Source: Dehalococcoidia bacterium (GTDB lineage: Bacteria > Chloroflexota > Dehalococcoidia > E44-bin15). From it: a stretch of 64,000 bases of DNA. The notes under the pieces are model-generated. The model searched no databases, was not told the DNA's origin, and saw only the letters and a program-made list of their open reading frames with translations. The position numbers were made by a program, and so were the translations under genes. The stretch spans positions 1-64,000 of the forward strand of contig DATKYK010000016.1 of the NCBI GenBank assembly GCA_035528575.1, in the 5' to 3' direction. Below are positions 1 through 64,000 of the stretch, piece by piece (position 1 is the first letter of the stretch; every line of letters starts with the position of its first letter).

Positions 1-464
1 TGGAGAGCGCTGCCGACATCGTTAGCTATATGGATGTCGATCTTTCAACCGACCTGGCGGCCTTTCCCCACCTCATCCAGGCTATTGAGGAGGGCTATAG
101 CATAGCCATCGGCTCCCGGCTCCTTCCAGGCTCATCGGTTAAGCGCTCCTTTAAGCGCGAATTAACCTCCAGAAGCTATAATCTCATTATTAAGTCGATG
201 TTCAGAACAAGATTCTCTGATGCACAGTGTGGCTTTAAGGCACTTAGTGGTAAAGCGGCCCAGGAACTGGTGCCCCTGATACAGGATCAAGAGTGGTTCT
301 TCGACACCGAGCTGCTTATCCTGGCCGAAAAAAAAGGCTATCGCATAAGAGAGATACCTGTAGCCTGGATCGAGGATCCCGACACCAGGGTCGCCATTGC
401 CAGTACCGTCTCCGAGGATCTAAAGGGGTTGCTGAGGCTGAGGTTTCGCTCTGGGGAACCTTAG
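1..464 (+). CDS. Family 2 glycosyltransferase, 3' part (5' end outside window)
   Basis: This is the C-terminal part of a GT-A fold glycosyltransferase of the dolichyl/polyprenyl-phosphate sugar transferase type. The frame is open from base 3 to the stop at 464. It contains a DxD-type nucleotide-sugar/metal motif in MDVDLSTDL, then a GSRL segment and DAQCGFKAL, which matches the conserved DTQCGFK block of this family. The ATG at 30 is internal, because the frame and homology continue upstream of it. No C-terminal membrane segment is visible, so this is the single-domain form. The exact acceptor cannot be told from the fragment. Confidence 0.85.
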   Translation, partial: ESAADIVSYMDVDLSTDLAAFPHLIQAIEEGYSIAIGSRLLPGSSVKRSFKRELTSRSYNLIIKSMFRTRFSDAQCGFKALSGKAAQELVPLIQDQEWFFDTELLILAEKKGYRIREIPVAWIEDPDTRVAIASTVSEDLKGLLRLRFRSGEP

Positions 465-537
465 AAAATACGTTGGATTGACTTTTTCTCCTAGTTATTA
501 AGATTATATTTAGCTAAAATGGAGGAGCTTAAGTGCT

Positions 538-2076
538 ATGTCTAATGCCATTCTGGTAATCGATATGGTGCGTGGCTTTTTTGAGGAGGGAAATCCCCTC
601 TACCTAGGTGAGCGGGCACGCCGCATTATACCGAACATCCAGAGGCTTCTTAAGCACGAGATAGAGAAAGGCTCAAGGGTATTCTTCCTCTGTGACAATC
701 ATGTCCCCGATGACCCGGAGTTCGCCATGTTTCCCTCTCACTGTATCATGGGGACCGCAGAGGCAGAGGTCATCCCCGAACTTGCCCATTTTTCAAAAAG
801 TCCTGGAGAGATTATTCCCAAGAGGCGCTTCAGTTGCTTCTTAGAAACAGACCTGGATGAGAAGCTAAAGGCATTTTCCCCAGATAAGCTGATAGTCTGC
901 GGTGTGGTAACAGATATCTGTGTCCTTCATACCGTATTCGATGCCAGGGGTCGAGACTACGAGGTAGATGTACCCCTGGATTGCGTTGCCGCCTTCGACG
1001 AGAGAGCCCACCATTTCGCCCTGCAGCACATGGAGAAAGTCCTGGGGGCAAGGCTGGTTGGCCCCCAAAAGGCAATTAAGGGCGACCAAGCTAGATTTGT
1101 GACCTCCGATGCTATCCTCTCCGGGGAAACCGCGGATATCTACTTCGCCCGAACCGTTGAGATTTTACGAAGAGAGGGCCTAAACCCCACGGCAACAATG
1201 GAGGTTTTTCCATCAAAGGCAGGGGTCCTCTGCGGCATCGAGGAGGTCAAGGCACTGCTTTCCAGGTTACTACCCTCGGGTAGTGAGATATGGGCGCTTG
1301 ATGAAGGGGAATCCTTTCAAAGAAAAGAGGTTGTACTTAGGATAACCGCGCCATACCTGAGCTACGGCTTGCATGAGACTACTATATTGGGCATCCTGTC
1401 CCACTGTAGTGGCTGGGCAACGGCGTCCAGAGAGTGTGTCGATGCTGCTCACGGGATCCCCGTAATCAGCTTCGGCGTTCGCCATATACATCCCTCTGTG
1501 GCTGGCGTAATGGACTACTCCGCCATCATCGGCGGTTGCACCGGCTGCTCCTCCGTCGCCGGCGCCAAGATTGCCGATATCGAGCCCTCGGGGACTATGC
1601 CTCACGCCCTGATACTTATCATAGGCGATACCGCCCGGGCGACTTTAGCCTTCGATGAGCATATGCCACCTGAGGTGCCTCGCATCTCTCTGGTCGATAC
1701 CTTCAAGGATGAGGTTGAGGAAAGCGTCATCGTTGCTAGGGCGCTTGAAGGTCGCCTTCAGGGGGTGCGCCTCGATACCCCATCGGAAAGGGGTGGCGTC
1801 ACCGCTGATCTGGTCAGGGAGGTTAGAGCCCATCTCGACCTGGCCGGCTTCAATGAAGTAAGCATCTTCGTCAGCGGGGGGCTTGACCCGGAGCGGATCA
1901 GATACTTTCTAGAAAATGGTGCCCCCGTAGATGCCTTTGGCGTGGGAAGCTACATCAGTGGCGCTAAACCTATCGACTTCACAGCCGACCTCCACGAAAT
2001 AGAGGGGAGACAAATTGCCAAACGCGGCCGTCTTCCTGGCATCAACCCCAACCCAAACCTCAAGCGCGTTATGTAA
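538..2076 (+). CDS. Nicotinamidase / nicotinate phosphoribosyltransferase fusion
   Basis: This protein joins two consecutive NAD-salvage enzymes. Residues 1-180 are an isochorismatase-fold nicotinamidase with the catalytic triad D9, K95 and C128 (VVTDICVLHT) and likely metal ligands D53, H55 and H68 (FPSHC). Residues 185-512 are a type II PRTase-like nicotinate phosphoribosyltransferase: SGETADIYF near 195, an internal HIHPSVAGVMDY block and a C-terminal VSGGLD phosphate-binding segment. It would convert nicotinamide to nicotinate and then, with PRPP, to nicotinate mononucleotide. The start follows a GGAGGAG ribosome binding site. It stands alone, 73 bases after the glycosyltransferase. Domain identities are from motif recognition; channelling between the two sites is inference. 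Confidence 0.9.
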   Translation: MSNAILVIDMVRGFFEEGNPLYLGERARRIIPNIQRLLKHEIEKGSRVFFLCDNHVPDDPEFAMFPSHCIMGTAEAEVIPELAHFSKSPGEIIPKRRFSCFLETDLDEKLKAFSPDKLIVCGVVTDICVLHTVFDARGRDYEVDVPLDCVAAFDERAHHFALQHMEKVLGARLVGPQKAIKGDQARFVTSDAILSGETADIYFARTVEILRREGLNPTATMEVFPSKAGVLCGIEEVKALLSRLLPSGSEIWALDEGESFQRKEVVLRITAPYLSYGLHETTILGILSHCSGWATASRECVDAAHGIPVISFGVRHIHPSVAGVMDYSAIIGGCTGCSSVAGAKIADIEPSGTMPHALILIIGDTARATLAFDEHMPPEVPRISLVDTFKDEVEESVIVARALEGRLQGVRLDTPSERGGVTADLVREVRAHLDLAGFNEVSIFVSGGLDPERIRYFLENGAPVDAFGVGSYISGAKPIDFTADLHEIEGRQIAKRGRLPGINPNPNLKRVM

Positions 2077-2142
2077 GCTCGTCTGCAGGTACTCGATGCC
2101 TCACAAACGTGTGATTTGAAATATATCAGCGAACGAGGATAT

Positions 2143-2172
2143 TTATACATATAGCAGTACCTGTGCTATAAT
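2143..2172 (+). promoter_or_regulatory. Possible sigma-70 promoter for the kinase/aldolase cluster
   Basis: A perfect TATAAT lies at 2167-2172, 19 bases before the ATG at 2191. The best upstream box, TTATAC with an 18-base spacer, is a poor -35. The placement would give a very short leader. It is supported mainly by the -10. Confidence 0.35.
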
Positions 2173-2190
2173 CTCCGCGTTAGGTACGTT

Positions 2191-3189
2191 ATGAAAGCAC
2201 TCATTTTAGCTCCTTATAGTCCATCTGTCCTAGAAAGGTTGAGTAAAAGCCTGGAAGTTATCTATGAGAGCTGGATGGATACCAGGAGGCTGGTGCCCGC
2301 AGATGAGCTTATCGACCGCATTCAAGGGCAGGATATAGAAATAGTCATAATCGAGGCTGACTTCATTTTTCGCGAGGTTTTCGAGAGGGGTAGAAAACTG
2401 AAGCTCGTGGGGGCTTGCAGGGGTAATGTGACACATGTTGATATAGAAGCGGCCACGGAGCGTGGTGTGCTAGTAGTTAACACCCCCGCCAGGAACGCCA
2501 CTGCAGTGGCAGAGCTGACGGTGGGTTTGATGCTGGCTCTGGCGCGAGATATCCCCAAAGCGCACCAAATGGTAAGCTCGGGTGGGTGGGTTGACCCCAC
2601 TGCTTGCTATTCTTCATTTCGCGGCACTGAGCTTGCCGGGAAGACCATAGGCATAGTGGGTTTTGGGTCTATCGGGCAACAGGTGGTGAGGAGACTAAGC
2701 GCCTTTGATGCCTCTATCCTGGTGTATGACCCCTATGTCAACAACGAGGAAATAGAAAGGGTGGGAGCCAGTACTCTGGGGCTTGACGAACTGGTAGCGC
2801 AATCGGATTTCGTTACACTCCACTGCCCAACTATTCCAGAGACCCTGGGGCTCATCAATGCACAGAGAATTGCTTCTATGAAGCCTACCGCCTATTTGGT
2901 GAATACCGCTGGCTCAACCGTGGTCGATCAGGGAGCAACTGTCCAGGCTTTGAGAGAAGGACACATTGCCGGGGCCGCCTTCGATGTCTACGAGACCTGG
3001 CCGGTGAAGCCCGATAACCCCCTTCTGAAGCTGGACAACGTAATCCTTACCCCCCATATTGGTGGATCGACAGATGAGACGATAGAGCGCCATTCCCTGA
3101 TGATAGCTGAAGACATCGAGAGATTTATAAAGGGAGAGCGCCCCAGGAATCTGCTCAATCCACAGGCGTGGAATAGAGTTGTCAATTAA
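2191..3189 (+). CDS. D-2-hydroxyacid dehydrogenase family protein (SerA-like)
   Basis: This 332-residue protein has the two-domain fold of D-3-phosphoglycerate dehydrogenase-type NAD-dependent dehydrogenases. The Rossmann loop GFGSIG is near residues 157-162. The catalytic Glu (E268, DVYETWP) and His (H289, TPHIGG) are present. The invariant substrate-binding Arg of the NTARG block is replaced: the sequence reads NTAGSTVVDQ, placing Gly241 there. It lacks the ACT domain of biosynthetic SerA. It is the first gene of an overlapping cluster with an FGGY kinase and a class II aldolase, so it probably acts on a sugar acid or a related intermediate and not in serine synthesis. The substrate is unknown. 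Confidence 0.85.
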   Translation: MKALILAPYSPSVLERLSKSLEVIYESWMDTRRLVPADELIDRIQGQDIEIVIIEADFIFREVFERGRKLKLVGACRGNVTHVDIEAATERGVLVVNTPARNATAVAELTVGLMLALARDIPKAHQMVSSGGWVDPTACYSSFRGTELAGKTIGIVGFGSIGQQVVRRLSAFDASILVYDPYVNNEEIERVGASTLGLDELVAQSDFVTLHCPTIPETLGLINAQRIASMKPTAYLVNTAGSTVVDQGATVQALREGHIAGAAFDVYETWPVKPDNPLLKLDNVILTPHIGGSTDETIERHSLMIAEDIERFIKGERPRNLLNPQAWNRVVN

Positions 3190-4711
3190 GTACGTGCTAG
3201 CCATTGATGCCGGTTCTTCAGGTGTCCACGTCCTAATTACCGACCTCCAGGGCCACCCGGTTTCTCATGTGCATCAGGAATGGGACTACGATATACCTGC
3301 TGAGGTTGCCCCGCTGGGGCGGGAATTCGATCCCGCTAAGTTTTGGGGTATCATCTGCCAACTTATTGGAGAATCCATTAAGAAATCCGCGATAACCCCC
3401 AATGAAATCATCGCGGTTGGTGCTGCCAGCCAGAGGCAGGGTGTAGTATTTCTGGATAAGGATGGGCACGAGCTGTATGCCGGCCCCAACCTTGATCTCA
3501 GAGCCCTATCCGAAGGCTTCTCCATCGATAGCGAGTTTGGCAATGAGATTTACCGGATCACCGGTCATGCCCCTTCATTTATGTTTACTCCGGCCAAGCT
3601 TAGATGGTTCAAGGCTAATCATCCACATATATATGAGCAGATAGCCACAGTGCTTTCCATCAGCGACTGGATCATTTACCGGCTCTCTGGTGAGCGAGTT
3701 GGCGAGCTTTCCAGTGATTGCGATATAGGCCTGGTTGACATCCGTGAATTGAAGTGGTCTGGCCTATTGATGGAAATGCTGGAGCTACCCAAGGGGATTT
3801 ATCCCGAAATCACAACCGCTGGTACCAGAGTTGGCACGGTTTCAGAAGCGGCTGCCGAGCAGGCAGGCCTGGTACCTGGCACATCGGTCGTTACCGGTGG
3901 TGCAGATACCCAGTGTGGCTTGCTTGGCATGGGGGTAAAAGATGAAGGGCAGGTGGGTGTTGTAGCAGGCTGGAGTGGCTCTATACAAATGGTGACCTCC
4001 CAGCCAATTATCGATTCGCAATGCAGGCTTTGGAGCGGGTGTCATGCTATTACGGGGAGGTGGGTACTGGAAAGTAACGCTGGTGAATCGGGTGGTGCCT
4101 ATCGCTGGTTAAATGGGCTTATCTTTGGACAGTCAAATAGAGACATGTACGATTTAATGGATGGGTTGGCACAAGAGGCACCGCCTGGGGCTGGGGGGGT
4201 GCTTGCCTTTACCGGTCCAATGGTGATGGATATGAGCCGGCTTAGACCGAGCCTGGGTGGCTTTATTTTCCCAACTACCCCTACCGTGACAAATATCGAG
4301 AGGAAACACCTCGTCAGGGCAACAATAGAGAACCTCTGTTTCGCCTTCAAAGCCAACTGCGCCCAGTTGGAGGAGGTCTCCGGACTCAGGACGAAGGGGA
4401 TAAGCATCGGGGGTGGTTTGGCACAGAGCCGATGCCTGGTTCAGATTCTCTCCGATTTGGTTGGCCTGGAGGTGGCTTCCTTCGAGATGCCCCAGGTCTC
4501 GTCACTAGGAACGGCTATGTGCGCTGCAGTTGGCTCTGGCATCTATGACAACCTTGGTCAAGCTATGGAGGCCATGCGACCTGTACCCAGAATGGTCGAG
4601 CCAGATAATGAGAGGGCCAAGGAATATGCCCAGTACTACGGGAGATGGATTTCTACTGCTAAGTGGCTGGAGGATTTAAATGAAAAATGGTATGAGCAAA
4701 TGGGATGCTGA
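3179..4711 (+). CDS. FGGY-family carbohydrate kinase
   Basis: This 510-residue sugar kinase has both FGGY domains: an N-terminal phosphate loop AIDAGSSGVHV at about residues 8-18, a TGGADTQCGLLG segment near 240, and the C-terminal ATP site GGGLAQSRCLVQ near 405. The start is TTG at 3179, which overlaps the dehydrogenase by 11 bases and so suggests translational coupling; the next gene overlaps its end by 32 bases. FGGY kinases with a 2-hydroxyacid dehydrogenase and a class II aldolase suggest catabolism of a pentulose, a deoxysugar or an autoinducer-2-like compound. The substrate cannot be read from the sequence. Confidence 0.88.
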   Translation: MSIKYVLAIDAGSSGVHVLITDLQGHPVSHVHQEWDYDIPAEVAPLGREFDPAKFWGIICQLIGESIKKSAITPNEIIAVGAASQRQGVVFLDKDGHELYAGPNLDLRALSEGFSIDSEFGNEIYRITGHAPSFMFTPAKLRWFKANHPHIYEQIATVLSISDWIIYRLSGERVGELSSDCDIGLVDIRELKWSGLLMEMLELPKGIYPEITTAGTRVGTVSEAAAEQAGLVPGTSVVTGGADTQCGLLGMGVKDEGQVGVVAGWSGSIQMVTSQPIIDSQCRLWSGCHAITGRWVLESNAGESGGAYRWLNGLIFGQSNRDMYDLMDGLAQEAPPGAGGVLAFTGPMVMDMSRLRPSLGGFIFPTTPTVTNIERKHLVRATIENLCFAFKANCAQLEEVSGLRTKGISIGGGLAQSRCLVQILSDLVGLEVASFEMPQVSSLGTAMCAAVGSGIYDNLGQAMEAMRPVPRMVEPDNERAKEYAQYYGRWISTAKWLEDLNEKWYEQMGC

Positions 4712-5354
4712 AAAGAAAACTGTCCTCGAGGCGGCTCAGAAGATGGCGCAGAAGGAACTGGTGGTGGGCACCTCGGGAAATGTGAGCATGCGCCTCGGAG
4801 TGCACAACGGCAGGGAACTGATGGCAATCACTCCCAATGCGCGCTACTACGATACAATCGATGTCGATGACATAGTAGTTGCCGATTTCGAGGGAGAGAA
4901 CGTCGAGGGAGAGCTAAAAATATCCATAGAGAAGCTGCTGCATATCGGTATTTACAAAGCGCGCAGGAAGGTAAATGCAATCGTTCACACTCACCCCGTT
5001 TTCGGCAGTGCCATTTCTGTTACCGGCCTGGAGATCCCTGCTTTTCTTGATGACCAGATTACCTATATTGGCGGGGAGATAAAGGTGGCCGAATATGCCC
5101 TTCCCGGCACTCCGGAGCTGGTGGAGAATGTGCTTTCAGCGCTGGGGCCCAGGAACGGAGTTCTACTGGCAAATCACGGTGCCTTGAGTGTGGGGAGGGA
5201 TATGAGAGAGGCCTTTACCATCTGCGAGATGTTGGAGAAGACAGCGAAGATATATGTGTATGCGCTGAGCCTGGGGAGTATTAACCCTGTTCCTGCCAAG
5301 GCAGCTGAGGTGGAGAAGGCCTTCTTTAATTTTCTCTATGGCGAGAGTGAATAA
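4680..5354 (+). CDS. Class II aldolase/adducin family protein (FucA-like)
   Basis: This is a zinc-dependent sugar-phosphate aldolase of the L-fuculose/L-ribulose-phosphate type, 224 residues, which is the usual length. The phosphate-binding TSGNVSMR is at 31-38, the catalytic acid is E84 (ISIEKLLH), and the zinc ligands are H103, H105 (HTHP) and H166 (ANHGAL). The start overlaps the kinase end by 32 bases and follows GGAGG at good spacing. It would split the phosphorylated sugar made by the preceding kinase into a three-carbon phosphate and an aldehyde. It could also act on a keto-acid phosphate, given the dehydrogenase in the cluster. Confidence 0.88.
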   Translation: MKNGMSKWDAEKKTVLEAAQKMAQKELVVGTSGNVSMRLGVHNGRELMAITPNARYYDTIDVDDIVVADFEGENVEGELKISIEKLLHIGIYKARRKVNAIVHTHPVFGSAISVTGLEIPAFLDDQITYIGGEIKVAEYALPGTPELVENVLSALGPRNGVLLANHGALSVGRDMREAFTICEMLEKTAKIYVYALSLGSINPVPAKAAEVEKAFFNFLYGESE

Positions 5355-5640
5355 TAGCGGGCCAACACGCTTTACCTAGCACTTAAGGGGTTAAATAATT
5401 TACCCGAGCAGTGCCCAGGCTATAAATAGCTAGTTACGATCCTCCCATCATAATAAAAACCGCTTCGTTTCCCGTAGAACTACCTCTTCTAAACCTGTCT
5501 ACTAAGCCCTTTCCCAACTAGCAAATCACACAGGGCTTGTATCATTTTAATGCGATAGCTATACTACCAGACAGTAGGTTTCTTATAGGAAGTCAGTTGT
5601 TTAACGTAGTGGCAATATGGCCTGATGTGGAGAAACTGCT

Positions 5641-6048
5641 ATGCCAAAGAAAATGCCTCAATACGTGGAAGGGTTTAACCCGTTCGGTGATCTTATGGGT
5701 CTGACCTTTACCAGGGCAGAGAAGGGAAATAGTCAGTGTGTGCTTGAAGTTAATGCAAAGCTGCTAAACCCCTTCCGAATTTTGCATGGCGGAGCCACGT
5801 ATACTATGGCAGATACCGGCATGGGTGCAGCCCTTCTTTCTTGCATAGAGCAGGATGAACTATGTGCAACCATAGAGATTAAAATAGTCTATTTCAAATC
5901 GGTGGATTCGGGCACTCTTACCTGCGATACAAAGGTTATAAGTAAAAGTAAAAGAATTGCCACTTTGGAATCAGAGATAAAACACGAAGGTCATCTTGTC
6001 GCCAAGGCTCTCGGAACCTGGTCTATATACAAGGAAAAGATGGATTGA
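5641..6048 (+). CDS. PaaI-family hotdog thioesterase
   Basis: This 135-residue single hotdog-domain protein has the PaaI/acyl-CoA thioesterase signature LHGGATYTMADTGMG (H49, D58), where the HGG turn and the acidic residue form the active site. It would hydrolyse an acyl- or aryl-CoA to free CoA. It stands between the aldolase cluster and the flavoprotein operon with about 290 bases upstream and 76 downstream, so it may have its own promoter. The upstream 5355-5640 stretch holds no gene that I can recognise. The substrate is unknown. Confidence 0.85.
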   Translation: MPKKMPQYVEGFNPFGDLMGLTFTRAEKGNSQCVLEVNAKLLNPFRILHGGATYTMADTGMGAALLSCIEQDELCATIEIKIVYFKSVDSGTLTCDTKVISKSKRIATLESEIKHEGHLVAKALGTWSIYKEKMD

Positions 6049-6124
6049 TTTCCTTATGTAGCGAAGGCTTCTCACAAACAACTGCAAATGTAGCCAGATG
6101 TGGTGATATATTTACGATATTCGA

Positions 6125-7570
6125 ATGTGTGGTGCAATGATGAAGGTAAAAACATTTATGTCAAGAATACAGGGGGTGCCTTCCCAGTTTATCGAAAAAG
6201 TGAAAAATACTGTAGGAGAGGAAAATGTCTCAGAGAAGGAATGCGACCTCATTTCTTACAGTCTTGACTACTGGCTGTATGGGGTATTCCTTTCTCAGTA
6301 TGGCAATTTACCGTCGCTTCCCGGTGTAGTTATCTCTCCACAGAATCGCGATGAAATACAGGGTGTCCTAAAATACGCCAATGAATATAAGGTTCCCATC
6401 ACGCCATTTGGTGGCGGTTCCGGTGTTCTTGGTGGGACCATTCCCACAGAAGGGGGCGCTATCCTGAACCTTCAGAGAATGAATAGATTTATTTCCCTGG
6501 ATGAAATATCACTGGTCGCTGAGTTCGAAGCTGGAATTATCGGTACAAATCTGGAGCGGGAGTTGAACTACAGGGGCTATTCAATGGGAAATATTCCCCA
6601 GTCTCTCCACTGCTCCACCCTCGGTGGGTGGATCTCAACCCGCGCTGTGGGGCAGTTCTCCACCAAATACGGGAAGATCGAGGACATGGTTCTGGGAATG
6701 GAGGTAGTCCTTCCCGATGGAAATCTGCTCGATATCAAACCGGTTCCTAGACGCTCCACCGGACCTTCACTGAAAGACCTGTTCCTCGGCGGTGAAGGAA
6801 GCCTTGGTATAGTGACCCAGGCAGTCGTATCGGTGCACCCTTTGCCAGAAGGGACGGTAAAACAATCGTTTGTTTTCCACTACATCGAGGCGGCGTTGGG
6901 TGCGGTGCGAAGAATCCTGAGAGGCGATGCAAGGCCAGCAGTGGTGAGAATATTCGATGAAGCTGAAACTGAAAGGTATTTCGGGGAAATAAAAGACAAG
7001 GTAACGGTTATCTTCATCTCAGAAGGCGATTCAGATTACGTGGCACTCGAAAGCAGCGTCATTAAAAGAATTTCCGAGGAAAATGGAGGGGAGCCTCTGG
7101 GAGAGGAGCCGGTTAATATATGGCTTAAGAAACGTTTCGATATTGGTTTAGGTCCAATAATAATGCAACAGGGGGCAATTGTCGATACAATTGAGGTTGT
7201 TTCTCTATTTACAGATGCCGCAAATCTCTACAGTGATATGATCGCATCAATGAAGGCAGTGGATGGTGCACTATCGGTTTCGGGGCATTTCTCCCATTTT
7301 TACCCGGAAGGGGCCTGCCTGTATATAACATTCGCCGGCTTCCCCAAAGACCCGCTTTGTTACTATCAGGATACATGGACGGCTGCCATGGAAGCCACTT
7401 TAAGGAACAACGGCTCTATTAGCCATCACCACGGAATTGGATACTGGCGAAGGCAGTTTATGCAGCAAGAGTTGGGTGCTCACGGGGTCGAGCTGCTAAA
7501 GAGAATTAAGCTTGCATTAGACCCAAATGGTATTATGAACAGGGGAAAACTCGTAGAAGATGGAAGATAA
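6125..7570 (+). CDS. FAD-binding oxidase, AGPS/GlcD-like
   Basis: This is a PCMH-type flavoprotein of 481 residues. The FAD pyrophosphate loop PFGGGSGVLGG lies at 94-104, the STLGGWISTRAVGQ block follows near 165, and the C-terminal FAD_oxidase_C domain ends with a HHHGIGYWR motif near residue 434. That His-rich motif is typical of alkyldihydroxyacetonephosphate synthases (AGPS), while the operon partner (a CCG-domain Fe-S protein) is typical of GlcD/D-lactate/GlpA-type dehydrogenases. The next gene overlaps by 11 bases. It probably oxidises a hydroxy-acid or glycerol-phosphate-like substrate and hands electrons to the Fe-S subunit. In-frame ATGs at 6137 and 6140 are alternative starts. Confidence 0.85.
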   Translation: MCGAMMKVKTFMSRIQGVPSQFIEKVKNTVGEENVSEKECDLISYSLDYWLYGVFLSQYGNLPSLPGVVISPQNRDEIQGVLKYANEYKVPITPFGGGSGVLGGTIPTEGGAILNLQRMNRFISLDEISLVAEFEAGIIGTNLERELNYRGYSMGNIPQSLHCSTLGGWISTRAVGQFSTKYGKIEDMVLGMEVVLPDGNLLDIKPVPRRSTGPSLKDLFLGGEGSLGIVTQAVVSVHPLPEGTVKQSFVFHYIEAALGAVRRILRGDARPAVVRIFDEAETERYFGEIKDKVTVIFISEGDSDYVALESSVIKRISEENGGEPLGEEPVNIWLKKRFDIGLGPIIMQQGAIVDTIEVVSLFTDAANLYSDMIASMKAVDGALSVSGHFSHFYPEGACLYITFAGFPKDPLCYYQDTWTAAMEATLRNNGSISHHHGIGYWRRQFMQQELGAHGVELLKRIKLALDPNGIMNRGKLVEDGR

Positions 7571-8633
7571 AAAAGAAACGGCACAGATCACAAATTGTGC
7601 ACTGTGCGCCAATATGTGTAAGTACAGTTGCCCAACGTATCTGGCTACGGGAAAGGAAACAATTACCCCTCAGAAAATGGCGCGTCTCATTCTGTATGAG
7701 GAGAAAGCACTTATTGAAGACAAACCAGACTTCTTTGACGTTATGTTCCAGTGTGCCATGTGCGGGGCATGCAAGGCACACTGTATCTACGATAATTATG
7801 ACCTGAGGAAATTCATTCAGGGAGAGCGAAGCAAGGCCTTCAAAGAGGGCATGCTTCCTCATGAGACCAGAAAAATAATAGAGACGTTCACCAGATTCGG
7901 TAATCCCCACGGTGAGCGTCAAGCTCTTCAAAAAGGTAGTGGAGATATAGGTTATTTCGTTTCCTGTTCTGCATACAGGGATCAACATTTACTGAAGGCT
8001 ATGGACAGAATAATCACGGTGAGCAAGGAATCCGTTCAGCAATTCGGTGGTGCCGATATATGCTGTGGTGCACCCCTTTACCACGCTGGAGATATGGAAG
8101 GTTTCAAGAAGGCAGCAGAAAAAGTGAAAGGGGAGATTCAAAACAGGAAACTGAGCAGGGTCGTTTTGGACTGCCCCACATGCATGAAAATGATGACAGG
8201 GGTGTATAAAGATGTCGGCGTTGATTTAGGTGTGGAGTTTGTTCACACCACCGAATTCCTCAGCGATTTACTCAGGAAAGGGAAGATAAGTGTTAGGGGG
8301 GCAAATAATACAGCAACCTTTCACGACCCTTGTATCCTGGCAAACGATATGGGTATTACCACTGCTCCCAGAGAGATCCTCGGAGCACTGGGGTTTGAGA
8401 TAATAGAGCCAGTTCACTCAAGAGAGGATACACACTGCTGCGGCGGATTATGCGGAGCGAGAATTGGAGACTGCAGACTCAGCGATAGATTAAGGTTGAT
8501 GCGCATTAGTGAACTTAAGCAAACCGCCGCCGATGTCTATCTTTCAGCGTGCCCCACCTGTAAAGCTGTCTTGTCCGATGTGGACATGAAGTATATAGCC
8601 GAACTTGTTGCGGAGCAAATTATCGATGAATGA
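7560..8633 (+). CDS. Fe-S electron transfer subunit, GlpC/GlcF-like (CCG domains)
   Basis: This 357-residue protein begins with two ferredoxin-type clusters (CALCANMCKYSCP near 13-25 and CAMCGACKAHC near 63-73). Two CCG domains follow: DICCGAP with a DCPTC partner, and THCCGGLCGAR with SACPTC at the C-terminus. This is the arrangement of GlpC, GlcF and heterodisulfide reductase HdrD, which pass electrons from a flavoprotein to quinone or another cofactor. The start codon lies inside the end of the flavoprotein gene, which makes the two products likely subunits of one dehydrogenase. No membrane anchor is visible. Confidence 0.9.
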   Translation: MEDKKETAQITNCALCANMCKYSCPTYLATGKETITPQKMARLILYEEKALIEDKPDFFDVMFQCAMCGACKAHCIYDNYDLRKFIQGERSKAFKEGMLPHETRKIIETFTRFGNPHGERQALQKGSGDIGYFVSCSAYRDQHLLKAMDRIITVSKESVQQFGGADICCGAPLYHAGDMEGFKKAAEKVKGEIQNRKLSRVVLDCPTCMKMMTGVYKDVGVDLGVEFVHTTEFLSDLLRKGKISVRGANNTATFHDPCILANDMGITTAPREILGALGFEIIEPVHSREDTHCCGGLCGARIGDCRLSDRLRLMRISELKQTAADVYLSACPTCKAVLSDVDMKYIAELVAEQIIDE

Positions 8634-8696
8634 AGGGAAGTTGACACGGAACATAAAAGGCGAGATGGAAAAAGCGACTGGTAAAAAGGCAAAAAG

Positions 8697-10250
8697 ATGA
8701 AATATTTTGTTGTCATCGATGGGGGAACGCAGAATATAAAGGCATTCATCTTCGATGAAAAAGGGAATGAGGTATATGGCGATGCATATCCGGTGACCCC
8801 CTACTTTGCTCCACAACCTAATTTTGCCGAGCAGGATGCTGAGGAGTATCTGAGAATTACCCAGAAAGTAACCAGGAGTGTGGTGGAAAATTCCAGTGTT
8901 CCCAGAGATGAGCTCGCTGCCGTTGCCATCACAACACACAGAAGCACCATTGTGCCTGTCAATGCAGCTGGCAGACCGGTTCGTCCCGCTATCACCTGGC
9001 TTGATGAGCGCAAAACAGAGGGGCTTAAGCTCCCCGGTGGAGCCTTACTATCACTGGGTTTCAGGATTTCTCGAATGACACCGAAGCTAAAGGAGTATCA
9101 GAGAAGGTCCAAGTTTAACTGGCTCAGAAAGTACGAGCCGGAAAATTATGATAAGACGCACATATTCCTCACTGTCTCATCTTATATCTTTCACGCACTA
9201 ACAAGCCAGTTCAAAGATTGTTCCTCCATGATAGTAGGGCTTTTCCCCGTCGACCTTAAGGGGCTTAAGTGGCATCCCAAGGAAGTTGTATACCAGATTT
9301 TCGGGGTTGAGCGAGAAAAGTTACCTCCACTGGTTTCACCAGCCGAGATTGCAGGGACGGTTTCAGAGGAAGGCGCAAGAGATTTCGGCATACCGCAAGG
9401 TCTCCCCGTAATCATCGGAGCGGGGGATAAACAATCCGAACTGCTGGGCGCTGGCGCAATAAGTAACGATGTCGCTGAAATCAGCTACGGAACGGCTGCG
9501 GTCATTGAACTACTCTCCAACAAATATGTAGAGCATCCTCAGATGGATTTCTTTACCTGGGGAGCAGCAATTCCCGATCACTGGGCACTCGAAGGCTTTG
9601 TGGGGAGAGGATACTGGATGGTATCCTGGTTCAGAAGGGAGTTTGCCAAATACGAGGAGGAAGAGGCTAAGAAACTTGGGACAGAGCCAGAGGGGCTGTT
9701 GGATAAAAAACTGGAGGATATACCTCCCGGTTCTATGGGCTTGGTTCTTCAGCCTTACTGGCATCCGCTTGAGAATGACCCCCTTTCCAAAGGTGCAATA
9801 ATAGGCTTCTCCGGTGAGCATACGAGGCCGCATATTTACAGGGCGATTATCGAAGGTATTGCATACGAGTTGCGAAGATTGGGGGAAATAATTGAGAAGC
9901 ATTCGGGATGTAAAATAAAGGAGATCAGGGTCGGTGGTGGAGGCTCAAAAAGCGACGAAGTCATGCAAATAACCGCCGACATTTTCAACCTTCCCACAAG
10001 CAGGTTGCATACCAGCAATCTTTCAGCATTGGGTGCCGCCATAGATGCCGCTGTTACCTTGAGGGTATATAACAACTTTAATGACGCTGTGGATAATATG
10101 GTAAGAGTTACCCGGACCTTCACTCCCCGCGAGGAGAATGCATTAATTTATAACAGATTGTTTAATGAAGTATATAAAGAGATTTATCCTGCACTGTCAC
10201 CACTACACAATAAAATTGCAGAAATCACCGGATACCCGAAGATAAGATGA
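8697..10250 (+). CDS. FGGY-family kinase, glycerol/xylulose kinase-like
   Basis: This 517-residue FGGY kinase starts with the phosphate loop VIDGGTQNIKAF. It has the TWLDER stretch seen in glycerol kinases, a GAGDKQSELLGAGA segment near 240, and GGGGSKSDEVMQITAD near 420 in the second domain. It lies 63 bases after the Fe-S subunit, in the same direction. The combination of kinase, flavoprotein and Fe-S dehydrogenase subunit parallels glp operons (kinase plus glycerol-3-phosphate dehydrogenase), but this kinase is not a close match to canonical GlpK, so the substrate is left open. Confidence 0.87.
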   Translation: MKYFVVIDGGTQNIKAFIFDEKGNEVYGDAYPVTPYFAPQPNFAEQDAEEYLRITQKVTRSVVENSSVPRDELAAVAITTHRSTIVPVNAAGRPVRPAITWLDERKTEGLKLPGGALLSLGFRISRMTPKLKEYQRRSKFNWLRKYEPENYDKTHIFLTVSSYIFHALTSQFKDCSSMIVGLFPVDLKGLKWHPKEVVYQIFGVEREKLPPLVSPAEIAGTVSEEGARDFGIPQGLPVIIGAGDKQSELLGAGAISNDVAEISYGTAAVIELLSNKYVEHPQMDFFTWGAAIPDHWALEGFVGRGYWMVSWFRREFAKYEEEEAKKLGTEPEGLLDKKLEDIPPGSMGLVLQPYWHPLENDPLSKGAIIGFSGEHTRPHIYRAIIEGIAYELRRLGEIIEKHSGCKIKEIRVGGGGSKSDEVMQITADIFNLPTSRLHTSNLSALGAAIDAAVTLRVYNNFNDAVDNMVRVTRTFTPREENALIYNRLFNEVYKEIYPALSPLHNKIAEITGYPKIR

Positions 10251-10300
10251 CAGAGTAAATGGAGAGTCTATTATCTTTGGAAGGTCCATAAGCAATACGA

Positions 10301-10561
10301 ATGGAAGCTGATGTAACCATAATCGGCAGTGGACCTGCCGGGCTTGTTGCCGCACTACATACTGAGAAAAGTGGCGCTGGGAATGTTATTCTTCTTGAAA
10401 GGGGGGAGGAGTTGGGTGGCATCTTGAAACAGTGCATACACAATGGCTTTGGTCGGGAACAATTTAAGGAAGACTACACCGGTCCCGAGTATGCGGAGCA
10501 CCTTACTAAAGAGCTAGAGAAAACAGACGTTCGCTACACATTGAATACTATGCTCATCTGA
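10301..10561 (+). pseudogene. Truncated NAD(P)/FAD-dependent oxidoreductase (N-terminal fragment)
   Basis: Only 86 residues remain of a flavoprotein that is normally about 420 residues long. The Rossmann fingerprint IIGSGPAGLVAALHTEKSG and the block GGILKQCIHNGFG are intact; the latter is characteristic of the flavoprotein beside GlpA in clostridial-type glycerol operons. The frame then reaches a stop after NTMLI. No continuation of the family is recognisable in any frame in the next 350 bases, so this looks like a deletion remnant and not a simple frameshift. It follows the FGGY kinase by 50 bases, which fits decay of the last gene of a glycerol-type operon. Confidence 0.75.
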
Positions 10562-10913
10562 ATATAAAGGTGACGCCCGGAGTGTCGGGTTATATTCCGC
10601 CTGAGTTTGGCTAATGTAAGGTTCGGTTGACACTTCTTCGGGGTATGGACCGGGTTGATAAGGTGTATATGATTGATTTGAAGAGAGGGGTAATGGTTTA
10701 AATTACTTTTTCTGGTATCAAGCTGACATCACGTCCTCACCAAACCTTTGATAAACCTCACGCTAAGCATTATAATGACATAGGTCGCGAGCCCAAGCGT
10801 TGATAACTTGATCCCCTGCGCGTATGCAAAATCCACTCACTAACACTCACTAATTTCGAGCAAGTAGACTCCAGGTCACACGTACCGTATGGATATTATT
10901 AGGAGGTAGACTA
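10562..10913. other. Intergenic stretch with possible gene debris
   Basis: About 350 bases without a recognised gene. One plus-strand frame runs from 10570 through a single TAA to a TAA near 10701 and ends in MIDLKRGVMV, which looks protein-like but which I cannot assign. It may be debris of the gene truncated upstream. The end of the stretch carries an AGGAGG ribosome binding site for the ATG at 10914. Confidence 0.4.
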
Positions 10914-11960
10914 ATGGTCAAAGAGGACATGTACAAAGAGCTGGCAGAGATGATAAACAGGGAAGACCCGCATGTGGTTGGCCTATCGGTGACACCTGCA
11001 TTATTGAAGCTCCTTAGCCTTCAGTTCACTCCCGAGGAGGCTCAACTGGCTCTCCAAATAGGTCTCACGGGTGGGACACTGGACGAGCTTTCAGCAAAGG
11101 TGGGCATGAACAAGGACAAACTTAAGCAAATGCTCCACACTATGGCTAATAAAGGCACAATGTGGATCGACCCGGGCAAGGAGGACCCGATATACCGGGT
11201 CCTAGGGAGTTGTGCGCCAGGCCTTACCGAGACTGGCCTCTTTGGAGGCATCAGATTTCCATATGATGTAGAATTAGGTAAAGCACTGCACCAAGTCCAA
11301 TACGAGTGGGCCAGGGATAGGCTCTGCACATTAGGGTTCCCTTTTGCACCGGTCTGGGCTCATCCGAACGTGCTGCCCGATGACGCCCGTCCCGAGGAGA
11401 ACCTCGCCGATTTTCTAAAGGGACAAGATTACTTCAGTGTGTCAACCTGCCCCTGCCGTCTCTCACATTGGCTCGTTGACCCCGAAAACCATTGTGAACA
11501 CATGCTTGAGACATGCCTCCATGCAGGGGATACCGGCCGATGGTGTGTGGAGCATGGTCTGGGCCGCGAGCTCACCTTGGATGAGGCCCTTGAGCTGCTG
11601 AACAAGGCAAATGCGGATGGCCTGGTTCACACCATCAACATCGAGGGCTTCATATGCAATTGCTGCACCGACTGCTGCCCCTTGTTCATAGGTTTTCACC
11701 AGCTAAATACTAAAACGATGGTCGCGTCGCCGTTTATCCCGCAGGTAAAGGAGGAGGAGTGCAATGCCTGCGGGGATTGTGAGGATATTTGCCCCGTAAA
11801 CGCGATGAAGGTTGATAAAATAGCCGAAGTTGATGCAGACACATGCGTCGGTTGCGGCGTGTGCGTCACTCACTGTCTTATGGAGGCTCTCGCCCTGAAG
11901 AGGAGGCCCGAAGACAAGCAAGTCGAGATGCCAGATGAGGTTAAGCAGCGTGTTGGATGA
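10914..11960 (+). CDS. Helix-turn-helix / 4Fe-4S ferredoxin-domain protein
   Basis: This 348-residue protein has an N-terminal winged-helix-like part (about residues 40-100; GTLDELSAKVGMNKDKLKQM followed by a wing-like stretch), a middle region with clustered cysteines (STCPCRLSH, CEHMLETC, CNCCTDCCP) and a C-terminal bacterial 2[4Fe-4S] ferredoxin (CNACGDCEDICP and CVGCGVCVTHC). An AGGAGG precedes the ATG. It is probably a soluble redox protein; the helix-turn-helix part may be a structural or protein-binding domain and not DNA-binding. It lies next to an SDR but 200 bases and a repeat element separate them. I do not recognise a characterised homologue. Confidence 0.75.
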   Translation: MVKEDMYKELAEMINREDPHVVGLSVTPALLKLLSLQFTPEEAQLALQIGLTGGTLDELSAKVGMNKDKLKQMLHTMANKGTMWIDPGKEDPIYRVLGSCAPGLTETGLFGGIRFPYDVELGKALHQVQYEWARDRLCTLGFPFAPVWAHPNVLPDDARPEENLADFLKGQDYFSVSTCPCRLSHWLVDPENHCEHMLETCLHAGDTGRWCVEHGLGRELTLDEALELLNKANADGLVHTINIEGFICNCCTDCCPLFIGFHQLNTKTMVASPFIPQVKEEECNACGDCEDICPVNAMKVDKIAEVDADTCVGCGVCVTHCLMEALALKRRPEDKQVEMPDEVKQRVG

Positions 11961-12008
11961 TGACATTTACGCCGCAGCATCGTAGCGTAAACTGGTGACA
12001 GTTTAATA

Positions 12009-12087
12009 GAGACTGCTGAAAAAGAGGTGCCCCGATATAATCGGGACCGGGGGTCTGGGGGTTGATTGACACTATTTCAGCAATCTC
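12009..12087 (-). repeat. MITE-like element, copy A (short form)
   Basis: This 79-base element begins GAGACTGCTGAAAAAGAGG and ends ATTTCAGCAATCTC, giving imperfect terminal inverted repeats. It is an internally deleted relative of the 123-130 base copies at 35062, 40095 and 49158, in the same orientation as the one at 40095. It lacks the central part that contains CTTTAAAAAG in the long copies. Confidence 0.8.
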
Positions 12088-12161
12088 TGAATATATACGT
12101 GACTACTTCTAGGCAGTGCTAATCGTCAGCATATACGCCGTGGCTCAGGGGGTACCGAATA

Positions 12162-12920
12162 GTGACGGGGTTAGAAGGCAAGGTCTCTGTGGTAACGGGA
12201 GGGGGCTCCGGAATAGGACGGAGCACCGCGCTGGCCTTTGCTGCAGAGGGTACAAGGGTTATCGTGGCCGATATCTCAGTCCGCGGAGGCAAGGAAACAG
12301 TCCAGATGATCAAGGAGAGTAGCGGCCAGGCCATTTTTGTCAAGACTGACGTTACCCGAGCAGACGAGGTCGAGGAAATGGTTGACAAAGTAGTTGAGAT
12401 CTACGGGCGACTCGATTTTGCCTTTAATAATGCTGGCATTGATGGCGATGTCGCATCCGTTACCAGGTACACTGAAGAGAACTGGGACCAAGTAATAAAC
12501 ATAAACCTCAAGGGTGTGTGGCTTTGTATGAAATACGAGATCCCGCAAATGCTCAAGCAAGGTGGTGGTGCCATCGTTAATACATCATCCACTGCCGGAC
12601 TTATTGGCGTTGGACCCAACCCCGCCTATGTCGCAAGTAAACACGGTGTGGTAGGCCTTACAAAAGCAGCGGCACTTAAATATGCCAAGAGAGGCATCCG
12701 TATAAACGCTGTATGCCCAGGTGTCATCTACACACCGTTAGTGAAGAAACTTATGGACACCTACCCGGATATGGAGAAGGTTGTAACCGGCATGAACCCC
12801 ATGGCACGTATAGGTATACCAGAAGAGGTTGCCCAGGCAGTTATTTGGTTATGCTCAGATGCAGCCTCGTTTATAACCGGGCACCCCTTATCGGTAGATG
12901 GTGGTGTGGTGGCTCAATAG
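12162..12920 (+). CDS. SDR family NAD(P)-dependent oxidoreductase
   Basis: This is a classical 252-residue short-chain dehydrogenase. The cofactor loop TGGGSGIG is at 12-19, D63 marks the adenine pocket, NNAG is at 89-92, and the catalytic residues are S142 or S143, Y156 and K160 (YVASK). D37 (VADIS) at the end of the second strand favours NAD over NADP. The start is GTG at 12162. It converges on the small minus-strand gene downstream. It could be a 3-hydroxyacyl-CoA or alcohol dehydrogenase acting with the fatty-acid genes nearby; that link is positional only. Confidence 0.9.
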   Translation: MTGLEGKVSVVTGGGSGIGRSTALAFAAEGTRVIVADISVRGGKETVQMIKESSGQAIFVKTDVTRADEVEEMVDKVVEIYGRLDFAFNNAGIDGDVASVTRYTEENWDQVININLKGVWLCMKYEIPQMLKQGGGAIVNTSSTAGLIGVGPNPAYVASKHGVVGLTKAAALKYAKRGIRINAVCPGVIYTPLVKKLMDTYPDMEKVVTGMNPMARIGIPEEVAQAVIWLCSDAASFITGHPLSVDGGVVAQ

Positions 12921-12951
12921 ACTTAATTACATAAGCGAAGAACTGAATTAA

Positions 12952-13227
12952 CTATTTGTGTATTTTTTCTTTAAAATAGTCTTGTATACTTTTCCCTAGG
13001 TTTTCAGCCTCTTTTCCCACCTCTCTAAACTTGGCTTTGGTTTCGTCATCTTTGACATTGCTTGATAAAATCTTAGCTGACTCAACAACACTTTCCCCGA
13101 AAGCCTTGGCCTTTTCCTTCAGATCAGGGTCGTTAAATATTTGGCTCATGGCATCTCCAAATGATTTAATCATTTCACCAAACTGTTCCGCAGGTTTTTT
13201 CTTATCAACATTTCCTTCTTGTGACAT
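12952..13227 (-). CDS. Small charged helical protein of unknown function
   Basis: This 91-residue protein starts at MSQEGNVDKKK, chosen because GAGAGGGG stands six bases before that ATG; a longer frame reaching 13305 has no such signal. It is rich in Lys, Glu and Ala (FGEMIKSFGDAMSQIF, AKAFGESVVESAK, DYFKEKIHK) and predicted to be mostly amphipathic helix with two related halves. There is no signal peptide and no cysteine. It could be a phasin-like or membrane-surface protein; I do not recognise a named family. It is the last gene downstream of the acyl-CoA operon on the same strand. Confidence 0.65.
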   Translation of the reverse strand: MSQEGNVDKKKPAEQFGEMIKSFGDAMSQIFNDPDLKEKAKAFGESVVESAKILSSNVKDDETKAKFREVGKEAENLGKSIQDYFKEKIHK

Positions 13228-13401
13228 AGTGCCCCTCTCTATTGTTAATCTTTTATACATTACTTCTAGGCTGACTAGCCTGCTTCGAAAAACGCTTAGA
13301 GCCATATCTTCAGTAAACTATTGGCTACATTGTGAACGGGTACACCATTTCTATATTAAAGTAGTGGATAGGTAGATGTTATCAGCCGCTTTACCACCTC
13401 G

Positions 13402-14559
13402 CTAGACGAAGGCTCTAATCCCCAGAACTCTCCTTCCCACGATAAGTTTCTGCATCTGCGTAGTTCCGTCGGGTATGGTTAGAGTCCTAGCATCCCTGAA
13501 GTATCGCTCTATCGGATACTCTTCGGAAAGCCCCATAGCCCCGTGTATCTGGATGGCCTTTGAGGTCGTCCTCACCGCTGCTTCGGTGGCGTAGGCCTTT
13601 GCCAGTGATGCCTGCCAGCGGCATTTCTCCCCCTTATCCAGCATGTCTAGGGCGCGGAACGATAGAAGCCGCCCGGCTTCGGTCTCAGCTATCATATCTA
13701 CGACCATCTCCTGTATCATCTGGAAGCTACCCAGTTGTCGGCCAAACTGTGTCCTGTCCTGCGCGTATTTTATCGAAGCATCTATAGCAGCCTGAGCGAT
13801 ACCTGTCGAGTTAGCTCCCACCATCGCCCGTGACACATCGAAAAAGGCCATTGTCCGCTCGTAGCCTGAGCCCGGGTCTAAAAGATTCGCCTTGGGAACA
13901 GGACAGTCATCAAAAGAAAGCTCCGAGGTAGGGAAGGAACGTAGCCCCAGCTTGTGCAGTTCTCTGGTGGCGAAAGGAGACACATTCCTCTCAACAAGGA
14001 AAAAGGACATCCCTAAAGGCCCGAGTGACTTGTCTGTGGTGGTGAGGATAAAAGCGGCGTCGGCTATACTGCCGTTTGAAATCCACGTCTTTGTCCCGTT
14101 GATGATGTAGTTTTCCCCGTCCAAGATTGCAGTTGTCTCCACACCGGCGACGTCGGAGCCGACATTAGGCTCTGTTATCGCCAGGCAACCTATGTAGTCA
14201 CCAGAAGCAGCGAGAGGTAGCAATCTCTCCTTCTGCTCCGGGTTGCCCGCTTCGTTCAAGAGCCACCAGAAGGCTGCGGCAATGAAAAGTGTTCCGGCAA
14301 GGCTCGCCCAGGCCCTGGCTAACTCTTCGACCAGGATGCCGTTTGTCTTGTGGTCCAATACCGAACCGCCGTACTGTTCGGGCAGAAAGCCCACCAGATA
14401 GCCGAAGGGCATCAACTGTTGAATAAGGGAGACGGCGGTTTCCTTATCAAGCGGGCCTTTCTTCTCCTGCTCATCAACTATAGGCACAATCTCCTTATCA
14501 AGGAATTTGCGGACGTTGGTCTTCAGCATCTGTTGCTCTTCAGTCAGATCGAAGTCCAT
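13402..14559 (-). CDS. Acyl-CoA dehydrogenase
   Basis: This 385-residue FAD enzyme oxidises acyl-CoA at the alpha-beta bond. It has the standard order of helical N-terminus, beta middle domain (CLAITEPNVGSDVAG near 130; FAD-binding TKTWISNGSIAD near 160) and C-terminal helices with RTQFGRQLGSFQ near 275 and the IHGAMGLSEEYPIERYFRD block, whose Glu in EEYP is the position of the catalytic base in medium- and short-chain enzymes. It is the last core gene in the leftward operon ligase, HMGCS-like, thiolase, dehydrogenase. Chain-length preference is not readable. Confidence 0.92.
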   Translation of the reverse strand: MDFDLTEEQQMLKTNVRKFLDKEIVPIVDEQEKKGPLDKETAVSLIQQLMPFGYLVGFLPEQYGGSVLDHKTNGILVEELARAWASLAGTLFIAAAFWWLLNEAGNPEQKERLLPLAASGDYIGCLAITEPNVGSDVAGVETTAILDGENYIINGTKTWISNGSIADAAFILTTTDKSLGPLGMSFFLVERNVSPFATRELHKLGLRSFPTSELSFDDCPVPKANLLDPGSGYERTMAFFDVSRAMVGANSTGIAQAAIDASIKYAQDRTQFGRQLGSFQMIQEMVVDMIAETEAGRLLSFRALDMLDKGEKCRWQASLAKAYATEAAVRTTSKAIQIHGAMGLSEEYPIERYFRDARTLTIPDGTTQMQKLIVGRRVLGIRAFV

Positions 14560-14620
14560 ATCATCATCCTTCTGACAAATGGAGCGAACTGGAGATCGAA
14601 GGTGGTTTCTTCACCTGGAA

Positions 14621-15817
14621 CTAAAGCCCCACTAAGAAAACGCTAACAACATTTACCGGGGGAATACCCCCCATGTTATGGGTCAGGCCAAATTTGGGAT
14701 CCTTTATCTGCCGCGGCCCGGCCTTTCCCTGAAGCTGCTTGTACATCTCATACATCATCCGCAGCCCCGAAGCGCCGATGGGATGACCGAAGCACTTGAG
14801 GCCCCCATCAGGCTGACAGGGGATTTTGCCATCTATATCGTAGAATCCTGCCTCGATATCCTCCTTAGCTCGCCCACGTGGCGAGATCCCCAGATCTTCG
14901 TACACGGTAAGCTCTGTGATAGAGAAACAGTCGTGGACCTCCATCATGCTTAGCTCCTCCCGGGGGCTCTTGATCCCTGCCTCACCGTAAGCCTTCTTTG
15001 AGGCTCTGACAGTGGTCTCAACATGAGCGTAGTCCCAGTCGGTGAACATCAACTCCTCTCCGGAACTCACAGAGATCTGTAGCGCCTTAACATATACCGG
15101 GTCAGGCCTGAATTTCTTGGCCAGCTCAGCCCGGGTCACTATGGCCGCCGCGGCGCCATCGCTCACCCCGCAGCAGTCAAATAGACCCAGAGGCCAGGCT
15201 ACGATAGGAGCGTTCATTACCTGTTCGATGGTAATCTCGCGGCGAAGGTGCGCCTTGGGGTTCATAGCCCCGTTGTGATGACTCTTCACCGATATATGGG
15301 CCAGGGCGCGTTTGCCTTCGTCGGGGCTGAGGCCATACTGCGCGAAGTACCTGGTACCCATCATGGCAAACGCACCAGGGGGAGTAAAGTTGGGAAAGGC
15401 GGCCCTCAGCGATGTCCCCATCTGGGTATCGTTTTGAGGAAGACCACCATAGCCTGTGTCCTTAAGCTTCTCCACACCGAGTGCCAAACATATATCATAG
15501 GCCCCGGCGGCAACGGCATAGCAGGCACCCCTTAAAGTCTCCGACCCAGTGGCGCAGAAATTCTCGACTCTCGTTGCCGGAATGAACGGCAGCTTTAACG
15601 TAGCAGCTAGGGGGATGGCGGATTTCCCTACAGAGATTTCCTCATAGCATGTGCCAGACCAGGCAGCATCGATGTCTTTCTTCTCTATACCAGCATCCTC
15701 GATAGCTTCGATAAAGGCCTCGATCATTAAGTCCTGAGGGCCCTTGTCCCATCGTTCTCCAAACTGGCTGCATCCCATCCCGATAATGGCGACCTTGTCC
15801 TTTATCCCTTCAGCCAT
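14621..15817 (-). CDS. SCP2-type thiolase (acetoacetyl-CoA thiolase-like)
   Basis: This 398-residue protein belongs to the sterol-carrier-protein-2/archaeal thiolase group and not the FadA group. The nucleophile is C88 (ENFCATGSET), HDCF near residue 295 and GHPIGASG near 345 supply the active-site His residues, and the C-terminus ends NMGGIPPVNVVSVF. It lies 24 bases downstream of the HMGCS-like/DUF35 fusion. In archaea a thiolase of this group, HMG-CoA synthase and a DUF35 protein form one complex with a shared CoA site. By analogy this thiolase probably docks on the DUF35 part of its neighbour. Confidence 0.88.
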   Translation of the reverse strand: MAEGIKDKVAIIGMGCSQFGERWDKGPQDLMIEAFIEAIEDAGIEKKDIDAAWSGTCYEEISVGKSAIPLAATLKLPFIPATRVENFCATGSETLRGACYAVAAGAYDICLALGVEKLKDTGYGGLPQNDTQMGTSLRAAFPNFTPPGAFAMMGTRYFAQYGLSPDEGKRALAHISVKSHHNGAMNPKAHLRREITIEQVMNAPIVAWPLGLFDCCGVSDGAAAAIVTRAELAKKFRPDPVYVKALQISVSSGEELMFTDWDYAHVETTVRASKKAYGEAGIKSPREELSMMEVHDCFSITELTVYEDLGISPRGRAKEDIEAGFYDIDGKIPCQPDGGLKCFGHPIGASGLRMMYEMYKQLQGKAGPRQIKDPKFGLTHNMGGIPPVNVVSVFLVGL

Positions 15818-15841
15818 AATTCCTCCCTTCTGAATTTGTTT

Positions 15842-17287
15842 CTAAACTCGAATTGGCGTTGCTTTCCAGTAGTAGGCGTGTATACCACGCGTCACATCGT
15901 GGTATTTCCTGCGGAAGCTCATCTCCACCGGCATACCTACCTCAAGCGAATCAAGCTCGCAGTCTATTAGATCAAATAGCCACCTTCCCCCTCCCTGGAA
16001 GTCTACCATGCCGTAGATTGCCGGTGGGCTGGGACTGAAGGCTAAAATGTCTCCGGTATAGGTGAACAGGTGCCCCCTCTTATCGGAGAAGCGATAGCTT
16101 TCCATCTCACCAACAGCTCCACATTTAGGATTGACACATATCTCTTGTGGGGGGTATTGTGGGGTACCACAGCGCTTGCACTTCGATCCGCAGAGGCCCA
16201 GCACCATCCTTCTTTCCCTCCACAGCGTTGATACCTGGGTTGGGGCGACCTCCTCTCCGCGGCCGCCGGTATCTATAGTCATTACCTCACGGAAGGTTAC
16301 ATATTTCTCGTAGCTTCCCAGGTCTTTTTTGGAAGCCAGGTGTCCCTTGATCCCCCTTCTATCCCTAGCCTTCTCTATTTCTCCGGTAACCTCCAGGAAT
16401 AGAGCGTCGCTACCGTTACCGTAGCTGGCAACTAGGATCCTGTCCCCGGGCTTAGCCCCCTCCAGTGCCGCTACCAGTATCTGGAGGGTGTAGGCAGTGC
16501 CGGTATTACCTATGGCGGTAAACATGTGGTCCTGTATTTGATCCGCTTCAAACCCCAGTTTCTTGCCTATGTCTGCATGGGCTCTCACATAGAGGCAGGG
16601 GTAAACCACCTTGGTAAAATCCTTGGGCGTAAGTTTGTATTTATCAAGAAGCCCTGAGATGGCCTCTGAGATAAACTTGCCGTAGCCCTCATCCCTGACC
16701 CATCTATCCTCCCAGGTACGGTTATACCTGTCGGTATCTGCCCTCCAGTTATCCATGAAATCATAGGTGAGAGAATAGGTGCCCTCGACGCTGGCGATCA
16801 CCCCACTATCTCCAAAAAGTATGGCTGCTGCGCCATCACCGTATATCTCCTCCTGAAAGCCGCCCGGTTTCCCCAGACGGCAATCTGATGCACATACCAT
16901 GACGTTCTTCGCTGAACCCGATGATACCGCATCGTAGGCAGAGATGAGAGCACCTGTTCCAGCCTTGATAGATGTGGTGAAGTCAGACGTTCGAATCGCG
17001 GGGCTGAGGTCGAGGGCGGTGGCTATTATCCCCGCATTCTGCCTTTCATTGTAGGGTGTTGTGGTGGTGGCAAAGAAAAGCCCGTCGATCTTTTTCGGCT
17101 CAAGCCCGTTCATACAGTCCATGGCGGAGGCTACTGCCATCGTGATGCTGTCCTCGTCGTAGTTGGCCACTGCCTTCTCACCGGGAAGGAGGGATGCCGG
17201 GTTTAGCCACCCCAGGGCTCCATAGATAGTCATGCGGTTGATGCGGTACAAAGGGATATAAGCACCGTACGAAGTAATTCCTACCAT
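15842..17287 (-). CDS. HMG-CoA synthase-like protein fused to DUF35 (Zn-ribbon/OB), catalytic residues lost
   Basis: Residues 1-345 align with archaeal HMG-CoA synthase from GITSYGAYIPLYRI to NTGTAYTLQIL, and residues 355-481 form a DUF35 domain with a rubredoxin-like zinc ribbon (C370, C373, C384, C389) and an OB fold. All three catalytic positions are changed: the Glu aligns with T75 (FATTTTPYN), the nucleophilic Cys with I107 (TTSIKAGTGAL) and the His with P230 (VVYPCLYV). It therefore cannot run the known synthase chemistry. It may be a scaffold or CoA-binding partner for the adjacent thiolase, or use different chemistry. The alignments were done by eye. Confidence 0.85.
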   Translation of the reverse strand: MVGITSYGAYIPLYRINRMTIYGALGWLNPASLLPGEKAVANYDEDSITMAVASAMDCMNGLEPKKIDGLFFATTTTPYNERQNAGIIATALDLSPAIRTSDFTTSIKAGTGALISAYDAVSSGSAKNVMVCASDCRLGKPGGFQEEIYGDGAAAILFGDSGVIASVEGTYSLTYDFMDNWRADTDRYNRTWEDRWVRDEGYGKFISEAISGLLDKYKLTPKDFTKVVYPCLYVRAHADIGKKLGFEADQIQDHMFTAIGNTGTAYTLQILVAALEGAKPGDRILVASYGNGSDALFLEVTGEIEKARDRRGIKGHLASKKDLGSYEKYVTFREVMTIDTGGRGEEVAPTQVSTLWRERRMVLGLCGSKCKRCGTPQYPPQEICVNPKCGAVGEMESYRFSDKRGHLFTYTGDILAFSPSPPAIYGMVDFQGGGRWLFDLIDCELDSLEVGMPVEMSFRRKYHDVTRGIHAYYWKATPIRV

Positions 17288-17415
17288 AGTACTCCATCCT
17301 TTCTATTTTAAGGTGAGCTATAGTCTATCATGTCTGCATTTAAGGGTCAATTGCTATGGATTATACTCCGATGATATCACCCCTTCCTGTATAAAGGACA
17401 GTCCGAATAATCTGT

Positions 17416-19008
17416 CTAGTACTTAACGGACTTTCCATACTTATCCCTGAGAACCGTCTTCAGCACCTTACCCGCCGGGTTACGGGGAAGGGCATCCATG
17501 AAATCCACCGACTTAGGCTTCTTGTAGCTGGCCAGATGCTGCTTACAGTACTCCACGACCTCCTCCCCGGTCATGCTCTCTCCTTGCTTACAGACCACAA
17601 TGGCCTTGACCGATTCGCCCCACTCCTCATCGTGAACCCCGATGACGGCACATTCCAGGATCTTGGGGTGACTGAAGAGGACTTCCTCGATCTCGGCCGG
17701 GTAGATATTCTCTCCTCCGCTGACAATCATGTCCTTCTTCCGGTCTACGATATAGAAAAACCCTTCTTCATCCTGCCTCACCAGATCGGTGGAGTGAAAC
17801 CATCCTCCCCTCATGGCTTCCGCGGTGACCTCAGGGTCCTTGTAGTACTCTTTCATTACGGTAGGTCCCCGGTAAATAGCTTCCCCGATTTCTCCCACTG
17901 GCACATCGTTGTCTTTGTCATCTACCACCCGTATCTCGATAAAGGGGAGGGCTCGGCCCACCGATGTCTCACGCCCCTCATATTCGCTGGGAACAAGACC
18001 TGAAACCACCGGGCTCATCTCGGTCTGCCCGAACATGTCGAAGATCTTGACATTAGGGAAGTGCTTAATGATTTGCTTCCGAGTCTCTGTGGGCAAAATC
18101 GCCGCTCCCGTCACCCAAAGTTGGAGGGAACTGGTATCGTATTTCTCCAGATCAGGAAGCTGTAGCAGGAAGAAGGCCATTGCTGGTATCAGGAGAATGG
18201 CATTGATCTTTTCCTTCTCGATGGTCTGCATGATATATTCAGGGTTGAAAACCTCCACCGGCAATACCATGGTGGCACCCAGGAAAAAACTGATCTGGCA
18301 GAAAGCGAAGGCCGCCAGATGGAATACGGGAGGAGCAGCAAAAGCAGTGGCGTTGGTAATATCGGGCATTCCCGGTTCAGAGGCCACGAACATGCTTTCC
18401 AGCATGCACATCACTACTTCATTCTTGTGGGTTAATACAGCACCCTTGGGCCTACCGGTTGTTCCAGCGGTATACATGATGAATACAGGGTCATCTTCTT
18501 CGACCAGAATGAGCGGCTCATCGTCGGTATACTTTGCAATCCAGGTTTCGTAGTGCAGCATGCCCTCCACCGGCTTATCAGTGATGGAAACATAGTTCTT
18601 CACCTTGGGCAGGTCCTTTTGTATGCCACTTACCATTTCCGTAAAAGCCTCCCCCATGATGAAGGCCTCGGCCTCAGAGTGATTTAAAATGTATTTTAGC
18701 TCTTCTCCATGGAGTCGGAAGTTGAGGGGGACAGCCACCCCACCGATCTTCGCTAGTGCAAAGTAGGCCTCCATAAACTGGTTGCAGTTGAAGGCCAGTA
18801 TGGCTACCTTGGACCCCTTATTTATTCCAAGATCCAGCAGGGCGTGGGCCAGCCGGTTCACGCGAGCATTAAACTGCCTGTAGGTCAGGCGCACTTTTCC
18901 ATATATCAGCGCCTCCTTGTCGGGGAACTTGCGCGCGTCACGGGCAATCATTTCCCCCAGAAGAAGCCTTCTTCCCAGGGTTTCCTCTATTGCCTGTTTG
19001 TCTTTCAT
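17416..19008 (-). CDS. Acyl-CoA synthetase (AMP-forming)
   Basis: This 530-residue ANL-superfamily ligase activates a carboxylic acid with ATP and CoA. The AMP-binding loop YTAGTTGRPKGAVLTH is near residue 180, FDMFGQTEMSP near 335, the hinge DRKKDMIVSGGENIYP near 430 and the C-terminal catalytic Lys in RNPAGKVLKT near 515. The start MKDKQAIEETL follows an AGGATAA-type site. It is first in the leftward run with the HMGCS-like protein, thiolase and acyl-CoA dehydrogenase, which fits uptake and activation of a fatty or aromatic acid. Substrate specificity is not readable. Confidence 0.92.
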   Translation of the reverse strand: MKDKQAIEETLGRRLLLGEMIARDARKFPDKEALIYGKVRLTYRQFNARVNRLAHALLDLGINKGSKVAILAFNCNQFMEAYFALAKIGGVAVPLNFRLHGEELKYILNHSEAEAFIMGEAFTEMVSGIQKDLPKVKNYVSITDKPVEGMLHYETWIAKYTDDEPLILVEEDDPVFIMYTAGTTGRPKGAVLTHKNEVVMCMLESMFVASEPGMPDITNATAFAAPPVFHLAAFAFCQISFFLGATMVLPVEVFNPEYIMQTIEKEKINAILLIPAMAFFLLQLPDLEKYDTSSLQLWVTGAAILPTETRKQIIKHFPNVKIFDMFGQTEMSPVVSGLVPSEYEGRETSVGRALPFIEIRVVDDKDNDVPVGEIGEAIYRGPTVMKEYYKDPEVTAEAMRGGWFHSTDLVRQDEEGFFYIVDRKKDMIVSGGENIYPAEIEEVLFSHPKILECAVIGVHDEEWGESVKAIVVCKQGESMTGEEVVEYCKQHLASYKKPKSVDFMDALPRNPAGKVLKTVLRDKYGKSVKY

Positions 19009-19091
19009 GGTTATCCTCCAATATTCTCACAAGGCCATATTGGAATACTAAATGCTAACTACCCACGTCAATTTATTTTGACACCGATATT

Positions 19092-20318
19092 TTACCTGCC
19101 GGGGATGGAATTTATTATCCCGCAACGGGGACACCTGATGCTCTTTCCCTTAAAATCGGGCGGAACCCTGAATTTCGCCCCACAGTTACAGGCAAGAGCG
19201 GTGTACTGGTTGAGATTCTCCAACAGGTCAGAGACCTCCCTCGTCCGCTCCAGCCTTTCTACCTTTTCTGGCCTCTTTTCCTCAACCGGCGCCCCCCGGG
19301 CCTCCACCAGACCGGCGGCTCCTGCCAGCGTAGCGCTGGGGATAATCCCCCCTCCCCCCTTATGAACCTCACGGAATACCCGGTCATAATCAGCAAACGA
19401 GGCGCCACCCCCCATGCTTCTCAGCACCCTGATCCTCTCAGAGGTGGGCGGGTGGGTGCTGGTAAGGTCACTGGCCTTAACCCCCGGCTTGTGCAGCGGG
19501 TTGATGATATACATTGGGGCGGTTACCCGGTTTGCCGAAGATAGCTTCTTGGTAGATGAGGATATCTTTTCCAGCGCTGAAGCCAGCCCCTCAGGGTATC
19601 TGGTATAAAGTGCTGATGATGCATCGGCCAGGTACTCTCGCCTCCGCGACATGGCGAAGTAGAGCAGCCTGGCAATTATTGGGGCGAGGATGATGAGCGC
19701 TATCCCCACCACAAGGATGATTATCTGCGCCTGTCCTCCGCCACCGGAGGAGGAGCTCCTACGCCCGCCGCCTGCCCCTCCAAGTATCAGGTATATTAGC
19801 GCCAAGTCGGCAAGCAATACTATAGCGCCCATCGTGATGCCGCTAATTACCATGAGAAGGACATCACGGTTCACGATGTGCCCTATCTCGTGCGCGATCA
19901 CGCCCTGGAGCTCATCGCGGTTGAGCCTCTGTAACAGCCCCGAGGTAACGGCTATGGCGGCCTTATTGGGGTCTCTTCCTGTAGCAAAGGCATTGGGGGC
20001 AGGATCATCGATGATATATATATCAGGCATCTTGGGAAGCCCTGATGCTATCTTCATCTCCTCCACTATATTAAACAGCTGGGGGTGATCTTTGCGTTCC
20101 AGCTTCTTTGCCTTGGAAACGGAGAGGAATACCTGGTCTCCCTGGAAAAAGGCGATGAGGTTCATTATCAGCCATACTATAGAGGCTAAAACAATGCCGG
20201 CGATGCCGCTTTCAAAAAATATTTCCCCGATCAAGTAACCGAAGCCGAGTAGCAGGGCTCCTATGCCCGCTACCAGCCAAACGGATTTAATCTTGTTCGA
20301 CCTAATCTGTTCCCACAT
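19092..20318 (-). CDS. htpX: HtpX-like M48 membrane metalloprotease with C-terminal zinc ribbon
   Basis: This 408-residue membrane protease has the zinc motif HEIGH at 143-147, a third ligand in RRREYLADASS, two N-terminal membrane spans (about 14-34 and 38-58) and two more around 155-175 and 195-220. It would degrade misfolded membrane proteins. Beyond the usual HtpX length of about 290 residues it carries a low-complexity tail and a terminal zinc ribbon (CNCGAKF and CPRCG). It is the third gene of a leftward unit after a zinc-ribbon protein and LemA; LemA-HtpX pairs are common. Confidence 0.9.
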   Translation of the reverse strand: MWEQIRSNKIKSVWLVAGIGALLLGFGYLIGEIFFESGIAGIVLASIVWLIMNLIAFFQGDQVFLSVSKAKKLERKDHPQLFNIVEEMKIASGLPKMPDIYIIDDPAPNAFATGRDPNKAAIAVTSGLLQRLNRDELQGVIAHEIGHIVNRDVLLMVISGITMGAIVLLADLALIYLILGGAGGGRRSSSSGGGGQAQIIILVVGIALIILAPIIARLLYFAMSRRREYLADASSALYTRYPEGLASALEKISSSTKKLSSANRVTAPMYIINPLHKPGVKASDLTSTHPPTSERIRVLRSMGGGASFADYDRVFREVHKGGGGIIPSATLAGAAGLVEARGAPVEEKRPEKVERLERTREVSDLLENLNQYTALACNCGAKFRVPPDFKGKSIRCPRCGIINSIPGR

Positions 20319-20376
20319 AACTGACCAGTATGCTTAACGCCGATAAACGGTAAGACGTGCTTATCAAACATATTTA

Positions 20377-20940
20377 TTAGGTGAAGCTTACCTTTGGAAC
20401 CTCTCGCTCTACGGGCGCTTCCAGCTCAAAGAATTCCCCCGCCTTGAAACCGGTTATACCAGCCACCAAATTGGATGGAAACATCTGGACCTTGTTGTTC
20501 AGGTTCATTACCCCGTCATTATAGAACTGCCGGGCGAAGCTTATCTTGTTCTCGGTGGTGGTAAGCTCTTCCTGAAGGGCGAGGAAGTTTTGATTTGCCT
20601 TAAGGTCGGGGTAGTTTTCCGCAACAGCGAAGAACCGCGTCAGGATACCGCTCAGCTCGCCTTCCGCCTTCGCCTGCTGGCCCACACCGTGACCGCTGGC
20701 CTCTACTGCCGAGGTCCTGGCCTTGGTTACCGCCTCCATCGTTTCCCGCTCATGTTTCATATAGCCCTTGGCCGTCTCCACCAGGTTGGGTATCAGGTCG
20801 TGCCTCCGCTTGAGCTGGACATCGATCTGAGACCAGGAGTTTTTCACCTGGTTCCTCAGCCCCACCAGCGAGTTGTACTGCATGAAGAGTATGATCCCCA
20901 GCACCACAACAACCCCAATGATTACATACACCGCTATCAT
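20377..20940 (-). CDS. LemA family protein
   Basis: This 187-residue protein has one N-terminal membrane span (about 3-21) followed by the LemA helical bundle: SWSQIDVQLKRRHDLIPNLV at about 35-54, then NYPDLKANQNFLALQEEL and ENKISFARQFYNDGVMNLN. These blocks define the family. It is anchored in the membrane with most of the chain outside or in the periplasm-like space. Its function is not established; it is repeatedly linked to HtpX, which lies 58 bases downstream here. Confidence 0.93.
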   Translation of the reverse strand: MIAVYVIIGVVVVLGIILFMQYNSLVGLRNQVKNSWSQIDVQLKRRHDLIPNLVETAKGYMKHERETMEAVTKARTSAVEASGHGVGQQAKAEGELSGILTRFFAVAENYPDLKANQNFLALQEELTTTENKISFARQFYNDGVMNLNNKVQMFPSNLVAGITGFKAGEFFELEAPVEREVPKVSFT

Positions 20941-20969
20941 CTTTACACCTCCAAAAGTAAATTCTTCTT

Positions 20970-21389
20970 TTATTCTCTTGCCTGGAATACTTCTCCCAGG
21001 AAGGTGACCACCCTATCGGATATGCCTGACTCCGCTAAGGATTTATCCACGCGCTGTTTTATTACCTGGCCCAATTCACCCCCATCGAACCACAGGCCCT
21101 CTCCCTGTGGGCACACATCGATAACTACCTCAGGCTCGTGGCCTATGGCAGCTTTTCGCATTTTCTTTGCACAGACAGGGCACCTGCGTTTCTTCTCTGC
21201 TATAGCCTTTTCCGGCATGGTCATTATGTCTGCTATATTGAGCTCGCCCACCTCCATGTCCAGCGATTCCAGCAGGAGTGCCAGCTCCCCCGCATCGAAC
21301 CAGACACCGAGGCATGTAGTACAGTAATCGAGCTCGATTTGCTCGTGTTCCACTATGATCATGGGCTCTTTGCATACCGGGCAGCGCAC
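20970..21389 (-). CDS. Double zinc-ribbon protein (zf-TFIIB type)
   Basis: This 139-residue protein carries two zf-TFIIB-like units: CPVCKEPM with YCTTCLGVWFDAGEL at 3-35, and CPVCAKKM with VCPQGEGLWFDGGEL at 70-106. In the second unit one Cys of the second pair is replaced (CPQG where CTTC stands in the first), so that zinc site may be incomplete. It is 29 bases upstream of lemA in the same direction and is the first gene of the zinc-ribbon/LemA/HtpX unit. Function unknown; a role in protein quality control follows only from the neighbours. Confidence 0.85.
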   Translation of the reverse strand: MRCPVCKEPMIIVEHEQIELDYCTTCLGVWFDAGELALLLESLDMEVGELNIADIMTMPEKAIAEKKRRCPVCAKKMRKAAIGHEPEVVIDVCPQGEGLWFDGGELGQVIKQRVDKSLAESGISDRVVTFLGEVFQARE

Positions 21390-22039
21390 TACTCTTTGGC
21401 CTCCTTCGAACAGATATTATTTGTATTACTCTTTGAGATCGAATGGCACTTGTGTTTTCGCTTTTTATAGAAATCAACAGCATAATAGCAAGCAGTATAT
21501 GGAACTGTCAATAGACAGTTAGGGTTGGCCATCCAACATGAATTCCTTACGTAGCACGGGGTTTCTACAGTTCAATACCAGCTTTGTGTATGCCTCTCCT
21601 TGTTTTGGAGCGGCGTATCCGGGCGAGGTCGGTTTAGCAGATGCAAGCCCACCCGTCCATTTACTCCAGCTGCAGGGCTTTTGACATACCTACGGCAGTT
21701 AATATGGCAAATCACAGTTAATACATTCTGGTTCATACATTGGCACTTCGGGGCACTTGACAAATAATCCTAATATGGTATATTGTATTATACCAGTATA
21801 TTAATAATATAACACTAAATAATTAAAAATAAGCCTATATAGTCTATAAATATCCATTATACAAGTAGAGTCGCAGGAAAACTGAATACGGTGTTCCGAG
21901 AAAGGCAAACCGCAATAATTAACGTGACGTAAATCTAAGGATCAAAGATTGGGAGGTCCAACTAGGACTCCCGGGCTGATGCTGAACAAGGCAGTTAAAG
22001 CCTTTCTTGGGATGATTATTATTCGGGAGGCACACGGAA
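21390..22039. other. 650-base intergenic region, AT-rich centre
   Basis: No gene is recognisable. The centre (about 21760-21870) is very AT-rich and carries a candidate promoter at 21757 and a small inverted repeat TGGTATA-N6-TATACCA at 21776-21795. A weak GC-rich hairpin (about 21950-21972) lies in the long leader of the histidine kinase. The left part separates two divergent transcription units. Confidence 0.5.
21757..21784 (+). promoter_or_regulatory. Candidate sigma-70 promoter for the histidine kinase
   Basis: TTGACA at 21757-21762 and TATATT at 21779-21784 are 16 bases apart, inside the AT-rich centre. This would give a leader of about 250 bases before the kinase start at 22040. The -10 overlaps an inverted repeat (21776-21795) that could be an operator. 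Confidence 0.5.
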
Positions 22040-25000
22040 ATGAAAAAGCAAACCGGGACCAGGGAACAGCTCGCAAACGAACTGGAGAAAATGCGGCAAC
22101 GGATTGCTCATCTGGACAGAGAAGTCACTGTGCATAAGCAGGCAGAGAAGGAGCTGCTAAAAAGTGAGCTAGGATATCGCTTGCTTGCTGAGAACGTGAC
22201 CGATGTCATCTGGACCATGGATATGAACCTGCAGTTTACATACATCAGCCCCTCGGTCACGCGTCAGTATGGCTACAGCGTTGAGGAAGCGATGGCAAGC
22301 CCCATTGAAGCAAATTTGACTCCTTCCTCTTTTAAAGCTGCCATGAAGGTTTTTGAAGAGGAAATGGCCATAGAGAAGATGGAAAAAAAGGACCTGTTCA
22401 GACCGCGGACGCTGGAAGTGGAGCAATACCGCAAGGATGGCTCAACAGTATGGTCAGAGTTAGAAATTGCCTTCCTGCGCGATGCAGATGGCCAAGCTAT
22501 TGGTATAGTCGGAGTATCACGCGACATCACCGAGCGCAAGCGGGCGGAGGAGGCGCTGCGGGAGTCGGAGGAGAAAATACGCAATATATTTGAGTCTATT
22601 TTGGATGCGATTGTCGTCAGTGATTTGGAAGGCCATATTATAGATGAAAATGATGCAGCGCTTCGCATTCAAGGGTACAGTAGTAAGGAAGAGGTTATCG
22701 GGAAAAGTGGCTTTGAATTTATTGCTGAGGAAGACCGCGCTCGGGCTATTCAGGCGGCGATGAAGGCAGCAGAAGAGGGGTATGGTTACATATCGGATGT
22801 TAAGTTTGTGAGCAAGGACGGGATAGAACATGATACTGAGGCAACAGCTTCTCTGGTGCGTGATGCTTCTGGAAACCCAATTGGATTTGTTAGCGTTACG
22901 AGGGACATCACCGAGCACAAGCGGGCGCTGCAGGAGAGCGAGGAGAAGTACCGATTGCTAATTGATAATCTTGTCGAGCCATTAACAGTATATGACTTCA
23001 ATGGCCTTATTTTATTGATAAATGTTACGGGAGCCAATAATCTTGGTTCAATGCCTGAAGATGTTATCGGAAAGTCACTCTACGATTTCTTCCCTGACAC
23101 GGCTGATATTTACGTCGAGAGGGCTCGCCGTATTTTCGAGTCAGGGGTAGGGCTTGAATTTGAGGATGAGGTTCCACTTCCTACCGGCAATAGATGGTTT
23201 TACTCGAATATTCAACCTATCAAAGATACAAGGGGTAAAGTTATTTCTGTTCAGAACATTTCTTATGAGATCACCGAGCGCAAGCGGGCGGAGGAGGCGC
23301 TTAGGCAGAGCGAAGAGAAGCTGCGTTATGTATTTGAATCCATGAGCGATGGGGTAACCGTTGCTGATTTGGAAGGCAAAATTGTAGACATGAATGAGGC
23401 GCAACTTCGCCTATTCGGGTTCAGTAATAAAGAAGAGGGTATAGGGCAAAATGGTTTCGATTATTTTGCCGCGAAAGACCGCACTAGAGCGATTGAAGAT
23501 GCTATGAAGGCAACGGAACTGGGGTATGGCCCTCTACATGAGTATACGTTTCTAAACAAGGATGGGAGAGAATATGATGGTGAGGCGAGCGCCTCTCTGC
23601 TACGTGATAGCTCCGGAAATCCAGTAGGATTCGTCAGCGTTGTTCGAGACATCTCCGAGCGCAGGCGGGTAGAGGAGGCACTTAGGGAGAGCGAGGAGAA
23701 ATATCGAACAGTTATCGATCATTCTATACAGGGCCTGGTTATCGCACAAGGCATTCCCCCTCGTTTAATCTTCGCTAATTCATCCATGGCCCATATTTTG
23801 GGTTACACAGTTGAGGAACTCTTGTCTCTTTCTCCAGAAGAAACAAGGGCACTAGTACACCCAGAAGATCAAAATATATTCTTTCAAAAATATCAAGATC
23901 GCTTGGAAGGGAAATCAGCACCGACTCAATATGAGGTACGAGCTATAAGGAAGGATAAATCAGTTCGTTGGGTAGAAATATTCTCTACACGCATCGAACT
24001 TCAAGGCCAGCCTTCTGTACAGGCTGCCTATGTGGACATCACCGAGCGCAAGCGGGCGGAGGAGGAGCTGAGGGATAGCGAGGAGAAGCTGCGTGGCATA
24101 TTGGATTCCCTGCAGGCTGGAGTTGTAATTATCGATGCAGAAACGCACGTGATTGTAGATGCTAACCCCGCCGCTATCGAGGCTATCGGTTCCACCAAGG
24201 AAATGATTGTTGGTAACGTGTGCCACAAGTTTATCTGTCCAACTGAGAAGGGCAAGTGCCCAATCACCGACCTCGGGAAGACCGTGGATAAATCAGAGCG
24301 TGTGCTTATAAACGCTAGTGGTGAAAACATCCCGATCCTCAAGTCTGTGACTAACACCATACTGAATGGGCGCTTGCATCTGATTGAGAGCTTCGTCGAC
24401 TTCACCGAGCGCAAGCGGGCGGAGAAGGCGCTTAGGGATAGCGAGGAGAAGCTGCATGCGATGTTTGAAGCCATTACCGACGGGATAGTGGTTACCGATT
24501 TGCGGGGTATAATTACGGACGTGAATGATGTAGCAGCTAACATGTCCGGGCTAAGCAGGGAGGAGATGATCGGTCAGGATGGCTTTGCACTAATACCGCG
24601 CGAAGACCGGGATAAGGTAGTAGATCAAGGGAAGAAGATAGTTAGAGGGGAGATCGGCCCGGTAAGGATGGAGCATGAGATATCCCCCAGGATTGGTAGC
24701 GCAAGTACCACTAATCTAGTCCTCGGCACAATGCATGATAGCGACGGAAATCCCACCGGGTTCGTTGCCATTGCCCAGGATATTACCGAGCGCAAGCGGG
24801 CAGAGCAGGAGCGGGAAAGGCTGCTCGAAAAGCTGGAGGACAAATCAGAAGAGCTTGAACAGCTAGTTTTTATTGCCTCGCATGACCTCCGGTCGCCTCT
24901 GGTTAATATCCAGGGTTTTGCCAGGGAGATAGAGCAGTCATTACAACAGTTGAGCCTATCGCTGGAGGAGGAGGATATACCCTCCGCACTGAAAGAAAAG

Positions 25001-25576
25001 CTGGCTGCCCCTATCGGTGAAGATATTACCGATTCGCTTAACTATATCCTCAGCAGCTCCTCCAAGATAGACTCAATGCTGACGGGGCTGCTGAAGGTCT
25101 CACGCCTGGGGCGAGTGACACTTACAATTGAGAAAATCAACATGAAAGACCTGATGGCCGAAGTTGTGGGCAGTTTTGAATTTCAGACAAGGGAGGCAGG
25201 GGTTAAGCTGGAGGTGGGGAGGCTGCCCCAATGCCGGGGCGACAGAGCACAGCTTGACCAGGTCTTCTCCAACCTCATAGATAATGCGTTGAAATTCCTT
25301 GACCCCAAGCGGCCGGGTATCATTCGCATTTCGGGTAGAAAAGAGGACAGGCAAGCTGTATATACCGTGGAGGATAACGGGGTCGGCATTGCGCCAGAGC
25401 ACCATAAAACGGTCTTCCAGATATTTCGACGCTTTGCCCCAATGGACACCCCCGGGGAAGGGTTGGGGCTTAACATCGTGCGCCGTATCCTCGAGCGACA
25501 CGGCGGTAAAATATGGCTCGAATCCGAGCAGGGCAAGGGAAGCAGATTCCACGTCTCTCTGCCAATTAGGGATTAG
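22040..25576 (+). CDS. Multi-PAS sensor histidine kinase
   Basis: This 1178-residue kinase is all cytoplasmic: a short N-terminal coiled coil, seven PAS domains in series, each ending in an ITERKRAE-type linker, then HisKA with H948 (ASHDLRSPLVN) and an HATPase_c domain with the N box NLIDNALKFL, the G1 box DNGVGI and the GEGLGL box. PAS2 and PAS4 are especially alike (GF-[ED]-F/Y, then EDRARAI or KDRTRAI), which suggests recent internal duplication. The start follows GGGAGGCACACGGAA. There is no membrane segment and no response regulator next to it, so it is an orphan kinase sensing an internal signal. Ligands of the PAS domains are unknown. Confidence 0.93.
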   Translation: MKKQTGTREQLANELEKMRQRIAHLDREVTVHKQAEKELLKSELGYRLLAENVTDVIWTMDMNLQFTYISPSVTRQYGYSVEEAMASPIEANLTPSSFKAAMKVFEEEMAIEKMEKKDLFRPRTLEVEQYRKDGSTVWSELEIAFLRDADGQAIGIVGVSRDITERKRAEEALRESEEKIRNIFESILDAIVVSDLEGHIIDENDAALRIQGYSSKEEVIGKSGFEFIAEEDRARAIQAAMKAAEEGYGYISDVKFVSKDGIEHDTEATASLVRDASGNPIGFVSVTRDITEHKRALQESEEKYRLLIDNLVEPLTVYDFNGLILLINVTGANNLGSMPEDVIGKSLYDFFPDTADIYVERARRIFESGVGLEFEDEVPLPTGNRWFYSNIQPIKDTRGKVISVQNISYEITERKRAEEALRQSEEKLRYVFESMSDGVTVADLEGKIVDMNEAQLRLFGFSNKEEGIGQNGFDYFAAKDRTRAIEDAMKATELGYGPLHEYTFLNKDGREYDGEASASLLRDSSGNPVGFVSVVRDISERRRVEEALRESEEKYRTVIDHSIQGLVIAQGIPPRLIFANSSMAHILGYTVEELLSLSPEETRALVHPEDQNIFFQKYQDRLEGKSAPTQYEVRAIRKDKSVRWVEIFSTRIELQGQPSVQAAYVDITERKRAEEELRDSEEKLRGILDSLQAGVVIIDAETHVIVDANPAAIEAIGSTKEMIVGNVCHKFICPTEKGKCPITDLGKTVDKSERVLINASGENIPILKSVTNTILNGRLHLIESFVDFTERKRAEKALRDSEEKLHAMFEAITDGIVVTDLRGIITDVNDVAANMSGLSREEMIGQDGFALIPREDRDKVVDQGKKIVRGEIGPVRMEHEISPRIGSASTTNLVLGTMHDSDGNPTGFVAIAQDITERKRAEQERERLLEKLEDKSEELEQLVFIASHDLRSPLVNIQGFAREIEQSLQQLSLSLEEEDIPSALKEKLAAPIGEDITDSLNYILSSSSKIDSMLTGLLKVSRLGRVTLTIEKINMKDLMAEVVGSFEFQTREAGVKLEVGRLPQCRGDRAQLDQVFSNLIDNALKFLDPKRPGIIRISGRKEDRQAVYTVEDNGVGIAPEHHKTVFQIFRRFAPMDTPGEGLGLNIVRRILERHGGKIWLESEQGKGSRFHVSLPIRD

Positions 25577-26018
25577 TAATTAGTAATTAGTGATTGGGGA
25601 CGGCTCATTGCTGATAGTTGATAGCTCACGGTTGTTGGTCGTTGGTTATTCGGTTGAGTTGCTGGTTTCTTCCACCTTGTCATGCTGAACTCGTTTCTGC
25701 ATATTACTCTTGAGATTCCGAAACAAGTTCGTAATGACCAATGGTTATGTATGTTATTGGCGGGCAGGTTGGATAATCCGCTCCAACAACGCCCAGAGCC
25801 GGTGCTCTAGGCAACACAATGTTACATACACCTCAGGTACGGTGGGTGCTAAATAGCCACATTTATTGCTAGCTCACTCTCCTAAACTAACATCACCAGA
25901 GTGATGGTAGTTATGCCTCATCAATGCACCGGCCCATTACGACCTTTCTGATTTGGGTAGTAATCTGCTATAATCATGCAGTGTTACGGAGAGGCCGTAG
26001 ATAAAGTAGGGCGATATT
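25577..26018. other. Intergenic region with palindromic element
   Basis: About 440 bases with no gene. It begins with short AT-rich tandem words (TTAGTAATTAG) after the kinase stop, holds the inverted repeat at 25678-25740, and ends with a possible -10 (TATAAT at 25969-25974) about 45 bases before the next start. The matching -35 (TTCTGA) is weak. Confidence 0.5.
25678..25740. repeat. Imperfect inverted repeat (TGTCATGCTGAAC...GTTCGTAATGACCA)
   Basis: The left arm TTGTCATGCTGAACTCGTTTC and the right arm GAAACAAGTTCGTAATGACC are near-complementary over about 20 bases with a loop of roughly 22 bases. Elements of this style are widespread as dispersed intergenic palindromes in many bacteria. 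Only one copy is in the window. Confidence 0.6.
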
Positions 26019-26570
26019 ATGGAATTGGTAGACTACAGCGGCACGTTCGATCCCGATTTCAGCTATGAAAAATTGACGAAGGAGACATTACTCAAGCTCA
26101 TTCGTTCAGATGCTGAATACGTTCGCAGGATAGATGGACAATGGTATTTAGCAGTGATGCAGAAATGTGGCAACGATGTAGCCTTTGCCTGCGATGCCGA
26201 GATCTGGGAGAAGCTCGAGGCATATACTATGAAGATAACATGTAAATTGCTTAACATTCATGGTAATGATGTGGTCACTTTAATTAAGGCTTTGCAGGCT
26301 AACCCATGGTCATCGAGCTATGAAATCAAAGTGGATCTAATAAATAATGACCATGCCATAATCAGCTTCATTAACTGCCCCACCTTACTTGCACTGGAGA
26401 GGGATGGGTCAGGGCGGGAAATGCTTATATGTAATAAATTGGAAGTGAAACTAATGGAGCTCAAGGCCCATTACTTTAACCCGAATATGATTGTCACGCC
26501 CCTTAAATTACCTCCCCGAGACCCTAATAGCGAGATATGCTGCCAGTGGGAACTGAAAGTGGACCGGTAG
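26019..26570 (+). CDS. DUF6125-like protein (paralogue 1)
   Basis: This 183-residue soluble protein is closely related to the next gene and more distantly to the one at 32807. Shared blocks are DYSGTFDPDFS near the N-terminus, a RIDGQWYLAVM segment near 45, a W-E-K helix, an LNIHGNDVVTLIKALQ segment near 87, NCPTLLALE near 128 and the C-terminal FNPN...TPLKLPPR...CCQWELK. Conserved acidic, His and paired Cys residues would allow metal or Fe-S binding, but no known motif is present. I believe this is the family catalogued as DUF6125. Its position before a molybdopterin enzyme suggests a helper role; that is inference. Confidence 0.75.
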   Translation: MELVDYSGTFDPDFSYEKLTKETLLKLIRSDAEYVRRIDGQWYLAVMQKCGNDVAFACDAEIWEKLEAYTMKITCKLLNIHGNDVVTLIKALQANPWSSSYEIKVDLINNDHAIISFINCPTLLALERDGSGREMLICNKLEVKLMELKAHYFNPNMIVTPLKLPPRDPNSEICCQWELKVDR

Positions 26571-26572
26571 AT

Positions 26573-27130
26573 ATGAAAGAGTTAATGGTGGACTATAGCA
26601 GTTCATTCGATCCCAATTTTAGCCATGAAAAACTAGCTCAGCAAACTCTAACCAGGCTTCTGAGAGCCACCGCTGAATACATGCGCCGTATAGACGGTCA
26701 CTGGTATCTCAGCGTGATGGAGAAGTGGGGCAACGATGAGGCCCTAGATTGCGATATTAAGGTGTGGGAAAGACTGGTTATATATGAAATGAAGATGCTG
26801 AGTAGCCTTTTGAATATCCATGGCGATGATGTGGTTACGGTAATGAAGGTCCTCCAGGCCAGCCCGTGGACATTGACCTATGCCTGTGATATAGACGTTA
26901 GGAGCAATGATTGTGCCATAGTCACCTACCGCAACTGCCCTACGCTGCTTGCCCTAGAGAACGAGGGTAAAGGACGTGAGGGGCTTATATGCCAGGAACT
27001 AGAACCAAAGCTCATGGGTATCATTGCCCACTACTTCAACCCGAATATCAGGGTCACCCCGCTGAAGCTGCCTCCCAGAGATGGCAGTGGCGATATATGT
27101 TGCCAGTGGGAGTTCATGCTGGAGAGGTAA
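26573..27130 (+). CDS. DUF6125-like protein (paralogue 2)
   Basis: This 185-residue tandem paralogue of the preceding gene starts two bases after its stop. I chose the ATG at 26573 because it aligns with the start of paralogue 1; a longer frame begins at 26537 inside the upstream gene. It keeps the same landmarks: DYSSSFDPNFSHEKL, RRIDGHWYLSVMEKWGND, LLNIHGDDVVTVMKVLQ, NCPTLLALE and CCQWEF at the end. It lies 13 bases upstream of the molybdopterin oxidoreductase, so the three genes form one operon. Function unknown. Confidence 0.77.
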   Translation: MKELMVDYSSSFDPNFSHEKLAQQTLTRLLRATAEYMRRIDGHWYLSVMEKWGNDEALDCDIKVWERLVIYEMKMLSSLLNIHGDDVVTVMKVLQASPWTLTYACDIDVRSNDCAIVTYRNCPTLLALENEGKGREGLICQELEPKLMGIIAHYFNPNIRVTPLKLPPRDGSGDICCQWEFMLER

Positions 27131-27143
27131 AAGAAGAAGCCAT

Positions 27144-29366
27144 ATGGCTAAGCAGGGAGAGATCAAAAAGACGGTATGCACCTTTTGTACCGGCAACTGC
27201 GGCATGCTCGTTCACGTTGAAGATGGCAGGATAGTGAAGCTCGAGCCCAACCGGAAGCACCCCCTTAGCCGCGGGTTTGCCTGCGAAAGGAACCGCCTGG
27301 CACTAAAATGGCTCTACCACCCGGAGCAGCTAATGTATCCCTTGAAGCGGGACGGTGAGCGGGGAGAGGGCAAGTGGAAAAGGATAACATGGGAGCAGGC
27401 ACTGGCCGAGATAGGTGACAAGCTAAACGAGCTAAAGGCTAAATACGGGCCGGAGATGCTGGGTATCTTCGAGGGCACTGCCCGCGGCAATGATTACTGG
27501 CCCCGGGGTCGCTTCCTCAGCCTTTTCGGCAATCCCCATAATATATTCGCTGCTGGCACCATCTGCAGCGCCAACGTTATGTCAATGAATGCCGCTATCA
27601 TGGGCGATGTCAGCGGCTTCGCAGGGAACATCAACAAGTCCAACTGTGTCGTATACTGGGGTACCGACCCTTCGCAAGCTTGGCACAGAGCCTGGGCAGC
27701 GATGCTCAACCAGAAAAAGAGGCGTGATGTGAAGGTTATCGCTATTGACCCCAGGCGCACCAAGACCACCGAGATCGCTGACATATGGCTTCAGCTTAGG
27801 CCGGGCACCGATACCGCGCTCGCACTGGCCTGGCTGAATGTGATTATCAACGAGGAGCTTTACGATAAAGACTTCGTTAAGCATTGGACTGTGGGCTTCG
27901 ATGAGCTCAAAGAGCGTGTTCAACAGTACCCGCCAGAGAGAGTCGCCGAAATCACCGGCGTGCCCGCGGGGAAGATCATCGACGCTGCACGTATGTACGC
28001 TACCACCAAGCCGGCCTTTATACCCTACTCGGTCGCCATCGACCAGCTTGGGTTGAACGGTACCCGCACCGAGCAGTGCCGGGTCATCATGCGGGCCATA
28101 ACCGGCGACCTCGGTGTCTGGGGCGGCGAGCTGATCACGCGACCGGGGCAGAGGATTAACGGCGGAAAGTTCATAACCGAGGCGGAGCTTATCATGATAG
28201 ACCGCCTCTCCCCGGAGGAAAGGCGAAAGCAGATGGGGGCCGATGTGTGCCGTCTCTTGAGCCTCACCGGCTGGAGCCTGACCTCGGAGTACATCGGGCG
28301 GGTTTACGGTGTGCCTGCACCGGTAGGAGTCCAGACCAATGCCCATACACCGATGCTGTGGCGTTCCATCCTCAGCGGAGAGCCGTACCCCATAAAGGCG
28401 CTTATCGCCTGGGGCTCAAACCCGCTTTCCTGGGCCGGCAATATCAAGCTGGCCTATGAGGCGATGAAAAGCCCCAACCTGGAGCTCAATGTGGTCCAGG
28501 AGCTGTGGATGACCCCATCCGCCCAAATAGCCGACTATGTGCTGCCCGGCGCAAGCTGGATGGAGCGTCCGATGTGCAGCAACATGATGGACTTCGGCAG
28601 CATGGTAATCGGCGGCGAGCGACCCATACCTCCGCTGGGGGAGCGCCGCGACGTCTATGAGCTCTTCCGCGGACTTGCTCTCGCCGTGGGGCAGAGTGAG
28701 GAGTACTGGCCATGGAGGACTCTGGAAGAGGCCAGTGAATACCGCCTCAATCCAACCGGTATAAGCTTCAAAGAGTTCGTAGAGAGGATGGTTCTGTTCC
28801 CTGACGAGTTCGACCTCCAGCCCTGGCTGAAGACCGGCTTTCCTACCCCTTCGGGAAAGGTTGAACTATACTCCAGCATCCTGGAAAAACTGGATTACGA
28901 TCCATTGCCCCACTATGAAGAGCCTCCGGAAAGCCCGATCAGCACCCCCGGGGTTGCCCGGGATTACCCCCTTATTCTGAACACGGGAGGCACCTTCATG
29001 CCCATGTTTAAGTCCGAGTTCATGCAGCGGGAGTTGGGCCGTATAAGACATCCCCACCCGCTTATGGATATACACCCCGATACCGCTCACAAGCTGGGGA
29101 TTGGTGATGGCGACTGGGCCTACATCGAGACCAGAAGAGGGAGGATCAGGCAGAAAGCAAGGTACAACGACGGTATACTGCCCAACGTGGTCAATTGCGA
29201 GGCCAACTGGTGGTTCCCAGAAATGCCAGCCGGCGAGCCGTCACTGAGCGGGGTCTGGGAATCCAATGCCAATGTTCTCACCCTTGATGAGCCTGAGGCC
29301 TGCGATGAGCTTTCAGGGGGCTGGTGCAACCGGGCACTATTATGCAAGGTATATCGGGCTCAGTAG
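27144..29366 (+). CDS. Molybdopterin-dependent oxidoreductase (DMSO reductase family)
   Basis: This 740-residue enzyme has the N-terminal [4Fe-4S] site C12, C15, C19 and C47, the bis-MGD domains (YWGTDPSQAWHRAW, IDPRRTKTTEIAD, WGSNPL) and the C-terminal molydopterin-binding barrel (HPDTAHKLGIGDGDWAYIET). Cys141 in AAGTICSAN is the likely Mo or W ligand. I chose the ATG at 27144 (MAKQGEIKK) over an upstream ATG that lies inside the previous gene. There is no Tat signal, so it is cytoplasmic, and no adjacent Fe-S or membrane subunit. The family ranges from thiosulfate reductases to acetylene hydratase-like enzymes; the substrate is open. Confidence 0.9.
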   Translation: MAKQGEIKKTVCTFCTGNCGMLVHVEDGRIVKLEPNRKHPLSRGFACERNRLALKWLYHPEQLMYPLKRDGERGEGKWKRITWEQALAEIGDKLNELKAKYGPEMLGIFEGTARGNDYWPRGRFLSLFGNPHNIFAAGTICSANVMSMNAAIMGDVSGFAGNINKSNCVVYWGTDPSQAWHRAWAAMLNQKKRRDVKVIAIDPRRTKTTEIADIWLQLRPGTDTALALAWLNVIINEELYDKDFVKHWTVGFDELKERVQQYPPERVAEITGVPAGKIIDAARMYATTKPAFIPYSVAIDQLGLNGTRTEQCRVIMRAITGDLGVWGGELITRPGQRINGGKFITEAELIMIDRLSPEERRKQMGADVCRLLSLTGWSLTSEYIGRVYGVPAPVGVQTNAHTPMLWRSILSGEPYPIKALIAWGSNPLSWAGNIKLAYEAMKSPNLELNVVQELWMTPSAQIADYVLPGASWMERPMCSNMMDFGSMVIGGERPIPPLGERRDVYELFRGLALAVGQSEEYWPWRTLEEASEYRLNPTGISFKEFVERMVLFPDEFDLQPWLKTGFPTPSGKVELYSSILEKLDYDPLPHYEEPPESPISTPGVARDYPLILNTGGTFMPMFKSEFMQRELGRIRHPHPLMDIHPDTAHKLGIGDGDWAYIETRRGRIRQKARYNDGILPNVVNCEANWWFPEMPAGEPSLSGVWESNANVLTLDEPEACDELSGGWCNRALLCKVYRAQ

Positions 29367-29956
29367 CGCCCGGCTCTGGCTTCAAGCAGTCCTTCCCAGG
29401 GGAGATCATCAAAGTAGCCATGGTCCTGAACGTATTCGATGTGTAATTTTCCCTCTCGATTATAGCGGTGAAACTGAGCATCGCTCCTGCCGTCGAAATC
29501 AACCGGAATAATCCGGTTCTTTTTGCACATTTTCAAATCGAAGGCCGGCGTGGCCTTGACCCACTTTCTATCTAGATAGAAGGAAACATAGCCATGATAG
29601 ATAAATAGGTTTTCCCCTCTCATTGCATCGGCTAACTTCTTGGGAATAATGTAGTTGCGGATATCGGCAAACCCCAGTTTGGTAGGAATGCCTGAAGCCC
29701 TGGCCAGAGCAGCCAGAAGTATCGCTTTCTGGACACAATATCCTTCGCCTCGCTTTAAAGTTATACTTGCCCTATTGTCCTCAAGAGTATAAAGTGGCAC
29801 GTAGGGATTATACTTGATCCCGTCCCTCACGAAATAGAAAAGGGCCTTGGCCCTATCTACCGTCGTTTCCTGATCCATGGTTAAGATCTGCGCTTTTTCC
29901 TTTACCGACTCCTCTTCACAATCGATAGTATAGGTACAATTTAAATATCTTTGCAT
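29360..29956 (-). CDS. Transglutaminase-like (cysteine protease fold) protein
   Basis: This 198-residue protein has the transglutaminase core triad: Cys in GEGYCVQKAILLAALARA near residue 73, His in YHGYVSFYL near 121 and Asp in KATPAFDL near 138. Bacterial members act as proteases, amidases or peptide-modifying enzymes. No signal peptide or membrane span is visible, so it is cytoplasmic. It converges with the molybdopterin enzyme, overlapping its end by seven bases, and diverges from the aldehyde oxidoreductase through a symmetric promoter region. Function unknown. Confidence 0.85.
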   Translation of the reverse strand: MQRYLNCTYTIDCEEESVKEKAQILTMDQETTVDRAKALFYFVRDGIKYNPYVPLYTLEDNRASITLKRGEGYCVQKAILLAALARASGIPTKLGFADIRNYIIPKKLADAMRGENLFIYHGYVSFYLDRKWVKATPAFDLKMCKKNRIIPVDFDGRSDAQFHRYNREGKLHIEYVQDHGYFDDLPWEGLLEARAGRY

Positions 29957-29982
29957 GGTTGAACCCCAGAAGGCCTGTTAAA

Positions 29983-29991
29983 ATTATACCA
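29983..29991 (-). promoter_or_regulatory. Extended -10 box for the transglutaminase-like gene
   Basis: The minus strand reads TGGTATAAT, an extended -10 element, about 27 bases before the start at 29956. It is the mirror image of the box at 30008-30016. No -35 is obvious. Confidence 0.55.
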
Positions 29992-30007
29992 TACGGCGGC
30001 GGTGATT

Positions 30008-30016
30008 TGGTATAAT
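30008..30016 (+). promoter_or_regulatory. Extended -10 box for the aldehyde oxidoreductase gene
   Basis: TGGTATAAT on the plus strand, 44 bases before the start at 30061, which itself follows GGGAGGCTTT. It forms a perfect 9-base inverted repeat with 29983-29991, 16 bases apart. Confidence 0.55.
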
Positions 30017-30060
30017 GAGGGAGCGCTTGGGAGCTAATGGGAGGCAAAGGGAGGCTTTAG

Positions 30061-31992
30061 ATGACATCCTTCGGGTATAGCGGTAAGATCCTTAGGGTAG
30101 ACCTGTCCTCGGGAAACACTACACAGATTTCCACAATGGACTATGCCGATAGCTTTCTCGGTGGCAGGGGCATTGGCACCAGGCTCTATTGGGATGAGGT
30201 AAGCCCCCATATAAAAGCATTCGACGCTGAGAATCGGCTAATGTTTATGACCGGCCCGCTCAACGGTTTCACCGGACTTGCCGGTTCCAGATGGGGTATA
30301 TACGGTAAATCTCCAGCCACTAGTCCTGAATGCTTCACCTACTGCAATCTGGGAGGAAGCTGGGGTGCCCACCTAAAGTTTGCCGGTTACGATGGGATAG
30401 TGATTCAGGGCAAATCGGAGAAACCGGTTTACCTTGTAATACAAGATGGCAATACCCAGATAAAGGACGCTTCTCACCTGTGGGGCATGGGCGCCATCGA
30501 GGCGAGAAAGGCGTTGAAGGCGGAGCTGGGAAGCTCTGTAAGGGTGGCGGCTATAGGACCTGCCGGCGAGAACCTGGTCAGCTTTGCCATTGTGCTCGCA
30601 GATGATGGCGCTTCAGGTTCCGGTGGTCTCGGCGCGGTGATGGGTGCCAAGAAGCTAAAGGCCATTGCCGTGAGTGGCAGCAGCAAGCTAACCGCGGCCG
30701 ACCCGGAAGGGCTTCGCGAGGTGGCAAAATATGCCCGTAAGCTGACAAAGGGCATGCCAATGGTGCAGAAAGGGCTAATGCCAGGCCCGAGGATGCGGCA
30801 GGTGGCCTGTTATGGCTGCATCCGGGGCTGCATCAGAGCAGACTGCGAGGCAAAGGACGGGACACGCAGTAAGTACATGTGCACTGGTGCCCAGTTCTAC
30901 CAGGATGCGGCCAAATGGTACTACGGAGAATGGCTGCCCGAGAGCATTGAGGTGCCATTCTACGCCAATATGCTCTGCGACGATTACGGGGTCGACACCA
31001 ATTCCATCGCGGCAATGCTGATCTGGCTGGGAAGGTGCTACCGTGGGGGTATCCTCACCGATGCCGATACCGGTATGTCCATATTAAAGATGGGCAGCCT
31101 CGATTTCATAGAGACCCTGGTGAAGAAGATTTCCATGAGGGATGGGTTCGGGGATATTCTCGCCCGCGGCACCGTTAGAGCAGCCGAGTCCCTGGGGGGA
31201 AAAGCCAGAGAGTTTATTACCTACTACGTATCCAGAGCCGGACACCTTACGCTTTATGAACCCCGCTTGTTCGTCGCCCACGGGCTTATGTATGCCATGG
31301 AACCGAGGCAGCCCATTAACCAGCTACACGAAATGGGCCTGCCGCTTTACCAGTGGCTGGACTGGGTAAATAAGGTTCAGACGGCATACCTCTCCAGCGA
31401 TGTGTTTCGCCGTATCGCCAAGAGGTTCTGGGGAAGCGAACTCGCTGTTGACTTCTCCACCTACGATGGAAAGGCCCTGGCGGTAAAGAAGATACAGGAT
31501 CGCCAGTGCTTAAGGGACAGCCTCGTGCTGTGCGATTTCGCACTGAATAATGCGGCAAGCGTCAGGTATTCGGAGGACCATGTAGGTGACCCTACCCTCG
31601 AGAGCAAGATGCTGCTGGCGGTTACTGGAAGGGAAATGGTTGAGGAGGAGCTAAACAGGATGGGTGAAAGGATATTCAACCTGCAAAGGGCCATTCTTGC
31701 AAGGGAAGGCCATCGTGGTAGAGAGAGCGACGTGCTCGATGAGTCTTTCTATACCAGACCGCTCAGAACTGTGGGTCTCAACCCCGAGTGCCAGGCGCCG
31801 GGGAAGGACGGGGAGGTGATCTCACGTAAGGGTGAAGTGGTGGACAGGGAGAGGTTTGAGACGATGAAAGACGAATACTATGGTCTGAGAGGATGGGATG
31901 TTGCCACCGGCCTTCAGACAAAGGCGACGCTGGAAGAAATCGGACTCGGCTATATTGTAGGCGATCTGGAGCGAGAGCAGCTTATAGCATGA
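30061..31992 (+). CDS. Aldehyde:ferredoxin oxidoreductase family protein
   Basis: This 643-residue tungstopterin enzyme interconverts aldehydes and carboxylates with ferredoxin. The N-terminal GKILRVDLSSG and FLGGRGIGTRL (pterin binding), GPLNGFTGLAGSRW and GPAGENLV are typical. The [4Fe-4S] cluster ligands are CYGCIRGC near residue 250 plus a distal Cys in the C-terminal domain (SLVLCDF near 500). Length is slightly above the usual 600-620. There is no signal peptide. A methyltransferase follows at 32124, and the molybdopterin enzyme upstream would need the same pterin cofactor. The natural aldehyde is unknown. Confidence 0.92.
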   Translation: MTSFGYSGKILRVDLSSGNTTQISTMDYADSFLGGRGIGTRLYWDEVSPHIKAFDAENRLMFMTGPLNGFTGLAGSRWGIYGKSPATSPECFTYCNLGGSWGAHLKFAGYDGIVIQGKSEKPVYLVIQDGNTQIKDASHLWGMGAIEARKALKAELGSSVRVAAIGPAGENLVSFAIVLADDGASGSGGLGAVMGAKKLKAIAVSGSSKLTAADPEGLREVAKYARKLTKGMPMVQKGLMPGPRMRQVACYGCIRGCIRADCEAKDGTRSKYMCTGAQFYQDAAKWYYGEWLPESIEVPFYANMLCDDYGVDTNSIAAMLIWLGRCYRGGILTDADTGMSILKMGSLDFIETLVKKISMRDGFGDILARGTVRAAESLGGKAREFITYYVSRAGHLTLYEPRLFVAHGLMYAMEPRQPINQLHEMGLPLYQWLDWVNKVQTAYLSSDVFRRIAKRFWGSELAVDFSTYDGKALAVKKIQDRQCLRDSLVLCDFALNNAASVRYSEDHVGDPTLESKMLLAVTGREMVEEELNRMGERIFNLQRAILAREGHRGRESDVLDESFYTRPLRTVGLNPECQAPGKDGEVISRKGEVVDRERFETMKDEYYGLRGWDVATGLQTKATLEEIGLGYIVGDLEREQLIA

Positions 31993-32123
31993 TGTCACGT
32001 TCCAATAGATGTTCGTAGTGAGCTTTGTTTAAATAATGCTTTCCACCAGAGGTCTTTCAGTTGCAGGAATATGCTTTGCAATTGGAAGTAAGTATAAGAG
32101 ATGAAAAAGATAAGGGGGATATC

Positions 32124-32744
32124 ATGGTTGCGAACCCTTGGTGGGCCCCATGGGCCCTGAACAGAATGATTGAACCTCTAATGCGAAGTCTCAGGTTTCA
32201 GACTCCGGTGTTAGCTGAAATGAATGCGGGGGACAGGGCACTGGATGTCTGCTGCGGTACGGGGGCACTGGCGCTTCATTATGCAAGTATGGGTGTTATT
32301 GCGGCCGGAATCGATTTAGATCCTCGTGTAATAGAGGTGGCAGAAAATAAGAGGAGAAAACTAGGCTTGAGCAATGTCTCATTCGAGACAGCGAATGCAC
32401 TAGATTTACCATTCGAGGACAACCTCTTTGATTACGCATCCATCGCTATGTCACTTCACGAAAACAGAAGGGTGGAGAGAGATAGAATGATCTCTGAAAT
32501 GAAAAGGGTGGTAAAGGAAGAAGGTACCCTGGTTTTTATTGATTACAAGGTCCCTTTACCACGGATTCCATCCTCCTATACATCCAAAGTCGTAGAGCTT
32601 ATTGCCGGGAGGGAACACAATAGGTATTTCAAGGATTATATTGAGCAAGGTGGATTGGACGGACTACTAGGTAAAAATCACCTGTACGAGGACAAAAGGG
32701 GCGAGCTTGGGCCACTAGCAATAATAACAACGCCAAACACCTAA
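32124..32744 (+). CDS. Class I SAM-dependent methyltransferase
   Basis: This 206-residue methyltransferase has motif I LDVCCGTGALALHYA, an acidic end of strand 2 (GIDLDPRVIEVA) and motif IV-like NLFDYASIAMSLHE, as in the UbiE/Methyltransf_11 group. I chose the ATG at 32124, which follows AAGGGGGATATC; a TTG start at 32061 would add 21 residues with no clear ribosome site. The substrate is unknown. The C-terminus (RYFKDYIEQGGLDGLL) is short for UbiE, so quinone methylation is uncertain. Confidence 0.85.
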   Translation: MVANPWWAPWALNRMIEPLMRSLRFQTPVLAEMNAGDRALDVCCGTGALALHYASMGVIAAGIDLDPRVIEVAENKRRKLGLSNVSFETANALDLPFEDNLFDYASIAMSLHENRRVERDRMISEMKRVVKEEGTLVFIDYKVPLPRIPSSYTSKVVELIAGREHNRYFKDYIEQGGLDGLLGKNHLYEDKRGELGPLAIITTPNT

Positions 32745-32806
32745 CACTTAATGGTCAGGTAAAAAATAATAACCTAAATGTATTTAAAAAAGTGTACCTA
32801 TTACTG

Positions 32807-33367
32807 CTACTCTTCCAGCGTTATATCCCACACACAGGCGGGCTCGTCCTTGCTCTTGCGGGGAGGCAGCTTGACCGCCGTCCACTTTATCTTGGGATTG
32901 AACCAGTCAGCCGACCTCTGATTATAAGGAATACATAGTCCCTCACACGCTTGCTTCAATAACGTCTCAGCATTGTGTTTCTCAAAATAGTCAAGAGCAT
33001 GACACTTGGTGATAGTGTATCTGCCATGATTTTTATCTATCAATTCGGTATCGATATGAAATAGCCCCCCAAGCGATGCGCTGGTCTGAATATATTTCAT
33101 AACCGATTCTACGTCATCTCCCCAGATATTCAAGGCCTCGCGGGTTCGGCGCACCTCACCCTTGGTGCCCCCTTCCCAAACCGCCACATCATGCTCGAAA
33201 GCCACCTGGTCGCCATACTTTTGCCTCAATAGTGCCAGCCATATTCCATCTATTCCCAGGTAGTCCTTGCACGCGGCAGCGTATAACCTTATGAGCGCCT
33301 CCTTGGAGAAATCCTCGAGTTTTACGTCTTGCTTAAACGGGCCACTGTAATCCTTTAACTCTGCCAT
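32807..33367 (-). CDS. DUF6125-like protein (paralogue 3)
   Basis: This 186-residue protein is a more distant relative of the tandem pair at 26019 and 26573. It shares the DYSGPF N-terminus, an IDGIWLALLRQKYGDQVAFEHD segment split across the same helix, a WGDDVESVMKYIQ block and the C-terminal WFNPK...KLPPR...CVWDITLEE. The paired Cys before the terminal Trp in paralogues 1 and 2 is here A-C, so one Cys is lost. AGGAGG lies nine bases before the ATG. It is a single gene, convergent with the methyltransferase. Function unknown. Confidence 0.75.
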   Translation of the reverse strand: MAELKDYSGPFKQDVKLEDFSKEALIRLYAAACKDYLGIDGIWLALLRQKYGDQVAFEHDVAVWEGGTKGEVRRTREALNIWGDDVESVMKYIQTSASLGGLFHIDTELIDKNHGRYTITKCHALDYFEKHNAETLLKQACEGLCIPYNQRSADWFNPKIKWTAVKLPPRKSKDEPACVWDITLEE

Positions 33368-33915
33368 CTTGAACCTCCTTTTTTTATATTATATATAGAG
33401 TGCCTGTTGCACAAATCAATAGCTTGAACAAATTCCTACACCAGGCCTGCCAAAATCGCTATTGTAATGGCATGACGGCTTCACTGCTGAGCTTAAGACA
33501 AGCTTTCCAATGGGCCTACTTCCCTAATATAATGAGATGGTCTTGTTTTGGAGACAAGCTCTGAAGAGCGTAATTATTCACAGTAACGGTTATCCCTCGC
33601 TAATAATTATAGTCTGTCATCTATATGGCAATACGCTCTTCGGTACTGCCCCAGCCCTCTGTATTTTAACCTAGAGTGTGAGCCTTGTAAACACACTGTA
33701 GTAATGCTTCCTTAAAAACTGTCGCGACCATTGGAAATATGATGTGCAATTAAAATAGGTGCCCTTAAACAGAGAGCGACTATTCCCCTTGACAAATGAT
33801 ATAATATCCATCAACCTTATTTGCAGTAAGTGGCAACCACTCTCAAGCATATCAGTTTGAGAAAAGGTTTGAAGCGGTAGTGAGATAAAGTACATAAAGG
33901 GACAATCGACATAGG
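33368..33915. other. 548-base intergenic region
   Basis: Both flanking genes diverge from here. I see no gene, tRNA or repeat of the window's families. A TTGACA near 33789 is followed by TATAAT only four bases later, which is too close to be a normal promoter pair. The rest is featureless. Confidence 0.5.
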
Positions 33916-34302
33916 ATGCTGTTGAGACTCACGCTCTTATTTGTGCTTATTCCACTTGTTGAGCTGGCAATTCTGGTTTATCTGGGGACCATTATAGGCG
34001 CTTTTTATACCGTACTCATCGTAGTATTAACCGGTATTCTAGGTGCTATTTTGACAAGGAGTCAGGGCCTGGCTACCCTTTCTAGAATTCGCAGCAATCT
34101 TCAGCGTGGCATCTTGCCCGCTAATGAGCTCTTTGATGGAGCCTTGATTCTTGTCGGTGGTTTGTTGTTGCTAACACCGGGAATTATTACAGACATTTTC
34201 GGGCTCGCTGTCTTGGTTCCTCAGACAAGACACGTCATTGGAAGGTTGTTTCGTAGCCTGATATATCGTAGGATACAGAGGAGGCAAATTCAATATCGAT
34301 AA
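33916..34302 (+). CDS. fxsA: FxsA family membrane protein
   Basis: This 128-residue cytoplasmic membrane protein has three hydrophobic segments (about 4-22, 26-45 and 75-102) with the family blocks PLVELAILVYLG, GAILTRSQGLATL and DGALILVGGLLLLTPGIITD. The basic tail RRIQRRQIQYR is cytoplasmic. FxsA homologues are known mainly from E. coli, where overexpression relieves F exclusion of phage T7; the normal role is not established. It lies 24 bases upstream of the orphan 238-residue gene. Confidence 0.92.
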   Translation: MLLRLTLLFVLIPLVELAILVYLGTIIGAFYTVLIVVLTGILGAILTRSQGLATLSRIRSNLQRGILPANELFDGALILVGGLLLLTPGIITDIFGLAVLVPQTRHVIGRLFRSLIYRRIQRRQIQYR

Positions 34303-34326
34303 CTGACGTAGTGCTCGGAGGGGGAT

Positions 34327-35043
34327 ATGAAAGCTTATATGATCGCATCCTGGTTTCGTATGAAGGGTATACTTGGCAAGATACAGGCGAGGTCTCAGGA
34401 TGTGGTTCCTTATACATCCAAGTCGGCGAGAGGTAAACAGAGCCAACGGTATTTACCCATAGATTTTTTAGAAGCAGAATTGCCTCCAAATATTTATGCT
34501 TTCCTGTTCGACATTTTTGATAGGTGTATGGGGAGCAAGTCGGATGTCATTACCGCGCTGGACGGACTCGATAAGTCGAGTATCGTCGATAGATTACTAA
34601 ATATAATACAGGTTAATGACGCCTATTCCGAAATCGCAGCACGTGAGGCCAAATCTTTTGAGGTTAGGGATTTTCGCCAGGTTCTGGGGTGGCGGATGTG
34701 GCTATTCATATTGGCTAACTATAAATATATAGCTTCTCCTGCAGATCACGGGGAGAGCGCAAAACAATTTGAAGATTATCTGGACAGCCATGTAAAGATG
34801 CTTAAATCTATTGCGACGTCAGCTCACGAAGCTGGCGACTGGGATACGTTCCTGCTGACTGCAGGGTTTTGTCAATGGTCGGGATGGCTAAAATGGCGTG
34901 ACGAGATATGGCAGATAATTATTGACCAAATTGGCCAACCGGCAATTATCGACCAACTTGAAGTGATAGAGAAAAAACCGCGGATGTTAATAGAGAAATT
35001 GTCTCTTCATCACTCGAAGCTCTTGCTAATGAAGGCTGAGTAA
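34327..35043 (+). CDS. Hypothetical soluble protein, 238 residues
   Basis: I do not recognise a family. The start follows CGGAGGGGGAT. The N-terminal 40 residues are basic, followed by a mostly helical chain with many aromatic residues (LGWRMWLFILANYKYI near 120, FCQWSGWLKWRDEIWQIII near 180). There is no signal peptide and no clear membrane segment. It follows fxsA by 24 bases and is probably co-transcribed with it. A MITE-like repeat begins 18 bases after its stop. Confidence 0.7.
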   Translation: MKAYMIASWFRMKGILGKIQARSQDVVPYTSKSARGKQSQRYLPIDFLEAELPPNIYAFLFDIFDRCMGSKSDVITALDGLDKSSIVDRLLNIIQVNDAYSEIAAREAKSFEVRDFRQVLGWRMWLFILANYKYIASPADHGESAKQFEDYLDSHVKMLKSIATSAHEAGDWDTFLLTAGFCQWSGWLKWRDEIWQIIIDQIGQPAIIDQLEVIEKKPRMLIEKLSLHHSKLLLMKAE

Positions 35044-35061
35044 AGATCGCTTATACCTTTT

Positions 35062-35186
35062 GAGACTGCTGAAATAGTCTCAATCAACCCCCTAATCCCC
35101 CACTATTGGGGGACTTTTTAAAGCTGGGGGATACCCCCAGACCCCCGGACCCGATACAATCGGGGCACCTCTTTTTCAGCGGTCTC
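35062..35186 (+). repeat. MITE-like element, copy B
   Basis: This 125-base element begins GAGACTGCTGAAATAGTCTC and ends CTCTTTTTCAGCGGTCTC, so about 15 bases at the ends form an inverted repeat. Internal hairpins form around the C and G runs. It is flanked by CTTTT on both sides (35057-35061 and 35187-35191), a possible target duplication. Its open frames are spurious. Confidence 0.85.
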
Positions 35187-35333
35187 CTTTTATAAACGAT
35201 AATCGGGAGGATTATTACGACATCGAACAACTGGGTATTTTCTCCATGAAAATTGCAGATGGCGCATGGGCCTCGTGAAGTCTCTGGCATTACGGCAATG
35301 ATGCCACCGCTCCTTTTAAATTCGGCCAGTTTC

Positions 35334-35747
35334 CTAACAAGCTTTGAAGGCTACATAGTATCTTTTACCTTCTTCTTGCTCCAGGAAGTCCACCGTTAGA
35401 GGGGTTCCTACTTTAACATTCTCCGGCTTCTTGGCGTCGAGTCCTAGAATCCGCCCGCTTATCTTCAGACCCTCATCCAGTTCCACAACTCCTACCAGAT
35501 AAGGGTTATCCCTATCATATCCCTCTTCTATGGTCCAGCTCTGGCCCACGGCGATGGAGGTGAAGGCTGCAAGCTTGCCCTTGCCCTTCATCTCCACCCA
35601 TTCCATGTCATTACCGTGGCACTTGGCACAGATGGAATGCGGTGGTAGATACATTGCTTGACATCCCTTGCACCTCGAAGCCATCAGTTTCCTCTCAGCG
35701 AGAAACTGATAGAATGAGGCGCTGTTAAAATCTCTCTCCTCAGCCAA
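35334..35747 (-). CDS. DUF35 Zn-ribbon/OB-fold protein, thiolase partner
   Basis: This 137-residue protein has an N-terminal helix, a zinc ribbon (C26, C29, C40, C43) and an OB fold with the GKLAAFTSI...YLVGVVELDEG pattern typical of DUF35. Three bases separate it from the upstream thiolase, so the two are translated together. DUF35 proteins are subunits of archaeal thiolase/HMGCS complexes and of BbsAB-type thiolases, where they help bind CoA. It is the free-standing counterpart of the domain fused to the HMGCS-like protein at 15842. Confidence 0.9.
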   Translation of the reverse strand: MAEERDFNSASFYQFLAERKLMASRCKGCQAMYLPPHSICAKCHGNDMEWVEMKGKGKLAAFTSIAVGQSWTIEEGYDRDNPYLVGVVELDEGLKISGRILGLDAKKPENVKVGTPLTVDFLEQEEGKRYYVAFKAC

Positions 35748-35750
35748 GGG

Positions 35751-37022
35751 CTACCTCCTCTGATAAATGTGAACTACACAGGTGCCGCCGGTAGCACCGA
35801 CGTTGTGAGTCAAGGCGAGTGTAATGTCCTTTCCTGGGACCTGCCTGGGACCGGCTTCTCCCCTCATCTGATGCCATATCTCCACCACTTGCCCTACCCC
35901 GGAGGCTCCTACGGGGTGTCCCTTGGATTTGAGTCCCCCGGAGGTATTAATGGGTTTAGCCCCATCGCGGGCCGTTATACCCTGCTCTGTTGCGACAAAT
36001 GCCTCGCCAGGCTTGAAGAATCCCAGGTCTTCAAGTGCCACCAGTTCGGCAATGGTAAAGCAATCATGGACCTCGGCAATCTGAATATCTTCAGGTTTCA
36101 CCCCCGCCATCTGGTAAGCCTGCTTGGCTGCCGTTCTTGCCGCCAGTATGGATGTCAAGTCTTTCCGTTCGTGAAGGGCGTGGTCGCTTCCCTGGCCAGT
36201 ACCGACGATATATATGGGGTCAAGGGAAAAGTCCTTTGCCAGTTCATCAGCGACGAGTAGAAGACAGGCAGCCCCATCGGTTATAGGTGAGCAGTCAAAC
36301 AGTCTCATTGGCCAGGCAACCACCGGGTTGGCCCTGGGGTCTTTGAGGAAATCAATCTCGTCACGCCATCCGGGCACCGGTTCACCCTTCTGTTTCGCCT
36401 TTTCGATCCTCGAATTCATGATATCTCTTATGGATTTATTAAACTGGGCTTTTGGATTCAGTGCCCCGTTTATATGGTTTTTAATACCCACTTTCATAAA
36501 GTGTTCAACTCTGGCGCCATATTTTTCCATGTATGCAGTAGCCATAGCAGCGTATAGCCCTGGGAAAGTAAAACCACAGGAACTCTCATAGACCGCGTCG
36601 CTGGCAGAAGCCAGCGTATCGGTTACCCTTTCTGTCGGCAGGTTGGTCATTTTTTCAGTTCCGCTGACTAGAACAATGTCATAAATCCCCGAAGCTATTG
36701 CCAGTATTCCCTCCCGTATGGCAACGCCACCGCTGGCGCAGGCATCCTCCACGCGGGTAGCCGGTTTTGGAACCAGCCCCACCCAATCTGCCATAATTGG
36801 AGCAACATGCCCCTGCCCCTCGAAGAGGTCGCTGGAGTAATTGCCTACATAGAGGGCTTCTATATCCTCGACGTCTAACCCTTTATCCACTGATTCGGTC
36901 ATTGCATTGAATGCATCAACAAATAAATCGCGGCTGGTCTTGTCAGCGAAAGCGCCGAATTTCGACATTCCCGCCCCCACCAGGGCTACACCCCTTCCCA
37001 GCTTTCGTTCCCTCCGGCTCAT
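35751..37022 (-). CDS. SCP2-type thiolase
   Basis: This 423-residue thiolase has the nucleophile C95 (VEDACASGGVA), the HDCF block and KGHPVGASG near the C-terminus and ends in NVGATGGTCVVHIY. It is paralogous to the thiolase at 14621 but has an insert near residue 215 (KAKQKGEPVPGWRDEIDF). Together with the DUF35 gene it forms a two-subunit module like BbsAB of anaerobic toluene degradation; the acyl substrate is not readable. An AAGGAGGGAGC site precedes the ATG. Confidence 0.88.
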   Translation of the reverse strand: MSRRERKLGRGVALVGAGMSKFGAFADKTSRDLFVDAFNAMTESVDKGLDVEDIEALYVGNYSSDLFEGQGHVAPIMADWVGLVPKPATRVEDACASGGVAIREGILAIASGIYDIVLVSGTEKMTNLPTERVTDTLASASDAVYESSCGFTFPGLYAAMATAYMEKYGARVEHFMKVGIKNHINGALNPKAQFNKSIRDIMNSRIEKAKQKGEPVPGWRDEIDFLKDPRANPVVAWPMRLFDCSPITDGAACLLLVADELAKDFSLDPIYIVGTGQGSDHALHERKDLTSILAARTAAKQAYQMAGVKPEDIQIAEVHDCFTIAELVALEDLGFFKPGEAFVATEQGITARDGAKPINTSGGLKSKGHPVGASGVGQVVEIWHQMRGEAGPRQVPGKDITLALTHNVGATGGTCVVHIYQRR

Positions 37023-37157
37023 GCTCCCTCCTTAAAAGGCATCTAACTTACCTGGACGGTCAAGCGACTGCTATCGATTTTACCAATAGAGCCTCTTCTC
37101 GAAATATTCGCCATCCTTGAGCTGTTACCCGGCATACCCAGAGCCACCGTTATCAGC

Positions 37158-37904
37158 TCAAACTCTCTTGATGATGTGCATTGGTTTCTTGGATCGCGAT
37201 CTTTTTCGTCCACGTAATGAGAAAATGATCACGAGGGTCCCTATGATGAGCGCCACTATCCACCCAACGAGAAGTCCTACACCAAAACCGAATATCAGCG
37301 GAATCTTCATGCCGAGGGCTATGTCCACATCCACGTCGCGGGACCCGTCCTGGTTCATCAGCACTATCGAATATGTGCCGGTCTCCAGTTTCCACTCCAG
37401 TTTCTGGATTCCGGTACCATATGTTGACGCTGCCCAGAATGTTTGGGACGTGGGATCTGCTGGTGCCAAACTGCCATAGTGATGTTTATACTCTACATCT
37501 AATTTGTCGTCGTGGATTCTGAAGTCAATGGTCTCATCGTACTCGACATCGTTGATGTATTCTCTCCAATCTGGCTCCTCAGCCTCAGCTACCCCTATGA
37601 GGATTCCTTTCGAGGTATCCCTGTTTGAGCCTTCTACCTTAAAGGTGACCAGGTCGCCCAAATCCCAATTCCCAAACCACCCCCAACCCCAATTCCATTC
37701 CTCGTCAATATCTATATGGGCGGACTCGGTCACTATGGCGTAGGAATTTCTTTCAAGCTGGTAGGACTCAGTAGTGAAAAACCCATCATCATCCTTTAGG
37801 GCAATGTCCACCCAGAGCAAGGCCCCACCGCCTAACAGGAGAGGTACCGACCCTAGCATGAAGAGGATTCCGAAGATAAGAAGTAGAATCCTTCCCCCGC
37901 TCAA
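37158..37904 (-). CDS. Hypothetical membrane protein with two terminal spans
   Basis: This 248-residue protein has a membrane span at about 5-30 (LLLIFGILFMLGSVPLLLGG) and one at about 203-232, with an acidic, Trp-rich beta-type domain between them (EEWNWGWGWFGNWDLGD near 68-84). The C-terminal tail RGRKRSRSKKP is basic and cytoplasmic, so the middle domain faces outward. I do not recognise a named family; the layout resembles anchored beta-sandwich stress or cell-surface proteins. It lies upstream of the thiolase in the same direction, 135 bases apart. Confidence 0.75.
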   Translation of the reverse strand: MSGGRILLLIFGILFMLGSVPLLLGGGALLWVDIALKDDDGFFTTESYQLERNSYAIVTESAHIDIDEEWNWGWGWFGNWDLGDLVTFKVEGSNRDTSKGILIGVAEAEEPDWREYINDVEYDETIDFRIHDDKLDVEYKHHYGSLAPADPTSQTFWAASTYGTGIQKLEWKLETGTYSIVLMNQDGSRDVDVDIALGMKIPLIFGFGVGLLVGWIVALIIGTLVIIFSLRGRKRSRSKKPMHIIKRV

Positions 37905-37944
37905 AATATAACTCCAGTTGAGCTCAAATTCTCTCCTTAGAAGC

Positions 37945-38018
37945 TGGCTGGGGAACCAGGATTCGAACCTGGGCTTGCAGATCCAGAGTCTGCCGTCCTA
38001 CCGCTAGACGATTCCCCA
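37945..38018 (-). tRNA. tRNA-Gln (anticodon CTG)
   Basis: The minus strand folds as a full cloverleaf: acceptor TGGGGAA paired with TTCCCCA, D-arm around CTAGCGGTAG, anticodon stem GCAGA/TCTGC with loop CTCTGGA (anticodon CTG at positions 34-36, reading CAG), and T-arm CCAGG-TTCGAAT-CCTGG. The discriminator is G and CCA is encoded. It lies just upstream of a membrane-protein gene and close to the gltX and glnS genes. Confidence 0.95.
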
Positions 38019-38060
38019 GTGGTTTAATATTATAGCCTAAGAAGCTCGCTGGGGTAAAGC

Positions 38061-38258
38061 CTACTTGTTAGCCTCGTCGCTATCTAGAGGCTCGGCTAAG
38101 GGTAACCCTGAGAGGCCACAGCACCCACTGCTGCCCACTATCCTGAAGCTGCGCTCGATAAAGGAATCACAACCTGCCCTTAACTGCTCAGGGTCTATCC
38201 TGCCATGCAAGCTGCACTCTCCCTGCTCGGTGAAATAGATACATAGCTGACAATACAT
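38061..38258 (-). CDS. Small cysteine-rich protein, 65 residues
   Basis: The start is the ATG at 38258, preceded by AGGAG; a longer frame extends upstream into gltX without a signal. The sequence has MYCQLCIYF, CSLHGRIDPE, a single Cys in GCDSF and a GCC pair (SSGCCGL). Six or seven cysteines in a short chain suggest a zinc or Fe-S site. It follows gltX by 41 bases on the same strand and is likely co-transcribed. I do not recognise the family. Confidence 0.7.
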   Translation of the reverse strand: MYCQLCIYFTEQGECSLHGRIDPEQLRAGCDSFIERSFRIVGSSGCCGLSGLPLAEPLDSDEANK

Positions 38259-38299
38259 GATAGCTCCTATATTTAGATTAAAGCAGTCTGTTCTGGTTG

Positions 38300-39889
38300 T
38301 CAAACCACGCTTAATTTGCTCAACGCTGCCTCGATCCGCCTCAGGCACCTCTCCCTCCCCAGAACTGCCATCGTCTGAAACAGCGGCGGGGCCGCCGTGC
38401 GACCGGTTACAGCAACCCTCAGCAGCCCGAAAAGCTCCCCCGTCTTAAGCCCCAGCTCCGACGCTAAGGTGCGGAGCACAGCCTCCAGGGATGCGGCATC
38501 TTCAGCTAGCTTCTCTGCGTCTCTACCTGTGCCGTCCCAATCGGTATCAAGTTCGGTTAGGCGCTGAAGGGCAGCTTCAAGGGCCGCCACCACAGCTTCC
38601 TTGGTTAGATTCTTTCCATAAAGCAGCTTTGCGTCATAGTCCAGTTCTTTTTCTAGGTAAACAGTCAGCGTCCCTAATTTCACATCGCTTGGTATAGTTT
38701 TAGGCGATATGATTTGCGTGGCAGGTTTGAAGATAGACTTGTATAGCTCGGCTGCTCCTTTAAGAGTAGTGGCCCGCTCCCGAATCAGCGGCACAATCTG
38801 CTGCACATATTCCCAAGATATAGGTTGCTTTACTTCTCCAGGCAAGCCTCTCACCAGAAATGTTAGTAGCTGTTCCGTCAGCTCCGCAATGCTCATGTTG
38901 CGAATGTAGACTCCATTCATCCAATCGAGTTTATCTTTGTTGAAGATAGCGGCAGTCTTACTTATGCGTTCAATGGAGAAATGACTTATTAGTTCCTCTC
39001 TGCTGAAGAGTTCACTACGGTCATCCAGCGCCCAGCCTAGAAGCGCCAGGAAGTTCGTCATCGCCTCCGGCAGATATCCCATTTCGCTGTATTCGATAAG
39101 CGAGACAGCGCCGTGGCGTTTGCTCAGCTTCGACTTGTCCACCCCCAGGATCATAGGCAAATGGGCGAACAGCGGCGGTTCCCATTCAAACGCCCTGTAC
39201 AGCAGAAAATGCCTCGGTGTAGACGAAAGCCATTCATCGGCCCGCATGACGTGCGTAATCTTCATAAAATGATCATCGACGATGTTGGCCAGGTGATACG
39301 TTGGGTAGCCATCCGACTTCAACAACACCAAGTCGTCAAGTTCGCTATTGTCAAAGGTTATATCGCCACGTATAAGGTCATGAAACGTTGTTTGCCCCAT
39401 AAGTGGCACCTTGAAGCGTATCACCGGCGAGATGCCCCCAGATTCTAACCTTGCTCGCTCCTCCAGGCTCAGATCTCGACAGTGGCGGTCGTAGCTGCGC
39501 ATCGATTCCTTGCGCTCCGCCATTTCAGCGCGCATGCTGGAAAGCCGCTCCGCTGTGCAATAGCATTTGTAAGCATGGCCTCCTTCCAGCAATTGCTGCG
39601 CACACTTCTGATATAGGTCCCGTCGCTCCGATTGGATATACGGCCCGTAGTCACCCCCCACCTCCGGCCCCTCATCCCAATCCAAGCCCAGCCACCTGAG
39701 GCTATTCAGAATTGCATCCTCAGAGCCCTTCACACGGCGGGCGATATCGGTGTCCTCTATGCGAAGGATGAACCGGCCGCACGTATGTCTGGCGAACAAC
39801 CAGTTGAAAAGGGCAGTCCTAATGTTTCCAATATGCGGGTATCCGGTTGGGCTGGGAGCGTAGCGCACCCGAACGCTTTCTTCACTCAT
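38300..39889 (-). CDS. gltX: Glutamyl-tRNA synthetase
   Basis: This 529-residue class I synthetase charges tRNA with glutamate. The HIGH motif is PHIGN at 17-21 within RYAPSPTGYPHIGN, RIEDTD follows near 44, and the KMSKS motif is KLSKRHG near 253. The C-terminal anticodon-binding domain is present, with an end (TGELFGLLRVAVTGR, RIEAAL) as in bacterial enzymes. The length is slightly above the usual 470-500. A frameshifted N-terminal fragment of a second gltX lies beyond glnS at 42070. With glnS nearby this enzyme need not misacylate tRNA-Gln. Confidence 0.96.
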   Translation of the reverse strand: MSEESVRVRYAPSPTGYPHIGNIRTALFNWLFARHTCGRFILRIEDTDIARRVKGSEDAILNSLRWLGLDWDEGPEVGGDYGPYIQSERRDLYQKCAQQLLEGGHAYKCYCTAERLSSMRAEMAERKESMRSYDRHCRDLSLEERARLESGGISPVIRFKVPLMGQTTFHDLIRGDITFDNSELDDLVLLKSDGYPTYHLANIVDDHFMKITHVMRADEWLSSTPRHFLLYRAFEWEPPLFAHLPMILGVDKSKLSKRHGAVSLIEYSEMGYLPEAMTNFLALLGWALDDRSELFSREELISHFSIERISKTAAIFNKDKLDWMNGVYIRNMSIAELTEQLLTFLVRGLPGEVKQPISWEYVQQIVPLIRERATTLKGAAELYKSIFKPATQIISPKTIPSDVKLGTLTVYLEKELDYDAKLLYGKNLTKEAVVAALEAALQRLTELDTDWDGTGRDAEKLAEDAASLEAVLRTLASELGLKTGELFGLLRVAVTGRTAAPPLFQTMAVLGRERCLRRIEAALSKLSVV

Positions 39890-40357
39890 AGCTCTCCGTT
39901 AAAACAGCTGTTTTTATGGTAGCCATGTGACTTAATAAGAACTCTATCTATCGGTCTTTTCCTATTCTAGCATCATCAGAAGTGAGAGTCTATTCAAGCT
40001 AGACACCGCAGTTCGGCAATCACCATTTTTAAGGAAACGACTCCCGCTCGGTAACATTTCCTACTAATGCAAATATATAACTGTCGTATCATAAGAGACC
40101 GCTGAAAAAGAGGTGCCCCGATTGTATCGGGTCCGGGGGTCTCCCCGATGTATCGGGGCAGCTTTAAAAAGTCCCCCAAGATTGGGCGACTTAGGGGGTT
40201 GATTGAGACTATTTCAGCAGTCTCCCATAAGTCTGACTCTTGACAAAGGCAATTGGAAGTTGTAGTTTTAGCTAAGACTCAAATCGGTAGTAAGGCCAAA
40301 TCTACTCCAATTCCAGAGTATCAGAATAATAGAATCGGTTATTGCAGGTTAAATTAT
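39890..40357. other. Intergenic region between gltX and glnS, holding MITE copy C
   Basis: The two synthetase genes diverge from this 468-base stretch. Its centre is the MITE-like element at 40095-40224. I see no other gene; a frame that runs from 40253 into glnS has no ribosome site and is not conserved at its N-terminus. Confidence 0.55.
40095..40224 (-). repeat. MITE-like element, copy C
   Basis: This is the longest copy, 130 bases, in inverse orientation to copies B and D. It starts GAGACCGCTGAAAAAGAGG and ends ATTTCAGCAGTCTC. CATAA stands directly before it (40090-40094) and again one base after it (40226-40230), a possible target duplication. Confidence 0.85.
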
Positions 40358-42046
40358 ATGATCACCCCCGAACGAGCAGCCCCCTCCGACTTTATTCGGA
40401 ATATCATCAACAAGGACATCAACAATAATAAATACGGGGGACGGGTGCACACGCGGTTCCCGCCGGAGCCGAACGGTTATCTGCACATCGGGCATGCCAA
40501 GTCAATCTGCCTAAATTTCGGCATTGCCGCACAGTATGGGGGCCTGTGCAATGTGCGTTTCGACGATACAAATCCCACCAAGGAAGAAGAGGAGTATGTT
40601 CAAGCTATCCTAGAGGACATACGGTGGCTCGGTTTTAACTGGGAGGACAGGCTATACTATGCGTCGGACTATTTCGACCAAATGTATGATTATGCTGTCC
40701 AGTTGATCCTGGACGGCAAGGCTTACGTCGATGATCTGAGCGCGGATGAGATCAGAGAATACCGTGGCACGCTGGTCAGGCCCGGTCAGGAGAGTCCCCA
40801 CCGAAACCGTTCGGTAGAAGAGAATCTCGACCTATTCGAACGTATGCGGGCAGGAGAGTTCGAGGATGGCTCACGATTGCTTCGCGCCAAAATTAACATG
40901 GCATCACCAAACTTGAATATGCGCGATCCGGCAATGTACCGCATCATGCATGCAGAGCATCACCGTACAGGCAACAAGTGGTGCATCTACCCGATGTACG
41001 ACTGGGCCCACGGGCTTGAGGACTCCATCGAAGGGATCACCCATTCAATCTGCACCCTGGAGTTCGAAGACCACCGCCCAGTGTACGACTGGTTTCTTGA
41101 CCAGTTGGGGATATATCATCCGCAGCAGATCGAGTTCGCCCGACTTGGCCTCACCTACACCGTAATGAGCAAGAGAAAGCTGCTTCAACTGGTGGAGCAG
41201 GGACATGTCACCGGATGGGACGACCCCAGGATGCCGACAATTTCGGGGCTGCGCAGGCGCGGGTACACACTTGAGGCCATCCGATATTTCTGCGAACGGG
41301 TGGGCGTAGCCAAGACCGATAGCGTTATCGATATCGCGCTGCTTGAGCACTGCATCAGGGATGACTTGAACAAGCGCGCTCCACGGGTTATGTCGGTGTT
41401 GCGCCCCCTCCGCGTGGTTATTGATAACTATCCCGAAGGCCAAACCGAGGATCTGGATGCCGTCAACAATCCCGAGGACCCCGATATGGGTACGCGGAAG
41501 GTGCCTTTCTCACGTGTACTATATATCGAGCGGGAAGATTTCCGCGAAGACCCGCCGGGCAAGTTCTTCCGACTGGCTCCGGGCCGTGAGGTACGGCTGC
41601 GGTATGCATATCTTATCACCTGCATCGGCACGGTGAAGGACGAGCGTACCGGCGAAGTTGTTGAGCTACATTGCACTTGTGACCTCGCATCTCGTGGGGG
41701 AAACCCGCCCAATGGGCGCAAGGTCAAAGGAACCATCCACTGGGTTTCTGCTGCCCACGCAGTGGAGGCTGACGTACGCCTTTACGACCGTCTCTTTAAT
41801 GTGGAAAATCCCGGCGATGTCACGAGTGGTGGTAATTTTGAAGACGTTCTGAATCCCGGTTCGCTGGAGACGTTAACGGGTTATATCGAACCTAGCGTGT
41901 CAGGCGCAGTTCCGGGTACCCGGTATCAGTTCGAACGGCTGGGCTATTTCTGCGTTGACTTAAAAGATTCCTCACCCGATCGGCTGGTATTCAATAGAAC
42001 GATTTCTTTACGCGATTCGTGGGCCAAGATCGAGAAACGGCTTTAA
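40358..42046 (+). CDS. glnS: Glutaminyl-tRNA synthetase
   Basis: This 562-residue class I enzyme charges tRNA-Gln directly with glutamine. The motif [20 protein letters not shown] near 30-50 and FDDTNP near 70 are the GlnRS versions of the HIGH region, and VMSKRKL near 270 is the KMSKS loop. Two C-terminal anticodon-binding barrels are present ([10 protein letters not shown] and GTIHWV). I chose the ATG at 40358 because it aligns with known N-termini; the upstream frame is not conserved. GlnRS occurs patchily in bacteria and is thought to have spread by transfer from eukaryotes; here it lies between a MITE copy and a gltX remnant. Confidence 0.95.
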
Positions 42047-42069
42047 GGCAACAATACGGCCCCGTTATA

Positions 42070-42343
42070 TCATTCAGGTTGCTTCCACCGGAAGTAGGGG
42101 CCGTAAACCTTCTTCGCCTCAGAGTCCTGGTCACGATCTATATCCAGACTCTCAAGGCTATCTACGATCGATTCCTCTGTACCATAAAAAAACGGGCAAC
42201 GTCTGATCCTCGATGCGCGGGGTGATGCTGCCTCTGTTATGCCCTGCAAAGATCAAGTTAAATAGAGCGGTTCTTATGTTTCCCCCATGTGCTATGCGCC
42301 TGTAAGGGATGGGAGCAAAGCGCATGCGAACCGAGTCGCCCAT
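42070..42343 (-). pseudogene. gltX remnant, frameshifted
   Basis: The minus strand from 42343 encodes MGDSVRMRFAPIPYRRIAHG and then GNIRTALFN and RIEDQ, clearly the N-terminus of a glutamyl-tRNA synthetase, but the HIGH motif is degraded to AHGG. After a run of seven T the match continues in another frame as TEESIVDSLESLDIDRDQ and YGPYFRWKQPE, equivalent to SEDAILNSLRWLGLDWD and YGPYIQSER in the intact gene at 38300, then stops. About 90 of roughly 500 codons survive. It is a dead second copy, adjacent to the end of glnS. Confidence 0.85.
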
Positions 42344-42348
42344 GGAAA

Positions 42349-42864
42349 CTAGTTTCCTACCTCGCCACCGCTATCCGGTAATACTGCTCGCTTTTGAGGA
42401 AGTTTGACCACATATGTATCGGCAATCCTGTCATGGATACCCTGTTTACGGTCATCGAAAGCGACCCAGAGGAAGAGAAGACCGAGTGTTATCCAGCAGA
42501 TTACATGGCCAAGGAACCGCAACAGAGCCGGTCCCCAATCCCATTTCATCTCTGTACCGTCGGCATGTACTGCCCTTATCTTGAGAGCCAGCATTCCAGG
42601 GGTTTCGCCCCTCCTCGCCCAGAAAAAGATAAAGTAGGCCGCTGCGAGAGCAAACACCGGGAAGTTGGCGGGCCAAAAGCTAATTGCCATTTCTCCCCGG
42701 TCTACCATCCAGCCCCAGGCCCAGATGGGGAAGGTGAACATCCAGAAAATGCCGCTTAAAATAGCATCTATGATCCCGATAATCATCCAATCGATAATAT
42801 ATGCTACAAGCCTAATCCAAAACCCAGCGTACTCTACCGCAATGCCCTCTTTTTGCTCCTCCAT
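42349..42864 (-). CDS. RDD family membrane protein
   Basis: This 171-residue protein has the RDD pattern: YAGFWIRLVAYIIDWMIIG near 10-28 (Arg and Asp), a second span with WMVDRGE between helices, FPVFALAAAYFIFFWARRGETPG near 70-92 and GHVICWITLGLLFLWVAFDDRKQGIHDRIADT. There are about four membrane spans. RDD proteins are small membrane proteins of mostly unknown role, some proposed as ion antiporters. It lies 49 bases downstream of the pseudouridine synthase on the same strand. Confidence 0.9.
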   Translation of the reverse strand: MEEQKEGIAVEYAGFWIRLVAYIIDWMIIGIIDAILSGIFWMFTFPIWAWGWMVDRGEMAISFWPANFPVFALAAAYFIFFWARRGETPGMLALKIRAVHADGTEMKWDWGPALLRFLGHVICWITLGLLFLWVAFDDRKQGIHDRIADTYVVKLPQKRAVLPDSGGEVGN

Positions 42865-42913
42865 TTAAATACTCCTCATTTATCATACCCATTCTATCAT
42901 CTAGCCCCATAGC

Positions 42914-43813
42914 CTACAACAACAAGATTAGTTCCAGCGCCTCCTCCAGATCCTGAGCTAGATTTGAACTGAACTCCACATACTCCCCGCTCGAGGGAAG
43001 CCTGAAACCCAGATGGCAGGCGTGGAGAAACTGCCGTTTTATGATTTGCGACCGCCTGCCGTATACCTCATCGCCGACTACAGGGAAGCCGATAGCGGAA
43101 AGGTGAACCCTTATCTGATGGGTACGCCCCGTCTCTGTTGTTACCTCGAGGAGGGTATAGTTATCCATATACCTGATTACCCGGTACTGAGTGCGAGCCT
43201 CTCTACCCTCGGTGACCACTGCCATTACCTTTCGATTGCCTGGGTCGCGCCCTATCGGAGCTTCTATTACCCCCCTCTGGGGAGATAGATGTCCCTGAAC
43301 CAGCACCAGGTATCGTTTTAGCACAGAGCGGGCCTTTATTTGATTGGACAGGTTTTGCTGAGCAGCATCGTTCTTGGCAACTATCATCAACCCTGATGTA
43401 TTCTTGTCCAGTCGGTGAACGATGCCCGGCCGCATTGTCCCATTGATTTCGATGTCTTTGCAGTGAGCCAGGATGGCATTTACCAGGGTATAGCTGGGAT
43501 GACCGGGAGCGGGATGAACCACTAACCCCGCTGGCTTATCCACTACCAGGAGATCTTTATCCTCATAGACAATGGCAAGAGGAATTTCCTCCGGAAGGGG
43601 AGTGGGTGGACCAGGAGGGGGTATCAACGCAGTGATTCTGTCACCGATATTTAGCTTCAGGCTCCCTTTAGCCGCATAACTATTAACGGTGATGTAGCCA
43701 TCGCTAATCAGCCTCTGCACATAGGAGCGGGAGAGCTCCGTGCACTCCTGGGCTAAATATCTATCCAGCCGGACACCTGACCTGTTGACGATGAAATCAA
43801 GCTTGTGGCTCAA
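42914..43813 (-). CDS. rluD: RluA/RluD family 23S rRNA pseudouridine synthase
   Basis: This 299-residue enzyme has an N-terminal S4 RNA-binding domain (about 13-60) and the catalytic core with D136 in GIVHRLDKNTSGLMIVAK. The C-terminal part keeps RTHQIRVHLSAIGFPVVGDEVYG. It converts uridines in rRNA, as judged by similarity to RluD, to pseudouridine. It lies four bases after lspA, the common lspA-rluD order of Firmicutes and Chloroflexota. The precise target uridine is not readable. Confidence 0.92.
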   Translation of the reverse strand: MSHKLDFIVNRSGVRLDRYLAQECTELSRSYVQRLISDGYITVNSYAAKGSLKLNIGDRITALIPPPGPPTPLPEEIPLAIVYEDKDLLVVDKPAGLVVHPAPGHPSYTLVNAILAHCKDIEINGTMRPGIVHRLDKNTSGLMIVAKNDAAQQNLSNQIKARSVLKRYLVLVQGHLSPQRGVIEAPIGRDPGNRKVMAVVTEGREARTQYRVIRYMDNYTLLEVTTETGRTHQIRVHLSAIGFPVVGDEVYGRRSQIIKRQFLHACHLGFRLPSSGEYVEFSSNLAQDLEEALELILLL

Positions 43814-43817
43814 CCTA

Positions 43818-44294
43818 CTAGTCCTTTCGTTTCACGGCCCTCTTTCCCTGTCCAAACAGGAAGTAGTAAATAATAAGCACCACTCCTACCACCACAGCCG
43901 AATCAGCCAGATTAAATAGCGGCCAGGCGCCGACGTCGATAAAATCAATGACCTCCCCCAGACGAATGCGGTCTATCAGGTTACCCACGGCACCCCCAAG
44001 CATTAGCCCTAAAGCGACCCTTACCAGCACCTGGTTGAAGATGGGGTAGCGCGAGTAGATAATAATTGCCGCAATTCCAACAATGGCAGTGAGCGTAATG
44101 AGAAAGGTTTGATTGGCAAAGAGACCGAAAACCATACCTTCATTGGTACTGTAGGTGATTCGAAAAAACCCTTCCCCCGGTATCGATTGCCCCGGTGTCA
44201 TGTTCGCTTTAATGAAAAATTTACTTACCTGGTCTAAAGCTATTATCAATAGAGCGACAAGGGAAAAGGTAAGTTCTCTGATGGGCCTTTTCAT
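43818..44294 (-). CDS. lspA: Lipoprotein signal peptidase II
   Basis: This 158-residue membrane aspartyl protease removes signal peptides from prolipoproteins. It has four membrane spans (about 10-28, 63-82, 90-107 and 127-147), the catalytic Asp residues in GNLIDRIRLGEVIDFI and FNLADSAVVVG, and the basic C-terminal tail RAVKRKD. It is immediately upstream of the pseudouridine synthase and 37 bases downstream of the DUF72 gene. Confidence 0.95.
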   Translation of the reverse strand: MKRPIRELTFSLVALLIIALDQVSKFFIKANMTPGQSIPGEGFFRITYSTNEGMVFGLFANQTFLITLTAIVGIAAIIIYSRYPIFNQVLVRVALGLMLGGAVGNLIDRIRLGEVIDFIDVGAWPLFNLADSAVVVGVVLIIYYFLFGQGKRAVKRKD

Positions 44295-44331
44295 GCCAGT
44301 ATTCCTCGAAAATACGGGAGATATTGTGGGT

Positions 44332-45099
44332 TTAATCCAGCATCATCCTTAGCTGTCTGATGGTTGATACCGCTTGTCCTCGCCAGTGATTGTTGGCGAA
44401 AACGAAGGTCCTCTCCGCTATATTATCCAGGTAGCGGATCTTTGGCAGCCACTCCTCGAGCTCCTCAGGTGAATAGGAGTAGTCGTATCTTTCATAGGCA
44501 TGTTCATGCTGCCACCATTTCTCCTTGTTGCGCCCGTGAAAGCGTACATAGGCAATATTGCTCGTAGCCTCAGCGATGGGCGGCAGCAGATTTGGTAGTG
44601 GTGGCTCATCGACGCAGCAGAAGCCCAGCCCATAGCGACGCAGCCAGCCAAACACATCCTCTCTCAGCCACCTCACATTGCGAAATTCGACGACGACAGG
44701 CAAACCCCGTAACCGCTCCTTGAAAGTCTCCATATAGTCCCGGTTCTGGTCGCTAAATCTAAAGCTGTAGGGGAACTGAGCCAGCACGCAGCCCAGTTTT
44801 CCCCCATCTATCAGCGGCCTCAGCATTTCCCGAAAAACCTCAAAAACCGCCTCATTATCGTCCCGCTCATGTGTCATCTGACGGTTCGCCTTAACTATAA
44901 AAAGGAAGTCATCGCCAGTCTTCATGGCCATGGACTCCAGCACCGCGGGCTTGAGTAAGCTGTAGTATGTGGCATTTATCTCGCAGGCGTTAAATTCACG
45001 CGCATAGTATAGAAGCCAGTCTTTTTTGGGCATTCCCGAGGGATAGAACGGCCCCACCCAGTCGTTATAGCTGAAACCGGAGGTGCCCAGATAAATCAT
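44332..45099 (-). CDS. DUF72 family protein
   Basis: This 255-residue protein has the DUF72 start IYLGTSGFSYNDWVGPFYPSG... (YLGTSGFSYNDW) and the conserved blocks EINATYYSLL, FIVKANRQMTHER, LGCVLAQFPYSF and VEFRNVRWL. The fold is a TIM barrel; metal-dependent or nuclease-like activity has been suggested for the family, but it is not established. It is the first gene of a leftward run with lspA and rluD. Confidence 0.92.
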   Translation of the reverse strand: MIYLGTSGFSYNDWVGPFYPSGMPKKDWLLYYAREFNACEINATYYSLLKPAVLESMAMKTGDDFLFIVKANRQMTHERDDNEAVFEVFREMLRPLIDGGKLGCVLAQFPYSFRFSDQNRDYMETFKERLRGLPVVVEFRNVRWLREDVFGWLRRYGLGFCCVDEPPLPNLLPPIAEATSNIAYVRFHGRNKEKWWQHEHAYERYDYSYSPEELEEWLPKIRYLDNIAERTFVFANNHWRGQAVSTIRQLRMMLD

Positions 45100-45240
45100 G
45101 GCGTCAGTCTATCACAACCACCAAGACAGAGCAAAGCATTTCCGTAACCGTGCGCCACATTTCGAGGTCTTTTCTCTGCCTGTCCACACTGAAGGAAGAT
45201 CGTAGTGCTTTTTCTCGAGTTTAATTATAGAATCTAAAGC

Positions 45241-45771
45241 GTGAAGAAGGGAACCTATGCCCTTATTATGGAGCTTGGAAGTGAGACCAGCATCGCCGTG
45301 GGTAGGCTGGGCCGGAGGAGTGGAGAGAGCGAAATTACCTTCCCTCGAGGCTGCTACGTCTATTTTGGCAGCGCTCACGGCGGACTCCGAGGAAGGGTGA
45401 GTCGCCATCTAGAGAGTGAAGGGGCTAAGGGCAGTGGGGGGAGTCGGAAAAAGCGTTTTCACTGGCATATCGATTATCTGGTCCAGTTTGTCCAGGTGCT
45501 GGAGGTCTGGTATGCGCTTGAGGGGGAGCAGGGTGAATGGCGAGTGCGGGAAGAGAACCTGGAGTGTTTATGGTGCCAGGCTGCCAGGGAACTGCCGCAA
45601 GCTCAATTTCTCATACCGGGTTTTGGCTCCTCCGACTGCCGCTGCCCGTCACACCTGATCTACTTCCCCGCGCCGCCTCCCTTCGCGCTTTTTCGCCAGT
45701 TACTTGAGGAGCGAGGCTATGGGGCGATAAGAACATCCACCCATGATTTCATGTTTCGCATGGAAGATTAG
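45241..45771 (+). CDS. GIY-YIG-like DUF123 family protein
   Basis: This 176-residue protein starts at a GTG (45241) and matches DUF123: KGTYALIMEL, FPRGCYVYFGSAHGGLRGRV near 35-55 and HWHIDYL near 78, as in the GIY-YIG-related domain of some endonuclease III fusions. It is a likely metal-dependent nuclease or nucleic-acid-binding protein, but its role is not known. It stands alone, in opposite direction to both neighbours. Confidence 0.88.
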   Translation: MKKGTYALIMELGSETSIAVGRLGRRSGESEITFPRGCYVYFGSAHGGLRGRVSRHLESEGAKGSGGSRKKRFHWHIDYLVQFVQVLEVWYALEGEQGEWRVREENLECLWCQAARELPQAQFLIPGFGSSDCRCPSHLIYFPAPPPFALFRQLLEERGYGAIRTSTHDFMFRMED

Positions 45772-45788
45772 TCAGGTTTGCTATCCCT

Positions 45789-47126
45789 TTACTTTTCTTC
45801 CTCCCTTTTATTTCGCCACCAGCCTTTGAGCCGCCTCTCGACCTCATTTTCGAACCCCTGGTTACTAGGCAAATAGTAGCGCTTTCCCCTGAGGGCATCG
45901 GGGAGGTTCTGCTGCTTCACAAAATGGCCGGGGAAATCATGGGCATACTTATATCCCTTGCCATATCCCTGCTCCTTCATGAGGCCGGTTACCGGATTAC
46001 GGAGATGGAGAGGGACAGGGTCGTTTCGTGTCTTCTCAACGTCCCGCTGTACGTTGGAGTAGGCGCTATACAGCGAGTTGCTCTTAGGTGCCGTAGCCAG
46101 ATACACCGCCGCCTCTGCCAGGGCCAGGTTCCCCTCGGGCATGCCGATGAAGTGCACCGCCTGCTGCGCCGCCATCGCCACCACCAGAGCCTGGGGATCA
46201 GCCATGCCCACATCCTCGGAGGCGAACCTCACCAGCCGACGCGCCACATAGAGCGGGTCTTCGCCCGCCTCCAGCATACGCCCCAGCCAGTATAGAGCGG
46301 CATCGGGATCGGAGCCGCGAAGCGACTTATGGAGCGCCGAGATAATATCGTAGTGCTGGTCACCAGCCTTATCGTATAGCAGGGCGCGATGCTGTAGCGC
46401 ATCCTCGATGGTAGGCAAAGGTATCTTCCGTTGGCCCTTGGTATCTGGCTCGGTGGCGATGGTTGCCATCTCCAGCGCATTGAGTGCAATTCGGGCATCG
46501 CCGTTGGCCATTACTACCAGGTGCTCCAGGGCATCCTCATCGAGCTTCACCCCCATCTTGCCCAGGCCGCGCTCCTCATCGGCTATCGCCCGCTCTACGA
46601 TTACACGTATCTCATCGTTTGTTAAGGTGTTGAGGGTGAAGACCCGGGTGCGGGAGAGGAGGGGGGAGATAACCTCGAAGGAGGGATTCTCGGTAGTGGC
46701 GCCAATGAGGGTGATGGTACCATCCTCCACATGGGGGAGGATGACGTCCTGCTGCGCCTTGTTAAATCGGTGTATCTCGTCGATGAATAGTATTGTCCTC
46801 TGGCCATACATACCGCCCCGCTCTCCCGCCTCCTCGATGATGCGCCTGAGGTCGGCCACACCGGCGTTTACGGCGCTTATGGGACTGAAATGAGATTTAG
46901 TGATGCTGGCAATGATGCGGGCCAGTGTGGTCTTGCCGCTTCCCGGAGGCCCCCAGAAGATGATGGACATAAGCTGGTCGGCCTCGATGGTCTTCCTGAG
47001 TACCCGCCTCTGTCCCACGATGTGCTCCTGCCCGACAAACTCCTCGAAGCTGCGGGGCCTCATCCTCGCCGCCAGCGGCGCCCCCTTTTCCATCTGCTGC
47101 TGCCTGAAATCCTCAAACAGCGTCAC
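45789..47126 (-). CDS. rarA: Replication-associated recombination protein A (AAA+ ATPase)
   Basis: This 445-residue AAA+ protein has Walker A GPPGSGKT at 59-66, Walker B ILFIDEIHRF near 117, the sensor 1 block GATTENPSFEV and the MgsA C-terminal domain (SLRGSDPDAALYWLGRMLEAG, GYKYAHDFPGHFVKQQ). It acts at stalled replication forks. The start is GTG at 47126 and overlaps the stop of the TPR gene's C-terminal part by 14 bases, so the two were translationally coupled. Confidence 0.95.
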   Translation of the reverse strand: MTLFEDFRQQQMEKGAPLAARMRPRSFEEFVGQEHIVGQRRVLRKTIEADQLMSIIFWGPPGSGKTTLARIIASITKSHFSPISAVNAGVADLRRIIEEAGERGGMYGQRTILFIDEIHRFNKAQQDVILPHVEDGTITLIGATTENPSFEVISPLLSRTRVFTLNTLTNDEIRVIVERAIADEERGLGKMGVKLDEDALEHLVVMANGDARIALNALEMATIATEPDTKGQRKIPLPTIEDALQHRALLYDKAGDQHYDIISALHKSLRGSDPDAALYWLGRMLEAGEDPLYVARRLVRFASEDVGMADPQALVVAMAAQQAVHFIGMPEGNLALAEAAVYLATAPKSNSLYSAYSNVQRDVEKTRNDPVPLHLRNPVTGLMKEQGYGKGYKYAHDFPGHFVKQQNLPDALRGKRYYLPSNQGFENEVERRLKGWWRNKREEEK

Positions 47127-47652
47127 TGTCCTGGCCTCCGCTGCTCTTTATACTTTTCCGCATTTTTGCGATATGCTGTTTTATCTGCTCTATCTCTCTA
47201 TTAGCACCAATCTCCTCAAATAGCGTCAGAGCTTGCTTTAGATGCTCTAACGCTTTATCAGACTGACCTTTATCTTGGTATAGCACACCAATGTTACCCA
47301 GTCCTGTGGCCTCCCCCTCTCTTCGCCCTATCTCCCGATTAACCTTGAGCGACTGCTGGTGATAATGGAGGGCCTTGTCCAGCTCCCCCTTTATACGGTA
47401 TATCAGCCCGATGTTGCCCAGTTGATTAGCTTCACCCTCTCTTCGCCCTATCTCCCGATTAATCTTGAGCGACTGCTGGTGATAATCGAGGGCCTTATCC
47501 AGCTCCCCCTTTATACGGTATATATTCCCGATGTTGCCCAGTTGGCTAGCCTCCCCCGTTTTTCGCCCTATCTCCCTATTTATATTGAGCGCCTGCTGGT
47601 GGTAGTCGAGTGCCTTGTCCAGCTCCCCCTTATTCTTATATATAAGACCTAT
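47113..47652 (-). pseudogene. C-terminal part of the TPR protein, out of frame with its N-terminus
   Basis: This continues the TPR gene in another frame after a single extra base near 47652: the other repeats read CGATGTTGCC on the plus strand, this one CTATTGTTGCC. Four further repeats of exactly 120 bases (40 codons) follow, then a tail (EQIKQHIAKMRKSIKSSGG) and a stop at 47113-47115, 14 bases inside rarA. The frame is otherwise open, so the shift is either a recent mutation or a sequence error. Confidence 0.75.
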
Positions 47653-48538
47653 TGTTGCCTAAGGCATTGGCTTCTCCCCATCTACGGCCTATTTCCTTTT
47701 CTATCTTAAACACCTGCTCGTATAATTCGAGGGCCTTGTCCAGCTCCCCCTTTGTCTGGTATATATTCCCGATGTTGCCCAGGGCTGAGGCTTGCCCCTC
47801 TTTTATCCCTATCTCCCTATTAATCTTGAGCGACTGCTGGTGGTAGTCAAGGGCCTTATCCAGCTCCCCCTTTATACGGTATATAACCCCGATGTTGCCC
47901 CGCGCTGAGGCCTCCCCCTCTTTTTTCCCTATCTCTTTAAATATCTTTAACGCCTGCTGGAGATAATCGAGGGCCTTGTCCAGCTCCCCCTTGGTCTGGT
48001 ATATATTCCCGATGTTGCCTAGTGCCGCTGCCAGTCCTTCCTTGTCATTCTCTTCTTTTGCTGCTGTTTCCGCCTTTCTGTATTCTCCTTCTGCTTCTTC
48101 AAAATCGCTCAGGCTGTGATAGCAGTTGCCAATGAGAAGGTAAAGCGCCATCCTTTCGCTCGGCGACATGTTAGGCTCGAAGCTTGCCTCAAAATATGGT
48201 ATGGCATCACGATAATTATTATTTTTAGTGAGCACGGCGGCTTGCTCAAGATTTTTCAGCCTCTCTTCGCCCGCTCTTCTAACTACACCATCTAAAGCGG
48301 TAGCTATATCTTGCCCAAAGCCTTCACGGAGGTTTTGCTCCAACTCATCAATTTTTTGCTCAACTCGCTCAACCGTATCGGCAGTTTGTTGCTGCATTGT
48401 CTCTAAAGAAGGAATATGTTTCTTCAATCCCAGCCGCACCAAGATTCGTTTCCAACCGAATTTGAATATTGCTAGTATTATTGTAACTATTAATCCTACG
48501 ACGACACCAGTTACTATGCCGAATATTGTCCAGTCCAT
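47636..48538 (-). CDS. Membrane-anchored TPR protein (frameshifted near 3' end of this frame)
   Basis: This 300-residue frame begins with a membrane span (about 6-26), then a coiled coil (TVERVEQKIDELEQNLREG) and TPRs: one short pair at 100-165, and then 40-residue repeats with KGELDKALDYLQQALKI. The repeats are nearly identical at DNA level with an exact 120-base period, typical of unequal exchange. The frame ends at an abnormal GNNRSYI because of a one-base insertion; with that base removed the protein would be about 475 residues and reach 47113. TPRs bind partner proteins. It is directly upstream of rarA. Confidence 0.82.
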   Translation of the reverse strand: MDWTIFGIVTGVVVGLIVTIILAIFKFGWKRILVRLGLKKHIPSLETMQQQTADTVERVEQKIDELEQNLREGFGQDIATALDGVVRRAGEERLKNLEQAAVLTKNNNYRDAIPYFEASFEPNMSPSERMALYLLIGNCYHSLSDFEEAEGEYRKAETAAKEENDKEGLAAALGNIGNIYQTKGELDKALDYLQQALKIFKEIGKKEGEASARGNIGVIYRIKGELDKALDYHQQSLKINREIGIKEGQASALGNIGNIYQTKGELDKALELYEQVFKIEKEIGRRWGEANALGNNRSYI

Positions 48539-48597
48539 GAGCGCTACCTGTAACTCTTCACCTTAAACCGATAGAACTGCACCAGCTAGTAATGCGC

Positions 48598-48867
48598 TTA
48601 AAATAGCTCCTCTACACCTTCGTAGGTGCGCTCGCAGCGCTTCGCTACCTTGCCCACGATAACCAGTCGGTCTTTATCGAAAACAGCATAAACAATCCGC
48701 CAGTCTCCAACCCGGATTCGATAGATGGGGCCTATAATCTTTTTAGCACCGTGTGGTCTTGGGGTATTTCTTAAGCCTCGGATGACCGCTACCACCCGCT
48801 CCAGGTCATCACCGCTGAGCTTGTCCAGATCGCGCTGCGCTCGCCTGGTAAGCTCACGCCGATACAC
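48598..48867 (-). CDS. RelE/ParE-family toxin
   Basis: This 89-residue protein has the RelE/ParE fold pattern: RELTRRAQRDLDKLSGDD at the N-terminus, KIIGPIYRIRVGDWRIVYAV near 42-62 and the strand DRLVIVGKVAKRCERTYE at the end. RelE members cleave mRNA on the ribosome, while ParE members block gyrase; the conserved RIRVGDWRIVY fits RelE-like enzymes. The start is GTG at 48867 and overlaps the antitoxin by 14 bases. Confidence 0.9.
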   Translation of the reverse strand: MYRRELTRRAQRDLDKLSGDDLERVVAVIRGLRNTPRPHGAKKIIGPIYRIRVGDWRIVYAVFDKDRLVIVGKVAKRCERTYEGVEELF

Positions 48868-49093
48868 GCGCCTTCCTCTGCCTCAGGTACTCCTCCAGAT
48901 CTAACGCTGAGCCGGGGTCGGCACGGTATTTGGCCAGCTCCTCCTCCATGTCCCTGATATCTTCTAAATCCTCTTTATAAGCCTGGTCGATGGCCCTTCG
49001 AATCAGCTCGGCGATGGAGGTCCTGGCTTCAAATGCTAGCCGTTTGAGCCCCTCATGGGTCTCCTCCGGCAGATAAATCATTGTCTTTTTCAT
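48854..49093 (-). CDS. Ribbon-helix-helix antitoxin
   Basis: This 79-residue protein has an RHH DNA-binding N-terminus (KKTMIYLPEETHEGLKRLAF, TSIAELIRRAID) and an acidic C-terminal part (DIRDMEEELAKYRADPG) that would wrap the toxin. It is the first gene of the toxin-antitoxin pair. Antitoxins of this type repress their own promoter; a palindrome at 49129 lies just upstream of the start. Confidence 0.9.
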   Translation of the reverse strand: MKKTMIYLPEETHEGLKRLAFEARTSIAELIRRAIDQAYKEDLEDIRDMEEELAKYRADPGSALDLEEYLRQRKARVSA

Positions 49094-49128
49094 TCTCCGC
49101 TCCTATCACTGCTCTTGCATATATCAAA

Positions 49129-49140
49129 ACATATATATGT
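49129..49140. promoter_or_regulatory. Candidate operator of the toxin-antitoxin pair
   Basis: ACATATATATGT is a perfect 12-base palindrome 36 bases upstream of the antitoxin start, followed by a further ATATGTC repeat. RHH antitoxins bind short palindromes of this size; the role is inferred. Confidence 0.45.
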
Positions 49141-49157
49141 CTATATGTCAATAGTTA

Positions 49158-49280
49158 GAGAGCGCTGAAATAGTCTCAATCAACCCCCTAAATCCCCCAA
49201 TCTTGGGGGATTTTTTAAAGCTGGGGGATGCCCCCAGACCCCCGGCAGGAAGTATCCTGCATCTCTTTTTCAGCAATCTC
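49158..49280 (+). repeat. MITE-like element, copy D
   Basis: This 123-base copy starts GAGAGCGCTGAAATAGTCTC and ends CTCTTTTTCAGCAATCTC, in the same orientation as copy B at 35062 and very similar to it throughout (CAATCAACCCCCTAAATCCC, CTTTTTAAAGCTGGGGGAT-like centre). It lies just upstream of the toxin-antitoxin promoter. Confidence 0.85.
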
Positions 49281-49346
49281 ATTCACGTTAACTACCTTAA
49301 TCCGCGGGTCGAAAGAGAAGATTGCTCGATTTCCATCGTATATGTC

Positions 49347-49419
49347 ATTGCCCGACTTGATCGGGCAATCCAGGGATTGTCTCAGCATGCTTCCTGGATC
49401 ATCCGGTCAAGCCGGATGA
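49347..49419. repeat. Two adjacent palindromes
   Basis: ATTGCCCGACTTGATCGGGCAAT at 49347-49369 and TCATCCGGTCAAGCCGGATGA at 49399-49419 are each near-perfect hairpins, separated by 29 bases. Paired words of this kind are known as intergenic palindromic repeats in several bacterial phyla. I find no second copy in the window. Confidence 0.6.
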
Positions 49420-49541
49420 TGACCCCATAATCTGTGACCCTTTAATCCATGAATAGAGAGTCGAGCGGAAAGCTAAGCTGATTCGCTTGGATTATCACCC
49501 ATGGGGAGGCCTATTAAATCTGAACTCATGGATTAAGGTTA

Positions 49542-50861
49542 CTATCTATACCGCTTCACCTCAAACCGGTAGAGATGCACCGGCTCGTTGGGCTGGATGC
49601 CCGCCTTGGAGCGGCAGATCTCGATCTGATGGCGCACCGTATTAACCCCCTCGAGGTCAGGGAGCAGCAGCCCCTTTCTCCCTCCGCTCTTTACGATTAC
49701 GCCGTATCTCTTGGGGTCAAGCTCAGCCTCGCTCTCCACTGGCTCAGGTGCGGTGAGGACATCTACGCTGTATTCCAGGTCGGATAGCTCGCCTGGGGTT
49801 ACCTGGGAGAATCGATGGTCCCGGGTGGCTGAACTGATGGCATTGGTGATTATTTCCTCTGCCACATTCTCCTTCGCCGGCTCATAAGTGCCGATGCAGC
49901 CCCGGAGCATGCCACCGACCTTCAAGGAAACAAATACCCCGGCACGCTCCATCATCTCCGGTGTTAGCTCCTTAGGCCGGGGAATGGTCCTATCCCGCAC
50001 ATAGCCCTCGATGGTCTGCTTCGCCAATCTTACCAGCGGGTGCATCGGGCCAGGGTTCTCCACCTGTAATGCTGCCACGAGGTAGCCCACGCCAAACGGC
50101 CCCTCATATGAAAGAACGCTCGTTTTCACCGGTAGCCCCTCTAGAGCACCTAACATGATGCCGATGGAGCGAAGGCCGCACTCACCGGCATGCTCAATAA
50201 GCTCCTCATCCATATTCAGGATTGCCTGGACATCGTAGGAGGCAATGGCTTCGACCAGCTTCTCATCGAATACCTTTCCATCAGGGTGAAAGCCAGCGGG
50301 TGCACTCGGTATCAGTCGATGGGAGAGGTCGCCACTGGCGATAATAGCCACCCGCTTCCCCAGCCTCTCGGCCGCCCGCTGTAGCGCACGCCCAAAGGCG
50401 AAATGTCTCTCCAGAGGGAGCCAGCAAAATGTCAGCGGCACGAGATTAGCACCTGACATACATTTTGCCAGAAAATATATTGGCACCAGCACTCCGTGAT
50501 CCAGTTCGTACCCACTCTCGCCAATGGACCGAAGTGGGATATTGTCCGCCCTTGCCTCCTCTTGAATAGCCGTCACCGCCTCGAGGTCGTTCTCGAAATA
50601 GTAGTCGGGGCCGCCTGCTCCCCAGCTCCGCATGTCGCCCGAGGAGGACCTTGCCGTAGCTATCCCCATGGCATCGTGATGATAGGCACCATGGGGGCTG
50701 ATCACGAAAACCGTCTCGGGGCGATTTTGAGCCAACTGCTCACTGAGCTTCTCCATTGCATCACTTGTCGCCTTGACTTCCCGCTCTGACCCACTACCGA
50801 CATCGGGAAAAAGGAGAGGGGGATGTGGTGCAATGCACCCAAAAGTAATCCCGGCCATCAC
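49542..50861 (-). CDS. AmmeMemoRadiSam system protein: Memo-like and AMMECR1 domains fused
   Basis: Residues 1-265 form a LigB/Memo-like domain (class III extradiol dioxygenase fold) with [21 protein letters not shown] and [13 protein letters not shown], and residues 270-439 an AMMECR1 domain ([21 protein letters not shown] near 320-340, [20 protein letters not shown]). In many genomes these are separate genes, and they are often fused. The radical SAM partner lies upstream with a 4-base overlap. Memo binds metal through His residues. The system is thought to modify a biomolecule, but its product is not settled. Confidence 0.9.
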
Positions 50862-51892
50862 TCACCTCCTGCTCGGATCATCATATTGAGATCGGCGCCG
50901 CAAAAGCGGCACCTGGAACCATCCAGACCAACTATATTTATATGATAGCCCATCCTGCCGACTATCCGGTTGCCGCAGGAGTAGCAGAAAGTGTTCTCAT
51001 TCTCATGACCGGGCACATTACCCGCATAAACAAATCGAAGCCCAACCCTTTTACCGATATCATAGGCATGATCCAGTGTAGCTACTGGTGTAGGGGACAG
51101 GTTAAGCATTAGGTTCTGAGGGTAGAAGCGGGTGACGTGCCAGGGGGTCAGTTCCCCCAGATTATCGCGGACCCAGGTAGCGATGCCCTCGAGCTGCTCA
51201 TCGTCATCGTTCATGGTGGGTATCACATTGGTCACAACCTCGACATGCATCCCCCACTTGTGCTTAGCGCGCTCGGTTACCTCAAGAATTCCCTGCCAGC
51301 GAGTGACCTTTGCCAGATCCCGGTAGAGGCGGTCGGTGAATCCTTTTACATCGACACAGTATCCATCAAGATAGGGGCCGATCATGTCTAGAGCCTCTGG
51401 GGTGATATATCCATTGGTCACATAGACAGTATAAAGGTCATTCTCCTTGGCCAGCTTCGCCGAATCCAGGGTATACTCAAACCATATACTGGGCTCATTA
51501 TAGGTCCATGCAATCCCCTGGCAACGTTCTCTTTTTGCCCTGGAAATGGCCTCCTGCGGAGAGATGTTGCGTGATCCCTCTAAAAAGGAGGGGTCGGCAC
51601 AGGAGATCTGCCAGTTCTGGCAGTGCCTGCAATGAAAATTGCATCCCCATGTGCCCAATGAGAAGACCTGGCTTCCTGGGAAGAAGTGGAACAGGGGCTT
51701 CTTCTCGATGGGGTCTACTGCTACCGAAGAGACCTCGGCATAGTTCAAGTCATAGAGCATGCCGTCGCTGTTACGGCGCATCCGACAAACACCAAGCTTG
51801 CCGGGGCTAATGGTGCATCGCCACTGGCAGGTATGGCACCTAACCCTGGAGCCGGGGAGTTTCTCATAAAGCAATGCCTCACGCATCTCCAT
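50858..51892 (-). CDS. amrS: AmmeMemoRadiSam system radical SAM enzyme
   Basis: This 344-residue radical SAM protein has the cluster motif CNFHCRHC (C84, C88, C91), an N-terminal Cys set (C19, C22, C26, C36) and a C-terminal zinc-type pair (CYSCGN and CRFCGADL). It matches the PflA-like radical SAM enzyme of the AmmeMemoRadiSam set: [25 protein letters not shown] and [12 protein letters not shown]. It is first in the operon. The target of the radical chemistry is unknown. Confidence 0.92.
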
Positions 51893-52137
51893 CTCCCCCT
51901 CCCATATTCTAACATATTTAGTATGCAGTGCAACCCGATGTTAAGACATCTATGAAACCAAATAACCCCCCGTTCTTCTGGGGCAATCGCATTGCTAAAC
52001 TTGACTGTCCAGCCTCACGTTGATAGACTAGTTCAGCGCTATAGATCCGAAAATTATTTGTATATGGCGCCGGGATACTTCCATAAGTTAAACGCCGATT
52101 CGATAGCCTTGTAAACATAGCGCAAAGTTGTGAATAT

Positions 52138-52746
52138 ATGGTTGTTATTGGTCTTACCGGCGGAATCCTCAGCGGAAAGAGCACCATATCGAGGATGCTC
52201 GCCGAAAAAGGGGCTGTAATCATGGATGCCGATAAGATTGGGCATGAGGCCTATAAGCCCCGTACCAAGACCTGGCAAGAGCTGCGAGATGCCTTTGGCG
52301 ATGGCATCCTTAAGAAAAACGGTGAGATAGACCGCAAGAGGCTAGGTGAAATCGTATTCGCTGATCCCGATACACTTATCCGGCTCAATAGGATTGTGCA
52401 TCCGCGGATGCGTGAGATGATGCGGGAAGAGATCGATTGCCTGAAGGTGGAGGGAGTCGATGTGGTGGTACTGGAGGCCGCGGTGCTTATCGAGGCAAGC
52501 TGGACCGACCTGGTCGATGAGGTTTGGGTCGCTGTTGCCCCCGAGCAGGTGGTGGTCAAGCGCCTAGAGGAACGTGGCGGGCTTAGCGAGGAGCAGGCAC
52601 GGGCACGTATCCGCTCCCAGATTTCCACCGAGGAAAGGGCGAAGCACGCCGATATAATAATAGACACCGATTGCGAACTCTCTGAGGTCAGAGCTAGAAT
52701 CGAGGAACTCTGGGAGACGCTTAAAAATAGGGAGGGTTATCATTGA
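52138..52746 (+). CDS. coaE: Dephospho-CoA kinase
   Basis: This 202-residue enzyme makes the last step of CoA synthesis. The P-loop is GGILSGKST at about residues 8-16, DADKIGHEAY follows near 32 and the lid/adenine region holds RLEERGGLSEEQARARI near 138. The last base pair overlap TTGA joins it to the next gene. No strong ribosome site precedes the ATG. Its position before an acyl-CoA ligase subunit and a CoA-diphosphatase makes this a CoA-centred operon. Confidence 0.95.
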   Translation: MVVIGLTGGILSGKSTISRMLAEKGAVIMDADKIGHEAYKPRTKTWQELRDAFGDGILKKNGEIDRKRLGEIVFADPDTLIRLNRIVHPRMREMMREEIDCLKVEGVDVVVLEAAVLIEASWTDLVDEVWVAVAPEQVVVKRLEERGGLSEEQARARIRSQISTEERAKHADIIIDTDCELSEVRARIEELWETLKNREGYH

Positions 52747-54128
52747 ATACCATTGAGCTGATGAGGCGCTTCATGGAACCCAGGTCGGTGGCACTTGTGG
52801 GGCTCACCAGATCTACCGGTATAATGGGCTGGAATGTCCTCGAGCATTTGCTTAGCTATGGCTTTAAGGGTAATCTTTATCCGGTAAACCCCGCTGCCGA
52901 TGAGATTTTAGGATTGAAATGCTACCATAGTGTTAAAGAAATACCCGGCGATATCGACCTTGCCGTGATATTAACCCCGCGTTCCACGGTTCCGCGACTG
53001 GTTAAAGAGTGTACCGAGAGGGGGATCAAGGCGATTACGGTAGTGGGCCAGGGGTTTGCCGATAGCGATGAGGAGGGCAAGGAGCTGCAGGCGGAGCTTC
53101 TGCGCATCGCCAGGGAGGGCGGAGCCAGAATACTGGGGCCGAACACCTTCGGGACAGCGAACGCGTTTATTAACTTCAGCTCAGCTTATGTTCAGATGGA
53201 TATGAAGAAGGTCCCTACTGGTATTATCTGCCAGACGGGGATGTTTTTTGGCGGCCTGCCCAATTTTCCCATATTGGGTAAAGGCATCGATATAGGAAAT
53301 GCATGTGATATCGATTTTTCCGATGGGCTTGAATATTTCGAGGATGACCCCGAGGTCAAGGTGATCCTCCTCTATATTGAAGGTATGAGGGACGGCAAAA
53401 GGTTTTTGGATGTGGCCAGCCGGGTAGCGAAGAAAAAGCCAATTATCGCTCTCAAGTCGGGTCAGTCTGAGGAAGCTGCACAAGCTGCCCAATCTCACTC
53501 GGGCAGCCTTGCCGGCCGAGATGAGGTCTATGATGCCGCTTTCAGGCGATGTGGGGTGATTCGGGTGACCACTCCTGAGGAATTCGATGATCTCTCCAGA
53601 GCCTTTCTGCACTTGCCGTTGATGAAGGGGAGAGGCATTGGCATAATCACCAATACCGGCGGCGGCGGCATTATGGCAACCGATGCCTGCATGCGTCATA
53701 ACCTCGATATGGCTAAGCTCTCACCGGAGAGCTCTAGGAAATTGGATGCCATCGCCCCACCATGGCAGGATTTCGAAAACCCTGCCGATATCTGGCCTCC
53801 GTCAATGATTTCCGGACACCCCTTACCTGAGGTGATCCGCACTACAGTGGAGACATTTTTAGCCGATGATAACATACATGGCGTGATTATGATCATGCCT
53901 GGATTCCCCTTACAATATGCGCCCACCCTCTTTGACCCGGTCGTGCTCGACATCAAATTTGAAAAGCCCGCTGTTATATGGCTCTATGGAACTGATGTGG
54001 AGGGCTTCACAAGCTGGATAGAAAGAACAGGGAAAATCCTGTATTACCCGACCATGGATCGGGCGTTAAACGTCCTCTCCAGGCTCAACCAATATTACGA
54101 ATATCTAAATCGTGACGATGGCAGATAA
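52743..54128 (+). CDS. Acyl-CoA synthetase (NDP-forming), alpha-type subunit
   Basis: This 461-residue protein has a CoA-binding domain (SVALVGLTRSTGIMG near residue 15-30, LYPVNP) and two succinyl-CoA ligase-like domains, with the phosphohistidine motif SHSGSLAG near 245. It lacks the ATP-grasp (beta) domain, and no beta subunit lies nearby, so a partner must be encoded elsewhere if it is an active acetate-CoA ligase. The start is TTG overlapping the end of coaE. The Nudix gene overlaps its end by 17 bases. Confidence 0.87.
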   Translation: MNTIELMRRFMEPRSVALVGLTRSTGIMGWNVLEHLLSYGFKGNLYPVNPAADEILGLKCYHSVKEIPGDIDLAVILTPRSTVPRLVKECTERGIKAITVVGQGFADSDEEGKELQAELLRIAREGGARILGPNTFGTANAFINFSSAYVQMDMKKVPTGIICQTGMFFGGLPNFPILGKGIDIGNACDIDFSDGLEYFEDDPEVKVILLYIEGMRDGKRFLDVASRVAKKKPIIALKSGQSEEAAQAAQSHSGSLAGRDEVYDAAFRRCGVIRVTTPEEFDDLSRAFLHLPLMKGRGIGIITNTGGGGIMATDACMRHNLDMAKLSPESSRKLDAIAPPWQDFENPADIWPPSMISGHPLPEVIRTTVETFLADDNIHGVIMIMPGFPLQYAPTLFDPVVLDIKFEKPAVIWLYGTDVEGFTSWIERTGKILYYPTMDRALNVLSRLNQYYEYLNRDDGR

Positions 54129-54744
54129 CCCATTGAGAGAGCAAGATAGTAAAATGCTCGCTAAAAAGATCAGAGAAATCCTCGCCCAGCGGGAGAAGAA
54201 GGATATTGTTCTCTGCGATGCTCCCCTGTCTCCCGCTGCAGTGCTTCTCCCCCTTTATCAGAAGCAGGGAGAATACCATATACTGCTTACCAGGCGAACT
54301 CAGAAAGTAGGGTATCATAAGGGGCAGATCTCCTTCCCCGGAGGGGCAAGCCACGAGCATGATCGAGGCCTCAGGGATACCGCCCTCCGCGAGACCTTTG
54401 AGGAGATCGGGGTGCGCCCCGAGGATGTTGAAATACTGGGGGAGCTGGACAATATGGGTACGCTTACCAGCAACTTCCTGGTCACCCCCTTCGTCGGTAT
54501 TATTCCCTACCCCTACGAGCTCACAGTCAACCAGGATGAGATAGAGGAGCTGGTAGAGGTGCCACTATCGGCACTGGCAGATGAAAAGAACCACAAGGAG
54601 GAAGTCTATATTATCGAGGGAATTAAATTCAAGGCCATGATGTTTGATTATCAAGGCCATGTAATCTGGGGTGCTACGGCACGGATCCTAGAACAGTTCC
54701 TCGACCTGCTTTTTCCGATTATTCAGAATGTACAAAATAGGTAA
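54112..54744 (+). CDS. CoA pyrophosphatase, Nudix family (NudL-like)
   Basis: This 210-residue Nudix hydrolase has the CoA-specific signature LLTRRTQKVGYHKGQISFPG near 57-76 followed by the Nudix box GGASHEHD...ALRETFEEIG. It would cleave CoA and its esters to 4'-phosphopantetheine and 3',5'-ADP. The GTG at 54112 overlaps the upstream gene; an ATG two codons later is an alternative. Together with coaE it would let the cell both make and turn over CoA from one operon. Confidence 0.9.
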   Translation: MTMADNPLREQDSKMLAKKIREILAQREKKDIVLCDAPLSPAAVLLPLYQKQGEYHILLTRRTQKVGYHKGQISFPGGASHEHDRGLRDTALRETFEEIGVRPEDVEILGELDNMGTLTSNFLVTPFVGIIPYPYELTVNQDEIEELVEVPLSALADEKNHKEEVYIIEGIKFKAMMFDYQGHVIWGATARILEQFLDLLFPIIQNVQNR

Positions 54745-54844
54745 AAGTAGTGATTATAACTGCTTCATTGACCTATCATTTGAGCCCACAGGATATAGTT
54801 ACTGCGTTATTCCAAGAGAAGTGCTGTAGAAAGAGCGTAAAATA

Positions 54845-54877
54845 GAAAAGGGGGCGAGCACTCGCCAGCCCCCTTTC
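54845..54877 (-). terminator. Rho-independent terminator of hsp20
   Basis: AAAGGGGGC (54847-54855) pairs with GCCCCCTTT (54868-54876) across a 12-base loop. On the minus strand the stem is followed by a T-rich tract. It lies just after the end of hsp20 and may also serve the opposite strand. Confidence 0.75.
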
Positions 54878-54895
54878 AATAGGCCATCGAAATTA

Positions 54896-55375
54896 TTATT
54901 TCTTCTCCTTTTTCTCCCCTTCGATAGCCTTCTTAGCCTTGACCTCGATAGTCTTTGGCTTCGCCTCCTGGGCTCTGGGAATGGTAATGGTGAGGATGCC
55001 ATCATCAGCGGTGGCCTCTGCCTTATCGGTCTGGAGGGCATGAGGAATGCTTATGGAGCGAACGAAGCTACCATGGTGATGCTCCCGGTATAGGTAGTCC
55101 TCGCCCTTCACCTCCTCCGACCCATTGGTCTTGCCCTTTATGGTGAGAGTGTCATCGGCTATATTGATATCGACATCCTCGGGCTTCACCCCGGGAAGGG
55201 ATGCTTTTACCACCACTTCGTTGGGTGTCTGATACATATCAATAGGCGGCTGTCCTCTCTCGCCAAAGAGCGCTAAAGCACGAGAAGGTCTCACGAAGCT
55301 TTCCTCAAAGACCCGATCCATTGCCTGGCGCATAGTCATAAGGTCCCTGAAGGGCTCCCAGCGTACAAGGTTCAT
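54896..55375 (-). CDS. Hsp20 small heat-shock protein
   Basis: This 159-residue alpha-crystallin domain chaperone has the N-terminal FRDLMTMRQAMDRVFEE, the core strand PNEVVVKASLPGVKPEDVDI and the GVLTITIPR-type block (DGILTITIPRAQE), then a Lys-rich tail. It holds unfolding proteins for refolding by other chaperones. The start is preceded by a perfect AAGGAGGTGA and a consensus promoter, divergent from the dnaJ-like gene. Confidence 0.95.
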   Translation of the reverse strand: MNLVRWEPFRDLMTMRQAMDRVFEESFVRPSRALALFGERGQPPIDMYQTPNEVVVKASLPGVKPEDVDINIADDTLTIKGKTNGSEEVKGEDYLYREHHHGSFVRSISIPHALQTDKAEATADDGILTITIPRAQEAKPKTIEVKAKKAIEGEKKEKK

Positions 55376-55408
55376 CTAATTCACCTCCTTTCCATGTTTT
55401 CTAGCAAT

Positions 55409-55437
55409 ATTATAACAACTTAATAACTGATTGTCAA
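55409..55437 (-). promoter_or_regulatory. Consensus sigma-70 promoter for hsp20
   Basis: On the minus strand TTGACA (55437-55432) and TATAAT (55414-55409) are exactly 17 bases apart. Both hexamers are perfect. The region upstream meets the divergent promoter at 55469. Confidence 0.88.
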
Positions 55438-55468
55438 GATTTATAACAGCAATTAGTAATATATACTA

Positions 55469-55497
55469 TTGACAATATCAATAATATACTTTATAAT
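55469..55497 (+). promoter_or_regulatory. Consensus sigma-70 promoter for the dnaJ-hspR-clpB operon
   Basis: TTGACA at 55469-55474 and TATAAT at 55492-55497 are 17 bases apart, both perfect, 24 bases before the start at 55521. The two -35 boxes of the divergent promoters lie in an inverted repeat ATTGTCAA-N31-TTGACAAT (55430-55476), a possible site for shared control. Confidence 0.88.
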
Positions 55498-55520
55498 AAT
55501 CATCGAAGGAAGACTTAAAT

Positions 55521-56441
55521 ATGGCAGGTAAGGACTACTATAAGATTCTCGGGTTAAACCGTAGTGCCACCGATAAGGATATAAAGCAGGCCTATCGGAA
55601 GCTGGCGCGTAAGCATCATCCCGACGTCAACCCCGGCGATAACTCGGCCGAGGCAAGATTCAAGGAGATTAACTCCGCCTATGATGTCCTCTCCGCCCCC
55701 GAAAAGAGGAAGAAATATGATAAGTACGGCGACCAATGGCAGTATGCCGACCAGTTCGAGGCTCAGCAGGGAACACCCTTCGGGGGATCCGGTGGTTTTT
55801 CTGGCTTCAAAGCCGGCCCAGGTGCTACATACGAATTTGTTGACCCCTCCGATATGGGTGACCTGGGCGATCTCTTCGGGTTTGCCAGGGGATTTGGCAC
55901 CAAGACCAAAACCCGCAGGCCGAGGCGCGGCCAGGATATTGAATATGCCACCGAGGTAACCCTTGAGGAGGCCTATAGTGGCAGCACAAGGGTGGTTACC
56001 GACATGACCGGCCACCGCCTCGAGGTTAAGATACCCCCCGGGGTAAATAACGGCTCTCGGATAAAGGTGGCTGGTAAGGGTGAGCCCGGCATAGGCGGCG
56101 GCCCCAGCGGAGACCTTTACCTAGTGGTCTCGGTGAAGCCTCACCAGACCTTTCAGCGCAGGGATGGCAACCTCTACGTTGAGGTTTCGGTTCCGCTTAT
56201 CGACGCTGTTCTCGGCGGTGAGGTGGAAGTGTCCTCGCTGAAGGGTAAGCTCTCCCTTAAAATCCCACCGGAGACTCAGAATGGAAAGGTATTTCGACTT
56301 GCGGGACAGGGTATGCCCAAGATAGGCGCTAACAAAAAGGGTGACCTCTTAGCCAAAGTGAATGTGATGCTGCCCCAAAAGCTAACCGACAAGGAAAAAG
56401 AGCTATTCAGTCAATTCAGGCAGTTGCGCAAGAAAGAATAG
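55521..56441 (+). CDS. DnaJ-like chaperone (CbpA type)
   Basis: This 306-residue J-domain protein has the HPD motif in KHHPDVNPG near 32-40, a Gly-rich linker (GTPFGGSGGFSGF) and the C-terminal substrate-binding domains (VKIPPGVNNGSRIKVAGKG and LKIPPETQNGKVFRLAG). The zinc-finger repeats of full DnaJ are absent, so it is a CbpA-type co-chaperone for DnaK. It is first in an operon with hspR and clpB. Confidence 0.93.
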   Translation: MAGKDYYKILGLNRSATDKDIKQAYRKLARKHHPDVNPGDNSAEARFKEINSAYDVLSAPEKRKKYDKYGDQWQYADQFEAQQGTPFGGSGGFSGFKAGPGATYEFVDPSDMGDLGDLFGFARGFGTKTKTRRPRRGQDIEYATEVTLEEAYSGSTRVVTDMTGHRLEVKIPPGVNNGSRIKVAGKGEPGIGGGPSGDLYLVVSVKPHQTFQRRDGNLYVEVSVPLIDAVLGGEVEVSSLKGKLSLKIPPETQNGKVFRLAGQGMPKIGANKKGDLLAKVNVMLPQKLTDKEKELFSQFRQLRKKE

Positions 56442-56527
56442 AAACGGTAACACGCCAAATAGTGAGAATGAAGGACATTGTAAGAAGGTTGGGTTAGGTA
56501 AGAAAATGGAAATTGAGGGAGTTAAAA

Positions 56528-56905
56528 ATGAACTTCGATGAATCGGAACCCTGCTATGTGATCAGTGTCGTAGCCAGGATGCTCGGCGTTCATGCACAGA
56601 CCCTACGCTACTATGAGAAGGCGGGGATTATCGAGCCATCGCGCTCCCGGGGAAGGGTGCGTCTATACTCCAATCGAGATATCGATAAGCTGCGCCATAT
56701 CAGGACGCTAATGGACGATCTGGGAGTCAATATAGCCGGTGTAGAGGTCATCCTTCGTCTTACCGGGCGTATCGAGGCTATGGAGAAGGAGATGGAGGAG
56801 ATAGAACGTGAGATCAGGCAGCTCATGGAGGCCGGGTTGTGGCCCAGGCGTATGCTGCCAGGGACGAAGCAGCGATCACAACCGGGAAGGCAGCGACAGA
56901 GTTGA
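56528..56905 (+). CDS. hspR: MerR-family heat-shock regulator HspR
   Basis: This 125-residue regulator has the MerR helix-turn-helix: YVISVVARMLGVHAQTLRYY at about 8-27, KAGIIEPSRSRGRVRLYS, then a coiled coil (RIEAMEKEMEEIEREIRQLM). HspR represses dnaK and clpB operons in Actinobacteria and others. I chose the ATG at 56528 because GAGGGAG precedes it. It overlaps no neighbour but lies just upstream of clpB. A canonical HAIR sequence (CTTGAGT-N7-ACTCAAG) is not visible at the operon's promoter. Confidence 0.9.
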   Translation: MNFDESEPCYVISVVARMLGVHAQTLRYYEKAGIIEPSRSRGRVRLYSNRDIDKLRHIRTLMDDLGVNIAGVEVILRLTGRIEAMEKEMEEIEREIRQLMEAGLWPRRMLPGTKQRSQPGRQRQS

Positions 56906-56927
56906 TATCTATAAAAAGGAGCAATTG

Positions 56928-59357
56928 ATGCAACAGGAACGATTTACCGAAAAGGCTCAGGAAGCACTGGCTCTATCCCAGCAGCTGGCTCGTAGCTACC
57001 ACCATAGCCAGTGGGATGTGGAGCACATACTGTTGGCCTTGCTCCAGCAGGAGAAGGGCTTAACCGGTGAGCTACTGGGAAAGCTTGGGGTGAAAACCGA
57101 TGATATGCGTCGCCGCGTTGAGGAAGTGTTGCAGCAAACGCCGAAAATTTCCCATGAAGCCTCTATGATTTACACCACTCCCCGCGCGGCAAACCTCCTG
57201 CAGAACGCCGGTGCAGAGGCCGACAGGATGAAGGATGAGTTCATAGGTATCGAGCATATACTCATCTCTATGGCTTCCGAGCGCGATGGCGAGGCTGCCA
57301 GCATCCTTAGTGATTTCGGCGTTGACCAGGAGAAGCTGTACTCCGCCCTGCAGACCATCCGCGGCGGGCATCGGGCTACCGACCCCCATGCGGAGAGCAA
57401 GTACGGCGCTCTGGAGAAGTATAGCCGTGATCTCACCATGCTTGCCCGCGAGGGCAAGCTGGATCCGGTTATCGGGCGTGATGACGAGATAAAGCGGGTT
57501 ATGCAGATCCTCACCCGGCGTACCAAGAATAACCCGGTGATTATCGGGGAGGCCGGTGTGGGCAAGACCGCCATTGCGGAGGGTCTTGCTCTAAAGATCG
57601 CGGTCGATGATGTCCCCGATTCCCTCAAGGGGAAGCGGGTTATCGCCCTCGATATGGGAGCACTGGTAGCCGGCTCTAAGTTCCGCGGTGAATTCGAGGA
57701 GCGGCTCAAGGCGGTTATGGATGAGATCCGCCAGGCTCGAGGTGAGATCGTTCTCTTTATTGATGAAATGCACACCGTGGTTGGCGCCGGAGCTGCCGAG
57801 GGCGCCATCGATGCCAGCAATATGCTGAAACCGGCACTAGCCCGAGGCGAGCTCCGGTGTATCGGAGCGACCACGCTTGATGAGTACCGCCAGCACATTG
57901 AGAAGGACGCAGCACTGGCACGGAGGCTGCAACCCGTCTTTGTCGAAGAACCTAGTGTAGAGGATACAATCGAGATACTTCGCGGTCTGCGACCCCGCTA
58001 TGAGGCTCACCACAAGATACAGATAACCGATACCGCTCTTGAGGCTGCCGCCCGTCTAAGCAACCGGTACATATCTGACCGCTACCTACCAGATAAGGCT
58101 GTGGACCTCATCGATGAGGCCGCTTCCAAGCTCAGGATCGATACCGAGAGCGCCCCCGCTGATGTGAAGGAACTGGGAAAAAGGGTACAGAAGCTGGTTC
58201 GCGAGGAAGAAGCGGTATCACAACGAGGGGACTACCAGCAGGCCGCCCAGCTCAAGACGGAGCGGCTCCGCCTCGATGAGGAGTATAACCAGGCGAAGAC
58301 TAAGTGGCTCCAGGAGAAGCGGATCGACAGCGCGGTAGACGAGGAGGGCATCGCCGAACTCGTCTCCAAGTGGACCGGCATTCCGGTTTCCCGAATGCTT
58401 GAAGGTGAGGCGGATAAGCTTCTTCAGATGGAGGAGCGTATCCATGATAGAATCGTAGGACAGGATGATGCAGTTAGAGTAGTCTCGGAGGCTATCAGGC
58501 GGGCTAGAGCAGGTCTTAAAGACCCTAGGAGACCGATTGGTAGCTTCATATTCCTTGGACCAACCGGCGTCGGCAAGACAGAGCTGGCGCGTGCCCTTGC
58601 CGAGTTCCTCTTTGATGACGAGGAGTCCATGGTTCGACTGGATATGTCCGAGTACATGGAGAAGCATACCGTATCTCGCCTCATCGGTGCACCACCTGGC
58701 TATATTGGCTACGAGGAGGGTGGCCAACTCACCGAGGCAGTGCGCCGACGGCCATTCAAGGTAATCCTCCTCGACGAAGTGGAAAAGGCGCACCCCAACG
58801 TACTCAATATCCTCCTCCAGATATTGGAGGATGGAAGGCTCACCGATGGCCACGGCCGCACCGTCGATTTCAAGAACACGGTGGTTATTATGACTTCCAA
58901 CCTCGGCACCGAGGAGTTCCAGCGCCAGGCTATAGGCTTCTCACGGCAGACCAAGAGCGAGCGAGAGCGGCAGACGAATGCTATCGAGACCGCTCTCAAA
59001 CAGACCTTTCGCCCCGAGTTCCTCAACCGGCTCGACGAGGTTGTTATCTTCCAGGCACTTACCAAAGAACAGATCAAGCAGATCGTCGACCTGCTAATGA
59101 AAGATATTCAAAAACGCCTTGCCGAGCTGAATATCACTTTTGAACTTACCGAGAAGGCCAAGGACCAGCTCGCCAAGGAGGGCTTCGATCCAGCATTTGG
59201 CGCCCGCCCGCTACGCCGCACCCTGCAGCGTAAGGTGGAGAACCCGCTGTCCACAAAGATCCTACAGGGTGAGTTTAAACAGGGTGATCATGTCCTGGTC
59301 GACGCGGGAGCTGAGGGGTTAACCTTCACCACCGATCTAGCAAAGGTAGAGAGTTAA
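56928..59357 (+). CDS. clpB: ATP-dependent chaperone ClpB
   Basis: This 809-residue disaggregase has the N-terminal Clp repeat domain (about 1-145), the first AAA+ domain with Walker A GEAGVGKT near 205, a middle coiled-coil domain (about 395-505, shorter than in E. coli), and the second AAA+ domain with GPTGVGKT near 549 and Walker [12 protein letters not shown]. The start was set at 56928 ([11 protein letters not shown]), which follows AAAAGGAGC; a longer frame runs back into hspR. It works with DnaK to rescue aggregated proteins. Confidence 0.95.
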
Positions 59358-59689
59358 TGCTAAGCACCGTAGTTTTCAATTCACTTGATATTGCAGCAAC
59401 CTTCGGAGTAAGAGGAGCGCAATAAAAGGGTACTAAACGATAAATACAACTGGGTAGGAGCTTAAGAGGGGAGTCCAGACTAGACTCCCCTCTGGCGTTG
59501 GTTTTCTATGCGCATCAGAAACGCATATCAATTTAAAATTGCTCCCCCTATACAGCCTCGGCCTCGACTTAAATCGGAGTGCCGGTGATAGGTTAAGGAG
59601 ATCGGGGTGAGACGCATGAAAATCTAACAGCCTGGTATAACCACTTGACTTATGTCCCCCTTCCCGCTACGCTTTTAAAGGTAATTGGC
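59358..59689. other. Intergenic region after clpB
   Basis: About 330 bases with no gene. It holds the terminator hairpin at 59465-59493 and, at its end, the ribosome site AAGGTAA before the next start. Confidence 0.5.
59465..59493 (+). terminator. Terminator-like hairpin of the clpB operon
   Basis: AGAGGGGAGTC (59465-59475) pairs perfectly with GACTCCCCTCT (59483-59493) over 11 bases with a 7-base loop. The following tract is GGCGTTGGTTTTC, T-rich only after ten bases, so termination may be imperfect. Confidence 0.7.
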
Positions 59690-60310
59690 ATGAACCAGTA
59701 CGACGACAGTATAGGCGTCATAGCCGAGGAAGACATCGCGCAGTTACAGAAGCGTAGCTGGATAAGGCGCCACTGGATAAGTCTTGTTTCCATCATAATA
59801 ATCATCGCCTTTAGTGCCGCCATCTATTTCACAGGGGGTCTATCAGGTGATCTCTGGGCGTATGGATATTTAGGGGTTTTCCTGGTCTCCATATTGGGCA
59901 GTGTTGTCATCCTCGTTCCTATACCGAGCATGCCTGTGGTTTTTCTCATGGGTATGATATTGAATCCCTGGCTAGTGGCGCTTATGGTTGGACTGGGTGA
60001 ACCTATCGGTGAGATCCCTACTTATTTGGCAGGCCGGGGCGGTCGTGTTTCAATGGAAAAATGGGAGAAAAAGAGATTTCTTAGTTGGCCAACAAGGTTT
60101 ATAAGGAAGAGACCTTCTCTATTTCTCTTCTTCTTTGCTTTATTGCCCAATCCTGCCTTCGATATCGCCGGCGCTACTAGCGGGGCGATGCGCTACCCGT
60201 TTTGGAAATTCCTCATATTCTTGTTTTTGGGTAAGACAGGCAAGGGCTTTATTATCGCTTTCGCCGGCTACTGGACGTTGAACCTACTGCTCAAGCTATT
60301 TATCGGTTAG
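59690..60310 (+). CDS. VTT-domain (DedA/SNARE-associated-like) membrane protein
   Basis: This 206-residue protein has five or six hydrophobic segments. The family region includes PIPSMPVVFLMGMILNPWLVA, GEPIGEIPTYLAGRGG near 105-120 and the re-entrant-type LFFFALLPNPAFDIAGATSG near 150. DedA/VTT proteins move lipids such as undecaprenyl phosphate across the membrane. I chose the ATG at 59690 (MNQYDDS) following AAGGTAATTGGC; an upstream ATG at 59645 has no signal. Confidence 0.85.
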   Translation: MNQYDDSIGVIAEEDIAQLQKRSWIRRHWISLVSIIIIIAFSAAIYFTGGLSGDLWAYGYLGVFLVSILGSVVILVPIPSMPVVFLMGMILNPWLVALMVGLGEPIGEIPTYLAGRGGRVSMEKWEKKRFLSWPTRFIRKRPSLFLFFFALLPNPAFDIAGATSGAMRYPFWKFLIFLFLGKTGKGFIIAFAGYWTLNLLLKLFIG

Positions 60311-60926
60311 GTCACTCACATCTTTCCTTTCACAAATGGGTGATAGCCTACCCACTATCAGCATGCATTTTTTCACCTCCCACTTAGTGGCTCATCCCCG
60401 CAAAAAAACACTTTCAGCATGATTCCCTTTCTTGTGCCTCCACACCAACCACCACCGATACCGCTTAATCACCCCTTGACTGACAATCCAAAATACCGAT
60501 GGGCAACTGTACCACAGAAGATGGAAATATTTGCGTCATCTGGTAACGGAGTTCGTTTATCATTGGTTTCACCAATCGCGGCTAGCCACTTTAACTGGCG
60601 TGCTCGCCTGTTTACAAATAAAAAGGGATATATATCGAATCGAACGCCTGGTTGCAATATAAACCTCCAACCACCCAAACCATATTTCTTCTCGCAACTG
60701 CAGCGAAAACAGGCAAGCGCTTATTTATAACTAGCATGCTGGAAGAGTGCACAGCGCCGCTTTGACATGTCGCCTAGTTTATGTTAATCTACGCGCATAA
60801 GTTGCCTCCCAGCAAACAAGGCAAGGCTACAATAATTCATTATCTTTATTTATCATAAAGCAGTTTTCGCTAAGTTGAGGTTGATCCGCTTTCTTGTTGG
60901 CTGGGTAGGGTGGAGGAGGTGCCTAT
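60311..60926. other. 616-base intergenic region
   Basis: Nothing coding is convincing here; open frames on both strands lack ribosome sites and family features. A candidate promoter at 60762-60790 drives the PIN-TRAM gene. The remainder looks like unconstrained sequence. Confidence 0.5.
60762..60790 (+). promoter_or_regulatory. Candidate promoter for the PIN-TRAM/ispD/ispF/cysS operon
   Basis: TTGACA at 60762-60767 and TAATCT at 60785-60790 are 17 bases apart, 137 bases before the ATG at 60927. The -35 is perfect; the -10 keeps the first two and last T. Confidence 0.55.
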
Positions 60927-61811
60927 ATGAGTTCCTCTTATGAGCGGGATCATCATCGTACCCTGCGGATTCCAACAGTTATTCTTCTCGCCGCCATTGT
61001 AGGCTTGGTTATCGCCTTGCTCCTCTCCGTGCTGCTTACATTTCCCCTTTCCATGCTCCCCGGGCTCTGGGGACAAATCACCCCGATTGCAGTCAGCCTT
61101 TTCCTCTGCATAATTATCATACCAATTTCAGTAGCACGAGGAAGGGAGCTATTCCGGATGTTTGGCATCACATTACCAGAAGGAACAAAAGGTATCGGTG
61201 GGCCATTACCTCACAATGGATCGCTCATCGTGGACACCAGCACACTCATTGATGGGCGCATCGCCGATATAGGTCAGGCTGGCTTTATTCCGGGGTCACT
61301 GATCATCCCCAGATTTATCCTCAGTGAGTTACACCACATCGCAGATTCCTACGATGCGTTGCGCCGCAATCGCGGGCGCCGGGGTCTAGAAATACTTACC
61401 AAACTGCAGCAGGATTCCAATATCCCCATCGAGATCTCTGATATTGATGCAAAGGATGTCCCCGATGCTGACGGTAAGCTTGTGAAGCTGGCAAAAGCTC
61501 TCGGTTGTGCCATTTTAACCAACGATTTCAACCTGAATCAGGTTGCGAGGATCCAGGGTGTCCGGGTACTAAATGTCAACGAGTTGGCCAATGCAGTACG
61601 GCCCGTGGTTCTGCCAGGTGAGGAGATGGCTATTCGGATCATTCAGGAGGGTAAGGAGTTCGGGCAGGGACTCGGCTTCCTTGACGATGGAACGATGATT
61701 GTGGTAGAAGACGGGCTACGCTACATCAATAACAGAATTGAAGTGGTTGTCACCAGGGTACTGCAAACTGCGGCAGGGCGAATGATCTTTGCCCACCCTA
61801 AAGCAGAGTGA
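60927..61811 (+). CDS. PIN-TRAM membrane-anchored protein (YacL-like)
   Basis: This 294-residue protein has two N-terminal membrane spans (about 13-35 and 43-68), a PIN nuclease domain (VDTSTLIDGRIADI near 97-110, FILSELHHIADS near 130-141, AILTNDFNLNQVARI near 195) and a C-terminal TRAM RNA-binding domain (GQGLGFLDDGTMIVVEDG). AGGAGGTGCC precedes the ATG. It would be a membrane-tethered ribonuclease. This gene before ispD is a common order in Chloroflexota and Firmicutes. Confidence 0.92.
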   Translation: MSSSYERDHHRTLRIPTVILLAAIVGLVIALLLSVLLTFPLSMLPGLWGQITPIAVSLFLCIIIIPISVARGRELFRMFGITLPEGTKGIGGPLPHNGSLIVDTSTLIDGRIADIGQAGFIPGSLIIPRFILSELHHIADSYDALRRNRGRRGLEILTKLQQDSNIPIEISDIDAKDVPDADGKLVKLAKALGCAILTNDFNLNQVARIQGVRVLNVNELANAVRPVVLPGEEMAIRIIQEGKEFGQGLGFLDDGTMIVVEDGLRYINNRIEVVVTRVLQTAAGRMIFAHPKAE

Positions 61812-61814
61812 GCG

Positions 61815-62489
61815 ATGGAAAAGATTGGTACCATCGTGGCTGCCGCTGGCACAGGCAGGCGAATGGGTGGGGCTGACAAGATATTCGCCAGCTTAGCCGG
61901 TAAGCCTCTCCTGGCCTACACTGTCGATGTGTTCCAGAGGTGTCCCGTAATTGACCAGATAGTCATTGTGTTGCCAAAAGACAGGCTGGATCTGGGGTGG
62001 CAACTTGCTAAGAGGTATCAGTGGTCCAAGGTGACAGATATATGTCCAGGCGGGTCACGGCGGCAGGATTCGGTAAAGGAGGGTCTGCAGAGGCTAGCTG
62101 ACTGCCAGTGGATAGTGATACACGACGGGGCTCGCCCCTGCCTTAGCCAGGAACTGATTGAGAAAGGGCTTAAAGAGGCCCGTCAGAGTGGAGCTGCCGT
62201 CCCCGCCCTGCCGGTTACCGATACTATCAAAGTTGTTTCCACAGACTCCTTCGTTGTGGAAACGCCGCTTCGTCAGCGTCTGTGGTCGGTGCAGACGCCT
62301 CAGGTATTTCGATGCGATATAATAAATGAGGCCTACCGAAAGGTTCGTGGCGATGTAACCGACGATGCCGCCTTGGTGGAGAACCTGGGGTATAAAGTCA
62401 AGGTCTATCCGGGCTCTGACACTAACATCAAGGTGACTAAGCCTGAGGACCTTTACCTAGCTGAGGCTATTATCAGGACGCAAAGCTAG
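61815..62489 (+). CDS. ispD: 2-C-methyl-D-erythritol 4-phosphate cytidylyltransferase
   Basis: This 224-residue enzyme of the MEP isoprenoid pathway adds CMP to methylerythritol phosphate. The nucleotide loop VAAAGTGRRMGGADK is at 8-22, VIHDGARPC near 103-111 and the C-terminal SDTNIKVTKPEDL near 205. It starts three bases after the PIN-TRAM gene and ends nine bases before ispF. Confidence 0.96.
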   Translation: MEKIGTIVAAAGTGRRMGGADKIFASLAGKPLLAYTVDVFQRCPVIDQIVIVLPKDRLDLGWQLAKRYQWSKVTDICPGGSRRQDSVKEGLQRLADCQWIVIHDGARPCLSQELIEKGLKEARQSGAAVPALPVTDTIKVVSTDSFVVETPLRQRLWSVQTPQVFRCDIINEAYRKVRGDVTDDAALVENLGYKVKVYPGSDTNIKVTKPEDLYLAEAIIRTQS

Positions 62490-62497
62490 ATCGAAAA

Positions 62498-62971
62498 ATG
62501 CGCGTTGGAATCGGCTATGATGTTCATCCCCTGGTCGCAGGGCGCCCCCTGGTGCTCGGCGGCGTGACTGTGACCTTCGGTAGCGGCCTCCAGGGTCATA
62601 GCGATGCCGATGTGCTAACTCATGCCATCATCGATGCCCTCCTCGGCGCTATCTCTTTAAGGGATATCGGCACCCATTTCCCCGATGCCGACCCCCAGTA
62701 TAAAGATATATCCAGCATGACCCTCCTGAATCGTGTCGGCGAAATGCTACATGATAGAGGCTTCAAGATCGAAAACATAGATGCCACCATCCTTTGTGAG
62801 CAGCCCCGTCTAGCAAATCACATCGACGAAATGCGCCGAAACATCTGCACAGCCGTTGCCATAGATATAGAACAGGTCTCGGTGAAGGCAACTACCTCAG
62901 CGGGGCTGGGCTTTCTGGGAGAAAGCAGGGGAATTGCCACACATGCGGTTGCCCTGGTTGAGAGAAAATGA
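62498..62971 (+). CDS. ispF: 2-C-methyl-D-erythritol 2,4-cyclodiphosphate synthase
   Basis: This 157-residue enzyme makes the cyclodiphosphate of the MEP pathway. The metal ligands are D8, H10 (GYDVHPL) and H42 (LTHAIID), and GHSDADV and FPDADPQYK follow. The C-terminal [21 protein letters not shown] is typical. Its stop codon overlaps the cysS start (ATGA). Confidence 0.96.
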
Positions 62972-64000
62972 GAATCTATAACACCCTCTCTGGTCGAAAA
63001 GAGGAATTTACCCCGGGGGGCGACCCGATAAAGATATACGTCTGCGGGGTTACCCCCTATAGCGAGTGCCACATCGGGCACGCTATGAGCTATATCATCT
63101 TCGATGTAATAAGGCGTTATCTTGAGTTTCGCGGATACCGGGTGAGATACGTTCAGAACTTTACCGATGTCGATGACAAGATTATCGCCCGCGCCAGTCA
63201 ATCAGGTCTTTCCACCCAGGAGCTGGCCCAGAAGTTTATCGAGCAGTACCACTCAGACATGGATGCCCTTAATGTAAAAAGGGCCGATGACTACCCCAGG
63301 GCTACTGAGGAAATCCCCAAGATCATCGAGGTCGTCTCCGGCCTTATTGAAAGCGGACACGCCTATCAATCAGGGAATGATGTCTATTTCCGGTTGAGTA
63401 GCTTTCCCCAGTACGGAAAGCTGAGCCACCGAAGCCTGAGCGAGATGATGACGGGCACCAGTTGCGATGAAAAAAGCAATAAAGAGCATGCGATGGACTT
63501 CGCACTATGGAAGGCGGCCAAGCCCGGTGAGCCTCAGTGGGAGAGCCCCTGGGGCCAGGGGAGGCCCGGCTGGCACATCGAGTGCAGCGCCATGTCCCTA
63601 AAATACCTGGGTGAGACACTTGATATTCATGGCGGAGGGCAGGACCTAGTATTCCCCCACCACGAGAACGAGATCGCCCAGTCAGAAGCCTTCACTGGCG
63701 TTAGCCCATTTGCTCGGTACTGGATGCACAACGGGCTGATGCAGCTCGGTGAGGAGAAGATGAGCAAATCACTGGGCAATCTTATTACGGTTAAAGAGGC
63801 ACTGGAGCGCTATAGCGCCGATGCCATCAGGCTCTTTGTCCTAAGCTCCCACTACCGAAGCCCCCTTACCTATACCGAGGATGGGTTAGAAGCTGCTCAT
63901 AGAGGGTCAGTGAGGCTCCGCCTTGCAGCGCATCGCGAGAGCGGCGATGGTCCACCAGTGCCCCAGGCTGCGACTTGCCGCCAGCGCTTCACCCAGGCCA
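62968..64000 (+). CDS. cysS: Cysteinyl-tRNA synthetase, 5' part
   Basis: This gene runs off the window end with 344 codons visible. The start MRIYNTLSG overlaps ispF by four bases. The zinc ligand C26 (YVCGVTP), the HIGH motif CHIGHA at 34-39, the [10 protein letters not shown] zinc region near 197 and KMSKSLGN near 265 identify CysRS. It charges tRNA-Cys. The order ispD-ispF-cysS is widespread in bacteria. Confidence 0.96.

Follow-up and report, generated by a model that had tools for sequence, protein, structure and literature searches.

A catalytically dead HMG-CoA-synthase-like/DUF35 fusion as the likely scaffold of a catabolic SCP2-type thiolase

The window analysed here, a stretch of 64,000 nucleotides, is contig C16 of a Dehalococcoidia MAG of 2.3 Mb (96% complete). 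It contains a compact run of genes on the minus strand, given here in the order of transcription:

17416-19008, minus strand: acyl-CoA ligase (AMP-binding; Pfam), upstream of the fusion in the same gene run
15842-17287, minus strand: pseudo-HMG-CoA-synthase/DUF35 fusion, 481 aa (ORF, Pfam)
14621-15817, minus strand: SCP2-type thiolase, 398 aa, intact active site (ORF, Pfam, profile and residue comparison)
13402-14559, minus strand: acyl-CoA dehydrogenase (Pfam), downstream of the thiolase in the same gene run
12952-13305, minus strand: small ORF of 117 aa, last in the same gene run

The fusion ORF lies upstream of the thiolase ORF with a gap of 24 bp, and the coordinates given for the pair in an earlier note on this DNA were right. 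The order ligase, fusion, thiolase and acyl-CoA dehydrogenase recurs in two loci of relatives (L036 and L037). The small ORF belongs to no Pfam family and has no relative near the other fusions examined; its product looks charged and helix-rich.

The fusion protein is an archaeal-type HMG-CoA-synthase fold joined to a zinc-ribbon/OB (DUF35) domain, with the following parts and sites:

16268-17287, minus strand: pseudo-HMG-CoA-synthase domain, residues 1-340 (match to 6esq_I and PhlA, AF2, Foldseek)
16229-16267, minus strand: short interdomain linker, residues 341-353 (13 residues; AF2 pLDDT minimum ~68)
15845-16228, minus strand: zinc-ribbon/OB (DUF35) domain, residues 354-481 (Pfam and match to 6esq_E)
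16121-16180, minus strand: zinc-ribbon cysteines C370, C373, C384 and C389 (invariant, 76 sequences)
17063-17065, minus strand: T75 at the catalytic Glu position (Thr in 87/94 homologues, Glu in 0)
16967-16969, minus strand: I107 at the catalytic Cys position (mostly Leu, Gln, Ile or Val; Cys in 0/94)
16598-16600, minus strand: P230 at the catalytic His position (Pro in 69/94, His in 0)

Pfam finds the KAS-III/HMGCS C-terminal domain (residues 214-292), zf-ChsH2 (367-391) and OB_ChsH2_C (402-459) in a single chain, and phmmer aligns residues 2-334 with the HMG-CoA synthase (HMGCS) of M. thermolithotrophicus (6esq_I, E 3e-34) and residues 354-479 with the DUF35 subunit of the same organism (6esq_E, E 6e-16), which bears out the covalent fusion described earlier. 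The closest solved structures by sequence are PhlA proteins. An AlphaFold2 model based on a 76-sequence alignment reached a pLDDT of 93.5 and a pTM of 0.94, superseding a ten-sequence run with a pLDDT of 66, and Foldseek superimposed this model on 6esq_I with a TM of 0.92 at 1.7 A.

The Glu-Cys-His triad of the synthase is lost. As the earlier note had read them, these residues fall on T75, I107 and P230, both in the alignment with the structurally known archaeal synthase 6esq_I, which does not recover the triad, and in a MAFFT alignment with 94 homologues, none of which has a catalytic residue at any triad position (6esq_I and PhlA were taken as references from phmmer alignments and comprise the aligned region only). 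The Cys column holds Leu (37 homologues), Gln (25), Ile (10) and Val (7), while Thr and Met also occur. No triad-keeping homologue was found among the 94 relatives, 11 divergent class members or 13 plasmid-borne fused members; the divergent members have lost Glu and Cys too, and the plasmid-borne ones (from Pseudomonadota, Actinomycetota and haloarchaea) all lack Glu and Cys, two of them keeping His. As a positive control, an unfused synthase of an archaeal MAG (L148) keeps E/C/H, while T/T/S is found in the fused copy from that MAG. A conserved fold with a dead active site, as had been proposed, is thus what the model, the superposition and the alignment return. Residues W192, E193, R195, G201 and Y202 are nearly invariant in the 76 sequences, and the W192-E193-x-R195 motif is absent from archaeal synthases; together with Thr at the Glu position in 93% of the homologues, this motif indicates that the dead site is not random and could represent a repurposed pocket.

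As an HMG-CoA synthase enzyme the fusion was rejected, given that the triad is gone and that no HMG-CoA reductase was found in the host genome (96% complete); without this reductase, a role of the fusion in the mevalonate pathway falls away. The fusion nevertheless passes the NCBIfam equivalog NF003274, which ignores the triad, by 3 bits (247.0, cut-off 244), and scores far below the cut-off of TIGR00748 (187.5 against 353.35). A PhlA-like protein (L116) also passes NF003274 with 389. Since this model accepts a dead protein and a PhlA-like protein, automatic annotation can overstate mevalonate capacity.

The adjoining thiolase, described earlier as intact, does retain its catalytic residues:

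15554-15556, minus strand: thiolase nucleophile C88 (invariant in ten own paralogues)
14927-14935, minus strand: thiolase HDC motif with H295 and C297 (HDCF; ten paralogues and 13/13 plasmid-borne relatives)
14783-14785, minus strand: thiolase H345 of GHP (ten paralogues and plasmid-borne relatives)

Because Cys88, HDCF and GHP are kept, the partners are by their residues thiolases and not aldolases of the Ltp2/Sal type. Against the BbsB model the window thiolase scores 157 (cut-off 750), and the host genome contains just two high-scoring canonical thiolases. The linkage to the fusion is conserved, in line with what the earlier note had expected of relatives. All ten fusions of the host genome are directly followed by a thiolase, these partners being 49-65% identical to that of the window, whereas all other thiolases in the examined loci reach at most 34%. 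Distances among the ten host pairs correlate between fusion and thiolase with a mirror-tree r of 0.92, a value that 0 of 20000 permutations equalled or exceeded. A thiolase lies within 300 nt in 69 of the 73 relatives with room downstream, which were picked by similarity and hence are not independent of one another; the four that fail this rule show a gap of 306 nt, intervening genes, a contig end and a broken reading frame, respectively. Adjacency alone is no proof of contact, and duplication of the tandem pair could give the same adjacency and correlation.

The dead fusion is neither a lone oddity nor a product of decay, as evidenced by the ten adjacent and co-diversified pairs, by the selection acting on the dead domain (dN/dS 0.05-0.11 in four pairwise comparisons, with dS near saturation in two) and by a spread over several phyla. 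The other nine fusions of the host share 43-65% identity with the copy in the window. The family is present in 67 of 196 genomes of the same class, several of which hold eight or more copies, and its members occur in Chloroflexota, Desulfobacterota, Pseudomonadota, Actinomycetota and some archaea. DUF35 is present in the same chain in 83 of 84 synthase-like ORFs of relatives. Among the many intact copies, two are possible pseudogenes or assembly errors, namely G065:C1:486562-488007, with an in-frame TAG, and L082 8001-9824, where the reading frame is interrupted near the start of the SDR part.

In the best trees PhlA groups with archaeal HMGCS (support 99) and not with the fusions, which would suit separate triad losses in PhlA and the fusions; the AU test, however, does not reject a single all-dead clade (p-AU 0.295), nor does it reject that the fusion arose only once (p-AU 0.464). 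The archaeal fusions (Methanoliparum, CSMAG_2293) nest among Dehalococcoidia sequences with a support of 95, and this position suggests that they were acquired from bacteria. Archaea need an HMG-CoA synthase; in the MAG of Candidatus Methanoliparum (genome G060, locus L055), the fused pseudo-synthase is present and an unfused archaeal HMG-CoA synthase was not detected with the same model. Our search of the literature for the fusion in Desulfobacterota, Dehalococcoidia or Methanoliparum found nothing relevant.

The gene neighbourhoods are catabolic, and the acyl-CoA degradation context proposed earlier agrees both with the ligase and acyl-CoA dehydrogenase of the window's run and with the neighbours in relatives. 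Among loci of at least 8 kb (n=59), an acyl-CoA dehydrogenase occurs in 30 and SDR homology in 36, fused SDRs being counted. Cassettes of Pseudomonadota read SDR-MaoC-fusion-thiolase, to which Variovorax adds a neighbouring acyl-CoA dehydrogenase and CoA-transferase. The host paralogues neighbour AtuA, enoyl-CoA hydratase, ADP-forming ligase, methylmalonyl-CoA mutase, type III CoA-transferase and several acyl-CoA dehydrogenases. The most divergent of them (L009 2088-8901) sits beside AtuA, an AtuA ferredoxin-like protein, an ADP-forming acyl-CoA ligase, an enoyl-CoA hydratase and an acyl-CoA dehydrogenase; the substrate of this cassette may accordingly be an acyclic terpenoid or branched.

In 27 relatives, mostly Desulfobacterota, the fusion chain runs on into an SDR and reaches up to ~910-925 aa, with an SCP2 domain after the SDR in complete long forms (Pfam; two complete forms scanned). 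This SDR matches the (3R)-hydroxyacyl-CoA dehydrogenase of MFE-2 from yeast (2e-127) and human 17-beta-HSD4 (3e-96), and both SDR motifs (TGxGxGLG and YxxxK) are kept in 27/27 long forms. The presence of an MFE-2-type SDR and SCP2 in the same polypeptide ties the fusion system of Desulfobacterota to beta-oxidation; for the lineage of the window, where the SDR is not part of the fusion chain, the MFE-2 link is extrapolated from relatives. Gene neighbours and long forms together place the fusion system in beta-oxidation, which is probably partly R-specific and probably serves varied substrates. In the Desulfobacterota loci L069 (6611-7930), L074 (984-2312) and L093 (2-1207), a second, separate MFE-2-type SDR with SCP2 lies directly upstream of the fusion, even where the fusion itself carries SDR-SCP2.

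Several known systems share parts of this architecture. The archaeal thiolase/HMGCS/DUF35 complex (6ESQ) has the three homologous components, the same fold (TM 0.92) and a thiolase with HDCF, but its synthase keeps Glu82, Cys114 and His, serves mevalonate and forms one of three separate chains. PhlACB/CsATase (PDB 5M3K, 5MG5, 9SKH) and MucABC (9VBO) likewise combine an HMGCS-like subunit, DUF35 and an active thiolase subunit, and in PhlA the catalytic Cys and Glu are shown to be lost, their positions being taken by Gly115 and Cys83, respectively (PMC6392133). Only PhlC acts in PhlACB, yet all three subunits must be co-expressed; PhlA is needed in the complex and takes no part in the acyl transfer step (PMC6392133). 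PhlACB differs from the fusion system in that DUF35 is a separate protein, the thiolase is of the PhlC type and the role is biosynthetic. The BbsAB benzoylsuccinyl-CoA thiolase (7PXP) is, like the window pair, a catabolic SCP2-type thiolase with a zinc-finger DUF35 partner, but lacks an HMGCS-like component. In the Ltp2-ChsH2 and Sal-Shy aldolases a thiolase fold is also clamped by the DUF35 domain of another protein; there, however, DUF35 is joined with a MaoC hydratase, and the retro-aldol site of the thiolase-fold enzyme is of the YDxY type. Peroxisomal MFE-2 (17-beta-HSD4) and SCPx share the (3R)-hydroxyacyl-CoA dehydrogenase and SCP2 domain with the long forms, which differ in lacking a hydratase-2 domain, in the pseudo-HMGCS-DUF35 in front and in having the thiolase on a separate chain. 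Already in 2010, the paper on SSO2064 described fusions in which DUF35 is joined to members of the thiolase superfamily, to SDRs and to SCP2, and it regarded PhlA as inactive (PMC2954200). A dead HMGCS-like subunit is therefore known in kind from PhlA; what is new is the breadth of the fusion, its catabolic role and its linkage to MFE-2/SCP2. By analogy, the fusion system most likely corresponds to PhlA-PhlB of the phloroglucinol acylase, but in fused form and with a catabolic role.

With a probability of roughly 0.7, we consider the fusion to be a catalytically dead synthase fold that is kept as structural core and CoA-docking scaffold of a thiolase complex, in which the thiolase does the chemistry. 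This reading draws on the lost triad (94 of 94 homologues), the intact residues of the thiolase, the adjacent and co-diversified pairs, purifying selection, the SDR/SCP2 fusions and the precedent of PhlACB, and it was one of two options that the earlier note had offered; the other, a new C-C bond chemistry, found no support, and on present evidence there is no new chemistry. We infer a physical complex in which the fusion would dimerise via its inactive synthase fold, by analogy with 6ESQ and PhlACB, and in which the attached zinc-ribbon/OB domain would clamp the dimer of the neighbouring SCP2-type thiolase, thereby shaping the thiolase pocket and the entrance for CoA and acyl groups. The thiolase (Cys88, HDCF, GHP) would then catalyse the CoA-dependent cleavage of 3-ketoacyl-CoAs in the beta-oxidation of bulky, branched or alicyclic acids, the candidate substrates most likely being awkward fatty, steroid-like or hydrocarbon-derived acids. 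Fusing DUF35 to the pseudo-synthase would fix a 1:1 stoichiometry, and in Desulfobacterota the scaffold may add the preceding enzyme, the MFE-2-type (3R)-hydroxyacyl-CoA dehydrogenase, and the SCP2 lipid carrier to yield a metabolon.

An alternative is that the synthase fold, having lost HMG-CoA chemistry, gained another activity, for example as a hydrolase, decarboxylase or isomerase on a CoA ester passed on by the thiolase. Thr occupies the Glu site in 87 of 94 homologues, the five residues from W192 to Y202 named above are nearly invariant under strong purifying selection, and Gln replaces Cys in 25 of 94. In ketosynthases, Gln in place of Cys can give KSQ-type decarboxylases, and their decarboxylation needs the catalytic His. 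Here all 25 Gln-bearing members have Pro at the His site, on which account a KSQ-type decarboxylase was rejected; moreover, the residue at the Cys position varies among Leu, Gln, Ile, Val, Thr and Met, unlike in a catalytic site, and the necessity of PhlA without a role in acyl transfer (PMC6392133) also argues for structure over catalysis. We regard such a gained activity as unlikely, and as slightly less likely still the specific version in which the pseudo-synthase, as a second active site, would act on the acyl-CoA that the thiolase holds or has released, so that the pair would form a two-step enzyme in at least six phyla.

That the whole complex is biosynthetic, an acylase or Claisen enzyme like PhlACB, would suit its nearest solved structures, the PhlA proteins. 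This is very unlikely in view of neighbours that comprise acyl-CoA ligases, acyl-CoA dehydrogenases, hydratases, CoA-transferases, methylmalonyl-CoA mutase and SDRs with no type III PKS, and in view of the Priestia PhlC-type thiolase, which lacks the HDCF that 13/13 fused-type partners have. A shade more remote is a partner thiolase that acts as a retro-aldolase of the Ltp2/Sal kind and splits acetyl- or propionyl-CoA off 3-hydroxy side chains, DUF35 being the clamp in its usual role: the DUF35-thiolase-fold architecture is the same (PMC12329534) and one relative sits in a steroid cluster, but Sal has a YDCY motif and Ltp2 paired tyrosines (PMC12329534), as opposed to HDCF, Cys88 and GHP here. 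Finally, the lost triad and the in-frame stop in one relative's copy might point to a decaying or regulatory relic without structural role, which is extremely improbable considering a dN/dS of 0.05-0.11, ten copies in one genome and carriage by 67 of 196 genomes of the class.

The scaffold reading bears on a puzzling case in the literature. The estradiol (edc) cluster of Caenibius (Novosphingobium) tardaugens holds an 'HMG-CoA synthase' (EGO55_13555) that, according to the authors, might not condense, and that was left unplaced, since an anabolic synthase did not fit such a cluster (PMC7793797). In the colinear cluster on plasmid p3 of Novosphingobium ES2-1, the corresponding gene encodes a DUF35 fusion of 467 aa that has T/L/S at the triad positions and neighbours an intact thiolase; read via this gene, the fusion family would explain the 'HMG-CoA synthase' of the estradiol cluster. 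In catabolic operons and on catabolic plasmids, members of the family are labelled HMG-CoA synthase, KAS III or 'OB-fold protein', despite lacking the residues that make HMG-CoA, and a dead scaffold renders EGO55_13555 and many similar genes interpretable. The fusion system is real, widespread and prone to misnaming by automatic annotation, and it is a new catabolic, fused variant of a kind of complex already known. It also suggests one way in which bacteria build beta-oxidation metabolons, with the MFE-2 and SCP2 parts known from peroxisomes placed on the same scaffold.

Elsewhere in the window, a separate small DUF35 gene adjoins a more distant SCP2-type thiolase (34% identical) at 35385-37022 on the minus strand, forming a two-gene pair that resembles BbsAB or Ltp2, and similar pairs of DUF35 and SCP2-type thiolase occur on the host contigs C24, C31, C34 and C45. 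At 22040-25576 on the plus strand, the window further encodes a histidine kinase of 1178 aa with apparently many PAS repeats in a row, as judged from reading the sequence.
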